This document shows positions 1-43,520 of a DNA stretch of 43,520 nt, piece by piece. This stretch comes from Desulfobacteraceae bacterium 4572_123 (GTDB lineage Bacteria; Desulfobacterota; Desulfobacteria; Desulfobacterales; 4572-123): NCBI GenBank assembly GCA_002084545.1, contig NBLJ01000001.1, forward strand, positions 1-43,520, given 5' to 3'. The notes beneath the pieces were generated by a model. That model saw only the letters and a program-made list of their open reading frames with translations. It was not told the DNA's origin and did not search any database. The position numbers were made by a program, and so were the translations under genes. The number at the start of each line of letters is the position of its first letter. The stretch's first letter is position 1.

Positions 1-54
1 TATCCTGGAACAAACATGCGGATGTATTATGAACTCGGGGTGAAAAAGGGGTAA
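1..54 (+). CDS. possible C-terminal tail of a gene cut by the window edge
   Basis: Frame 1 is open from the first base to a TAA at 52-54 and encodes only 17 residues ending ELGVKKG. It could be the end of a gene that lies to the left, but 17 codons is too short to be statistically meaningful and I do not recognise the tail. No terminator follows it before the transposase remnant. Confidence 0.22.
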   Translation, partial: YPGTNMRMYYELGVKKG

Positions 55-85
55 ACGGGGAGGGGAAGTGTCACTTATATTTCCT

Positions 86-643
86 TTAAGTAAGGAGTTC
101 TGAAGTTATAAGGATTTTTGCTTCTCGCCAATCTGTATGATATCTATTCCGACCCTTTTTTGTTTTTTTACCACGTTTCTTTTTCCGAATTCTTACCCGC
201 CCACCATCAGTGGAAATAACAACTCGTCGACCTTGCAAATTCTCCCTGTAATTTATCACATTTGCTTGTTGTAACTCTCTTGCGCGTTGCGCCATCCGAT
301 ATGCCAAGTCTCGGATTGTTTTAACGTCAAGTTCTATGCCATTCCTGAGAAGTGTATCTTTCGCTTCTTCAAAAGAGCAGGCGGCAGCCACTGTTGCCCC
401 TATTTCTGAAATCAAACCTGGAGTGCAGTGATCATGTATTCCAAACAATAGAAGGCCTGGGTAAAAGCCCTTGTTTCGCTTTTTCTTTCGGCCGACCCCT
501 CTATTTTTACCAATGTAATAAAGGGTATGGACCAGAACACATATTCCGCTCTTGGTTGTAATCGCAACATTTCGGAACCCTTTGTTTGTTACCTTGCATG
601 GCAGACTTTTTGCTAATTTTTTACTATCGTCATATAGGGTTTT
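86..643 (-). pseudogene. ISKra4-like transposase fragment
   Basis: The reverse frame is open for about 185 codons from 643 (just below an in-frame TGA at 644-646) to a TAA at 86-88, with no ATG at its upstream end; the longest track with a permitted start begins at a TTG at 448. The reading contains GFYPGLLLFGIHDHCTPGL, then ISTDGGRVRIR, then a very basic stretch and RYHTDWREAK. I recognise this order from ISKra4-type transposases, where the DGG Asp belongs to the catalytic core. The protein is missing its N-terminus and stops right after the WRE block, where full-length relatives run on for a few hundred residues, so it is a decayed fragment unable to act. The family name is from memory; other DDE families with the same DGGR block are possible. 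Confidence 0.55.
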
Positions 644-821
644 TCAATTATGAAATATCAAGTTAAGTTTCGTTTGTCTCGTACTTTTTTATTTTTTATT
701 ATATTTCCTCACTTTTTTGGATTGCGCCCTTTAAATAAAGTAGCGGGCGGCCCAGGCCCTATCCGGTGGAAATTTTTATGTGGTATTAAATGCTTTATCT
801 GCTGGGAATAAAATTAATTGG

Positions 822-857
822 AAATAAAAAAGGGCTTAGATTTTGCATCTAAACCCT
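822..857 (-). terminator. Rho-independent terminator after tRNA-fMet
   Basis: On the minus strand a 10-bp stem (arms 848-857 and 831-840, one G-U pair) closes a 7-nt loop and is followed by a T-rich tract (822-830). It lies directly downstream of the tRNA and would end the tRNA transcript, and possibly read-through from the hom-hldE group. Confidence 0.78.
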
Positions 858-869
858 TGATTTTATTAG

Positions 870-946
<77 letters not shown>

Positions 947-1003
947 TCAATTGAAAAAATATATATATTCCCTGCCGGAAAATAAGTCAACTATTTTTTG
1001 GAT

Positions 1004-1321
1004 TTATTTTATCAGAGATTCGATTTTCTTTTTGATCCGGCTGATGGCAGCCTTGTCGGGAGTTTCCGTGGAAAATTTTAAAAGCAGCAGCTTGTTGCGG
1101 CCGGTGTGCCCGGATAAAATTTCAAGGGCCGACTTGGGTACTTCAAGGCATTTGGCCAGATATTTTATGCATAGCCGGTTGGCGGCGTTATCCACCGGCG
1201 GGGCTGTCAACCGGATTTTGAGCGCGTCGCCATGCAGCCCTGTGATCGTGTTTTTGGAGGATTTGGGCTGCACATATACTTTAAAGCTGATGCCGTCCGG
1301 TCGTTCATTTATCCGCAGCAT
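1004..1321 (-). CDS. DUF167 (YggU/UPF0235) family protein
   Basis: A 105-residue protein with the family signature: VYVQPKSSKN near the N-terminus (residues about 15-24), then LKIRLTAPPVDNAANR (about 34-49) and a C-terminal half with EILSGHTGRNK. Length matches the family (about 95-110). The biochemical function is unknown; members are small alpha/beta proteins, often beside YggT or cell-envelope genes. Its ATG at 1321 lies inside the 3' end of hldE (17-bp overlap), so the two are probably translationally coupled. It is the last protein gene before tRNA-fMet. Confidence 0.85.
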   Translation of the reverse strand: MLRINERPDGISFKVYVQPKSSKNTITGLHGDALKIRLTAPPVDNAANRLCIKYLAKCLEVPKSALEILSGHTGRNKLLLLKFSTETPDKAAISRIKKKIESLIK

Positions 1322-2765
1322 GATTATTTTTTATGGTATTTATGATCCGGCTTGAAGAAATCCGGTCATCAATGGGAATCATTTCAACTTTACCGCCGAA
1401 TTTTTCAACCAGTTTATGTCCGGTAACTTCACTGGATGTGTAATTACTTCCCTTGGTCAGAATATCCGGACGGATCAACTCGATAAGACGGTCTAATTCA
1501 TCAGATGCAAAAAGCACCACGTGGTCGACGCTGTCAAGAGCACTTAATATCCGGATACGCTGACGGGCATCGATAACAGGCCGGCCCTCACCCTTGAGGG
1601 CACGGACGGATTTGTCATCGTCAATGGCAACAATCAGTACTTCGCCAAATTGCCGGGATGCGGAAAAAAGTTTTATATGGCCGGCATGCAGAAGGTCAAA
1701 GCAGCCATTTGTCAGGACGATTTTTTGCCCTTTTTTTCGAATTTCCGTAATGAGCGGTTCCAGCCTGTCAAGTTCTACGAATTTAGATGGCCCGCCGTCA
1801 CTTCCTCCGCTCAGTGCTTTAGTCAGTTCTTTTTGAGATATGGTTGCGGTGCCCAGCTTGCCCACCACTATGCCTGCCGCGGTGTTGGCAATGCCGGCGC
1901 TTTGCCTTAATGACAATCCCGCAGCAACGGCCAGGCCAAAGGTCGACAGTACCGTGTCTCCGGCGCCTGAAACATCAAAAACCTGCCGGGCTTTGGATTT
2001 TATCCGATAAGGGGCTTTACCTTTTTCAAACAGGACCATGCCGTCCGGGCCGCATGTGATCAGGAGGTTGTTGATATTTACTGCCGTCAGGATTTTATCG
2101 GCAGCCCGAACCAGGCTGACGTTGTCGGTTATTTCAACACCGGCGGCAAGTGCGGCTTCTTTCAGGTTAGGTGTGATCAGGGATACGCCGGTATATTTTG
2201 TAAAATCGAGTCCCTTGGGATCGGCGATAACGAATCGGGCATGTTTTTTTGCCTCTTCAACGATTTTGGCTATCAGGGCAGGGGAGACCACGCCTTTGCC
2301 GTAGTCGGAAATAAGTACGACATCCATTTTCGGGATCTGATCGATGATGATTTTTGTCATTTCGGCAAAATTATTGCCTGAAATCTCTTTTCGGGTTTCG
2401 CGATCGATTCTGAGAACATGCTGATGGGCAGCTATAATTCGGGTTTTGCGTGTTGTGGGGCGCTCGGGTTCCTGAATGATTCCACTGGTATTGACGCCGA
2501 GGGCATTGAATTTTTCCATTAAAAGACGGCCGTCACTGCCGGTACCGATGACTCCGGCCGCCGATACCCGGGCGCCCAGTGCCGCAAGGTTGTTGACCAC
2601 GTTGCCGGAACCGCCCAGGGTAAACTCTTCCCTGTTTACCGCGACAACCTGCACCGGCGCTTCCGGTGATATCCGGTCCACATCGCCCCAGAGGTATTCA
2701 TCCATCATCAGGTCGCCCACGACCAGTATCCTGCAGCGGTCAAATGCTGAAAAATTAAATTCCAT
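1305..2765 (-). CDS. hldE: bifunctional heptose-7-phosphate kinase / heptose-1-phosphate adenylyltransferase
   Basis: HldE makes ADP-heptose for the lipopolysaccharide inner core: the N-terminal PfkB/ribokinase domain phosphorylates D-glycero-D-manno-heptose 7-phosphate at C1, and the C-terminal domain adds AMP after the phosphatase GmhB has acted. At 486 residues it fits the fused enzyme (E. coli 477). The kinase half (1 to about 320) shows GGSGNVVNNLAALGA near residue 52 and the C-terminal anion-hole motif DVSGAGDT (about 265-272). The transferase half opens with LTNGCFDLLHAGH, the nucleotidyltransferase HxGH-type motif. The ATG at 2765 is preceded by a weak AAAGGG. It implies a Gram-negative cell with heptose-containing LPS. 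No other LPS gene is in the window. Confidence 0.95.
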   Translation of the reverse strand: MEFNFSAFDRCRILVVGDLMMDEYLWGDVDRISPEAPVQVVAVNREEFTLGGSGNVVNNLAALGARVSAAGVIGTGSDGRLLMEKFNALGVNTSGIIQEPERPTTRKTRIIAAHQHVLRIDRETRKEISGNNFAEMTKIIIDQIPKMDVVLISDYGKGVVSPALIAKIVEEAKKHARFVIADPKGLDFTKYTGVSLITPNLKEAALAAGVEITDNVSLVRAADKILTAVNINNLLITCGPDGMVLFEKGKAPYRIKSKARQVFDVSGAGDTVLSTFGLAVAAGLSLRQSAGIANTAAGIVVGKLGTATISQKELTKALSGGSDGGPSKFVELDRLEPLITEIRKKGQKIVLTNGCFDLLHAGHIKLFSASRQFGEVLIVAIDDDKSVRALKGEGRPVIDARQRIRILSALDSVDHVVLFASDELDRLIELIRPDILTKGSNYTSSEVTGHKLVEKFGGKVEMIPIDDRISSSRIINTIKNNHAADK

Positions 2766-2857
2766 AGCGGCACCCTTTATGATAAATCAAAAGCAGTTTG
2801 CATTTTGTTGATTTTGTTTATGCAGTGAGATTGGAACCTTGAAACTTGGAACTTCAG

Positions 2858-3319
2858 TCATTGAGATTTTTTTCCACCGGCGGTTTCCCTGGCGTTTTTT
2901 TCCACGTCAAACAGTTCTTTTATGAAACGCGGCGGGCGCACAACCCGTCCGGCAAGATCAAGACATGCATGTTTGGTATAGCCCCGGGCAAAGGCGGTGC
3001 GGTCATCTTCACTGAATATGCCGTAGTCGAATTTCAGCCCTCCGCGAACACTGTCATCCAGGGTGGTTTCGATGATCAGGATGTCATCGTAATGAACCGG
3101 GGTCATGAACCGGCAGCGCACATCCGCCACCGGAAAAAAATAACCCTTTTTTTCGATGGCCTTATAGGTCATGCCCAGGTGCCGGAGCATTTCCGTTCGA
3201 CCGATTTCAAACCAGCGGAAATAGTTGGCATGGTAGGCAATGCCCATATTGTCCGTATCACCGTATATCACCCGATAGTTTGTCCGATGGGAAATCATAT
3301 TTTTGTCTTTATCGTTCAC
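2858..3319 (-). CDS. acyl-CoA thioesterase, YbgC/4-hydroxybenzoyl-CoA type (hotdog fold)
   Basis: About 150 residues with the hallmark of the 4HBT group near the N-terminus: YGDTDNMGIAYHANYFRWFE, whose Asp is the catalytic nucleophile/base of this subfamily, followed by a hotdog body (FPVADVRCRFMTPVHYDD). It would hydrolyse an acyl-CoA in the cytoplasm; the substrate cannot be read from sequence. The longest frame starts with GTG at 3319, 4 bases after the thrH stop; the ATG at 3298 is an alternative and neither has a clear ribosome-binding site. It is leftward and probably cotranscribed with hom and thrH, though no threonine-pathway role is evident. Confidence 0.85.
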   Translation of the reverse strand: MNDKDKNMISHRTNYRVIYGDTDNMGIAYHANYFRWFEIGRTEMLRHLGMTYKAIEKKGYFFPVADVRCRFMTPVHYDDILIIETTLDDSVRGGLKFDYGIFSEDDRTAFARGYTKHACLDLAGRVVRPPRFIKELFDVEKNARETAGGKKSQ

Positions 3320-3323
3320 AAAG

Positions 3324-3935
3324 TTATGCGTCGCTTTTCAATATTTTTCCAATCAGGCTTCTTGCTTCCGCATAGGTGCCGGTGACCGTGAGATCCGGAA
3401 AATCGTTTATAACGTTTTCAGGCGGTGAAAAAAGGATGCCGGCGTCGGCTTCCTGAAGCATGCTTACGTCATTGTATGAATCCCCCATGGCAATGATCCG
3501 GTAGTTGAGTTTTTTCAGCCCGATAACGGCATTTCGTTTGGCATCTTGCTGGCGCAGGTTATAGCCCGTGATCATGCCGTCCTGTCCAATTGAGAGGGTA
3601 TGACAAAATAAAGCAGGCCATCCCAGCTTTTTCATCATGGGCCCGGCAAACTGCTCAAACGTATCGGATACAATGATTATCTGGGTATTTTCCCTGAGCC
3701 AGTTTAAAAAATCAAGGGCTCCTTCCAGGGGATCCATGGTTGCGATCACCGACTGGATGTCGTGGATGGTAAGATTGTTTTCTTCCAGGATGGCAAGGCG
3801 CCTTTTCATCAGGACATTATAATCGGATATGTCCCTTGTGGTCAGCCGCAACTCCTCAATGCCGGTTTTTTCGGCAACATTGATCCAAATTTCGGGGATA
3901 AATACACCCTCAAGATCAGAACAGACAATATACAT
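3324..3935 (-). CDS. thrH: ThrH: phosphoserine phosphatase / homoserine phosphotransferase (HAD family)
   Basis: A 203-residue HAD-superfamily protein close in length and wording to Pseudomonas ThrH. HAD motif I is degenerate in the ThrH manner (CSDLEGVFIPE, residues 5-15, with Asp7 and Glu9 as the DxE pair); motif II is IIVSDTFEQF (about 87-96), and motif IV is AMGDSYNDVSML (about 149-160). ThrH hydrolyses phosphoserine and can pass its phosphate to homoserine, replacing homoserine kinase ThrB. The gene directly downstream of hom (77-base gap) argues for that role here. The ATG at 3935 has a CGAGG Shine-Dalgarno. No thrB or thrC is in the window. Confidence 0.88.
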   Translation of the reverse strand: MYIVCSDLEGVFIPEIWINVAEKTGIEELRLTTRDISDYNVLMKRRLAILEENNLTIHDIQSVIATMDPLEGALDFLNWLRENTQIIIVSDTFEQFAGPMMKKLGWPALFCHTLSIGQDGMITGYNLRQQDAKRNAVIGLKKLNYRIIAMGDSYNDVSMLQEADAGILFSPPENVINDFPDLTVTGTYAEARSLIGKILKSDA

Positions 3936-4012
3936 AAAACCTCGTTTATATCGTGTTGAAATGATAGTTAATAGCGAAAATTTAATAGCTATGATATCTC
4001 ACTATTCATTTT

Positions 4013-5353
4013 TCACTCATCCCTAATCACTGCTTTTTCATGATTCAAACTGCTGTCCTCAATGCGGATCACCATCGGCCGGTCGCTGATGACGTCCAGT
4101 TCACTGAGCCTGTCCAGTGCTTTCATGACATTTGCCTCACGGGCCAGGTGAGTCAGCATGATAAGGGGTACCGGACCCTTTGCCTTGCGCCCCTTTTGAA
4201 TAACCGACTTAAGGCTTATGTCGTGATTCCCGAGAACACCTGATATCCTTGACAGGACACCGGGACGGTCCTGGGCTGAAAATCTGAAGTAATAATGGGT
4301 TTCAAGATCGGCGATGGGCATGATCGGAATAGTTTTGATTCTGTCCTGCTGAAAGGAAAGGCCCGGGACCCTTCCGATATTGCCGCCTGCTATATTGCGG
4401 GCGATGTCCACCACGTCACTGACAACAGCGCTGCCGGTGGGCATCATTCCGGCGCCGTGCCCGAACAGCATCGTATCGCCGACTGCATCGCCGGTTACCG
4501 TGACGGCGTTGAGGCTTCCGTGAACATTGGCGATAAGGTTATTTGCAGGAATCATGGTCGGATGAATCCGGGCCTCAAAAGAATTTTTCCTTTTTTTGCT
4601 GATGGCCAGCAGTTTGATACGATAGCCGAACTGTTCGGCGAAAGTGATGTCCAGCGGTGTTATTTTTGAAATTCCTTCGACAAAAATATCTTCCAGATTA
4701 ATGGTAGTGCCGTAGGCCAGTGCCCCCAGAATGGCAAGCTTGTGGGCAGTGTCGAACCCTTCCACATCCAGGGTCGGGTCGGCTTCGGCAAACCCTTTGG
4801 CCTGGGCCTCTGACAGAGCATGTTCAAAAGGGCTGCGGTCTTGTGTTATTTTTGATAAAATATAGTTGCAGGTGCCGTTTAATATGCCGGTCATGGATTG
4901 GATATCATTAGCGACCAGGGATTCCCGTAAGGATTTGATGATAGGCATGCAGCCTCCCACACTGGCCTCATACCCTATATCCAGACCCTTTTGCCCGGCA
5001 AGCTTAAATATTTCATTGCCGTGAGTCGCCAGAAGAGCTTTGTTGGCGGTTACAACATGTTTGCCCCTGTCCATGGCATTGATGATAAACTCCCGTGCTA
5101 TTCCGGTACCGCCGATCATTTCGACAATAATGTCGATTTCCGGGTCATTGATGACTGCCTGGGCATCGGTGGTAAGGACCCCTTTTTCAAAGGTTATTCC
5201 CCGGTCTGTTTCAAGGTCGATGTCTGCTGCATGTTTGAGTATGATTTCCATGCCGACCCTGGAACTGATGAGTTCTTTTTTTTCGATAAGGAGTTTGGCA
5301 ACGCCGGTTCCCACCGTGCCGCAGCCTAAAAGTCCCACCTGTATTTTTTTCAT
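4013..5353 (-). CDS. hom: homoserine dehydrogenase with C-terminal ACT domain
   Basis: It reduces aspartate semialdehyde to homoserine with NAD(P)H, the branch point to threonine and methionine. In its 446 residues: Rossmann motif VGLLGCGTVGTGVA (7-20); GKHVVTANKALLA (about 98-110) with the family's conserved lysine; GYEASVGGCMPII around residue 130-143; and NGTCNYIL and EAQAKGFAEADPTLDVEG in the catalytic domain (GFAEADPTLD carries the homoserine-binding acidic residues). The last 90 residues (from HYYFRFSAQDRPGVLSRISG) form an ACT domain, which usually gives threonine feedback inhibition. A good Shine-Dalgarno (AAAGGCAGG) precedes the ATG. First gene of the leftward hom-thrH group, diverging from purM. 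Confidence 0.96.
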   Translation of the reverse strand: MKKIQVGLLGCGTVGTGVAKLLIEKKELISSRVGMEIILKHAADIDLETDRGITFEKGVLTTDAQAVINDPEIDIIVEMIGGTGIAREFIINAMDRGKHVVTANKALLATHGNEIFKLAGQKGLDIGYEASVGGCMPIIKSLRESLVANDIQSMTGILNGTCNYILSKITQDRSPFEHALSEAQAKGFAEADPTLDVEGFDTAHKLAILGALAYGTTINLEDIFVEGISKITPLDITFAEQFGYRIKLLAISKKRKNSFEARIHPTMIPANNLIANVHGSLNAVTVTGDAVGDTMLFGHGAGMMPTGSAVVSDVVDIARNIAGGNIGRVPGLSFQQDRIKTIPIMPIADLETHYYFRFSAQDRPGVLSRISGVLGNHDISLKSVIQKGRKAKGPVPLIMLTHLAREANVMKALDRLSELDVISDRPMVIRIEDSSLNHEKAVIRDE

Positions 5354-5496
5354 ATCCTGCCTTTCTTTTGAAATTCGGTAGCCGAAAAATGGGCATTGAA
5401 AAAATAAATAAATTTCAAATCATAAACAAGCAACCACAACCTGCCCAGCAAGTTGATTGCTTACAATACAACGCGCTGGATGTCAAAAAAATTGTT

Positions 5497-5525
5497 TTGA
5501 CTTTTGGCCTTAAGCAGTCTATTTT
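5497..5525 (+). promoter_or_regulatory. sigma-70-type promoter for purM
   Basis: TTGACT (5497-5502) and TATTTT (5520-5525) separated by exactly 17 bases, about 45 bases before the purM start. It sits in the 217-base divergent gap between hom and purM. Confidence 0.5.
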
Positions 5526-5570
5526 TTAAATTTTAAGACTTGATCATTCTTTAAAGTGAGGAATAGAAAA

Positions 5571-6614
5571 ATGTCGGAGTCACTGACCTATGCGGATGCG
5601 GGAGTCGATATTGAAAAGGCTAACGCTCTTGTTAACAACATAAAAGCAATTGCCAAAAAGACTCATCGAAGAGGCGTGATGGGTGAGATCGGCGGATTCG
5701 GCGGCCTTTTTTCCCTTAATACGGCTAACTATGAAAATCCGGTGCTGGTGAGCTCCACGGATGGTGTGGGGACCAAGCTCAAGATTGCTTTTATGATGGA
5801 TAAACACGATACCATCGGCATCGACCTGGTGGCAATGTGCGTGAATGATGTTGTCGTTCAGGGCTCCAAGCCTTTGTTTTTTCTGGATTATATTTCTATG
5901 GGAAAGTTGAAGAGCCGAACTGCCGGTGACATCATAGAAGGAATCGGTGAAGGATGCAGGCAGGCCCGCTGTGCCCTTATCGGCGGTGAAACAGCTGAAA
6001 TGCCGGGACTTTACAAGGAGAATGAGTATGACCTGGCCGGATTTACGGTGGGACTCGTGGATAACGATAAAATTGTCGACGGTTCGGAAATCAGCGTAGG
6101 TCATCAACTGGTGGGTATCGAATCCAGCGGACTGCACAGCAACGGGTATTCCCTGGTGCGCAAGATCTGTTTTGATGTGCTCAAACTGAAAGTGGATTCT
6201 TATATTGAGGATTTCGGCCGTACCCTGGGAGAAGAACTTCTGGAGCCGACTACGATCTATGCGGAAGTCATACACAGTATTATCCGTGATTTGCCGATAC
6301 ACGGGCTGGCCCATATTACCGGAGGAGGATTTAGCGATAATATTTTGCGTGTCGTACCCGATGCCTGCAACGTGATTCTTCGTACAAGCAGTTGGGATAT
6401 ACCCCCGATTTTTCCCTTTCTGCGGGATGCCGGCAAGGTGACCGATGCGGAAATGATGCGTACCTTCAACAATGGCATAGGTATGGTTGCGATTGTGCCC
6501 GAAGATGCGGTTCAGGATGTGCTGGGACGTTTAAACGGTATGGACCGGAAAGGATTTGTTATTGGCGAAGTAGTGGAAAGAAAAAAAACCGATCAACGGA
6601 TTGAATGGCTATGA
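5571..6614 (+). CDS. purM: phosphoribosylformylglycinamidine cyclo-ligase (AIR synthetase)
   Basis: PurM closes the imidazole ring in purine synthesis, converting FGAM to AIR with ATP. The 347-residue protein shows the family blocks YADAGVDIEKANALV near the N-terminus, GGFGGLF (about 43-49), VSSTDGVGTKLKIA (about 60-73), GIDLVAMCVNDV, LIGGETAEMPG and ITGGGFSDNILRVVP. The frame can be extended to a GTG at 5556, but that GTG is part of the Shine-Dalgarno (GTGAGG) of the ATG at 5571, which also gives the usual N-terminus MSESLTYADAG. The stop overlaps the next micro-ORF in an ATGA. Confidence 0.96.
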   Translation: MSESLTYADAGVDIEKANALVNNIKAIAKKTHRRGVMGEIGGFGGLFSLNTANYENPVLVSSTDGVGTKLKIAFMMDKHDTIGIDLVAMCVNDVVVQGSKPLFFLDYISMGKLKSRTAGDIIEGIGEGCRQARCALIGGETAEMPGLYKENEYDLAGFTVGLVDNDKIVDGSEISVGHQLVGIESSGLHSNGYSLVRKICFDVLKLKVDSYIEDFGRTLGEELLEPTTIYAEVIHSIIRDLPIHGLAHITGGGFSDNILRVVPDACNVILRTSSWDIPPIFPFLRDAGKVTDAEMMRTFNNGIGMVAIVPEDAVQDVLGRLNGMDRKGFVIGEVVERKKTDQRIEWL

Positions 6615-6739
6615 AGAACAATAATGAAAAAAATAGAACCGGTGAAAATCCGTCGCGGCAGAAAAAAAATTCTGTTTTTATGAGGTTCATGAAGTGGATT
6701 GAAAAGGGCCGGGAAAATGAAATTCAATGTGTTTCATGA
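6611..6739 (+). CDS. 42-residue hypothetical protein overlapping purM
   Basis: An ATG at 6611 forms an ATGA overlap with the purM stop and opens 42 codons to a TGA at 6737. The product begins MKNNNEKNRTGENP, is very basic and Asn/Lys rich, and ends with a short amphipathic stretch FMRFMKWIEKGRENE and IQCVS. The overlap suggests translational coupling with purM, and a strong terminator follows 70 bases later, so the ORF lies inside the transcript. No known family is recognised. It may be a real micro-protein or a chance open stretch; conservation in relatives would decide. Confidence 0.42.
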   Translation: MKNNNEKNRTGENPSRQKKNSVFMRFMKWIEKGRENEIQCVS

Positions 6740-6811
6740 GTGCCGAGGTCTATTGGCGCCGGACGGGCGCCTCGCAAAAAAGAATAATTATTTAAAAAAT
6801 GTAGAAAAGAC

Positions 6812-6847
6812 ATGGCCGGCAGCAACGCTGATTCCGGCCATTTTTTA
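6812..6847 (+). terminator. Rho-independent terminator of the purM transcript
   Basis: Perfect 8-bp GC-rich stem (6812-6819 with 6834-6841) and a 14-nt loop followed by a T tract to 6846. It separates purM and its micro-ORF from tsaD. Confidence 0.75.
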
Positions 6848-6874
6848 TTAAGAGAAATGTAAGATGGAACAACA

Positions 6875-7879
6875 ATGAACATACTGGGTATAGAAACATC
6901 CTGTGACGAGACGGCCGCTGCCGTTGTTGTTGACGGTAAAAAGATTTTATCTTCAGTGGTTGCCTCCCAGATCAAGGTGCATCACCCTTACGGGGGAGTG
7001 GTGCCGGAACTTGCATCGCGCAAACACATCGAGGGAATTGTTTCGGTGACCGGTGCCGCCATTGCTGATTCGGGTTTGAACCCGGCAAGGCTGGACGCTG
7101 TCGCGGTGACGCAGGGGCCGGGCCTGATCGGCGCCCTGCTGGTGGGGTTTTCATTTGCCAAAGCCTATGCCTATGCCCTCGATGTTCCGTGGATCGGTGT
7201 AAATCATCTGGAGGGACATATCAACTCGGTTTTTCTGGAGGCTGATCCGCCGCCGTTTCCTTTTACGGCTTTGCTGGTTTCCGGAGGACATACCAGCATT
7301 TACCATGTAACCGGGCACACCGGTTTCGAGTTGATGGGGCAGACTCGTGACGATGCCGCCGGCGAAGCTTTTGACAAGGTTTCCAAGATGCTGGGGCTGG
7401 GCTATCCCGGGGGAATAGTTGTCGATGAGCTGGCAAAAACCGGTGATCCGCAAAAGATAAAATTTCCAAGGCCATATCTGGATAAAACTACTTTTGATTT
7501 CAGCTTCAGCGGCCTGAAAACTGCTGTTAACCGCTATATTCAGACACATGCTGATTATAAAGCACAAATACCGGATATAGTGGCTGGGTTCCAGGCTGCC
7601 GCCGTGGAAGTATTGTCCTTCAAGCTGATCAATGCGGCCATGGTAAAAGGCTGCAAACATGTTGCCGTTGCCGGCGGAGTGGCGGCCAACAGTCATTTGC
7701 GGGAAAAAGTGGCCGAAGATGCGGCCCGGCACGGGCTGGCGGTACATATTCCCTCTGTTGAACTATGCGGTGACAATGCCGCCATGATAGCGGCTGTGGG
7801 TTATCATTATCTCAAAAGGGGAAATGCCTCACACCTTGGCGATGATGTCTACTCGCGGATTAAGAGTAAGGTTGGTTAG
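6875..7879 (+). CDS. tsaD: tRNA N6-adenosine threonylcarbamoyltransferase
   Basis: TsaD (formerly Gcp/YgjD) transfers the threonylcarbamoyl group to A37 of ANN-decoding tRNAs, working with TsaB and TsaE. The 334 residues match the family length. It opens with ILGIETSCDETAAAVV, the ASKHA nucleotide-binding phosphate-1 motif; NHLEGHINS (about 109-117) supplies the metal-binding HxxxH; LLVSGGHTSIY, AFDKVSKMLGLGYPGG and VAVAGGVAANSHLR follow in order, and CGDNAAMIA near the C-terminus completes the site. A weak Shine-Dalgarno (AAGATGGAA) precedes the ATG. It converges with nagZ, 20 bases away. Confidence 0.97.
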   Translation: MNILGIETSCDETAAAVVVDGKKILSSVVASQIKVHHPYGGVVPELASRKHIEGIVSVTGAAIADSGLNPARLDAVAVTQGPGLIGALLVGFSFAKAYAYALDVPWIGVNHLEGHINSVFLEADPPPFPFTALLVSGGHTSIYHVTGHTGFELMGQTRDDAAGEAFDKVSKMLGLGYPGGIVVDELAKTGDPQKIKFPRPYLDKTTFDFSFSGLKTAVNRYIQTHADYKAQIPDIVAGFQAAAVEVLSFKLINAAMVKGCKHVAVAGGVAANSHLREKVAEDAARHGLAVHIPSVELCGDNAAMIAAVGYHYLKRGNASHLGDDVYSRIKSKVG

Positions 7880-7899
7880 GCTGAAGGCATTTTCAATTC

Positions 7900-8910
7900 T
7901 CACTTTTCACTTTCTACCCTCTCCTTAGCCCGTAAAATTCTCTGTATGGCTTTTTTCCCCTGGTTTGCCATAAGTTCGGAATTATCCGCCTGCCGAAGGA
8001 TCTCTTCAAAGGCTGTTTCTATATCAGGGCCCTTGTGGCAGATAAGTGCAATATCGATTTGTGCCTTTAAAATCTGCTGGATCACATTTTTGATGGGATA
8101 GTGTTTTTTTATGGCGCCCATGTCCAGATCATCGGTAATTACAAGGCCGTCAAAGCCGAGCTTGCACCGCAGCAGTTTTTTGGCAATGGCGGGCGAAAGG
8201 CTGGCCGGCCATTTCTGATCGAGCCTGGGATAATGGATGTGAGACAGCATGATGCCCGCCACATCACAGGCAATGGCCTCCTGAAACGGAAGAAGATCGG
8301 ATGCTTCCAGATCTTCGGGCGTGACATCAAGAGTCGGCAGGTCATGGTGTGAATCGATAATTGTACGGCCGATACCGGGAAAATGTTTGGCAACCGACAG
8401 GATGCCGTTTTGCTGCAGGTTACTGATCACTTCGGTTCCCAGGAGCGATACCTGCCCCGGGTCATGGCCAAAGGATCGCTTAGCCATGATGCTGTCGATA
8501 TCTTTCGGCGCAATATCCAGCACCGGGGCCATATTCATATTTATTCCGACCTGGGCGAGCTCCGCGGCAGTAGTTTCGGCAAACCGTACGGCATCGGCCC
8601 TGGTGCCTATGAACGGATTGCCCGGAAAAACGGTAAACGGTTCTTTGAGTCTGGCCACCTGGCCGCCCTCCTGGTCAATAGCGATAAACAGCGGGGGTTG
8701 GCCACAGTCTCCGGCATAAGCTCTGGCGGACCGGCACAGGTTTTTGAACTGCCGCGCGTCTTTGATATTTCTTGAAAATAGAATAATCCCCCCGACCTTG
8801 ATGGTATCGATATAAAATTTCAAATCGCTGTTTAACGCTGTTCCGTTAAAACCGATCATCAGGCGCTGGCCTGCCAGTTGTTCATTCGTGAATTTTGAAA
8901 TATCGTTCAA
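7900..8910 (-). CDS. nagZ: beta-N-acetylhexosaminidase, glycoside hydrolase family 3
   Basis: NagZ removes N-acetylglucosamine from anhydro-muropeptides in the cytoplasm during peptidoglycan recycling. The 336-residue protein contains the GH3 substrate signature KHFPGIGRTIIDSHHDLPTLD-type block (about 175-195, whose His and Asp form the catalytic acid/base loop), FIAIDQEGGQVARL (about 76-89), and VITDDLDMGAI (about 256-266) with the nucleophilic Asp. Its start lies 23 bases after mltG, so the two form a leftward peptidoglycan-turnover pair. Confidence 0.93.
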   Translation of the reverse strand: MNDISKFTNEQLAGQRLMIGFNGTALNSDLKFYIDTIKVGGIILFSRNIKDARQFKNLCRSARAYAGDCGQPPLFIAIDQEGGQVARLKEPFTVFPGNPFIGTRADAVRFAETTAAELAQVGINMNMAPVLDIAPKDIDSIMAKRSFGHDPGQVSLLGTEVISNLQQNGILSVAKHFPGIGRTIIDSHHDLPTLDVTPEDLEASDLLPFQEAIACDVAGIMLSHIHYPRLDQKWPASLSPAIAKKLLRCKLGFDGLVITDDLDMGAIKKHYPIKNVIQQILKAQIDIALICHKGPDIETAFEEILRQADNSELMANQGKKAIQRILRAKERVESEK

Positions 8911-8933
8911 ATTGCAAATCTCCCTTCATTCTT

Positions 8934-9941
8934 TCATCGCTTCATTTGATATTTCCGTACGGCCCGCCGGTGGTCCTTTAGATTGGTTGAAAATTGATGT
9001 GTACGATCTTTTCTGGCTACAAAAAATAGAAATTTTGTATCGGCGGGAAAAAGGGCTGCTTTCAGGGCTTCTGCTCCCGGGTTGGCAATGGGTCCTGGAG
9101 GCAGACCCTTTATCTGATAAGTATTGTAGGGAGTTTTAGCGGCAAGATGCTTGCGGGTAATGTTGCCGTCAAAGTTTTTTATTCCGTATATGACGGTTGG
9201 ATCACTTTCCAGCCTCATTCCTTTTTTGAGCCGGTTGTGAAAAACCGATGAGATAAGGGGACGCTCAAAGGCGGCTCCGGTCTCTTTCTCGATAATCGAT
9301 GCCAGGGTTACCGTCTGGTGAACAGACAGACCCATTTTCACGGCACGCTGTTTCCACTGCTGTGTAAACACGGCTCGGAATCCGGCATGCATTCTCGTGA
9401 TGATTTCTCGGGCGGTGACATTTTTTGGGAAAAAATATGTATCGGGAAAAAGATATCCTTCAAGGCAGGCTGCAGGAATATCAAGTTTTTCGGCAAAAGC
9501 AGCACTGCCGGTCAGTTTCAGGAATTCAGCGGTCCCGCATAATCCCTTATCGGCAACGAGGGAGGCAATCTGGTCCAGGGTCAATCCTTCGGGTACTGTC
9601 AGACGGTAGAGCCGGACCCTGCCGCTTACAAGGACTGCAAGTATTTGGGCCGGGGACATGCCAGTTGAAAAAGCATACTCTCCGGCCTTGATCCGGTGGT
9701 CATATTTTTTCAGCCGGGCATAGAGTCTGAATTTAAAAGGATGGGTGATAATACCTGCCTGATTCAGGCGTGAGGTGATCTTTTTGAAATTATCTCCCTG
9801 ATTGATGAGAACGATTTTTTGTATCGAATCGGCGCCCGCTGGTCGTTGGATATACTTGATGAAATCCACGTACAGCCATGCAAAACCGCCAAGGGCAATA
9901 ATTAAGAGAATAAAAATGGCGAGCAGAATTTTTTTTTTCAT
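8934..9941 (-). CDS. mltG: endolytic murein transglycosylase MltG (YceG-like)
   Basis: MltG cleaves nascent glycan strands in the periplasm and sets their length. The 335-residue protein begins MKKK and a hydrophobic anchor (ILLAIFILLIIALGGFAWLY, about 4-23), so it is an inner-membrane protein with a periplasmic body. A LysM-like region (NQGDNFKKITSRLNQAGII) leads into the YceG domain: EGYLFPDTYFFPKN (about 161-174), LASIIEKETG with the catalytic glutamate (about 212-221), HNRLKKGMRLESDPTVIYG and YNTYQIKGLPPGPIANPG. All these are canonical. It is the upstream member of the mltG-nagZ pair. Confidence 0.95.
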   Translation of the reverse strand: MKKKILLAIFILLIIALGGFAWLYVDFIKYIQRPAGADSIQKIVLINQGDNFKKITSRLNQAGIITHPFKFRLYARLKKYDHRIKAGEYAFSTGMSPAQILAVLVSGRVRLYRLTVPEGLTLDQIASLVADKGLCGTAEFLKLTGSAAFAEKLDIPAACLEGYLFPDTYFFPKNVTAREIITRMHAGFRAVFTQQWKQRAVKMGLSVHQTVTLASIIEKETGAAFERPLISSVFHNRLKKGMRLESDPTVIYGIKNFDGNITRKHLAAKTPYNTYQIKGLPPGPIANPGAEALKAALFPADTKFLFFVARKDRTHQFSTNLKDHRRAVRKYQMKR

Positions 9942-10099
9942 AAAGAGTAAGGCAGCCCTTCACGGTTTACAGTTATCGGTTCACGATCTCAATATAGGTA
10001 AAAAAAGAAGTATGGGCAACCCTTGATTTAAAACCCGGCTTATGTTTATCATTGGATCCGGCTATTTTTGTGATCGCCTGAAAAACTTAGAGGATGTTA

Positions 10100-11266
10100 A
10101 TGAGCGGAAAAAACAGTAAACAGGAAAAATATTCAGGATTTGAGCAGGGCCCCATACGACCGCCCAGCGAAGCTATGAGTCTGCTGATAAGGGTGACGCG
10201 CAACTGCCCGTGGAACCGCTGCACTTTTTGCCCGGTGTACAAGGATTCCCGGTTTTCACTGCGCCCGGCAGCACACATTAAAATGGATATCGATCGGGTT
10301 TACGGATATGTTGCGGCCCTGCGGCAGATCGGAGAGCAGATACAATATCCGGATCGCACCATGATCGATGAAATAGCAGCTAAAGTAATCCCTTTTGATA
10401 TGCAGGCCATGCAGGCGGCTGTGCACTGGTATTACAGTGGAATGGAATCGATTTTTCTGCAGGATGCCAACAGCCTGATTATAAAGCCGAGGGACCTTGT
10501 GGATGTTCTGAAGCATTTGAAAACCCGGTTTCCATGGGTGAAACGGATCACTTCCTATGCGCGTTCTCATACGGCAGCCCGTATCAGTGATGCGGATCTT
10601 TGCGCCATGTCCGATGCCGGTCTCAATCGAATCCATATCGGACTCGAGTCCGGCTCGGATGAGGTCCTTAAAATGGTTGCCAAAGGGGTTACCAAGGCCG
10701 GCCAGATAAAGGCCGGTATTAAAATTAAACAGGCCGGCATGGAATTGTCTGAATATGTGATGCCCGGTCTTGGGGGACGGGCGCTTTCAAGAATACATGC
10801 CCTTGAAACAGCCGATGCGCTAAATCAGATTAATCCGGATTTTATCCGTTTACGGACCCTTGCCGTTCCCAATCATGTCCCGCTGTTTGACGAGTATGCA
10901 AAGGGGCGGTTTGAAAAATGTACCGAGCTGATGACGGTCAGGGAGATACTGTTGTTCCTTGAGGCTTTCAAGGGGATTACCAGCCGTGTCAAAAGCGATC
11001 ATGTTTTGAACCTTTTTCAGGAGATAGAAGGGCGTCTGCCCGATGACAGGGATCGAATGGTGGAGGTTATTCAAACTTTTCTATCCATGCCGCCGGAAAA
11101 GCAGGCTGTCTTTCAGGTTGGACGCAGGACGGGTGTTTTTTCGACTCTTGCCGACATGCAGGATAAGTATCTGCTGGCCAGAGCCGAAAAGACCTGTAAA
11201 AAATTTAATGTTACGCCCGAAAATGTGGATGAGATTGTCGATGAAATTATGAAGCGGTTTATTTAG
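10100..11266 (+). CDS. radical SAM protein with an unusual CX4CX2C cluster motif
   Basis: A roughly 388-residue radical SAM protein of unknown substrate. The cluster motif is in RVTRNCPWNRCTFCPVY near residue 35: cysteines spaced CX4CX2C, not the standard CX3CX2C. Later blocks fit an Elp3/YgiQ/HemN-like TIM barrel: FLQDANSLI (about 116-124), RITSYARS, and RIHIGLESGSDEVLKMV (about 174-190), with GGRAL after it. The C-terminal 120 residues are helical and lack an extra cysteine cluster. Start at 10100 is chosen over the ATG at 10094 because AGAGG at 10089-10093 is correctly spaced from it. Diverges from mltG and is followed by a 297-base gap before the kor operon, so it seems monocistronic. Confidence 0.85.
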   Translation: MSGKNSKQEKYSGFEQGPIRPPSEAMSLLIRVTRNCPWNRCTFCPVYKDSRFSLRPAAHIKMDIDRVYGYVAALRQIGEQIQYPDRTMIDEIAAKVIPFDMQAMQAAVHWYYSGMESIFLQDANSLIIKPRDLVDVLKHLKTRFPWVKRITSYARSHTAARISDADLCAMSDAGLNRIHIGLESGSDEVLKMVAKGVTKAGQIKAGIKIKQAGMELSEYVMPGLGGRALSRIHALETADALNQINPDFIRLRTLAVPNHVPLFDEYAKGRFEKCTELMTVREILLFLEAFKGITSRVKSDHVLNLFQEIEGRLPDDRDRMVEVIQTFLSMPPEKQAVFQVGRRTGVFSTLADMQDKYLLARAEKTCKKFNVTPENVDEIVDEIMKRFI

Positions 11267-11394
11267 ACTAAGATGAACGATTAGCACTTGGCAATCAGCG
11301 GTTAGCTGTTCCTATATTTTAGGCGTTTACCAGTAATGCGATTTTCCCCATGATTCCCGCAAGTTTTTTCTCTTGATGTTTCCGGCTAAAGACC

Positions 11395-11423
11395 TTGACA
11401 TTAAAAATTTTCAAAGGCATTAT
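11395..11423 (+). promoter_or_regulatory. sigma-70-type promoter of the korDABC operon
   Basis: A consensus TTGACA (11395-11400), a 17-base spacer and CATTAT (11418-11423). About 140 bases of leader follow before korD, containing a small GC hairpin (GGCCGG with CCGGCC, about 11439-11461). The rest of the 11267-11563 gap shows nothing else I can support. Confidence 0.6.
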
Positions 11424-11563
11424 TGATTTTCAATGCGGGCCGGAATACAAATCCGGCCGACGCCGGACAGGGTTTGGATTTAATATGAAAAACCAGATCA
11501 TTGCGCCCTTTATTATGCTGCCGGTAACGGAGATTTTTTGCATTTATCAGTGAGGAAATATAA

Positions 11564-11779
11564 ATGGGGAAACCAAAGCTGAAAGAACATAGAATAGAAA
11601 GGGATTGGTGTAAGGGGTGCGGCATCTGCGTGCACTTTTGTCCGAAATCCGTTCTGGAACTTGATAATGATGACAAGGTCTTTGCAGCCCGACCGGAAGA
11701 TTGTATCGCCTGCAGGCTTTGTGAAATCAGATGTCCGGATTTTGCCATCGAAATTATCACTGAACCCGAGGTCAAATAA
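11564..11779 (+). CDS. korD: 2-oxoacid:ferredoxin oxidoreductase, delta subunit (2x[4Fe-4S] ferredoxin)
   Basis: A 71-residue two-cluster ferredoxin: CKGCGICVHFCPK (first CX2CX2CX3CP) and CIACRLCEIRCPD (second). It is the electron-exit subunit that carries electrons from the thiamine/iron-sulfur core to free ferredoxin. A Shine-Dalgarno (GAGGAAATATA) precedes the ATG. It leads a korD-A-B-C operon. The substrate is most likely 2-oxoglutarate by gene order and subunit style, but branched-chain or other 2-oxoacids are not excluded. Confidence 0.9.
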   Translation: MGKPKLKEHRIERDWCKGCGICVHFCPKSVLELDNDDKVFAARPEDCIACRLCEIRCPDFAIEIITEPEVK

Positions 11780-11855
11780 CCGGCCTGTGTGCCCCGTTAT
11801 TCAATTTCGTGACGGTCAAAAAAATTCAAACAATCATTTAAAACAGGGCATTATT

Positions 11856-13007
11856 ATGAGTAAAAAAAATTTGAAATTTATTCAGGGTAATGAGGTCTGT
11901 GCTGAAGCGGCGATGTATGCCGGGCTTAGTTTTTTTGCAGGCTATCCCATTACGCCTTCAACCGAAATTGCCGAACATCTGGCTAAACGTCTGCCTGAAC
12001 AGGGAGGGCATTTTATTCAGATGGAGGATGAGATATCTTCCATGTGCGCCATTATCGGAGCCTCATTAACAGGAAGCAAGGTGATGACCGCCAGCAGCGG
12101 ACCCGGAATTTCATTAAAGCAGGAGGCTCTTGGATATGCCATTATGACCGAGGTTCCCTGTGTGCTCGTTAATGTTCAGAGGGGAGGCCCTTCCACCGGT
12201 ATTCCGACTCATGGCAGCCAGGGGGATGTGATGCAGGCCCGCTGGGGATGCCACGGAGATCATTCCATCGTAGTTATGACTGCTTCCAATCATCAGGATG
12301 TCTTTGAAATCACGGTGGAAGCTTTTAATATTGCCGAGACTTATCGAACCCCGGTAATTCTTCTGTTTGATGAGATTGTAGGTCATACCCGTGAAAAAGT
12401 GGTGATTCCCGAACCCGGGGAGATTCCACTGGTGGAAAGACTGCGGACATCCGTCAAGGGAGGGGTGGATTACCATCCGTATCTCCCCAGGGAAGACGGC
12501 AGGTTGCCCATGTCGGACTTCGGCAGCGTGCATCGCTATAATGTCACCGGTCTGTTCCATGACATGTGGGGGTTTCCCTCCACCAAACCAGAGCTTGTTT
12601 ACGGCCTGTTGCGTCATCTGACGGATAAAATCGAAAATCGGGTCAACCGGATTGCCCGGTACAAGGAATATTATCTGGAAGATGCGGAACGTATTCTGAT
12701 TTCCTACGGATCTCCAGCCCGTTCGGCCCGCCATGTGGTAGAAAACCGGCGAGCAAGGGGCGAACGCCTGGGGTTGCTGGAACTTCAGACTCTGTGGCCG
12801 TTTCCATCTGAAATTGTGCAGCAAAAGTGCGCAAAGGCCAAGGCCATAGTCGTGGTGGAGATGAACATGGGCCAGATTGTGCAGGAGGTTAAAAAGGCGG
12901 TAACTCAGCCGGAGAGAGTGTTTCTGGCCAACCGGTTTGATGGGGTTTTCATAACTCCCATGGATATTATGAATATCCTGCGGGTGATCAAGGGAAAGGG
13001 AGTTTGA
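11856..13007 (+). CDS. korA: 2-oxoacid:ferredoxin oxidoreductase, alpha subunit
   Basis: A 383-residue subunit binding the pyrimidine side of thiamine diphosphate. It begins MSKKNLKFIQGNEVCAEAA, then FFAGYPITPSTEIAEHL, QMEDEISSMCAIIGASLTGSK-type block, and TASSGPGISLKQEALGYA, all typical of KorA/PorA. NVQRGGPSTGIPTHGSQGD carries the conserved Thr/Ser near the substrate pocket. The frame is open upstream to 11661 but that extension overlaps korD; the ATG at 11856 gives the family N-terminus. It is 76 bases after korD and 3 before korB. Confidence 0.93.
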   Translation: MSKKNLKFIQGNEVCAEAAMYAGLSFFAGYPITPSTEIAEHLAKRLPEQGGHFIQMEDEISSMCAIIGASLTGSKVMTASSGPGISLKQEALGYAIMTEVPCVLVNVQRGGPSTGIPTHGSQGDVMQARWGCHGDHSIVVMTASNHQDVFEITVEAFNIAETYRTPVILLFDEIVGHTREKVVIPEPGEIPLVERLRTSVKGGVDYHPYLPREDGRLPMSDFGSVHRYNVTGLFHDMWGFPSTKPELVYGLLRHLTDKIENRVNRIARYKEYYLEDAERILISYGSPARSARHVVENRRARGERLGLLELQTLWPFPSEIVQQKCAKAKAIVVVEMNMGQIVQEVKKAVTQPERVFLANRFDGVFITPMDIMNILRVIKGKGV

Positions 13008-13010
13008 TAA

Positions 13011-13814
13011 ATGGCGATTAAAGATTATATCAGGGGAAGATTTTTCCCCCATATGTGGTGCCCCGGATGCGGACACGGAATCGTGCTCAACAGCCTGTTG
13101 CGGGCCATTGAAAAATTGGGGATGAGCAAAAACGAGATTGTCATGGTTTCCGGGATCGGATGCAGTGCACGGATTTCCGGGTATGTCGATTTTCACAGCA
13201 TGCACACCCTTCACGGACGGGCACTTGCATTTGCCACGGGTATCAAGATGAGCAGGCCCGAGCTGAATGTGATCGTCCCAATGGGAGACGGCGATGCCCT
13301 GGCTATCGGAGGCAACCATTTTATTCATGCCGCGCGACGCAATATCGACATTACGGCGATTGTGATGAATAACCGCATTTACGGCATGACCGGCGGGCAG
13401 TATTCACCCCTTTCCGGTGTTGGCGTGATGGCCACGACCACACCCTACGGCAACATCGATCATGAATTTGATATCGTTGAAATGGCTCGTGCGGCAGGTG
13501 CTTCCTTTGTAGCCAGGACAACCACCTATCATGCAAAACAGGCCACCGACCTGATCCGGCAGGCTATTATTCATGAGGGATTTTCGGTTGTGGAAATTTT
13601 ATCCCAGTGCCCCACCCAGTTCGGAAGGCGCAACAAAGGAGGCAGTGCAGCCGAAATGATGGAGACTTATAAAACAAATACAACTCCCATCGGATCCAAG
13701 GCCAAAAAAGAGAATCCCGATTTGATTGAACGGGGGATTTTTGTCCAGAAGGATATGCCGGAATATTGCAACGAATATGATAAAATTATTGATCAGGCAA
13801 TGAAAGGGCAATAA
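13011..13814 (+). CDS. korB: 2-oxoacid:ferredoxin oxidoreductase, beta (thiamine diphosphate) subunit
   Basis: The 267-residue catalytic beta subunit binds the thiamine diphosphate pyrophosphate and one [4Fe-4S] cluster. It has MWCPGCGHGIVLNSL (about 16-30, with two cluster cysteines), VSGIGCSARISGYVDF, the thiamine diphosphate motif GDGDALAIGGNHFIHAARRN with the following NNRIYGMTGGQ that supplies metal ligands, and CPTQFGRRNK near the C-terminus. This order and length match KorB. It is nearly end-to-end with korA and korC (3- and 2-base gaps), as expected for equal amounts of the subunits. Confidence 0.94.
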   Translation: MAIKDYIRGRFFPHMWCPGCGHGIVLNSLLRAIEKLGMSKNEIVMVSGIGCSARISGYVDFHSMHTLHGRALAFATGIKMSRPELNVIVPMGDGDALAIGGNHFIHAARRNIDITAIVMNNRIYGMTGGQYSPLSGVGVMATTTPYGNIDHEFDIVEMARAAGASFVARTTTYHAKQATDLIRQAIIHEGFSVVEILSQCPTQFGRRNKGGSAAEMMETYKTNTTPIGSKAKKENPDLIERGIFVQKDMPEYCNEYDKIIDQAMKGQ

Positions 13815-13816
13815 TC

Positions 13817-14362
13817 ATGGAAAGATGCAGAATCGTATTTTCCGGTTCCGGCGGTCAGGGCGTGATTACCGCCGCCATCATAATTGCCGAGGCGGCAGTA
13901 ATGTATGAAGATCTGACGGCCGTGCAGTCCCAGAGCTATGGTGCCGCGGCCCGGGGCGGGTCCACCCGCAGTGATGTTATTATTTCAGATTCGGCCATAC
14001 ATTACCCTAAAGTGGTTCAGCCCAATGTGCTGGTATGTCTTACCCGGGAAGCATATGCCAATTTTTACCCGATCATCCGGCCCGGCGGTCTTCTTCTCAC
14101 TGATAATCGATATGTGAAACAGGAACGGAAGGTGGACGCCAGGCAGATCGGTCTGCCTATGTATCAAACGGTTATGGAAAAGATCGGGAAACCGATTGTT
14201 TTTAATATCTGCATGCTCGGCGCACTGGGTGCACTGACCGAACTTGTCCGCCCCGAATCCATCATGAAAGTACTTGAAACCAGGATTCCGGCGGCCTTTC
14301 TGGATATCAACCGCAAAGCACTGGAACTTGGTCGAAATCTTGCAGAGGATTATTTGAAATAG
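13817..14362 (+). CDS. korC: 2-oxoacid:ferredoxin oxidoreductase, gamma subunit
   Basis: A 181-residue gamma subunit: FSGSGGQGVITAAIIIAEAA at the N-terminus, then QSQSYGAAARGGSTRSDVIIS, both diagnostic of the Pfam POR family that caps the oxidoreductase. With korDAB it completes the complex that oxidises a 2-oxoacid plus CoA to an acyl-CoA and CO2, or works in reverse for CO2 fixation. Last gene of the operon; its stop lies 6 bases from the stop of the convergent larB, with no terminator between. Confidence 0.93.
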   Translation: MERCRIVFSGSGGQGVITAAIIIAEAAVMYEDLTAVQSQSYGAAARGGSTRSDVIISDSAIHYPKVVQPNVLVCLTREAYANFYPIIRPGGLLLTDNRYVKQERKVDARQIGLPMYQTVMEKIGKPIVFNICMLGALGALTELVRPESIMKVLETRIPAAFLDINRKALELGRNLAEDYLK

Positions 14363-14368
14363 CGATTT

Positions 14369-15133
14369 TCAGGAGCCTCGATTGCCCACGGCCATTTTAT
14401 TGATCAGGCTCGCCTGGTAACCGGCGCCAAACCCATTATCTATATTCACGACGGATACCCCCGAAGCGCAACTGTTGAGCATACTGAGCAAGGCTGCTAC
14501 GCCGCCGAAACTGGCGCCGTATCCGATACTGGTGGGCACTCCGATAACCGGGCAGGAAACCAGACCTCCCACCACGCTGGCCAGGGCACCTTCCATGCCG
14601 GCCGCCACAACCGCGACATTTGCATCGAAAATTTCCCGGCAGGAATAAAGAAGCCTGTGGATTCCGGCCACGCCGACATCATAGACTCTGGAGACATTGT
14701 TGCCCAGAGTTTCCGCTACCACGCAGGCTTCTTCGGCTACCGGAATATCCGATGTGCCGGCGCACACAACTGCAATCTTTCCGCTTCGTTCAACCTTGCG
14801 GGGGTAAAATACAACGATTCTTGCCGCTTCGTGATAGCAGCAGTCCGCGATCTTTTTTTTAATCGATTCAAATATTTTTGGTTCCACCCGGGTCCCCAGA
14901 ATATTTGAATGGTATTTGGATATTTTTTTTACGATACCGATAATCTGCGAAACCGTTTTTCCCTGGCAGAAGATCACCTCCGGAACACCGGTTCTTATGG
15001 CACGATGATTGTCGATTTTGGCAAAACCAAGATCGTCAAACGGCAGCTTTTTTAATCGATCTACTGCTGTTTCCACATTAATTGAACCGCTTTTGACCTG
15101 TGCCAGAAGGTCTTTGATGTAGTTTAAATCCAT
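14369..15133 (-). CDS. larB: nickel-pincer cofactor biosynthesis protein LarB
   Basis: LarB carboxylates and hydrolyses nicotinic acid adenine dinucleotide in the first step of the nickel-pincer cofactor of lactate racemase-type enzymes. The 254-residue protein has an N-terminal helical part (LLAQVKSGSINVETAVDRLKKLPF), FAKIDNHRAIRTGVPEVIFC, and a C-terminal AIR-carboxylase-like (PurE) domain: VVCAGTSDIPVAEEA, YDVGVAGIHRLL, VVAAGMEGALASVVGGLV, and GVPTSIGYGASFGG. This set separates LarB from PurE. larA, larC and larE are not in the window, so the cofactor's user cannot be named here. Diverges from the ABC operon. Confidence 0.9.
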   Translation of the reverse strand: MDLNYIKDLLAQVKSGSINVETAVDRLKKLPFDDLGFAKIDNHRAIRTGVPEVIFCQGKTVSQIIGIVKKISKYHSNILGTRVEPKIFESIKKKIADCCYHEAARIVVFYPRKVERSGKIAVVCAGTSDIPVAEEACVVAETLGNNVSRVYDVGVAGIHRLLYSCREIFDANVAVVAAGMEGALASVVGGLVSCPVIGVPTSIGYGASFGGVAALLSMLNSCASGVSVVNIDNGFGAGYQASLINKMAVGNRGS

Positions 15134-15441
15134 TTTGCTTCCTTTTTATAGACGGTCCATGTCGGAAACCGGTTATGATTTGTGCCGGAGAGGTTAGATA
15201 TAGAATCGCTGCCATGCTGATGGCAAGCTGTTTTTTATTTTTTATGACAAAATGCCATTATATAAAATGTGTTTGTGGATTATTTGCATTAAACCGGTAT
15301 TATCCAGAAAATATAAAATATATTCTTGACATGAATTTTTTTTCCGGATAGGTTATATATGTATTTAATTCAAAAACCATTTCACTAATAATATTCCTGT
15401 CATAAATAATTTTTTATGAATTAAGGCTTAATGAAGGCGCC
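15134..15441. promoter_or_regulatory. divergent larB / ABC-operon regulatory gap
   Basis: 308 bases without a gene, AT-rich toward the operon. A TTGACA at 15326-15331 is followed by TATATA at 15354-15359, but the 22-base spacing is poor, and TAGGTT at 17 bases is a weak -10; treat it only as a possible promoter for the rightward operon. GAAGG precedes the ATG at 15442. No operator for the operon-encoded XRE regulator can be assigned by eye, though this is where one would be expected. Confidence 0.35.
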
Positions 15442-16413
15442 ATGACCGTTCTTCAACTCAACTCCCTTCGCACCAGTTTCAATACACCCTCGGGTATTGT
15501 CAAGGCTGTTGATGGCGTTTCATTTGAAGTTAATAACGGTGAAATTCTGGGTATCGTTGGAGAATCAGGATGCGGGAAAAGTGTTCTTGCCTTATCCGTT
15601 CTTCGCCTTTTGCCCCAGCCCCCTGCTTTTTTTGCCGGCGGACAGATCTTTTTCAAAGGTCAAAATCTTATTGAAATCAACCAGGAAGCAATCAGGAAAA
15701 TTCGGGGCAATAAAATCAGTATGATTTTTCAGGAACCCATGACAGCCCTTAATCCGGTATATACCGTGGGCAATCAACTGGCCGAAGTATACCGCGTTCA
15801 CCGGAACATGCCTCTTAAAAGCGCTTTGGAAAAATCGGTTGAAATACTGGAAAAAGTTGGTATACCCGACCCTCACGGCCGCCTTGCGGAGTACCCCCAT
15901 GAACTTTCCGGCGGTCTGCGTCAACGGGTAATGATCGCAATGGCTCTGGCCTGCCGTCCCGAGCTTCTCATTGCGGACGAACCGACCACCGCCCTTGATG
16001 TGACCATACAGGCACAGATTCTTGACCTTATCATGCGGCTGCGGGATGATTTTAAAACCGCCATCATCATGATTACTCACGATCTGGGAGTAATCGCCGA
16101 AACCACCGACAGGGTAATGGTGATGTACACGGGAAAGGCCATGGAAACCGCCGGCACCATGGAGCTGTTTGAAAAACCGCTGCACCCGTACACGAAAGGG
16201 CTTCTTCGCGCTATTCCGAGCTCTGCTTCCAGCCACCGGGAAGAGTTGTACGAAATTCAAGGCACAGTGCCAAGCCTGCTGGACCTGCCAGGGGGATGCC
16301 GCTTCAACACCAGGTGCCCTCAAGTTGAAGATATCTGTCGGCAAAAAGAACCGGAATTGCGTGAAATCGAGCCGGGGCACAGCGTTGCCTGCTGGAAAGT
16401 CGACTATGCCTGA
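15442..16413 (+). CDS. Dpp/Opp-type ABC importer ATPase 1
   Basis: A 323-residue ATPase of the peptide/nickel family, DppD/OppD-like. Walker [12 protein letters not shown] (about 37-47), Q-loop [10 protein letters not shown], signature LSGGLRQR (about 150-157; the DppD-type form), Walker [13 protein letters not shown], switch His in MITHDLG. The C-terminal extension has the oligopeptide-transporter motif [16 protein letters not shown], whose cysteines are linked to an iron-sulfur cluster in some family members. Fully canonical, so presumably active. The stop overlaps the start of the second ATPase (the ATG of the next gene at 16406 lies 8 bases inside). Confidence 0.94.
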
Positions 16414-17422
16414 TCTTATTGAAGTTTATAAACTGAGCAAACATTTTCCCGTGCGGTCCGGGCTGTTCAACCGGGGAAAACGGTTCGTGCATGCGGTTGA
16501 CGATCTGTCGTTCACCCTGGGATACCGGCAGACCCTTGGACTGGTGGGGGAATCGGGCTGCGGGAAATCCACGGCCAGCCGGACCATTTTAAACCTGCTT
16601 AAACCTACCGCCGGAGAGGTCTGGTTTCAGGGTGAGAACATCTTTAATCTCAGCTCCAGGGAAAGGCGCAAAATCCGACAGGGCGTACAGATCGTTTTTC
16701 AGGATCCTTACGGGTCCTTGAATCCGCGGCTAACGGTCAAACGGATCGTGGAAGAGCCCCTGTTGACCCATAAGATCGGGAATGCATCATCGCGGCGGCG
16801 TGATGTGGCCGGAATGCTTGCAAAGGTCGGGCTGCTGCCCGAACACATGAACAGGTTCCCCCATGAATTTTCAGGGGGACAGCGGCAGAGAATCATGCTG
16901 GCACGGGCCCTTGTACTCAAGCCGAAACTAATCATTGCGGATGAACCGGTCTCAGCCCTTGACGTATCGGTGCAGGCTCAGATCCTTAACCTGATGGTCA
17001 GGCTGCAGAAAGAACTCGATCTCTCCTTTATATTCATATCCCATGACCTGGGCGTGATACGTCATGTAAGCCACAAGGTCGCGGTTATGTATCTGGGTGA
17101 AATCGTGGAGACGGCACCGGTGGATGAAATTTATGAAAGTCCGCTGCATCCATATACAAGTTCTCTTATTTCTTCGGTACCGGTTCCTGATCCGCGTATG
17201 AAAAACAGAAACAGAGTTGTTCTGCAGGGAGACGTGCCGTCTCCCCGTAATCCACCTCCTGGATGCCGTTTTCATACAAGATGTCCAAGGTGCATGAAGA
17301 TATGTTCCCAGAAGAAACCATCTGCAAGAGAAATTTCCCCCGGGCATGTCGTCGCATGCCATCTTTACGGCGATGGAAAGATATGGGAGCCGCCGCTGCC
17401 CGGTGGACAGAATGTCCAGTAA
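16406..17422 (+). CDS. Dpp/Opp-type ABC importer ATPase 2
   Basis: A 338-residue DppF/OppF-like ATPase, partner of the upstream gene. The ATG at 16406 overlaps the previous stop; the frame is open further upstream, but that part is the shadow of ATPase 1. Walker [13 protein letters not shown] (about 55-66), Q-loop FQDPYGSLNPR, signature FSGGQRQRIMLA (about 153-164), Walker B LIIADEPVSALD, His-switch ISHDLGVI, and the C-terminal PPGCRFHTRCPRCMKIC cluster motif. These two chains form the heterodimeric motor of the importer. Confidence 0.94.
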   Translation: MPDLIEVYKLSKHFPVRSGLFNRGKRFVHAVDDLSFTLGYRQTLGLVGESGCGKSTASRTILNLLKPTAGEVWFQGENIFNLSSRERRKIRQGVQIVFQDPYGSLNPRLTVKRIVEEPLLTHKIGNASSRRRDVAGMLAKVGLLPEHMNRFPHEFSGGQRQRIMLARALVLKPKLIIADEPVSALDVSVQAQILNLMVRLQKELDLSFIFISHDLGVIRHVSHKVAVMYLGEIVETAPVDEIYESPLHPYTSSLISSVPVPDPRMKNRNRVVLQGDVPSPRNPPPGCRFHTRCPRCMKICSQKKPSAREISPGHVVACHLYGDGKIWEPPLPGGQNVQ

Positions 17423-17480
17423 GCTCCGGCGGCTGCTGATTTATATTGAAACAAAAACACAACAAAGAAAGGAGAGTACA

Positions 17481-18977
17481 ATGAAAAGATCGTTTGCAAT
17501 CGTTTTAACCGTGGTTATGCTTTTTGCTTTGTTTGTATCACCAGGCCTGGCCCGGGATACGGATGAACTGATTGTGCTTCAGGAGTCGGAAGTGGTTGGG
17601 CTGGACCTGATGCGCTCATCTTTGCAGAACACCATGAGTGTCTGCTACAACCTGCACGACACCCTGTTTTTCCCCCAGGAAGACGCTTCCGTTAAGCCGG
17701 CTCTGGCTGAGAAGTGGGAAAAAATCGATGACTTGACCTGGAAGATTACCCTGCGGAAAGGAGTGAAATTTCATAACGGTGAACCTGTTAATGCCGAAGC
17801 CGTAAAGTTTTCCTTTGACAGGATTTTCAATCCGGAAATCAAATGCCCCCATAAGGGCAAACTTTCCGCCTTCAAGGAGGTGGTCGTACTTGATGATCTG
17901 TCCTTCAAGATCATGACCAATGATCCTTTTGCTCCGGGTCTTTATATCCTCGGCATCTATTTTCCCATCGTACCTCCAAAATACATCCAGGAGGTCGGGG
18001 ATAAAAAATTTAACACCAGCCCCATCGGCTGCGGTCCCTACAGACTAAAAAAATGGATGCGCGGAGAATCTGTAATCCTTGAAAGATTCGAGGGATACTA
18101 CGGCCCCAAGCCTTATTATAAAACGGTTGTTTTCAAAACCGTTCCCGAGCCAGCGGCAAGGATTGCAGCCCTGATTACCGGAGAAGCCGACGTGATCAGC
18201 GGTGTGCCTGTTCACAAGAGAACAGAGATTGAAGCTTCCGGAAAGGCTTATCTTTCCTCCCAGATGGGTGTCATGCCCTACCTCGGACTGAATACATATA
18301 AGGCCCCCTTTGATGACGTTCGCGTGCGCCAGGCCGTCAATTATGCCATAAACCGGGAATTGATCAACAAGGCCCTTTTCGGAGACAAGGCGATCATCTG
18401 CAAGGGCCCCATCAGTCCCAGAACCTTTGGTTCCGATCCCGGCCTGAAACCGTATCCCTTTGACCCGGCCAAGGCCAAGGCGCTTCTTGCGGAAGCTGGT
18501 TACGAGAACGGGATCGAAGTTCGGTTTGCCTATCCCACCTACATGTCACAGATCCAGGAGCAGGCGGAAGCAATTGCGGCAGGCCTTGCCGATGCCGGCA
18601 TCAAGACTAAACTGGAGCCCTTTGAAAGGGCGGTCATGTGGCAGCGCTACAAGGCCAAAAAACACCAGATGTACATATACTGGTGGGATGATGCGCCGGA
18701 GCCCGACCGCTATATGTATTCCCTTTTTCATTCCCAGAGCCGTGATTACTACTATAAGAATCCTACTGTAGACGTTCTTCTGGATCTCGGCCGAACCATT
18801 CTGGACCGAAACGAGAGAGCCAAGGTGTACAATAAGATTGACCAGGTGCTCTACGAAGACTGCCCATGGGCATATCTTTATGTAATTCCCGAAGTGTTCG
18901 GGGTTTCCAACAAGGTTTTCTATGAAGGCAACCGTGACGGGTTCCTGAACATGCGCTGGGCCAAACCGAAAAATTAG
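17481..18977 (+). CDS. periplasmic solute-binding protein of the Dpp/Opp-type importer (SBP_bac_5)
   Basis: A 498-residue family-5 extracellular binding protein. It has a signal peptide of about 24 residues (MKRS, hydrophobic core AIVLTVVMLFALFV, cleavage near GLA-RD) with no lipobox cysteine, so it should be free in the periplasm. The body has the family motifs LAEKWEKIDDLTWKITLRKGVKFHNG and VKFSFDRI (about 75-120), RQAVNYAINRELI (about 285-297) and the SBP_bac_5 C-terminal lobe. A clean AAGGAG is placed before the ATG at 17481; the longer frame from 17346 is not used. The ligand is unknown: peptides, opines, glutathione and nickel chelates are all handled by this family, and neighbours suggest an amino-acid conjugate. 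Confidence 0.92.
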   Translation: MKRSFAIVLTVVMLFALFVSPGLARDTDELIVLQESEVVGLDLMRSSLQNTMSVCYNLHDTLFFPQEDASVKPALAEKWEKIDDLTWKITLRKGVKFHNGEPVNAEAVKFSFDRIFNPEIKCPHKGKLSAFKEVVVLDDLSFKIMTNDPFAPGLYILGIYFPIVPPKYIQEVGDKKFNTSPIGCGPYRLKKWMRGESVILERFEGYYGPKPYYKTVVFKTVPEPAARIAALITGEADVISGVPVHKRTEIEASGKAYLSSQMGVMPYLGLNTYKAPFDDVRVRQAVNYAINRELINKALFGDKAIICKGPISPRTFGSDPGLKPYPFDPAKAKALLAEAGYENGIEVRFAYPTYMSQIQEQAEAIAAGLADAGIKTKLEPFERAVMWQRYKAKKHQMYIYWWDDAPEPDRYMYSLFHSQSRDYYYKNPTVDVLLDLGRTILDRNERAKVYNKIDQVLYEDCPWAYLYVIPEVFGVSNKVFYEGNRDGFLNMRWAKPKN

Positions 18978-18987
18978 CAAAAAGAAA

Positions 18988-19016
18988 AGCCCCGCATGGA
19001 CATTTCATGCGGGGCT
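18988..19016 (+). promoter_or_regulatory. perfect 11-bp hairpin between binding protein and permease genes
   Basis: Arms AGCCCCGCATG (18988-18998) and CATGCGGGGCT (19006-19016), loop of 7. There is no T run after it, so it is unlikely to terminate by itself; its place, 11 bases after the binding-protein stop, is that of an mRNA 3'-end stabiliser that would leave more binding-protein message than permease message. Confidence 0.7.
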
Positions 19017-19043
19017 CACCATAACATACGATATAGTGTGACG

Positions 19044-19970
19044 ATGCTTCAATTTATCTTAAAACGAATCTGGCATACGGGTTTTGTTGTAATCGGGATC
19101 TCGGTGATCAGTTTTTTCTTCATCCATCTTTCCGGTGATCCTGTCATGCTGATGCTGCCCGGGGATGCAACCGACCAGGAGATTGAAGAACTCCGCGTGC
19201 AGCTCGGGTTCAACGATCCCCTGCATGTCCAGTACCTGCGGTTTGCCGCAAAAGCGATAAAGGGAGATTTCGGGGATTCGCTTTACTACAACATACCGGT
19301 ATTTGAACTGATTACGGAAAGGCTGCCGGCAAGCCTGGAGCTTGCTTTTGCGGCCATGCTCTTTGCCCTGGTTTTTGCGGTGCCCATCGGCATTCTTTCG
19401 GCGGTAAAAAGGGGTTCTTTTCTGGATATGAGCAGCATGCTCGGAGCCCTTGTGGGCCTTTCCATGCCTCATTTCTGGCTGGGAATCATGATGATGCTGC
19501 TGTTTTCCGTGCACCTGGGGTGGCTGCCCACATCAGGCCGCGGCACCATGGCCCATCTGATCATGCCGGCCATATCTCTTGGTCTCAGCCTCATGGCCAT
19601 GTTTGCCAGGCTGACCCGTTCGGTCATGCTCGAAGTGCTCAGCCTCGACTATATACGAACGGCCAGGGCAAAGGGACTCAAAGAGCAGGTGGTCATAGCC
19701 AAACATGCTCTTAAAAATGCACTTATCCCCCTGGTCACCGTTGCCGGCATGCAGTTCGGTTTTCTCATCGGCGGCACGGTTATTATTGAAACCGTATTTG
19801 CCTGGCCGGGGCTGGGACGGCTGGTGGTACAGGCGATTTTCAGCAGGGACTACCCTCTGGTCCAGGGCATAGTTTTTATCTTTTCCATCATATTTGTTGG
19901 AATGAATCTGCTTGTTGACATTCTCTATGTATATCTTGACCCCCAGATAACATATTCCGAGGAAAAATGA
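19044..19970 (+). CDS. Dpp/Opp-type ABC importer permease 1
   Basis: A 308-residue inner-membrane permease (DppB-like) with about six transmembrane segments: the first at residues 7-27 (ILKRIWHTGFVVIGISVISFFFIH), the rest in the C-terminal two-thirds. The family pattern SGDPVMLMLPGDA follows the first segment, and the EAA-loop (YIRTARAKGLKEQVVIAKHALKNALIPL, about 209-236) contacts the ATPase. The ATG at 19044 is used; the frame from 18996 runs through the intergenic hairpin and is not credible. The stop overlaps permease 2 in an ATGA. Confidence 0.93.
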   Translation: MLQFILKRIWHTGFVVIGISVISFFFIHLSGDPVMLMLPGDATDQEIEELRVQLGFNDPLHVQYLRFAAKAIKGDFGDSLYYNIPVFELITERLPASLELAFAAMLFALVFAVPIGILSAVKRGSFLDMSSMLGALVGLSMPHFWLGIMMMLLFSVHLGWLPTSGRGTMAHLIMPAISLGLSLMAMFARLTRSVMLEVLSLDYIRTARAKGLKEQVVIAKHALKNALIPLVTVAGMQFGFLIGGTVIIETVFAWPGLGRLVVQAIFSRDYPLVQGIVFIFSIIFVGMNLLVDILYVYLDPQITYSEEK

Positions 19971-20890
19971 ACTCCAAGGTTTCCGAATCCAGTGATGCGG
20001 GCAATATGACGGATATATTAATGCCGACCCTGCGCCTCTTCCTGAGCACCCTCAAAGAAGTTGTAAAGCGTCCGAGTTCCATGGTCGGCGGCATCCTCCT
20101 TGTGCTCATTGTTTTGACCAGTGCGCTGTTTCCGTTATTTATGCACACCGATCCGCTTGCCCAGGATCTCATGGCTCGTTTTACACCGCCTGTATGGCAG
20201 GAAGGCGGAACCTGGCAATATATTCTCGGTACGGACAACCTAGGCCGCGACATTTTTTCCAGGATGCTTTACGGAAGCCGGATATCACTGATTGTAGGAT
20301 TCAGTGCCGTTCTTGTCGCGGAATTGCTGGGTATCATCCTGGGTTTGATTTCAGGTTATTATGGAGGAAAAATCGATGCGGTTATCATGCGGATCGCCGA
20401 CATTTTCATGGCCTATCCGTTCATGCTGCTGACCATCTCCGTTATTGCCGTTCTCGGGCCCTCTATTTTAAATCTTATTCTGGTCCTTGGCATGTCGGAC
20501 TGGGTTACCTATGCAAGAACCATCCGCGGAAGCGTTCTTTCCATCAAGAGAAAGGAATTCGTGGAGGCTTCAAGGGCCATCGGTACACCCCACCCGGTCA
20601 TCATCCGGCGGCATGTCCTTCCGAACGTCATTTCTCCGCTCATTATTCTGGGCACTTTGCGGGTCGCAAATATCATTATCTGGGAAAGCGGCCTTTCCTA
20701 TCTGGGTATGGGAGCTCCTCCGCCCATGGCCACCTGGGGCAGGATGCTTGCCGAGGGCAGGGTATACATCACCGATGCGTGGTGGCTGGTAACGCTGCCC
20801 GGTCTGGCGATAATGCTGACCATTCTTTCTATCAATCTGCTCGGAGACGGACTTCGCGATGCTCTGGACCCGAGGCTTAAAAATCTATAA
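19967..20890 (+). CDS. Dpp/Opp-type ABC importer permease 2
   Basis: A 307-residue DppC-like permease. The start overlaps the previous stop (ATGA). The cytoplasmic N-terminal arm (about 1-40) leads to a first membrane segment (VGGILLVLIVLTSALFPLFM, about 41-60), then DPLAQDL and LGTDNLGRDIFSRMLYGSRISL, the DppC/OppC signature, and the EAA loop (FVEASRAIGTPHPVIIRRHVLPN, about 198-220). With permease 1 it forms the channel. The last transporter gene; 33 bases separate it from the first dehydrogenase-like gene, so transport and enzyme genes share one transcript. Confidence 0.93.
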   Translation: MNSKVSESSDAGNMTDILMPTLRLFLSTLKEVVKRPSSMVGGILLVLIVLTSALFPLFMHTDPLAQDLMARFTPPVWQEGGTWQYILGTDNLGRDIFSRMLYGSRISLIVGFSAVLVAELLGIILGLISGYYGGKIDAVIMRIADIFMAYPFMLLTISVIAVLGPSILNLILVLGMSDWVTYARTIRGSVLSIKRKEFVEASRAIGTPHPVIIRRHVLPNVISPLIILGTLRVANIIIWESGLSYLGMGAPPPMATWGRMLAEGRVYITDAWWLVTLPGLAIMLTILSINLLGDGLRDALDPRLKNL

Positions 20891-20923
20891 AATATCAAAA
20901 ATCAATTTTCAGGACGGTGATTC

Positions 20924-22111
20924 ATGAAAGTGCTGCTCATGGGGATGGGGTTGCAGGGAAAAGCTGTTGCTCACGATCTGGAAAAGAGTCAACTGGTAAA
21001 AGAGATCCTTGTTCTGGACAACGATCTGGATTCAGTCAACAACTACATCGAAAAAAAGGGGTTTCAGAAGATAACGGCAGGGGCGCTGAATGCCGAATGT
21101 GAGAACGAGATTGAAAAAAGTGTCGGCCGGTCCGGCGCAGATCTCGTTATCACGATGCTGCCGGTGGATTTCGGGCTCCGTGTTGCCCGGGCCGCGCTTG
21201 ATGCAGGCATTCATTTCGTATCGGCAAGCTATACCGGAAAAGTTGCCCGGATGGACCGGGAGGCAAGAGAAAAAGGTGTTATCATGCTGCCGGAAATGGG
21301 AATGGACCCGGGGATCGATCTTATCCTGGGCGGTATTGCCGTAGGTATGCTGGACCGGGTCCATGGCCTGTACTCCTACGGGGCCGGTTTGCCCGGACCT
21401 TCTCACAGGGATGACAATCCCCTGAAATACAAAATTTCCTGGAGCTTTGAAGGAGTCCTGAAAGCCTACCTCCGGGATGCGGTGGTCATAAGAGACGGCG
21501 TAAAGATCGATATCCCCGGGGACTCAATTTTCAAGCCTGAAAATACCCACATGATCGAAGTGCCCGGACTGGGGCCGATGGAAGCCTACCCCAATGGAAA
21601 CGCCGTAAACTTTATGTCGGTCTTCGGCCTTGATGAAACCGTTCGCCACATGGGTCGTTTTGCTCTTCGCTGGCCCGGGCACTGCGGCTTCTGGAGTACC
21701 ATGGCCGGTCTGGGTCTGCTGTCTGATAAACCGGACGGCACACTGCCGGTCTCCCCGCGGGACTTTCTGGTGAATATCCTGTCGCCAAAGCTTCAGTACG
21801 CCGATGATCAAAAAGATATAGTAATTATCCGGGTAGAGGCCTGGGGTGAAAAGGACGGCGTCTGGAAACGGGTTACACTTGAGGTGTTTGACAACCGCGA
21901 TCTTGAAACCGGGCTTTTTGCCATGAACCGTACAGTAGGCTACACTGCCGCCATAGCCGCCAGGATGATTCTTTCCGGTAAAATAAATACACCAGGAGTT
22001 CTCTCGCCGGTAAAAGACGTTCCCGCTAAAGATTTTTTAAAAGAGCTTGAACTGGTTGGCATCCGGTCTCGGTGCCGGGTTGAAGAGATTGATCAAGAGT
22101 ACCATAGCTAA
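20924..22111 (+). CDS. saccharopine dehydrogenase-like protein, first of two tandem paralogues
   Basis: A 395-residue two-domain protein of the saccharopine dehydrogenase (NADP-dependent) superfamily. The N-terminus is a Rossmann fold with GMGLQGKAVAHDLE (GxGxxG, residues 7-20); LVITMLPVDFGLRVARAALDAGIHFV (about 77-102), MLPEMGMDPGID, GLYSYGAGLPG and DDNPLKYKISW form the substrate domain; FALRWPGH and GLFAMNRTVGYTAA lie near the C-terminus. Such enzymes cleave or form secondary-amine links between an amino acid and a 2-oxo acid. The true substrate is unknown. The next gene is a close paralogue throughout. Confidence 0.85.
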   Translation: MKVLLMGMGLQGKAVAHDLEKSQLVKEILVLDNDLDSVNNYIEKKGFQKITAGALNAECENEIEKSVGRSGADLVITMLPVDFGLRVARAALDAGIHFVSASYTGKVARMDREAREKGVIMLPEMGMDPGIDLILGGIAVGMLDRVHGLYSYGAGLPGPSHRDDNPLKYKISWSFEGVLKAYLRDAVVIRDGVKIDIPGDSIFKPENTHMIEVPGLGPMEAYPNGNAVNFMSVFGLDETVRHMGRFALRWPGHCGFWSTMAGLGLLSDKPDGTLPVSPRDFLVNILSPKLQYADDQKDIVIIRVEAWGEKDGVWKRVTLEVFDNRDLETGLFAMNRTVGYTAAIAARMILSGKINTPGVLSPVKDVPAKDFLKELELVGIRSRCRVEEIDQEYHS

Positions 22112-22148
22112 TATAACGGATATAAATCAACAGGAGTCAAAAGAGTAA

Positions 22149-23327
22149 ATGAAAGCAATCGTTCTTGGAATGGGCCTTCAGGGAAAGGCCGTCATACACG
22201 ATCTTGAACAAAGTGACCTGATAAGCCGGGTATTTGCCGCCGATCTCGGCATTGACAATACCAGAGCATATCTGGAGCAAATGGGATATGCCAAAACAGA
22301 GGCGGTTAAACTTGATGTCAGTCTGGAAAAGGATCTGGCCGGAAAGTACATGGATATGGGTGTCGATATCGTCATATGCATGCTGCCCATCGAACTTGCC
22401 CTTACCGCCGCCAGAGCTGCGATGGATGCTATGATTCCTTTTGTGAGTTCTAATTATACTTACCAGCTCCAGGAACTTGATACGCCTGCAAGGGAAAAGG
22501 GCGTACTCATTCTGCCGGAGATGGGACTCGATCCGGGCATTGATCTGGTTCTGGGACGGCTGGCCGTTGACCAACTGGACCAGGTCCACGGTCTTTACTC
22601 CTACGGCGGCGGTGTCCCTGCCATGGAATGCGCCGATGACAACCCTATCCGCTACAAGATATCCTGGATTTTCGACAGGGTCCTGGCTGTTTACACGCGT
22701 GAGGCCAGGCTTGTGAAAGAGGGCCGGCCGCATGTTGTTCCCGGTGATGAAATTTTTTCACCGGACAATGTTCACGAGATCGAATTTCCGGAAATCGGCA
22801 GGCTGGAGGCCTATCCAAATGGTGATGCACAGCGGTATGTGGAGATATTTGGCCTGGGTAAAGAACTTGTGGAAATGGGACGATTTGCCTTAAGGTGGCC
22901 CGGGCATTCGAAGTTCTGGCATAAAATGGTAAAGCTCGGTCTTCTCGACGACACCCCTGTCAGTATCAAGGGCGCCGAAATATCACCGCGCAGCTTTCTT
23001 ACCAAATGGCTTACACCCCGCCTCCAGTATACGGATACGCAGCGTGACCTTGCACTTTTAAGGGTTGAAGCATGGGGGATCAAGAAAGGCCGGAAGGTGA
23101 AAGTAACCTATGATCTGGTCGATTATCGTGACCTTTCCACGGGACTTTTTGCCATGAACCGTACAGTCGGGTTCACGTCGAGTATCGGCGCATTGATGAT
23201 CCTGTCCGGTAAAATCACGGGCAGCGGTGTGTTGTCCCCGGCTATCCATGTGCCCGCCCATGAACTGCTCGAAGAGATAAAGGCACGGGGGATGCACGTG
23301 GATCACCATGTGGAGGAATTGGACTGA
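22149..23327 (+). CDS. saccharopine dehydrogenase-like protein, second of two tandem paralogues
   Basis: A 392-residue paralogue of the preceding protein, alignable end to end: GMGLQGKAVIHDLE, MLPIELALTAARAAMDA, LPEMGLDPGID, GLYSYGGGVP, DDNPIRYKISW, FALRWPGH and LFAMNRTVGF all recur. Both copies keep the nucleotide-binding glycines and the DPGID block, so neither is obviously a dead copy; they may act as a heterodimer, on two stereoisomers, or on successive substrates. AGGAGTCAAAAGAGTAA precedes the ATG. The gap to the next gene is only 2 bases, so it lies within the operon. Confidence 0.85.
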   Translation: MKAIVLGMGLQGKAVIHDLEQSDLISRVFAADLGIDNTRAYLEQMGYAKTEAVKLDVSLEKDLAGKYMDMGVDIVICMLPIELALTAARAAMDAMIPFVSSNYTYQLQELDTPAREKGVLILPEMGLDPGIDLVLGRLAVDQLDQVHGLYSYGGGVPAMECADDNPIRYKISWIFDRVLAVYTREARLVKEGRPHVVPGDEIFSPDNVHEIEFPEIGRLEAYPNGDAQRYVEIFGLGKELVEMGRFALRWPGHSKFWHKMVKLGLLDDTPVSIKGAEISPRSFLTKWLTPRLQYTDTQRDLALLRVEAWGIKKGRKVKVTYDLVDYRDLSTGLFAMNRTVGFTSSIGALMILSGKITGSGVLSPAIHVPAHELLEEIKARGMHVDHHVEELD

Positions 23328-23329
23328 TT

Positions 23330-24493
23330 ATGGAAGGCGTGGACAAAGTGGCGCTGGAGGCATTGATTCAGAAAAATGTCGGCGAACGTATCCGCAAGCT
23401 GCGCAAGGCGAAAAACCTCAATGCCGTGGAACTTGCCTCGAAAGCCGGGATCTCCCAGGGCCAGTTTTCCAAGATAGAAAACGGCAAAGCCACTATCTCC
23501 ATCAAGAACCTTGCCGGGATATGTCGTCTGCTCGGCTATCCATTAAGTTACCTGTTCCAGAGTGAAAGCAGTGCCCATGCCGGCACCCGTACAATAACAA
23601 CCGTCGCCGGCCTTGAACACGAGGGACTGCACTGGCTTGATCGGGAAATATCCAGATATACGGATAAAGTAGTTACCCTGAACACCCTCGGCACTGTGCA
23701 GTTCGGCCCGGTCCATGAACAGGTTGATCTTCTTTTGAAAGGCGAAATTGATCTTTTTGTGGAAGAACTGGTCCATTTCAGCCGGACAGCCCCCGCGCTC
23801 AGACATCTTGCCCTGCCATACTGCTTCCGGAGCAAGGCCAAACGGCTTGCCTTTTTCCGAAGCAGTTATTTTCTGGAAAACGTGACAAACAGATTGCTTG
23901 CAAAAGGGATTCGGTGTCTTAATCCCAGGTGGAACTGGATCCGCGGTCTGCAAAATGTCATCATTTCCAACAGGCCGATTATTACGCCCAGGGATGTCAA
24001 AGGCCTGCGGGTGAGAATATATGAATCCGATATTTTAAAAAAATTCTGGGATAAAATGGGCGCGATTCCCGTGGTCGTTCCCTACGGCGGGATACGGCAG
24101 GCCATTGATTCCGGAAAAGTGGATGCCGTGCCCATGTTTAAAGCGCTGCTCTATCGCAACAGGCTTTGCCGCAATGCCGGGTTTATCACTATCCTGGGCG
24201 ATCTCGCCTGTCCAATGGGGGTATTTGTCACTGAAAAGAAATATTCTTCTTTTTCGCACGAAATTCAAAATTCCCTGAAAAAAGCATGCAACAGCGCCGG
24301 TGACATATTTTCGCTGACTGTAAAACGGGCTGAAAAGAAAAATGAAAAACTCAACATGAGCCGCTATGGAGCGGTCTACCTGAAAGTGGACCTGGAACCG
24401 TGGCGTCTTGAAACGCTGCGGATAAGAAGGGAACTGATGGCGGAAAAAATGCTTTCCCGAACAGCATGGGACGCCATGGAAAATGCTTGTTGA
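23330..24493 (+). CDS. XRE helix-turn-helix fused to a TRAP (DctP-like) solute-binding domain: candidate ligand-sensing regulator
   Basis: A 387-residue fusion. Residues about 18-75 form a Cro/C1-type HTH: ERIRKLRKAKNLNAVELASKAGISQGQFSKIENGKATIS covers helices 1-4, with AGISQGQFSKIENG as the recognition region. The rest (about 95-375) has no HTH or kinase; it reads as a TRAP-transporter binding protein: IITPRDVKGLRVRIYES, GAIPVVVPYGGIRQAIDSGKVDAV (the DctP pattern of TP-DLKGL-IR and P-EVY-AL--G-VDG), and FHEL-like C-terminal helices. There is no signal peptide, so the domain would sense a solute in the cytoplasm and steer DNA binding. It is unusual for such a regulator to sit mid-operon, between the second dehydrogenase (2-base gap) and the MmgE/PrpD gene (3-base gap). 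Confidence 0.82.
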   Translation: MEGVDKVALEALIQKNVGERIRKLRKAKNLNAVELASKAGISQGQFSKIENGKATISIKNLAGICRLLGYPLSYLFQSESSAHAGTRTITTVAGLEHEGLHWLDREISRYTDKVVTLNTLGTVQFGPVHEQVDLLLKGEIDLFVEELVHFSRTAPALRHLALPYCFRSKAKRLAFFRSSYFLENVTNRLLAKGIRCLNPRWNWIRGLQNVIISNRPIITPRDVKGLRVRIYESDILKKFWDKMGAIPVVVPYGGIRQAIDSGKVDAVPMFKALLYRNRLCRNAGFITILGDLACPMGVFVTEKKYSSFSHEIQNSLKKACNSAGDIFSLTVKRAEKKNEKLNMSRYGAVYLKVDLEPWRLETLRIRRELMAEKMLSRTAWDAMENAC

Positions 24494-24496
24494 ACA

Positions 24497-25858
24497 ATGA
24501 AAATAAAAACGGAAATGACGACCCGGGCTCTGGCCCGGTTTGCATGTGAACTGAACCCTTGCGATATTTCACCTTTCGCGCTGGAGATGGCCAAAAGGGC
24601 TTTCATGGATCTCCTTGCTGCCGCCGTTGCCGGGCTGGACGTTCTTCCCGTACGTGCCGTAACGGCATCTGCAGGAGCCGTTTTTTCAAAAGGGGCTTCC
24701 AGCGTGTGGTTTTCCGATAAAACCCTCACGGCCCCGGGCGCAGCCTACGTGAACAGCACCCTGGCAAGTGCCCAGGACCTGGATGACGGTCACAGACAGG
24801 CCATGGGGCATCCCGGCGCTTCGATCATTCCAGCAGTTTTTGCCGTGGCACAAGAGACAAATGCGAGAGGTATGGAACTGCTGGCCGCCGTAGTGGTGGG
24901 ATATGAAGTCGCCATACGGATAGCCGCGGCCAGGGACCATGATGCCCTGGACACCCTTGCCAGCGGAAAGTGGTGTTGTTTTGGCGCATGTGCTGCCGCT
25001 GGGCGCCTGCGCGGTATTTCTTCCGGCAACCTTGCAGAAGCCATGTCCATTGCCGGAGTCCAGGCCCCCGGCCTTTCAGCAGCCGGGTACAGCAGTGTCA
25101 TGGGAAACAGTGTCAAAGAGGGGATTGCCTGGTCCACGTTGACGGCGCTCTGCGCATTGGAACCCGCGGAAAGGGGTTTTACAGGCCCCCTGGATATCCT
25201 GGATCATCCGGATTATTATTTTTCTGAAAAGATTATTTCCGGGCTGGGAAAAACATTTGCCATCGAAAAGATATATTTCAAACCCTATTCCTGCTGTCGC
25301 TGGATACACAGCGCCATAGATGCCCTTTGCGCTATAATGGCAGAGCACAACCTTCACGCGCGGGAAATTACAGGGATGGAGGTTCACCTGTTTGAAAGGG
25401 CCCTCAGGCTGAACAATTACCCTGATCCCGATTCACTTGAAGGTGCTCAGTACAGTATCCCTTTCTGTCTGGCCGTGGCGGCAATAGCTGGGAAAAGCGC
25501 ATTTTTACCCATGCGGCCTGACCTGCTTTTAAGGGAAGATATAACCGGGCTGGCCTGCAAGATCCACCTGTTTGAAGATACCGCGTTTACGGATATGTTT
25601 CCAAGGATGGTCCCTGCAAAGGTTGTCGTCCAAACAAAAAATAATAATTATACCATGATTGTGGAATATCCCAAAGGTGATCCGGCCAATCCCATGTCGT
25701 GGCGGCAACTTGAAAATAAGCTTTGCCATATTTCACAGCCCTTTCAGGATTTTATCAATGTTAAAAAGGCGATTCGTGCGATAAAAAATATGGAAAACGG
25801 CACAATTGACGCCCTTGCAGATGTACTGAGATGCCCGGTTCCGACCCTTGACAGTTAA
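24497..25858 (+). CDS. MmgE/PrpD family protein
   Basis: A 453-residue protein of the 2-methylcitrate dehydratase superfamily (usual length about 450-480). Recognisable blocks are FALEMAKRAFMDLLAAAVAGLD at the N-terminus, AQDLDDGHRQAMGHPGASIIPAVFAVA (about 92-120), VVGYEVAIRIAAA, GYSSVMGNSVKEG (about 197-210), and FKPYSCCRWIHSAIDA (about 260-280), the family's conserved lysine/cysteine loop. PrpD dehydrates 2-methylcitrate; related enzymes decarboxylate cis-aconitate or act on other small acids, so a dehydration or decarboxylation of the imported compound or its product is plausible. Last gene in the tight operon. Confidence 0.88.
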   Translation: MKIKTEMTTRALARFACELNPCDISPFALEMAKRAFMDLLAAAVAGLDVLPVRAVTASAGAVFSKGASSVWFSDKTLTAPGAAYVNSTLASAQDLDDGHRQAMGHPGASIIPAVFAVAQETNARGMELLAAVVVGYEVAIRIAAARDHDALDTLASGKWCCFGACAAAGRLRGISSGNLAEAMSIAGVQAPGLSAAGYSSVMGNSVKEGIAWSTLTALCALEPAERGFTGPLDILDHPDYYFSEKIISGLGKTFAIEKIYFKPYSCCRWIHSAIDALCAIMAEHNLHAREITGMEVHLFERALRLNNYPDPDSLEGAQYSIPFCLAVAAIAGKSAFLPMRPDLLLREDITGLACKIHLFEDTAFTDMFPRMVPAKVVVQTKNNNYTMIVEYPKGDPANPMSWRQLENKLCHISQPFQDFINVKKAIRAIKNMENGTIDALADVLRCPVPTLDS

Positions 25859-26017
25859 TTTTTCGAGGGCGTGTAAATGTGCTGACCGAGAATAAGGCCA
25901 ACATTGAGAACGCTTCCGGGTTCGTTTGCAAAAGGGATTCGATGGATAAGAAAGTTAATTGCTGTTTCCTGTCCGTTTCGTATGGCGCGGCATTTTTTTA
26001 AGGAGTGGTGATTTACT

Positions 26018-26638
26018 ATGGCTGAATTAATTGATTTGACGCATCTTTTTGATGACGACATACCGGTATATCCGGGCGATCCCTGTGCAAAGCTCTACGA
26101 GACCGCCAGTATCGCCAAGGACGGATATACCGACCATAAGATTGAAACCGGTATGCATGTCGGAACCCATATGGACGGCCCGCTTCATTTTATTGAAGGC
26201 GGCATGTTTCTTTCAGAAGTCCCCTTAAACTCGTTTACAGGAATCGGCAATCTGGTTGACGCCCGCGGAAAATCATGCGTGACCGGCGATTTTCTGGAGA
26301 TGCATGATATTTCCCGAGGCGATATCGTACTGGTGATGACGGGTTTTTCTAAAAAGTTCAAAGACCCGGACTATTATGAAACCTATCCCGAGCTGTCTGA
26401 AGATTTTGCGAACCGACTGGTTGATCTCGGTGTGAGTGCTGTTGCCATGGATACTCCGAGCCCTGATCGTGATCCGTTTCCTATCCACAGGATACTGATG
26501 AGCAGCAATGTACTCATAATTGAAAATGCTGATAATCTTGAAGCATTAACAGGTAAGGGCAGGTTTAGGGTTCACGCCTATCCGATGAAGCTGCGGACAG
26601 AGGCTGCTCCGGTCAGGGTTATTGCTGAAATTCTTTGA
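26018..26638 (+). CDS. cyclase / kynurenine formamidase-like metal-dependent hydrolase
   Basis: A 206-residue cyclase-family protein. It has DLTHLFDDDIPVYPGDP at the N-terminus and the zinc motif GMHVGTHMDGPLHF (about 47-60), the HxGTHxDxPxHF pattern shared by bacterial kynurenine formamidase and related hydrolases. AVAMDTPSPDRDPFPIHRILM (about 143-163) is the second family block. It may cleave an amide or lactone in the same catabolic route as the operon, from which it is separated by 159 bases of gap (25859-26017). It has its own strong Shine-Dalgarno (AAGGAG at about 26000-26005). The fit with kynurenine specifically is not supported by neighbours. Confidence 0.85.
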   Translation: MAELIDLTHLFDDDIPVYPGDPCAKLYETASIAKDGYTDHKIETGMHVGTHMDGPLHFIEGGMFLSEVPLNSFTGIGNLVDARGKSCVTGDFLEMHDISRGDIVLVMTGFSKKFKDPDYYETYPELSEDFANRLVDLGVSAVAMDTPSPDRDPFPIHRILMSSNVLIIENADNLEALTGKGRFRVHAYPMKLRTEAAPVRVIAEIL

Positions 26639-26681
26639 ATTTATCGGTATTTCGCCATGAAACCAAATAGGTAAATACGTA

Positions 26682-26708
26682 CTGCCGCCGCCCATGGCAG
26701 GTTTTTTT
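26682..26708 (+). terminator. weak terminator candidate after the cyclase gene
   Basis: Only a 5-bp stem with a 9-nt loop, but followed by seven T. It overlaps the start of the short ORF at 26694, so only one of the two readings is likely to be right. Confidence 0.35.
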
Positions 26709-26777
26709 GAGTTTTCGATGATGCGTGTGCGGGAAGATATCGATCAGAAAGCATTGAGCGAATTGTTTCATGGGTAA
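26694..26777 (+). pseudogene. 27-codon ORF, possible remnant of a longer gene
   Basis: An ATG at 26694 opens 27 codons beginning MAGFFEFSMMRVREDIDQ and ending in TAA at 26775-26777. From memory this resembles the N-terminus of larger, uncharacterised anaerobe proteins, so it may be the leftover start of a deleted gene. There is no clear Shine-Dalgarno, and it overlaps a possible terminator. This is a weak identification. Confidence 0.22.
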
Positions 26778-27106
26778 TTGTTCGGGGAATGGGCAAATTA
26801 TGTTTTTTTCCGTGTGATAAATCTCGAAAGTCAGAACGGAGTATGAAGTGCTTTGAGCAGTTTTAAAACATGTGACCGAACAGAGACATCCAGGGCCGAG
26901 GCAATGAACCTATTTTCCAATACTGCTAAATTGATCGATTATTGAGTTGATCTGCACCGATCTCTTGCGCATCAGGGATTCACGAAAACCCTCGACATAT
27001 CCACTGGTATGCCTGCGGTTTTCGTAAATCTTACTGCATTAAGATTTCAGCACAGTTCTTTCCTGATAATTGCATAACACAGGACTTTGGAAGAGGAGGA
27101 AATATC

Positions 27107-27616
27107 ATGAATCTTGAAATATTTGAAAAAATGGATTCGCCACAACTGCGGTCTTATATTGAGTTTCTTCTCCGGCATTACAGGGTCATGGATGCTTTCT
27201 GGTTTATCTATGTGGCGGAACGATTCGACCAGCCGACCGCAGAACGCATTAATGAACAGGTCTGGAAGCGAGTTCCCGCCATGGCGGCCGAAGATCTTTT
27301 AAAAAAATTTAACATTGACGAAAAAGGCTTAAAGGGATTTGTCCAGGCGCTCAGGTATTTTCCATGGTGTATCCTGGTGGGGTACGATATTGATGAAAAA
27401 GAAAACGAGGTCATCATTAACGTGCCTTCCTGCCCGACTCAGAAAGCGCGCCTTCGACGGGGCCTGGATGAGTTTGTATGTAAGGATATGCATAAAGGTG
27501 AGTTCGAAAGTTTTGCCAAGGTCATCGACCGCCGGATACAGGTTGAATGCCTGTTTGCACCCCCTGATCCACATCCTGACGATATGTTTTGCAAATGGCG
27601 CTTCACCTGCAAATAA
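27107..27616 (+). CDS. DUF6125-like hypothetical protein
   Basis: A 169-residue protein with a strong Shine-Dalgarno (GAGGAGGAAATATC) at the ATG. The N-terminal helices ([27 protein letters not shown], about 14-40) are followed by EQVWKR, a [28 protein letters not shown] core and three cysteines in the second half: VPSCPTQ (about 106), [11 protein letters not shown] (about 124), and a last one near the C-terminus (CKWRF). This pattern fits DUF6125-type proteins, which I recall only loosely; the cysteines suggest metal or cluster binding. Function unknown. A single gene with no close partner. Confidence 0.55.
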
Positions 27617-27705
27617 ATTTTTCAACCATCAGGAATTGTGAACTTGATAAAAACCTGCTGTTGCCTGCTTTCGAAATTTTCGCAAAGCATGCGCCTTGGG
27701 GTATG

Positions 27706-27734
27706 CCGGATAAATGTCGAGTTTATCCTGGCTT
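27706..27734 (+). promoter_or_regulatory. hairpin upstream of the transposase remnant
   Basis: GCCGGATAAA pairs with TTTATCCTGGC with one bulged base and a 7-nt loop. It has no T run after it. It lies before an AAGGAGG Shine-Dalgarno, so a leader structure of the lost gene at 27766 is one reading; a palindromic element linked to REP transposases is another. Confidence 0.35.
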
Positions 27735-27765
27735 GCAGTAAGAGTAAAAAGGAGGGAGACACCGA

Positions 27766-27813
27766 ATGACTACCGAAATTAGGGGGGGTCAAACCTTGAA
27801 TCAGGGAATATAA
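27766..27813 (+). pseudogene. gene start cut off by element insertion
   Basis: An optimal Shine-Dalgarno (AAAAGGAGGGAG, about 27747-27758) sits 7 bases before an ATG at 27766, but the frame (MTTEIR) stops after 15 codons. From about 27781 the sequence changes to a stretch (GGGTCAAACCTTGAATC) that I associate with the edges of REP-associated transposase elements. The simplest reading is that an element landed just behind the start codons of a gene whose body is gone or is the TauE gene downstream. Confidence 0.35.
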
Positions 27814-27850
27814 CTTGACAGTTCGATACAAAAGGTCTATTGAATGTTCC

Positions 27851-28243
27851 ATGGCAAGACAATGACGCATAGAATACAGTGGGGCCTTGTACCATCTTAT
27901 GTTCAGAGCCAATCAGGGGAAGCCCATTTTCAGAGATGACAAAGCCCGGGGTATTTTTCTCGATATCATAAGCGAGGCATCACAGCGGTTTGCAATTGAG
28001 ATCCATGCCTATGTTCTAATGGAAAATCACCACCATATCCTCCTTAAAACCATAGACCCCAATTTGTCAAAAGCCATTCAGTGGATCGGCACTACATATA
28101 CGCGTTGTTTCAATCTTCGACATGGTGAAAGCGGTCATCTTTTTCAGGGTCGTTTTAAAAGTATCATCGTTGAAAATGATGCGTATCTTTCCCAATTGTC
28201 ATATTATATACATTGCAATCCTCTATTGCAGGTTCAGGAGTAA
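27851..28243 (+). pseudogene. REP-associated (Y1, IS200-like) tyrosine transposase, degenerate
   Basis: The Y1/RAYT transposase pattern is clear: MARQ, RIEYSGALYHLMFRANQ, PIFRDDKARGIF, then HAYVLMENHHHILLKT (the HUH metal-binding motif HHH) and HLFQGRFKSIIVENDAYL with YYIHCNPL, where the catalytic tyrosine lies. It carries two lesions: codon 5 of the expected start (27863-27865) is TGA, and the frame ends right after YIHCNPL, losing the usual C-terminal third. Residual translation from the internal ATG at 27887 would give 118 residues but lacks the N-terminal strand. The 3' end runs straight into the Shine-Dalgarno of the TauE gene. Confidence 0.8.
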
Positions 28244-28250
28244 CAAGAAC

Positions 28251-29153
28251 ATGGTTTTTCCTGTTTCAGGTGTAGAAGTTAGCCCGATAATACCTTTTGT
28301 GGTTGCATTTACCGTCTCTTTTTTTACATCCATGGGCGGCGTTTCCGGAGCCTTTCTTCTCCTGCCGTACCAGGTCAGTTTTCTGGGTTATACCGCGCCG
28401 TCGGTCAGCGCCACAAACCAGGTGTTCAATATTGTTGCAATCCCAAGCGGCGTTTACCGGTTCATCAAGGAAGGACGGATGGTATGGCCCCTTACCCTGG
28501 CGGTTATTATCGGTACGCTGCCAGGGGTGTTTATCGGGGCATGGGTGCGGATCGAGTACCTGCCGGACCCGAAAAATTTTAAGGCTTTTGTAGGATTCAT
28601 CCTGCTTTATATCGGCATAAGGCTTATTCAGGATGTTATGAAGAAAAAGGAAGCCGGCCGCAGGGAAAAAAGCGGCAGTTCAAAAATGGAGGATTCCTTT
28701 ACTGTCTGCATTACCCGTTCCTCCATGAAACGGGTTGAGTTCAGCTTTGATGATAATTCTTTTGCCTTTACTCCCTCTGTAGTGCTGAGTATCTGTTTTT
28801 TGGTGGGTATTGCCGGTGGCATTTACGGCATCGGCGGCGGATCCATAGTCGCCCCTTTTTTTGTGGCCATTTTAGGGCTGCCGGTATACGCCGTTGCAGG
28901 TGCAGCCCTGATGGGAACTTTTATAACTTCTATTGCCGGTGTTGCTTTTTACCAGGGCCTGGCTCTATTTTATACGGAAACGTCTGTTGCGCCTGACTGG
29001 ATGCTTGGTTTTCTACTGGGGTTCGGCGGTTTTGCCGGGATTTACCTTGGAGCACGCTGCCAGAAATACGTTCCCGCACGGATGATCAAAATAGTGCTTT
29101 GTATTTGCGTACTGGTCGTGGCCGTAAGGTACCTTGTTGGGTTTTTTCAATAA
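28251..29153 (+). CDS. TauE/SafE family sulfite exporter-like membrane protein
   Basis: A 300-residue inner-membrane protein with about eight hydrophobic segments in two homologous halves. Each half begins with the repeat signature of this family: FTSMGGVSGAFLLLPYQ (about 25-40) and GIAGGIYGIGGGSIVAPFFVAILGLP (about 186-211), followed by SATNQVFNI and AGAALMGTFITS. TauE/SafE proteins export sulfite, sulfoacetate or other organosulfonates; the substrate here is open. The ATG at 28251 is preceded by AGGAGTAACAAGAAC, lying in the tail of the transposase remnant. A long cytoplasmic loop between the two halves contains a charged Lys/Arg run (about 125-145). It converges with the aminotransferase. 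Confidence 0.85.
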   Translation: MVFPVSGVEVSPIIPFVVAFTVSFFTSMGGVSGAFLLLPYQVSFLGYTAPSVSATNQVFNIVAIPSGVYRFIKEGRMVWPLTLAVIIGTLPGVFIGAWVRIEYLPDPKNFKAFVGFILLYIGIRLIQDVMKKKEAGRREKSGSSKMEDSFTVCITRSSMKRVEFSFDDNSFAFTPSVVLSICFLVGIAGGIYGIGGGSIVAPFFVAILGLPVYAVAGAALMGTFITSIAGVAFYQGLALFYTETSVAPDWMLGFLLGFGGFAGIYLGARCQKYVPARMIKIVLCICVLVVAVRYLVGFFQ

Positions 29154-29247
29154 GTTTTGAAAATGCTCAAGTCCTTTGGCGATGATTTCAATGCTGCCCG
29201 GAAATGCTTTTTTTCGCCCTTTTTGAATCTCCGCCTGCCGGTGCTCC

Positions 29248-30441
29248 TCAGCCTTCAAGATATGACTTCAGTTTGCCGAGCCCTTCTTTTATTTCCGATG
29301 TATCAATTCCGGAGTAGGCCAGGCGGATATAAAATTCCGTTTCGCCTTCCAGCGGACGGCCGAAATGGGCCCTGGTGCATACCGAGACGCCGGTTTCGTG
29401 CAGAATCGATTTCCGGATCGATTCATAATCAAGAAGGCCTTTTTTCTGAACTGCTTTTGTCACGTTTGGAAACAGATAAAAAGTGACGTTGGGAGAGAAG
29501 CAGCGGACACCGTCGATACTGTTGATGATCTTGACAGCCGTATCTCTTCGCTCTTTAAGGATATCGAGAATCTTCTTTCTCCCGGCCTGATCACCAGTCA
29601 GCGCCTCGATGGCGGCGTACTGGATGAAGTGATTGGCGCACGACTCATCATTTACGTTCAGCCTGGTGATCACATCGATGACTTCTTTGGGGCCGATGGA
29701 AGCACCAAGCCGCCAGCCGGTCATGGCAAACTGCTTGGAGAAAGTATATAAAATCACGGTGCGATCGGCCATTCCGGGCAGGGATGCAAAAGATCGGCTC
29801 CGGCCTTCATATCGGATATCAAAATAGGCTTCGTCGCAAAGGACATACAGGTCATGTTTTAAAACCAGTCCTGCAAGCGCTTCCATCTCAGTTTGGCTGC
29901 ATTCGGCGCCACTGGGGTTATGAAGATCGTTCAGCACCAGAAAACGGGTTTTGGGCGTAATCATCCGTTTGATTTTTTCGATATCGATTTCAAAGTTGTC
30001 CTTTCCTTCCATGTAGCTGTACGGTAGGCTCTTTCCCCCGTAAAATTCGATCTGGGATTCATAAATGGGGAAGCCCGGATTCGGATAGAGCACCTCATCG
30101 CCGGGGTTCATCAGTGTCATGAAAAATTTACTGATGGTTGGCTTGCCCCCCGGCTGAATGGCAATATTTTCCATGGTGTAATCGATGCCATGGGAAGAAC
30201 TGAGCGTTGAGGCCAGTACCTCGCGCAGTCTTGGAATGCCGGCATTGGGGCAGTATCCGGTTTTTCCGTCACGCATGGCTTTGGCAGCGGCGTCCATAAT
30301 ATTCGAGGGAGTGATGATGTTCAAGTCGCCCAGATGAAACGGGTAGACCTTGTTTCCCTTTGCGGAAAAAGCCGCGGCCTCCGCCGACACCGCAAAGGCG
30401 GTTTCCGTTCCCAGGTGGGAAATACGTTCTGCGATTTTCAT
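29248..30441 (-). CDS. class I/II pyridoxal-phosphate aminotransferase
   Basis: A 397-residue fold-type I aminotransferase (usual length about 380-400). Residues of note: GKTGYCPNAGIPRLREVLA (about 79-97), VLNDLHNPSGAECSQTEMEAL (about 169-190; N and P of HNPSGA contact the cofactor), CDEAYFDIRYEG (about 205-216, Asp-Glu-Ala-Tyr contacts the ring), and the catalytic lysine in TFSKQFAMTGWRLG (about 233-246). A conserved Arg is near the C-terminus (EFYIRLAYSG). It likely works on an aromatic or branched amino acid, but the donor is not predictable. The start at 30441 has a good leader, and the product is cytoplasmic. It is not part of the neighbouring AT-rich unit. Confidence 0.9.
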   Translation of the reverse strand: MKIAERISHLGTETAFAVSAEAAAFSAKGNKVYPFHLGDLNIITPSNIMDAAAKAMRDGKTGYCPNAGIPRLREVLASTLSSSHGIDYTMENIAIQPGGKPTISKFFMTLMNPGDEVLYPNPGFPIYESQIEFYGGKSLPYSYMEGKDNFEIDIEKIKRMITPKTRFLVLNDLHNPSGAECSQTEMEALAGLVLKHDLYVLCDEAYFDIRYEGRSRSFASLPGMADRTVILYTFSKQFAMTGWRLGASIGPKEVIDVITRLNVNDESCANHFIQYAAIEALTGDQAGRKKILDILKERRDTAVKIINSIDGVRCFSPNVTFYLFPNVTKAVQKKGLLDYESIRKSILHETGVSVCTRAHFGRPLEGETEFYIRLAYSGIDTSEIKEGLGKLKSYLEG

Positions 30442-30489
30442 ATTAACTCCTTAATTTATCAGGGTTCGATTTGGGGTAATGGTGTGAAT

Positions 30490-31767
30490 TTAACTATCCA
30501 TAATACAAGAACAAAGTTTTTTGCGGAAATTTTTACAAAGCGGATAAATAAAAATTCCTTTTGTCTGTTTTTTTAACCTATGCGAGGGATAGAGACTGTA
30601 ACCGCTTGTTTTACCGAGTTGAGTCCAATTGGCAGCACGGTAACATGTTCCTTTAAATCGATTGAGCTGGACAAAAGTTTCCAGCAGTACAGGTCTGTAT
30701 TTATATCTATTTTCCCAATCAACCGGCAGTTGTTTTGCAATACCTCCAAGAATTCTGGATGCCAGATTCGGAACCCTAACCCAGGGCAGAATTAAAAATC
30801 GTACATTGTTGACAACATATTTCAAATTTGCGTCGCGTTGTTCCCTTGTCCAGCCAATGAATCTGTCCCGGCCCGCCAAAGACCAGGAGCCTGCTGCAAA
30901 CCCAATAACTGCAACAAGTATTTTCTTTTTTCCCGCATACACCAGATATCTCATCTGTGCGCCAAATAACGTTGATCCGCCAATGTAGTGGTATTGTTCA
31001 ATAAGTTCGCGCCACAGCAGTAAATTTTGGGCTGTGTAAGCAGGAATAAATTTAAGTTCTTTCATCTCTTCCCGGGATAACGTAACGCTTGTCGTATCAA
31101 TTTTCAGGGGTTGTTTCTTTTTTTTATCGGGATTGGTTTTTTTTGTTGATTTTTTTGCAGGTGGTAAAAAAATAAGATTATCCATATCCATTCGTTTTAA
31201 GATATGAGCTACTTGATTTAATTTCAGATTTCCATCTGATTGATAAAAATTGAAAGCCAAACAAACATGTTTTGCAATTCTGTTGCGTGTATACTCAGGA
31301 TTGGATTTTATCAAATTCCTGATCTTTTTAACCTGGTTTGCTGTAAAATAGTGACCAATGTATTTAGCACGGGTACTGTCCCATGTATCAGATCCCTTTT
31401 TACATGGATTTTGCAGAACTTTCAGCAATTTTTCAACACAAGCTTCCCGCTGGGTGGGTTTTCTTCCCGGGGTTTTAAAGTATTGCAATCCTTTTTCAGT
31501 AAAATCCTCCATGGCTTTTATAATGGATGTTGGCGGTACACGCAGATCAAGAACCATTCTTTCAACACTTTTATTATCCAATGCCCCAAGAATAATTTTA
31601 GCTCGTTTTATTCTCCAGATACCCGCAGTTCTGCTGGATGCAATAGTTTTTACCTGTTTAAGAATATTTTCACAACTCAGGATGTCACATATTTTTTTTT
31701 GAGCCCTCTTTTCCTGAATTGTGTCTCTATCAATTGAACAGTTTTCTGGTTCCAGACAGCGTAGCAA
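30490..31767 (-). CDS. DruA-like DUF4338 protein
   Basis: A 425-residue protein whose C-terminal half (about 245-410) is the DUF4338 domain first named from the Druantia anti-phage system: LLWRELIEQYHYIGGSTLFGAQMRYLV, RDRFIGWTREQR, VVNNVRFLILPWVRVPNLASRILG, and GTCYRAANW (RFKGTCYRAANW). The N-terminal half is mixed and Lys-rich, with a run KKSTKKTNPDKKKKQPL before the domain that looks like a basic nucleic-acid-binding linker. It starts at TTG (31765-31767) behind a strong AAGGAGAG, and overlaps the 3' end of the radical SAM gene by 38 bases. Base composition is AT-rich compared with neighbours. No druB-E or druH is present, so defence function is not shown. Confidence 0.8.
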   Translation of the reverse strand: MLRCLEPENCSIDRDTIQEKRAQKKICDILSCENILKQVKTIASSRTAGIWRIKRAKIILGALDNKSVERMVLDLRVPPTSIIKAMEDFTEKGLQYFKTPGRKPTQREACVEKLLKVLQNPCKKGSDTWDSTRAKYIGHYFTANQVKKIRNLIKSNPEYTRNRIAKHVCLAFNFYQSDGNLKLNQVAHILKRMDMDNLIFLPPAKKSTKKTNPDKKKKQPLKIDTTSVTLSREEMKELKFIPAYTAQNLLLWRELIEQYHYIGGSTLFGAQMRYLVYAGKKKILVAVIGFAAGSWSLAGRDRFIGWTREQRDANLKYVVNNVRFLILPWVRVPNLASRILGGIAKQLPVDWENRYKYRPVLLETFVQLNRFKGTCYRAANWTQLGKTSGYSLYPSHRLKKQTKGIFIYPLCKNFRKKLCSCIMDS

Positions 31768-33829
31768 TATACTCTCCTTTTTTATGGCGATGGTTATACC
31801 TGAAAATTGTGTCTACCAGACCTTTATGAATTTTGCGAAATTTCAGTGAATATAACTTGCTGACCCAGTCATAATATTTTTCCATACTTTTCATGTTTTG
31901 AGGAAATAATATTTTTATCAATTCATCAATATGTTTATCCGCATTATTATCAAAAAAATCTTCCAACCGAGGTTGGGGGCCGTTGATCACCGGTTGATAC
32001 TGTTGTACAAACACATATGCGCCTTTCAGTGAACGTAAAAAACGAAATCTCTCGACATCCTGGGCAAGTGTTGTGTTGAACCCGTACATGCAGATGAATT
32101 CAGGATTATCTTTGTAGGTAAAACTGAATTTACGAAAATTTTCCCCAACCTCATCAAGTCTTTTATTGTCATTCAGGCTGAAATGAAAATTTCTTCTTGT
32201 GAATTTTAAGTTTGAACATTGGATACGCTTGAGTATCTCAATTTTTTCCTTATTCACAAGATGAAGATCAAGGGTCTGTGTAAAATTAACTTTGACATCG
32301 CCAGATGCCATTTCCTCCAGAAAATCATCTGCTTTTTCATGTGATAAAATGTTATCATCAAGTAAAATGAGTTTTTTTCTGTTTCCTTGCAGAAGAGCAT
32401 TTAGATCGCTGACCTGGTGTGGTTTGCCCTCTTTTTCAGGAACAAGGCAAAATGCACAGTTAAATGGACAACCACGGGTTATAAATCCCATGGCCCTGTC
32501 CCCCAGGCCAGGATAAAGGTCATAATCAGCAGGCATGTTTTCAATCTCTGCTGAAAGACGTTGTCGGATATTCACACCCGAGCCTCCAAGAGTAAGGGAT
32601 TTACCATAAAATTTTTTTAATTTCATTATGTGATTGGCTGAGCCGGGGCTGTTAAAAATTGAACTGGCAAACACTCTGTCAGCTCCTTTGATACAGCTGT
32701 CTCTGTGTGCCAGAATAACTTTTTTCCCCTTTTCTTTGTAATATCGACTCAGTTTCATAAGAGCAAGGTTCGGCAATTTTCCATCCACATCAATTAGCAG
32801 AATTGATTTTGGAGGTATTTTATTGATTTTTTTCTTTTTTTGGGACGTTAAATTAATTTCGGGAAGTTGCAGATGTTTTTCTATTAATTTATCTGGAAAG
32901 AGTACACGGTTTTTTTCTGAAAGGGTTACAATAAACTGCATCATGGGGAGAAGAGAATCCATGAGACCGATAAAATACCGCAGTTTTTTTCGGCCGGACA
33001 GAATATCAGGACGATGCATTAGAATCAGGCCGGGAGTCTCAAAAAGGTTTCTGCTTGAAGGGAATGCATCAAGCAAATGACGGCAAACATCCATAGCCGT
33101 CATTAGAATGTTTTTTTGCCATTTTTTTAATTTTGACCATTCTGTTTCAATATCGCAATTTCTTACCATCCAGTTTTTGCAGTCAATAGTTAAATGCTCA
33201 TCAGCAAGCCGGCAAATTGTTTTCAGGATATGCAGAGGAAGAAATTTTTTATATTTAAGTCCCTTGTGCCGGAGGATCTTCAAAAACGCCGTGGGATCCG
33301 TGATTCTTGATTTTTTGTTAAAAAGAGAATGGAACCTGTTTACCCGTAAAAAGGGATTATTAAAATCAAAGTCATCCGTGTTGTCATGGGGCGTTAAATC
33401 ATTACCATAGCCTATGAAAAAATAATTATTAAGCCGGCTGCTGCTTTTTATTTTGCGAATATCGATTAGTGTGCTTAAATTATGGCATTCATTGCTTTTT
33501 AGATGTGTTATTGTACCATTTCCAAATATTTGAATACCACTTCCAATCTGGTGAGATGTTGAATTTTCAGTTTCAGCATGGAGTGCCAGAATAAATTCAA
33601 GTTTTAGTTTTTCTTTAGAGTCACGGCAAAATTTTTCCAGAGCACATGGAATATGTGGTAAAAAACGGGAACCGGTTACACACAGGGCTATTAGCTGTAA
33701 AAGTTCTTTCCGGCAAGAATCCGACGGCAGCAGAGTCCATTTTTTAATTGAACCTTTTTTTTCGGGGACAATGAATTTTCCAGTATGGTTTTTTTTGGCA
33801 TTTTTATAATAGAGCTCAAGCAGATACAT
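31730..33829 (-). CDS. fusion of a degenerate P-loop ATPase-like domain with a radical SAM domain
   Basis: A 699-residue protein. Residues about 340-440 form a Rossmann-like, B12-binding-type fold (SILLIDVDGKLPNLALMKLS, with KGKKV and GGSGVN) but lack the B12 DxHxxG motif. The radical SAM CX3CX2C is FITRGCPFNCAFC (Cys about 454, 458, 461), followed by LLDDNIL. Residues 1-325 align in pattern with AAA/ABC-type ATPases of the YbjD/RecF-like group: LLPSDSCRKELLQLIALC stands where Walker A (GxxGxGKST) should be, FFIGYG then SLF...DP, and ETPGLILMHRPD where Walker B (LIDEID) should be, then QFIVTLS where QFIVTTHSP is expected. Both ATP-binding motifs are lost. The gene precedes druA-like and is AT-rich. 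Confidence 0.7.
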   Translation of the reverse strand: MYLLELYYKNAKKNHTGKFIVPEKKGSIKKWTLLPSDSCRKELLQLIALCVTGSRFLPHIPCALEKFCRDSKEKLKLEFILALHAETENSTSHQIGSGIQIFGNGTITHLKSNECHNLSTLIDIRKIKSSSRLNNYFFIGYGNDLTPHDNTDDFDFNNPFLRVNRFHSLFNKKSRITDPTAFLKILRHKGLKYKKFLPLHILKTICRLADEHLTIDCKNWMVRNCDIETEWSKLKKWQKNILMTAMDVCRHLLDAFPSSRNLFETPGLILMHRPDILSGRKKLRYFIGLMDSLLPMMQFIVTLSEKNRVLFPDKLIEKHLQLPEINLTSQKKKKINKIPPKSILLIDVDGKLPNLALMKLSRYYKEKGKKVILAHRDSCIKGADRVFASSIFNSPGSANHIMKLKKFYGKSLTLGGSGVNIRQRLSAEIENMPADYDLYPGLGDRAMGFITRGCPFNCAFCLVPEKEGKPHQVSDLNALLQGNRKKLILLDDNILSHEKADDFLEEMASGDVKVNFTQTLDLHLVNKEKIEILKRIQCSNLKFTRRNFHFSLNDNKRLDEVGENFRKFSFTYKDNPEFICMYGFNTTLAQDVERFRFLRSLKGAYVFVQQYQPVINGPQPRLEDFFDNNADKHIDELIKILFPQNMKSMEKYYDWVSKLYSLKFRKIHKGLVDTIFRYNHRHKKGEYIATLSGTRKLFN

Positions 33830-33895
33830 ATTATACCTATTTGTAATATATGTTCATAGAAAGTAGTTTTAAGAGCGTTTTAAAATTTAAATATT

Positions 33896-33924
33896 TCAAT
33901 ATGTTAAGTTAATATCAATGTCAA
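33896..33924 (-). promoter_or_regulatory. possible promoter for the radical SAM/druA-like unit
   Basis: On the minus strand a perfect TTGACA (33919-33924) and TATTGA (33896-33901) are separated by 17 bases, 67 bases before the start at 33829. The AT-rich 33830-34010 stretch shows no gene. Confidence 0.42.
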
Positions 33925-34010
33925 TACCTATTTTTTATTTTATAAAGAAGATCCTCTGCATCTGCAGGTGGTTATTTGAAAAATAGTTATAAAATAAATG
34001 CCGAAATTGC

Positions 34011-34040
34011 TTGACAGTGAAGCAAACCTGTGAATATACA
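34011..34040 (+). promoter_or_regulatory. possible promoter for the DEAD-box helicase gene
   Basis: TTGACA (34011-34016), 18-base spacer, TATACA (34035-34040). It would give a leader of about 275 bases. Confidence 0.5.
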
Positions 34041-34074
34041 ACATAGCTTTATCTGTTGTGGATTTCGCGTAGAG

Positions 34075-34108
34075 ATGCTGTCCAGATCATTTTGGGCGGC
34101 ATTTTTTT
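34075..34108 (+). terminator. terminator-like hairpin 1 in the helicase leader
   Basis: A 9-bp stem (34075-34083 with 34094-34102, two G-U pairs), 10-nt loop, T7 tract (34102-34108). Its location between the promoter and the coding region suggests transcription attenuation. Confidence 0.55.
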
Positions 34109-34122
34109 ATGGTTTTAAACAG

Positions 34123-34150
34123 CCGGCATGCATGGCATGCGGGTTTTTTT
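34123..34150 (+). terminator. terminator-like hairpin 2 in the helicase leader
   Basis: GCATGC (34126-34131) pairs with GCATGC (34135-34140) around a 3-nt loop, with CC/GG beyond a G-G mismatch, followed by T7 (34144-34150). Confidence 0.5.
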
Positions 34151-34207
34151 ATAAGAAAAAGCAGTTGTTGTCCGGTGAGATCGTGCATTATCTATGCGAC
34201 TGGTTGA

Positions 34208-34241
34208 TCAAAAGCAGCAATGGAACAGTTGCTGCTTTTGA
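34208..34241 (+). promoter_or_regulatory. perfect 13-bp hairpin in the helicase leader
   Basis: TCAAAAGCAGCAA (34208-34220) and TTGCTGCTTTTGA (34229-34241), 8-nt loop, no T run. It lies about 80 bases before the ATG; a candidate site of helicase feedback on its own message. Confidence 0.65.
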
Positions 34242-34322
34242 CGGACCTCGGACGTAAACAACGTGCCGACATGGTGCATGCGATTCTCGTGTGTATCCCA
34301 TGATCGGCAATGACTGGAGATT

Positions 34323-36068
34323 ATGGAATTTCAAGAATTAGGATTGAATGAACAACTGTCGCAGGCGGTGACGGAACTGGGTTTTGTGACCCCCATGCCC
34401 ATACAGGAAAAGGCCATCCCCGTGCTGCTGGAAGACCGGCAGGATGTGGTTGGACTGGCCCAGACCGGTACCGGAAAAACAGGGGCCTTTGGTTTGCCGC
34501 TGCTGCAGCGTATCGACGAATCGATCCGCCGCCCCCAGGCCCTTGTTCTGTGCCCCACCCGTGAACTTTGCATACAGATCACCAGGGATATAAAGCGGTA
34601 TTCACGCCACATGGCGGGCGTTCATACAGTAGCTGTGTACGGCGGTGCCGGCATCGTTACCCAGATGCAGCAGATAAAACGCGGTGCCCACATTATTGTG
34701 GCGACGCCGGGACGGCTCATTGATCTGCTCCATCGAAAAGTGGTGAAGATGGCCCAGGTATCCGTGGCGGTTTTGGATGAAGCCGATGAGATGCTGAACA
34801 TGGGATTTAAGGAAGAGATCGACAAGATCCTGGATACCCTGCCCGCACAGCGCAGGATCTGGCTGTTTTCCGCTACCATGCCCTCGGGTGTCGCTTTCAT
34901 TGCTAAAAAATATCTTGCGGACCCGGTGAATATCACCGTGATGGGGAAAAACCGAACCCCCAAGAACATCGCACACACCTGCTACACCCTGCGGGAAAAA
35001 GATCGGTATGAGGCGTTGAAACGGGTACTTGATTTCTCTCCGGGTATTTTCGGGCTGGTATTCTGCCGAACCCGGAAATTGACCCAGGAAGTCGCGGCCA
35101 GCCTGATGAAAGATGGCTATGACGCGGATGCCCTTCATGGCGATTTGTCCCAGTCCCAGCGGGATTATGTCATGGGAAAATTCCGGAGTGCATCGGTTCG
35201 TATTCTGGTGGCCACCGATGTAGCGGCCCGGGGACTGGATGTGGATGATATCACCCATGTGATTCATTACAATCTGCCCGACGAGACGGAAGTGTATACC
35301 CACCGCAGCGGGCGGACGGCCCGAGCCGGAAAATGCGGCGCATCCATTGTGCTGATCAATATGAAAGAAAAATATCGGGTTCAGCTCATTGAAAAGCGGT
35401 GCAAAATCAAGTTTGATTTTGGAAAAATCCCTGCAGGAAAGGAAATTTGCAAAAAGCAGCTTCTCAGTCACATCGAAAAAATTGTGGATGCAAAGGTCAA
35501 CGACGATGACTTCGCCGATTACCTGCCCGACGTATACGAGGCGTTGAGGGGAATAGACAAAGAGGAACTGATCAAACGATTCGTGTCTTCCGAATTTACC
35601 CGTTTCATCGAGAATTACCGCCATGCCGGTGATATCAACGTGAAAACCGAAAAAGCGGCGGGTGCCTGGACCGGAGACAAATCCGGGGCAAAGAAGGGTG
35701 CCAATGGCGGGATTGCAAAACAAAAGCCCAGCATCAGAAACCGTATGAAGGGCAAGAAAACCCAGCGTTTTTTTATCAACGTCGGCCGGCTGGATAAAAT
35801 CAATCCGGGCGCCATCATACGGCTTGTCTGTGACGGCTCGGGAATTCGGTCAAACATGATAGGCCAGATCGATTTAAAACGGGAATTTTCATTTTTCGAG
35901 GTAGAACAGCAGGCGGCCGGCAGGGTGCGCCAGTTTGTAAAAAACGCCAGGCTCGACGGCAGGGCCGTCAAGGTCCGGGAGGTCGTTAAAAAAAACATCG
36001 GCGGAAAAACCATGGGAAACCATTCCAGACAAAATAAACGCAGTCATCACCACGCTGCCGTCATGTGA
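34323..36068 (+). CDS. DEAD-box ATP-dependent RNA helicase with DbpA-type RNA-binding domain
   Basis: A 581-residue helicase. Motifs in order: Q (VTPMPIQEKA, about 21-30), I AQTGTGKTGAF, Ia PTRELCIQI, Ib TPGRLIDLL, II VLDEADEML, III SATMPSG, V ATDVAARGLDV, VI HRSGRTARAGK. After about 465 comes a basic linker (KSGAKKGANGG, RMKGKKTQRFF) and the DbpA RNA-binding domain (INVGRLDKINPGAIIRLVCDGSGI), which binds structured RNA. It could be DeaD/CsdA-like or DbpA-like, with roles in ribosome assembly and cold-shock RNA unfolding. The long structured leader upstream agrees with cold- or self-regulation. The downstream hairpin at 36084-36104 lacks a T run. GGAG before the ATG. Confidence 0.93.
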   Translation: MEFQELGLNEQLSQAVTELGFVTPMPIQEKAIPVLLEDRQDVVGLAQTGTGKTGAFGLPLLQRIDESIRRPQALVLCPTRELCIQITRDIKRYSRHMAGVHTVAVYGGAGIVTQMQQIKRGAHIIVATPGRLIDLLHRKVVKMAQVSVAVLDEADEMLNMGFKEEIDKILDTLPAQRRIWLFSATMPSGVAFIAKKYLADPVNITVMGKNRTPKNIAHTCYTLREKDRYEALKRVLDFSPGIFGLVFCRTRKLTQEVAASLMKDGYDADALHGDLSQSQRDYVMGKFRSASVRILVATDVAARGLDVDDITHVIHYNLPDETEVYTHRSGRTARAGKCGASIVLINMKEKYRVQLIEKRCKIKFDFGKIPAGKEICKKQLLSHIEKIVDAKVNDDDFADYLPDVYEALRGIDKEELIKRFVSSEFTRFIENYRHAGDINVKTEKAAGAWTGDKSGAKKGANGGIAKQKPSIRNRMKGKKTQRFFINVGRLDKINPGAIIRLVCDGSGIRSNMIGQIDLKREFSFFEVEQQAAGRVRQFVKNARLDGRAVKVREVVKKNIGGKTMGNHSRQNKRSHHHAAVM

Positions 36069-36136
36069 CAAAAGGCCGGTTTTAACGGTTCAGCTTTCAG
36101 GTGAACCATTGAACCCGAGCCTTTGGACGGTTACCA

Positions 36137-37495
36137 TTATTCTATCAGGGGTGCCACAATAATATTCACCCGTCTGTTTTTTGCCCGCCCTTTCTTTGTT
36201 GTATTGGGTGCGATGGGGTCATACAGAGAACGCCCCACAGCTTCAAGGTTTCTGGGATTGATGCCGATTTTTGTTTGAAGAAACCTGACTACCGCGGCTG
36301 AACGGGCAGCAGAGAGTTCCCAGTTTGAAGGAAACTTATAACGATATTTTTCCATTATCGGGATACTGTCGGTATGTCCGATCACCCGTATCTTTTTATT
36401 CCTGAGTTCTTTCAAGTTTTTACCGACTTTTGTCAAAATATTTTTTCCCTGGGAAGAAATAGCTGCCTTGCCGAATTCAAACAATATGCGATTCACGAAT
36501 GTGATGCGAAGCTTGCCTTCTAATTCATCAATGGTCACTTCTTTTTTTAGAATTTGATTTTTCAGATCGGAAGTCATGGATGTATAGCTTGATTTCAGTT
36601 GATCCATTCGTGATTTGAGCAGTTCCTTTTCGCCGAAAAGGGTTGAAATTCGCTCCTCAAGGTATTTAATTCTGCTTTTCTGGGTCTTGGTTTCATCGAT
36701 AAACGCAATCGTCTCAGCCCTGCTTTTTTCAAGTTGTTTTTCAAGTGCAGTGATTCCGCTATTTTTTTCCGCAATTTCCTGATTCAGTGCCGCTACGGCG
36801 ATTTTGTGATCTGATTTTAATTGACTGATCAGTTTATCAGCTGCATCCTTTTTCTCCTTGCAATCGGAAAGCTGACTGCCTAGGCCGGCAATCTTTTCCT
36901 GGTTTGCAGTGGCTTTCCGCCTGATATTCTGGATTTCGGCGTTTGCAGCTTCCAGTTGTTTCAGATGCTCTGCTTCTTTTTTATGCCGGGTTTTGATTTT
37001 CTGGTTGAGTTCCAGAACAGCGATTTCATGATCTGATTTTAATTGATTGATCAGTTTATCAGCCGCATCCTTTTCACTCTCAATATCGGAAACCCGGCTT
37101 CGAAGGAGTTTGATTTCATCGTCCTTTTTCTGAATCAATTTATTACGTTCGGAAGAAATTGTCTGGAAATTTTTAATCCGGTTTTGCAGTTCTGCTATTA
37201 TACGGTTTGAAGAAGCAGCCCGATCGCTAAGAGTTTCCGCCGCGTTCTCCAGGGCTGAAATTTGGTGCCGGGCCTGTTCCAGTTTTTTCAGTTTTTCAGC
37301 ATCGGCAAGAATTTGCCCGCGGAGATCAGTATTTTCCCCGGTCATTTTAATTATTTTTTGATTAAGTTCAGATAACTGTTCCTCATAGGTTAAAAGGGCT
37401 GCCTTTCTATCAGCATACCGGTGGTAGAGTAATACCAAGACAATGAGAGCAATTGCCAGCAGTACGGATAAAATTATAACAACTGATTTTTTCAT
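36137..37495 (-). CDS. OmpA-family protein with long coiled coil (OmpA/MotB-like)
   Basis: A 452-residue envelope protein. The N-terminal anchor (VVIILSVLLAIALIVLVLLY, about 5-24) puts it in the inner membrane, with no signal cleavage. Residues about 35-320 are an almost continuous heptad coiled coil rich in Lys, Glu and Gln. It includes a partial duplication: DAADKLINQLKSDHEIAV and DAADKLISQLKSDHKIAV, 69 residues apart. The C-terminal domain (about 325-452) is OmpA-like: LFEFGKAAIS, VIGHTDSIPI (peptidoglycan-binding) and LEAVGRSLYDPIAPN with RAKNRRVNIIV. It would span the periplasm and bind peptidoglycan. Stand-alone gene, no flagellar partner nearby; motility is not implied. Confidence 0.85.
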   Translation of the reverse strand: MKKSVVIILSVLLAIALIVLVLLYHRYADRKAALLTYEEQLSELNQKIIKMTGENTDLRGQILADAEKLKKLEQARHQISALENAAETLSDRAASSNRIIAELQNRIKNFQTISSERNKLIQKKDDEIKLLRSRVSDIESEKDAADKLINQLKSDHEIAVLELNQKIKTRHKKEAEHLKQLEAANAEIQNIRRKATANQEKIAGLGSQLSDCKEKKDAADKLISQLKSDHKIAVAALNQEIAEKNSGITALEKQLEKSRAETIAFIDETKTQKSRIKYLEERISTLFGEKELLKSRMDQLKSSYTSMTSDLKNQILKKEVTIDELEGKLRITFVNRILFEFGKAAISSQGKNILTKVGKNLKELRNKKIRVIGHTDSIPIMEKYRYKFPSNWELSAARSAAVVRFLQTKIGINPRNLEAVGRSLYDPIAPNTTKKGRAKNRRVNIIVAPLIE

Positions 37496-37718
37496 TGTGA
37501 TTCTCCCTGTATGGTTTGCGTTTAAATTTACAGGTTATTTTTCACGAAGTTATAATTAAGTTGCAATCCGGTGTAAGATTCAAAAAATATGATGCGCAGT
37601 TAGTGGCAAGTATGGAAAATCAGCTCAAGATCAATAGCATATTCTATAGATTATACTATGAATCAGTGGCGATTGCAAGTTTGAGATTTTTTTCAGGAGC
37701 GAAGTAAACAGTCAATGT

Positions 37719-38669
37719 CTACTCCCACAGGTTCTTCATGGTATATGGAGAACCTGGCATTGTCCAGAAATCACCGCGAATGTATCTGGAGCCGCTCTCA
37801 AGCCTTGAAAGAGCTGTCATATCCTCATTGGACAGTTTAATCGCAAGTGATTTGAAATTTTCAGCCAGCCTGCCCGGGTTTACCGACTTTGGTATGACCG
37901 CGGTACCACGCTTAATGGCCCATCTGATCAATATCTGGGCGGGGCTGCAGTCATTTTTTTTGGCAATTTTTTGTATGACCTGGTTGTCAAGAAGGCTCTG
38001 CTCATCTTTCCCTTTCATACCGCGCGGGCGGTCGCCGGAACCTAACGGCGCATAAGCAGTCAGGAGGAGATTGTTTTCTTTGCAATACCCGAGCATATCG
38101 TTTTGCTGAAGAAACGGGTGCAGTTCAATCTGATTCATCTCCGGCTTGATGGATGCGGTTTTCATCAGCCCGTCAAGTTTTTTCATGCTGAAATTAGAGA
38201 CCCCGATATGCTTAGTCCATCCCTTTTTTACACATGATTCCATTCCTTCCCAGGTCTCGGACAGGGACAGTTCATCCAGGCCGATAAAATCAGACGCTCG
38301 TCTTGGATACGTCACTTCCGGTTTTATGGCCACCGGCCAGTGAATGAGGTATAGATCAAGATAATCAAGACAAAGATCTTTTAATGTTTTCTGTAATGCC
38401 CGAGGGAGATGGTCCTTCCGGTGGGCATTATTCCAAAGTTTTGATGTGATCCATATATCTTCTCTTGTGATTTCGCCGGTCGTAATTGAGTCCTTTAATG
38501 CCTGCCCGATCTCTTTTTCATTTCCATAAATTGCGGCACAGTCAATGTGCCTGTATCCTATTTTTATGGCTTCTCTGATCGCGTTGTATGTTTCCCCCGG
38601 TTTAGATTTCCAGGTACCAAGACCAATGATCGGCATTTTATCTTTGTTTTTAAATTGTAAATTTTCCAT
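37719..38669 (-). CDS. aldo/keto reductase
   Basis: A 316-residue NADPH-dependent (beta/alpha)8 reductase. The catalytic tetrad is present: Asp in YRHIDCAAIYGNE (about 38-50) with Tyr, Lys in ITSKLW (about 73-78), and His in YLIHWPVAI (about 105-113). Also GVSNFSMKKLD (about 155-165) and IPKSVNPGRLAENF (about 255-270) in the C-terminal cofactor loop. The N-terminus MENLQFKNKDKMPIIGLGTWKS fits the usual start. It reduces small aldehydes or ketones; substrate unknown. Stand-alone gene. Confidence 0.93.
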   Translation of the reverse strand: MENLQFKNKDKMPIIGLGTWKSKPGETYNAIREAIKIGYRHIDCAAIYGNEKEIGQALKDSITTGEITREDIWITSKLWNNAHRKDHLPRALQKTLKDLCLDYLDLYLIHWPVAIKPEVTYPRRASDFIGLDELSLSETWEGMESCVKKGWTKHIGVSNFSMKKLDGLMKTASIKPEMNQIELHPFLQQNDMLGYCKENNLLLTAYAPLGSGDRPRGMKGKDEQSLLDNQVIQKIAKKNDCSPAQILIRWAIKRGTAVIPKSVNPGRLAENFKSLAIKLSNEDMTALSRLESGSRYIRGDFWTMPGSPYTMKNLWE

Positions 38670-38890
38670 CGGTGTTCCTTTTTATTGGTAATATTTATTT
38701 TTTCTATATCAAAAAAATTGCAATAATCACAAGCCAAATGTGTCTCCTGGGCAAATGTCTAAAATGGAAGTGAAGCGGAATAAGTGCCTTTTTTTTAAAA
38801 TTTATTTGTGATAATAAGGCGATACGTCTTACAAAAACAGGGTACTTACGAAAAAAATGATGATCTGGAACAGCCTCGGGAGGTAGTATC

Positions 38891-39502
38891 ATGAATAATT
38901 CAAAATCTTTTGAGGAAAAATATAACGATTATTTTTCCAGAGTGAGTAAACCCGGTTTTTTTGAAAAAGCACAAATTCCCGGTGTCCGGAGAAATAATGA
39001 TACTCTGATCCTTGATTTTTTTGACCGGAAGGTCACATGCTCCTCCGATGGGATTCGAGATAATGAAGGTCGATCCTTGACCGATGCAGTCAAGGCTGTT
39101 CTGTGTCAATATCTGCTCATGTTTCCGGACCCGCTATGCGAAAGCTCCAGCCGGCTGGTAACGTTAAGGGAATTTTCAAATTCAGGGCCACTGTTTTCAA
39201 GCTTCACAGCCAACACGGGCAAAATCATCGAAGCTACTTTTTCAGGCAGCCTGGAAAAACTGAATAACAGGTGCCTCGCACTTGACGGCACAATTATGGA
39301 AAACGCATCCTATGATCTGAGTGTCAGGTTCAGAGCATTAAGCAGGATTCCGGTAATCCTTAATTTTAACAATAAAGATGGTATGATGCCGGCCAGTGCT
39401 GTTTATTTGTTCCACGATAATGCCGACAAGTACCTTGACATCAAAAGCCTGGCTGTTCTCTGCACGTATCTTACAGGGCAGTTGATCCGGCAGGATCTAT
39501 AG
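38891..39502 (+). CDS. DUF3786 protein
   Basis: A 203-residue protein matching the DUF3786 pattern as I remember it, common in sulfate reducers and other anaerobes and often near corrinoid or Fe-S methyltransferases. Key blocks: KVTCSSDGIRDNEGRSLTD (about 50-68), TLREFSNSGPLFSSF, ALSRIPVILNFNNKDGMMPASAVYLF (about 150-175), and the closing DNADKYLDIKSLAVL. No cysteine cluster. The function is unknown and there is no partner methyltransferase in the window. GAGGTAGTATC stands before the ATG at 38891. Confidence 0.68.
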   Translation: MNNSKSFEEKYNDYFSRVSKPGFFEKAQIPGVRRNNDTLILDFFDRKVTCSSDGIRDNEGRSLTDAVKAVLCQYLLMFPDPLCESSSRLVTLREFSNSGPLFSSFTANTGKIIEATFSGSLEKLNNRCLALDGTIMENASYDLSVRFRALSRIPVILNFNNKDGMMPASAVYLFHDNADKYLDIKSLAVLCTYLTGQLIRQDL

Positions 39503-39549
39503 ACCGTCACATATTAAACTTCACTGCGTTATCGGTCGCCGACGGTAAA

Positions 39550-40392
39550 TTATGACAGGCATATCCGGTTTTTGTTTTCATGGGGGATTGTCAAAATGGA
39601 GCGTGCCTCATCCGGGCCGGCAATGTCTCTGCCGATTTCCCCGGCAATTGTCACAATTTTTTCAACCAGTTTGACATTGGATGCAGGGGAACCGTCGGGC
39701 ATGTATAAATTATCTTCAAGACCTATTCGGACATGCCCGCCCAATACGATTGCTGCTGTGGAAAGCGGTATCTCGGCCTTGCCGATTCCGGCCACGGTCC
39801 ATGTTGAATCAGGCGGTATGCTCTCGGACAAAAAGAGCAGGTTCTTCACTGTCCCGGGCATTGCTCCGGGTGCTCCCAGAACAAAATCAAAATGAATGGG
39901 GAACTCGATAAACCCCTTTTTTTCAAGATGCAGTGCATTATTTATCATGCCTGTTTCAAATACTTCAATCTCCGGCTTTACACCGGTTTCCTTGAATACT
40001 CCGGCGAGAAATTCAATAAATTCAGGCGAGTTTTCATATATTATTCCCGGAAGATTGCTTGATCCGGTAGTAAATGAGGCCATTTCGGGGAGCAGCCTTA
40101 CAGGAGCTGCTCTGTCCTTATAGCCTTTTCCCGCCCGTGCGCCCGTTGACAGCTGAATTATTACATCCGGCGAGACTGCTTTTATTTTTTTAACGATTTC
40201 TTTGTAGATTGATTCATCGAGGGTCGGCTTGTGTTGAGAATCCCTGGCATGAACATGAAAAACAGATGCTCCCGCATCAGTGCATCTTTTTACATCCGCG
40301 GCAATTTCTTCAGGCGTTACCGGAAGATCGGGATTGGTTTTTTTTTCATGCACATTGCCGGTCAAAGCGACGGTAATTATAAGTTTTTCCAT
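39550..40392 (-). CDS. beta-keto acid cleavage enzyme (BKACE, DUF849)
   Basis: A 280-residue enzyme from the 3-keto-5-aminohexanoate cleavage (Kce) superfamily. It condenses a beta-keto acid with acetyl-CoA and releases acetoacetate plus a new acyl-CoA. The zinc HxH is in VFHVHARDSQHKP; QLSTGARAGKGY, DFVLGAPGAMPG, GHVRIGLEDNLY (Glu as the conserved zinc/base residue) follow in the canonical order. The ATG at 40392 gives the family length; the open frame extending to 40485 carries no homology. It lies downstream of a 3-hydroxyisobutyrate-type dehydrogenase, suggesting a two-step beta-oxo/hydroxy acid route. Confidence 0.87.
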   Translation of the reverse strand: MEKLIITVALTGNVHEKKTNPDLPVTPEEIAADVKRCTDAGASVFHVHARDSQHKPTLDESIYKEIVKKIKAVSPDVIIQLSTGARAGKGYKDRAAPVRLLPEMASFTTGSSNLPGIIYENSPEFIEFLAGVFKETGVKPEIEVFETGMINNALHLEKKGFIEFPIHFDFVLGAPGAMPGTVKNLLFLSESIPPDSTWTVAGIGKAEIPLSTAAIVLGGHVRIGLEDNLYMPDGSPASNVKLVEKIVTIAGEIGRDIAGPDEARSILTIPHENKNRICLS

Positions 40393-40517
40393 GATTATTA
40401 AACCTTTTCTGTCATCTGACAACATGTACCGCGATTCTTGATACTTGAGAATACATTTAACCCCAGGCCTTCTTATAATATTCACTAATAGTTCGGTACC
40501 GGAGTTTCCAAAATGCG

Positions 40518-41429
40518 TTACAGCTCTTTTTTACGAAATTCCACTTTTAACAATTTTTCAAAAATTTTTATCATTGCCCCCTTATCTTCTTTTCCATATC
40601 CTGATTTTAAAGCGGTTTGATAGGTGGAAAAGGCAGCGTGAACAACCGGAATCGGAATTTTTTCATTAGAAGATATCCGGCAGATGTTGACCATGTCTTT
40701 ATAAGCATCGTCCATGGAATATCCATGATCAAAACGGTTATCAAGAATTTTTGGGAGAAAAACCCTGGAAGCAAAGCTCTGGCCGGACCCCGTGTTGATA
40801 ACCTGAGCTAATTTTTCAGGTTCCAGCCCCAATTTTACCGCCATGGGCATAACCTCAGCAAGCGCCGCCAGGTGGACATTGAATAGAACATTGTTTATCA
40901 TTTTGGAAAGCTGGCCGCTGCCGGTTTCACCCATATATACGATCTTGTTTCCTATTTTTTCAAGGGCGGGCCTGACCTCTTCCAATATTTTTTCGTCACC
41001 GCCGAACATAATGGTCAGGGAAGCCTCTTCGGCCCGGTCCTCCATTCCGGTTACAGGTGCATCTGAAAAACAAATCCCGCTTTCTTTCAATTTCGCTGAA
41101 GTTTTTTTTGTCCACATATGGTCTGAAGTTCCCAAATCGACCACTATCTGATTGTTTTTTGATCCGCGGATTATGCCTTTAGAGCCGAAAATTATTTCTT
41201 CAGTGACATTGGAGTCGGGCAGGCTGAGAAATATCCAATCACTTAGATTTGCAAGTTCAGCCGCCGATTTTGCTTTTTTAGCCCCCCTGGAAGTTAAAAA
41301 AGCCATCGCATTTTCGCTGATATCGAAAACAATGAGCTCATAATTGCCTTGCAAAAGGTTTAATGCCATCCATTTCCCCATTTGTCCAAGGCCTATAAAA
41401 CCAATCTTTTTTTTCATCTCAGGTGCCAT
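40518..41429 (-). CDS. NAD-dependent 3-hydroxyisobutyrate dehydrogenase-like enzyme
   Basis: About 303 residues (ATG at 41429; the ATG at 41417 gives 299 and is equally possible). It belongs to the 6-phosphogluconate dehydrogenase-like NAD(P)-binding family. Rossmann motif GFIGLGQMGKWMALNL (about 9-24), LPDSNVTEEIIFG, VDLGTSD, DAPVTGMEDRAEEASLTIMFGG (about 125-147, the substrate-binding motif; family: DAPVSGG), and LSKMINN with the catalytic lysine (about 173). It oxidises a 3-hydroxy acid such as 3-hydroxyisobutyrate or tartronate semialdehyde. The upstream part of the open frame (to 41831) is not real coding: it overlaps remnants of other genes in other frames. Confidence 0.88.
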   Translation of the reverse strand: MAPEMKKKIGFIGLGQMGKWMALNLLQGNYELIVFDISENAMAFLTSRGAKKAKSAAELANLSDWIFLSLPDSNVTEEIIFGSKGIIRGSKNNQIVVDLGTSDHMWTKKTSAKLKESGICFSDAPVTGMEDRAEEASLTIMFGGDEKILEEVRPALEKIGNKIVYMGETGSGQLSKMINNVLFNVHLAALAEVMPMAVKLGLEPEKLAQVINTGSGQSFASRVFLPKILDNRFDHGYSMDDAYKDMVNICRISSNEKIPIPVVHAAFSTYQTALKSGYGKEDKGAMIKIFEKLLKVEFRKKEL

Positions 41430-41466
41430 ATTGAAATTATTTTTTTTAAAACCGGCAACACTCTCA

Positions 41467-41616
41467 CTAATTTGCCCTTTGCGGCATACCGCCGAACATT
41501 GTACCCCATACCGGCATATCTTTGATATTGAGAGAATCCATGTCAAACGGATTTTTTTCAAGCACACAGAAATCCGCCTTTTTTCCCAGTTCAATGGTCC
41601 CGATCTCATGATCCTT
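41467..41616 (-). pseudogene. C-terminal scrap of an amidohydrolase
   Basis: About 48 residues ending in a stop at 41467, starting HEIGTIELGKKADF, then VLEKNPFDMD, IKDMPVWGTMFGG. This is the usual end of amidohydrolase-superfamily proteins (YtcJ/imidazolonepropionase-like), where GSLEVGKLADFVVLD leads to VWGTVFGG. The catalytic metal-binding part is missing. It begins at a junction with the GltS-like fragment at about 41608-41616. Confidence 0.7.
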
Positions 41617-41899
41617 TTTTGATCCCCCAGTTGGCAATGGGAACCCCCACCAGAGCGGCCACAAAAAAGCCCACGGCTGAAAAGGCAAGACCAATGCTGA
41701 TACAATCGGTCAATCCCATTTTTTCCCATCCGTCTGCAATGGCAAGGGGCTGGCCCGGGCCCTGGGTAAATCCGTGACCTGCCAGGTAACCCACGGCGGA
41801 AGTCAGGCCCTGACCGCTGAATGCTTCCCATCCAAGCATCACAATGACGCCGACGCAGGATAGAAGAAAAAGTATCCCAAAAATAAAAAGGTCATCCAC
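41606..41899 (-). pseudogene. GltS-like sodium/glutamate symporter fragment
   Basis: 97 residues: a hydrophobic stretch (LFIFGILFLLSCVGVIVML), then GYLAGHGFTQGPGQPLAIADGWEKMGLTD (compare the GltS re-entrant GGHGTGA signature) and AFSAVGFFVAALVGVPIANWGIKKG. In GltS the re-entrant motif is in the first half of a roughly 400-residue protein with about ten membrane segments, so here everything after it is gone. The end lies exactly at the amidohydrolase junction. A decayed gene; not functional as a transporter. Confidence 0.65.
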
Positions 41900-41912
41900 A
41901 GTGCCCCTTTGA

Positions 41913-42014
41913 CTATTTCCTTTCCTTTTCCTTTACCCGAAGTATCGTTCCAATCAAAAGCAAAAACGACATCCAGAAAAAACTTCCGATATAAGGCATA
42001 AAACTTTGTTCCAT
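41913..42014 (-). pseudogene. 33-residue hydrophobic ORF, likely first segment of the broken GltS gene
   Basis: An ATG at 42014 with a strong AAAGGAG Shine-Dalgarno (on the minus strand, about 42022-42028) opens 33 codons: one transmembrane stretch (YIGSFFWMSFLLLIGTIL) and a basic tail RVKEKERK, then TAG. The start and segment resemble the beginning of GltS-type proteins; the next 97-residue fragment begins 13 bases on. So a single symporter gene was probably split by an internal deletion. It could also be a real small membrane protein, which I consider less likely. Confidence 0.5.
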
Positions 42015-42215
42015 TATTCCAGCTCCTTTGCTATCTATTGAAATGGTTACGGTCGTTTTAAAAAAAATTATTCTGTTTCCTTGCAATCTCCATAAATCGC
42101 CTTATTTTCATCTCGATAGCGGCATTGATTCGAAACGAGTTTGTAACGGTAAAAGAATTAAAAAATTGATTTTTAACAGTCACATTAAATATTAAACAAA
42201 TCAAGGAGATAATGA

Positions 42216-42773
42216 ATGATAGATCATTCTCAAATTACACTTTACAGCGGTGGCCACAGGGGGACTGAAGCTGAATTCGGAAAAAATGGGGAGCAATGGG
42301 GCATCAATGAGGTTAATTTTTCATTCGACGGCCACACCTGTGAACGAAGCCGCGGTCTCACGGTGCTTGGCCCGGAAGAGCTGAAAAAAGGGGACGTCAG
42401 CATGGAAATCGTATCCCAGCGAATGGGTCGGACCTATTCCAGGGCTGATAAAATCCGCAAGGTCATTCAATCTATTTTTCATATGGTCAACAATGGTTAC
42501 CATGTGATTGCCGTTGGTTGGATCCAGTCTGACAACACCGTAAAAGGCGGTACCGGCTGGGGCGTTGAGCTGGCCAAACTCTTCAATCGTCCCATCGGCG
42601 TCTATGACCAGGGCCGCGACAACTGGTTTGTATGGAAAGACAACAATTGGGTTGAGGAGACGTTTGTTATTTCAGATAAAACCTTTGTGGGCACAGGTAC
42701 CCGCAACCTCACCGAAAAAGGGCGTGAGGCCATTTCAGACCTTTTCAAGAGATCTTTCGGTTCGGCAAAATAA
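42216..42773 (+). CDS. SLOG/DprA-like nucleotide-binding protein (putative)
   Basis: A 185-residue protein, well started (AAGGAGATAATGA before the ATG at 42216). It opens with LYSGGHRGTEAEFGKNGEQWG, a glycine-rich loop after a beta strand, as in the SLOG (Smf/DprA-LOG) Rossmann-like superfamily that binds nucleotide ligands. FDGHTCERSRGLTVL and VIAVGWIQSDNTVKGGTGWGVELAKLFNRPIGVYDQ (about 95-130) form the second half, with another GGTGWG loop. VGTGTRNLTEKGREAI at the C-terminus. The family name is inferred by pattern only. No effector is fused, and no gene partner stands beside it, so its role is unknown. Confidence 0.5.
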   Translation: MIDHSQITLYSGGHRGTEAEFGKNGEQWGINEVNFSFDGHTCERSRGLTVLGPEELKKGDVSMEIVSQRMGRTYSRADKIRKVIQSIFHMVNNGYHVIAVGWIQSDNTVKGGTGWGVELAKLFNRPIGVYDQGRDNWFVWKDNNWVEETFVISDKTFVGTGTRNLTEKGREAISDLFKRSFGSAK

Positions 42774-42831
42774 GAAATCCGGCCATGACAATCAGGGGTT
42801 TCAATACTGAACAAGTTGACAGTAAAAATCA

Positions 42832-42876
42832 GTGCCTGAGCGAAATAGTTGTATTTTTTTATTCAGGCACGTTTTT
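42832..42876 (+). terminator. possible terminator of the SLOG-like gene
   Basis: GTGCCTGA (42832-42839) pairs perfectly with TCAGGCAC (42863-42870), then GTTTTT (42871-42876). The 23-nt loop is long for a classic terminator and contains the stop of the convergent QueG-like remnant. Confidence 0.48.
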
Positions 42877-43463
42877 CCTGCAAAGTTTCTGGTTAATTGT
42901 TGTCCCATCCAGAGCATTTTGCGGACATAAATCAAGCCACACCGTGCATTTTTTGATACAGCCTTCATAGGAGGCAATTGGATCTGGCTCTAATTCAGTA
43001 GATACGAGAATAGCCCCGAGCCGGATCATATTTCCATATCGGTCATTTATGAGAAGGGTATTTTTTCCTATTACCCCTAGGCCGGCAAGAGAACCTGCAT
43101 GTTTCAATGAAAGTATACCCCTTCCATGATTTCGCTCTGAATCCCAATAATCATAGGGGTCAGCGGAAGGGATGGGAACTGATGTAATGCCATCTTTTTC
43201 CAATTCATAGATAGATGAAAAGAGATTAGATCCAATTTTTCAACCATAATGTTTCTCACAAATGTATATAGAGAATTGGTAATGGCCTGAAGCGTGCTCA
43301 GGGAGAAATGGGAGGCAAACACGACCACTGACTTGCAATCAGGGTAAATATCACAAGGGTGAAAACCCTTTGGAGCATCCTCGAAACGAAATAATGGAGC
43401 GACTCCACAAATATCGGCTCCCTCATGAATTGCCTTCCGCTTTATTATTGCGGAATTAAACAT
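42859..43463 (-). pseudogene. QueG-like iron-sulfur protein, frameshifted and truncated
   Basis: Two overlapping reverse frames add up to one gene of the epoxyqueuosine reductase-like family: MFNSAIIKRKAIHEGADICGVAP to LISFHLS in one frame (from 43463), then LEKDGITSVPIPSADPYDYWD, GRGILSLKHAGSLAGLGVIGKNTLLI and the cluster region CIKKCTVWLDLCPQNALDGTT in the other. The shift lies near 43203-43212. The expected CX3CX2CX3CP here reads C-KK-C-TV-W-LDL-CP: the third cysteine is Trp (TGG). The protein also ends shortly after, losing the second cluster. Three lesions argue for a dead gene rather than sequencing error. GAGAGGTGAATC precedes the ATG at 43463. Confidence 0.75.
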
Positions 43464-43520
43464 GATTCACCTCTCTTGTTTTTCCCTATTCATATGCGGC
43501 CGCAAATGATATCAAATCGT

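What the first reader, a model, noticed from the sequence alone, without database searches (positions are those of the whole stretch)
30490..33829. Two-gene unit: dead P-loop ATPase-radical SAM fusion plus a DruA-like protein
The 699-residue protein keeps the framework of an AAA/ABC-type ATPase N-terminally, but Walker A reads LPSDSCRKEL and Walker B reads LILMHRPD, so it cannot hydrolyse ATP in the normal way. It is fused to a radical SAM domain with a good CX3CX2C. The next gene overlaps it by 38 bases, starts at TTG with a strong Shine-Dalgarno, and has the DUF4338 domain of DruA. The region is AT-rich against its neighbours. DruA is part of the Druantia defence system, so a nucleic-acid- or nucleotide-modifying defence or mobile-element function is worth testing. 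The link is inference.
Basis: partly seen in the sequence, partly recalled or inferred. Interest (0 to 1): 0.75.

Follow-up and report, generated by a model that had tools for sequence, protein, structure and literature searches.

The report
Dead-ATPase radical SAM fusion with DruA-domain partner
In the window and in about 65 other bacterial genomes from roughly ten phyla, one protein joins a defunct copy of a known antiviral ATPase (PtuA of Septu and retrons) to an apparently intact radical-chemistry enzyme, often next to a special acetyltransferase-fold gene; this is a real, apparently undescribed gene family whose most likely job is chemically modifying RNA or DNA in conflicts with phages or other mobile DNA, which remains untested.

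Summary
Window 31730-33829(-) encodes 699 aa: an N-terminal ATPase-fold domain without Walker A, catalytic Glu, signature or H-loop, fused to a radical SAM domain with CX3CX2C. Window 30490-31767(-) overlaps it by 38 nt and carries the DUF4338/DruA domain.

The N-domain is specifically PtuA-like (Septu, retron I-A): only PtuA chains match its profile significantly in the PDB (E 4e-11 to 2e-8), and the AlphaFold model (pLDDT 91) matches PtuA, while its radical SAM half matches MiaB/MtaB. All 60 relatives with that stretch lack a P-loop motif, yet the domain is under purifying selection (dN/dS 0.15-0.43): an old pseudo-ATPase. The three cluster cysteines are invariant in 65/65.

The pair is real: 11 of 390 genomes of the class carry the long partner DruA; all 11 carry the fusion beside it (Fisher p 1e-16). 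But the fusion is often without it (20 of 65 loci have it or remnants).

The step "DruA means Druantia/defence" fails: DUF4338 is a GNAT fold, mostly an IS66 accessory in this class, with no DruE nearby.

Best reading: a horizontally moving radical SAM enzyme aimed at nucleic acid, probably RNA, by a dead PtuA scaffold; a conflict role is likely but unproven.

The parts
31730..33829 (-). Pseudo-ATPase/radical SAM fusion protein, 699 aa
   Evidence: 64 further relatives aligned in A3
32855..33829 (-). N-terminal domain, residues 1-325: PtuA-like ATPase fold without Walker A, catalytic Glu, signature motif or H-loop
33695..33739 (-). Degenerate P-loop region, residues 31-45 (WTLLPSDSCRKELLQ)
   Evidence: no GK[ST] in any of 60 relatives; two-residue loop in the model
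32897..33034 (-). Remnant of Walker B and H-loop, residues 266-311 (GLILMHRPD...FIVTLSEKN region); upstream D247/R250 and P295/Q298 invariant
   Evidence: PtuA LIDEID/TTHS reads LLDRPD/TLSE in the family
31733..32806 (-). Radical SAM half, residues 342-699: Rossmann-like lead domain, radical SAM core, family-specific C-terminus
   Evidence: PHROG 9298 E 3e-52; Foldseek MtaB/MiaB
32447..32470 (-). CX3CX2C iron-sulphur motif, residues 454-461 (CPFNCAFC)
   Evidence: invariant in 65/65
30490..31767 (-). Partner: 425-aa DruA-domain protein, helical HTH-like N-terminus (about 1-200) plus GNAT-fold C-terminus (about 230-412), TTG start
   Evidence: PF14236 E 2e-42; AlphaFold pLDDT 83; Foldseek GNATs
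31730..31767 (-). 38-nt overlap of the two genes, suggests translational coupling
   Evidence: coordinates; most partners lie downstream within about 0-90 nt or overlap in other loci

Best explanation
The core is a fused enzyme in which a PtuA-derived domain has lost ATP hydrolysis and serves as a fixed scaffold (dimerisation and/or nucleic-acid recognition), placing a working radical SAM domain on a nucleic-acid substrate, most likely a structured RNA such as a tRNA. The radical SAM domain would modify that RNA, either to disable it during phage or plasmid attack or to protect it from an invader's or host's nuclease. The HTH-GNAT partner is an optional accessory, probably recruited from insertion-sequence passenger genes, acting as a regulator or second modifying protein. 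Shown here: both domains, loss of ATPase motifs, retention of the radical SAM cluster motif, purifying selection, specific linkage with the partner, patchy spread across phyla. Inferred: RNA as substrate, the scaffold role, the conflict role and the partner's role and origin.
For: N-domain matches only PtuA significantly by profile and PtuA of Septu and retrons Eco7/Ec78/Ec83 by fold; PtuAB systems act on tRNA-Tyr or DNA (PMC11555353; PMC13096335 abstract). Radical SAM half is nearest in fold to MtaB/MiaB, including MiaB-RNA complexes. Cluster cysteines invariant in 65/65, P-loop lost in all that cover it. dN/dS of N-domain 0.15-0.43 and of radical SAM half 0.12-0.25 in 13 pairs. Spread over about ten phyla with mixing of several of them in the tree; unit sharply bounded at gene edges between several relatives and present twice in a few genomes. 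Long partner exclusive to fusion-bearing genomes in the survey, p 1e-16. Three relatives carry an ASCH-domain (RNA-binding-type) gene between partner and fusion.
Against: No biochemical or phage data exist. Fold similarity to MiaB is shared by many radical SAM enzymes and does not fix the substrate; TRAM and UPF0004 domains are absent. Neighbours show no clear defence-island enrichment: 149 families over 123 neighbours, none above 4; only single or double AbiEii, type IV REase and similar hits. PtuB HNH, reverse transcriptase and retron RNA were not seen. PtuA of E. coli Septu was reported to act on DNA, so RNA is not certain.
Confidence: 0.42

Rival explanations
1. Small selfish mobile unit: the fusion (with or without partner) spreads as a tightly bounded one- or two-gene cargo, and the DUF4338 gene is a mobility accessory as in IS66; host benefit is not needed.
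For: Homology between relatives starts about 6-60 nt before the ATG and ends about 0-36 nt after the stop in several pairs with unrelated flanks; two divergent copies in one genome (L064/L075, 94.5% identical; L020/L023, 83%); DUF4338 is an IS accessory elsewhere.
Against: No transposase, terminal inverted repeat or target-site duplication at the boundaries; nearly always one copy per genome; the partner is missing from most loci; strong constraint on the cluster cysteines; some other pairs share longer flanks (L031/L033, L035/L039).
Confidence: 0.2
2. Accessory metabolic or RNA-modification enzyme unrelated to conflict, e.g. a niche tRNA or protein modification of anaerobes, spread by horizontal transfer.
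For: Many carriers are anaerobes or sediment bacteria (titles); random chromosomal contexts, no recurrent defence neighbours; radical SAM-only homologues occur alone in many bacteria.
Against: PtuA-type domains are known from antiphage systems; patchy presence (about 19 of 390 genomes) and gene decay in some carriers (L069, L080).
Confidence: 0.23
3. Antiviral nucleotide-modifying radical SAM enzyme of the viperin type, making chain-terminating nucleotides.
Against: No viperin family among PADLOC, NCBIfam or Pfam hits; top folds are MiaB/MtaB and B12-type enzymes, no viperin among the 50 listed.
Confidence: 0.05
4. A variant of Druantia defence.
For: Partner has the DruA domain.
Against: No DruE-type helicase recurs beside the fusion; the genome's only MZB helicase is on another contig; DUF4338 is shared with IS elements; PADLOC DruA1 match is weak, E 2e-7 over 55 residues.
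Confidence: 0.02

Closest known systems
PtuA of Septu and of type I-A retrons (Eco7/Ec78, Ec83)
   Same: Fold and sequence of the ATPase C-terminal part, including the D-x-x-R helix and PNxQF motif
   Different: Family here has no Walker A, catalytic Glu, signature or H-loop; effector is a fused radical SAM domain instead of the separate HNH protein PtuB; no RT or retron RNA
PHROG 9298 radical SAM proteins of phages
   Same: Radical SAM half, residues 342-620, E 3e-52
   Different: Phage proteins are mostly about 290-350 aa, lack the PtuA-like domain, match only to about residue 611-620, and form a separate clade
MiaB/MtaB tRNA methylthiotransferases
   Same: Overall fold of Rossmann-like lead domain plus radical SAM core
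   Different: No UPF0004 or TRAM domain match, 13-14% identity; substrate unknown
DUF4338 (DruA-domain) GNAT proteins
   Same: GNAT-fold C-terminal domain of the partner
   Different: Partner has its own helical N-terminus, matched full length only in fusion genomes; most others are ~300-aa accessories of IS66 or other IS elements, or DruA of Druantia

Membership tests
PtuA ATPase family (Septu/retron I-A) | Homologous ABC/AAA_15-type ATPase fold | tested here: met
   Profile E 4e-11 to PtuA only; Foldseek E 1e-8, prob 1.00
PtuA ATPase family (Septu/retron I-A) | Walker A/B, signature, H-loop for ATP hydrolysis | tested here: not met
   0 of 60 with GK[ST]; Glu position mostly R/Q/G/L; H-loop position mostly S/P/D
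Septu defence system | Adjacent HNH nuclease PtuB | tested here: not met
   No recurrent HNH neighbour; only DruA and ASCH recur as partners
Type I-A retron | Reverse transcriptase and msr-msd RNA | tested here: not met
   No Rfam match at 30000-34800; no RT among recurrent neighbours
Radical SAM superfamily | CX3CX2C cluster motif in a radical SAM core | tested here: met
   Invariant 65/65; PF04055 E 4.5e-4, below Pfam cut-off; fold match
Radical SAM superfamily | Reductive cleavage of SAM | not testable with these tools
   Needs biochemistry
MiaB/RimO/MtaB methylthiotransferases | UPF0004 and TRAM domains with the second cluster | tested here: not met
   No Pfam match
Druantia | DruE (DUF1998/MZB helicase) in the same cluster | tested here: not met
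   Only one MZB helicase in the genome, contig C4; window is C143
GNAT fold / DUF4338 | GNAT fold | tested here: met
   Foldseek best 5cnp E 5e-5; the 50 listed are GNATs or GNAT-related acyl synthases
GNAT fold / DUF4338 | Q/R-x-x-G-x-G/A acyl-CoA motif | tested here: inconclusive
   Position reads R-V-P-N-L-A in the window; L335 A336 S337 invariant, first Gly replaced
Viperin | Viperin family match | tested here: not met
   None in PADLOC, NCBIfam or Pfam scans

The most novel reading that the evidence does not exclude
A new type of antiphage or anti-plasmid system in which a catalytically dead PtuA delivers radical SAM chemistry, rather than a nuclease, to a tRNA or other nucleic acid, with a GNAT-fold partner that adds or senses a second modification.
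Probability: 0.25. Interest if true: 0.88.

Novelty: new variant of a known kind. Interest (0 to 1): 0.62.

Why it matters
If right, it shows a defence ATPase retired into a pure scaffold and rearmed with radical chemistry, a kind of effector hardly known in prokaryotic immunity, and gives a clean test of whether PtuA domains recognise nucleic acid without ATP. Practically, it corrects an annotation trap: proteins named 'Druantia protein DruA' are, in this class, mostly insertion-sequence accessories.

Tried and rejected
RecF/YbjD-type ATPase: no such hit; PtuA instead. Phage-borne fusion: none in viral contigs, 50,697 phages or 72,556 plasmids, only the radical SAM half. Partner DruA in viral contigs: none. 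Split ancestor with a live ATPase beside radical SAM-only homologues (L086, L089-L098): none seen; the live TIR-AAA_15 gene in L088 is a separate gene. Integration at tRNA genes: only one locus (L061) has a tRNA near the fusion. Integron cassette idea for L025/L029: the 71-bp repeats lack attC structure. Transposon ends: no inverted repeats or target duplications. Rfam RNA in the unit: none. Conserved ncRNA in flanks: flanks are unrelated between most relatives. Paper searches for radical SAM with retron, PtuA or antiphage ATPase found no description of this fusion in the titles and abstracts returned; only open-licence PMC papers were searched.

Full report
CHECK. Both genes exist as described. 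The 699-aa protein (31730-33829, minus) is overlapped by 38 nt by a 425-aa TTG-started gene (30490-31767, minus) preceded by AAAGGAGAG. GC is 0.34-0.38 over the unit and about 0.48-0.52 around it. Flanking genes are ordinary: TauE transporter, aminotransferase, DbpA-type DEAD-box helicase, OmpA-family protein, aldo/keto reductase. The window is contig 143 of a 168-contig, 88% complete, 7.5% contaminated genome assembly.

WHAT THE N-DOMAIN IS. PADLOC gave weak PtuA matches (E 6.6e-5). A 33-sequence profile of the domain hits only PtuA chains significantly in the whole PDB, E 4e-11 to 2e-8, mainly over profile positions 228-309. The AlphaFold model of the full protein (65 sequences, pLDDT 90.6, pTM 0.84) matches PtuA of Septu (8eea) and of retrons Eco7, Ec78 and Ec83 at E about 1e-8 to 1e-6. 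So it is PtuA-like, and it is dead: none of 60 relatives covering the stretch has GK[ST] in the first 80 residues; PtuA's 'LIDEID' reads 'LLDRPD' and its 'TTHS' reads 'TLSE'; the 'LSxGxK' signature reads 'LxxWQK'. In the model the P-loop is cut to two residues. The domain is not drifting: in 13 close pairs dN/dS is 0.15-0.43, against 0.12-0.25 for the radical SAM half, and D247, R250, P295 and Q298 are invariant in 65 sequences. It is a maintained pseudo-ATPase.

WHAT THE C-HALF IS. Residues 342-620 match PHROG 9298, a phage radical SAM family, E 3e-52; the CX3CX2C cysteines and several other residues are invariant. Fold neighbours are MtaB and MiaB, tRNA methylthiotransferases. Phage members lack the PtuA-like domain and form their own clade; bacterial radical SAM-only relatives (L086, L089-L098) group with the fusions on the other side. 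Two fusion types exist: the common one, which includes the window, and a divergent one (L082, L085, L087, L088), whose N-domain is also degenerate.

DISTRIBUTION. One scan of GTDB contigs found the fusion in Desulfobacterota and other 'Deltaproteobacteria', Verrucomicrobiota, Pseudomonadota, Spirochaetota, Elusimicrobiota, Chloroflexota, Acidobacteriota, Fermentibacteria, Riflebacteria and Aminicenantes. On the tree the phylum labels need 16 changes where 8 is the minimum, with Thermodesulfobacteriota needing 10: horizontal transfer on top of some vertical signal, with the caveat that most records are metagenome bins. The fusion was not found in the viral, phage and plasmid collections.

THE PARTNER. 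In a survey of 390 genomes of the class, the long form of the partner (at least 270 bits) occurs in 11 genomes; all 11 have the fusion, on the same contig and adjacent (Fisher p 1.1e-16). The partner model was built from fusion-linked sequences, which favours them, but other DUF4338 proteins match only its GNAT domain (best about 224 bits). Across the wider set 20 of 65 fusion loci carry the partner or a remnant, always on the same strand and neighbouring (some contigs end too soon to tell); three of these have the order DruA-ASCH-fusion. Presence needs 11 changes on the tree, so the partner is often gained or lost. No other neighbour recurs at comparable rate or place.

WHAT DruA MEANS HERE. 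The partner's C-terminal domain has a GNAT fold (AlphaFold pLDDT 83; Foldseek best SpeG, E 5e-5). PMC10853773 already calls DUF4338 a GNAT domain. DUF4338 matches occur in 131 of 390 genomes; of 19 inspected non-partner loci 13 sit beside an IS66 transposase, others are fused to Tn5/IS4-type transposases or lie beside a DDE transposase, and copies compared within two genomes are 99-100% identical over about 2.4 kb. Hence DUF4338 does not imply Druantia, and no DruE is nearby.

MECHANISM. Shown: dead scaffold domain, intact radical SAM motif, constraint, specific but optional partner, mobility at the scale of the unit. Inferred from family knowledge: PtuAB of retron Eco7 depletes tRNA-Tyr, while E. 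coli Septu PtuAB was reported to act on nicked DNA (PMC11555353), and a 2026 abstract reports cleavage of the tRNA-Tyr variable loop by Septu (PMC13096335). A dead PtuA carrying a MiaB-like enzyme therefore most plausibly marks or spoils a nucleic acid, RNA first. I give this about 0.42, with an accessory non-conflict modification enzyme (0.23) and a selfish unit (0.20) as serious rivals. The scan of 123 neighbours gave no clear defence-island signal, which is why I do not go higher.

VERDICT. A real, conserved and, as far as the papers searched go, undescribed fusion family; new variant of a known kind (PtuA-type conflict proteins).

Noticed in passing
L208-L220, L227-L236 (genomes of the window's class): DUF4338/DruA-domain proteins of about 300 aa are accessories of IS66 elements (13 of 19 loci), or lie beside ISAs1-like or are fused to Tn5/IS4-type transposases, with near-identical copies in some genomes; database names 'Druantia protein DruA' mislead.
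   Followed up: yes
L021/L022/L024, L038/L081, L064/L075, L020/L023: Homology between related fusion loci is cut off near the gene edges (about 6-60 nt before ATG, mostly 0-36 nt after stop) with unrelated flanks and no terminal repeats or target duplications; how the unit moves is unexplained.
   Followed up: partly
L088:10408-12066 and 12908-13918: Near an Aminicenantes fusion lies a TIR plus AAA_15 ATPase with intact Walker motifs and a second gene related to it: a candidate TIR defence locus.
   Followed up: no
L025:4501-4896, L029:1630-2025, L078:4646-5053: ASCH-domain protein (131-135 aa) between partner DruA and fusion, only in loci where DruA lies upstream.
   Followed up: partly
L025:847-990, 2078-2221, 3439-3509; L029:4348-4420: Dispersed repeat of about 71-144 bp between genes, shared by a Desulfobacteria and a Chloroflexi bin whose fusions are nearly identical; may be transfer or mis-binning.
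   Followed up: partly
L099-L178 (viral contigs): Phage PHROG 9298-type radical SAM genes lie within 1.5 kb of a DNA cytosine methyltransferase-like gene in 11 of 79 contigs and of a PAPS-reductase-like gene in 6 (families judged by eye): possible phage nucleic-acid modification clusters.
   Followed up: no
plasmid record LC711081.1, 23219-24994: Archaeal relative of the radical SAM half annotated with an intein/homing domain.
   Followed up: no
L020 and L023 (one Desulfosarcina bin): Two fusions 83% identical in DNA, but their adjacent DruA N-termini are only 45% identical in protein, suggesting the partner is exchanged independently or evolves faster.
   Followed up: no
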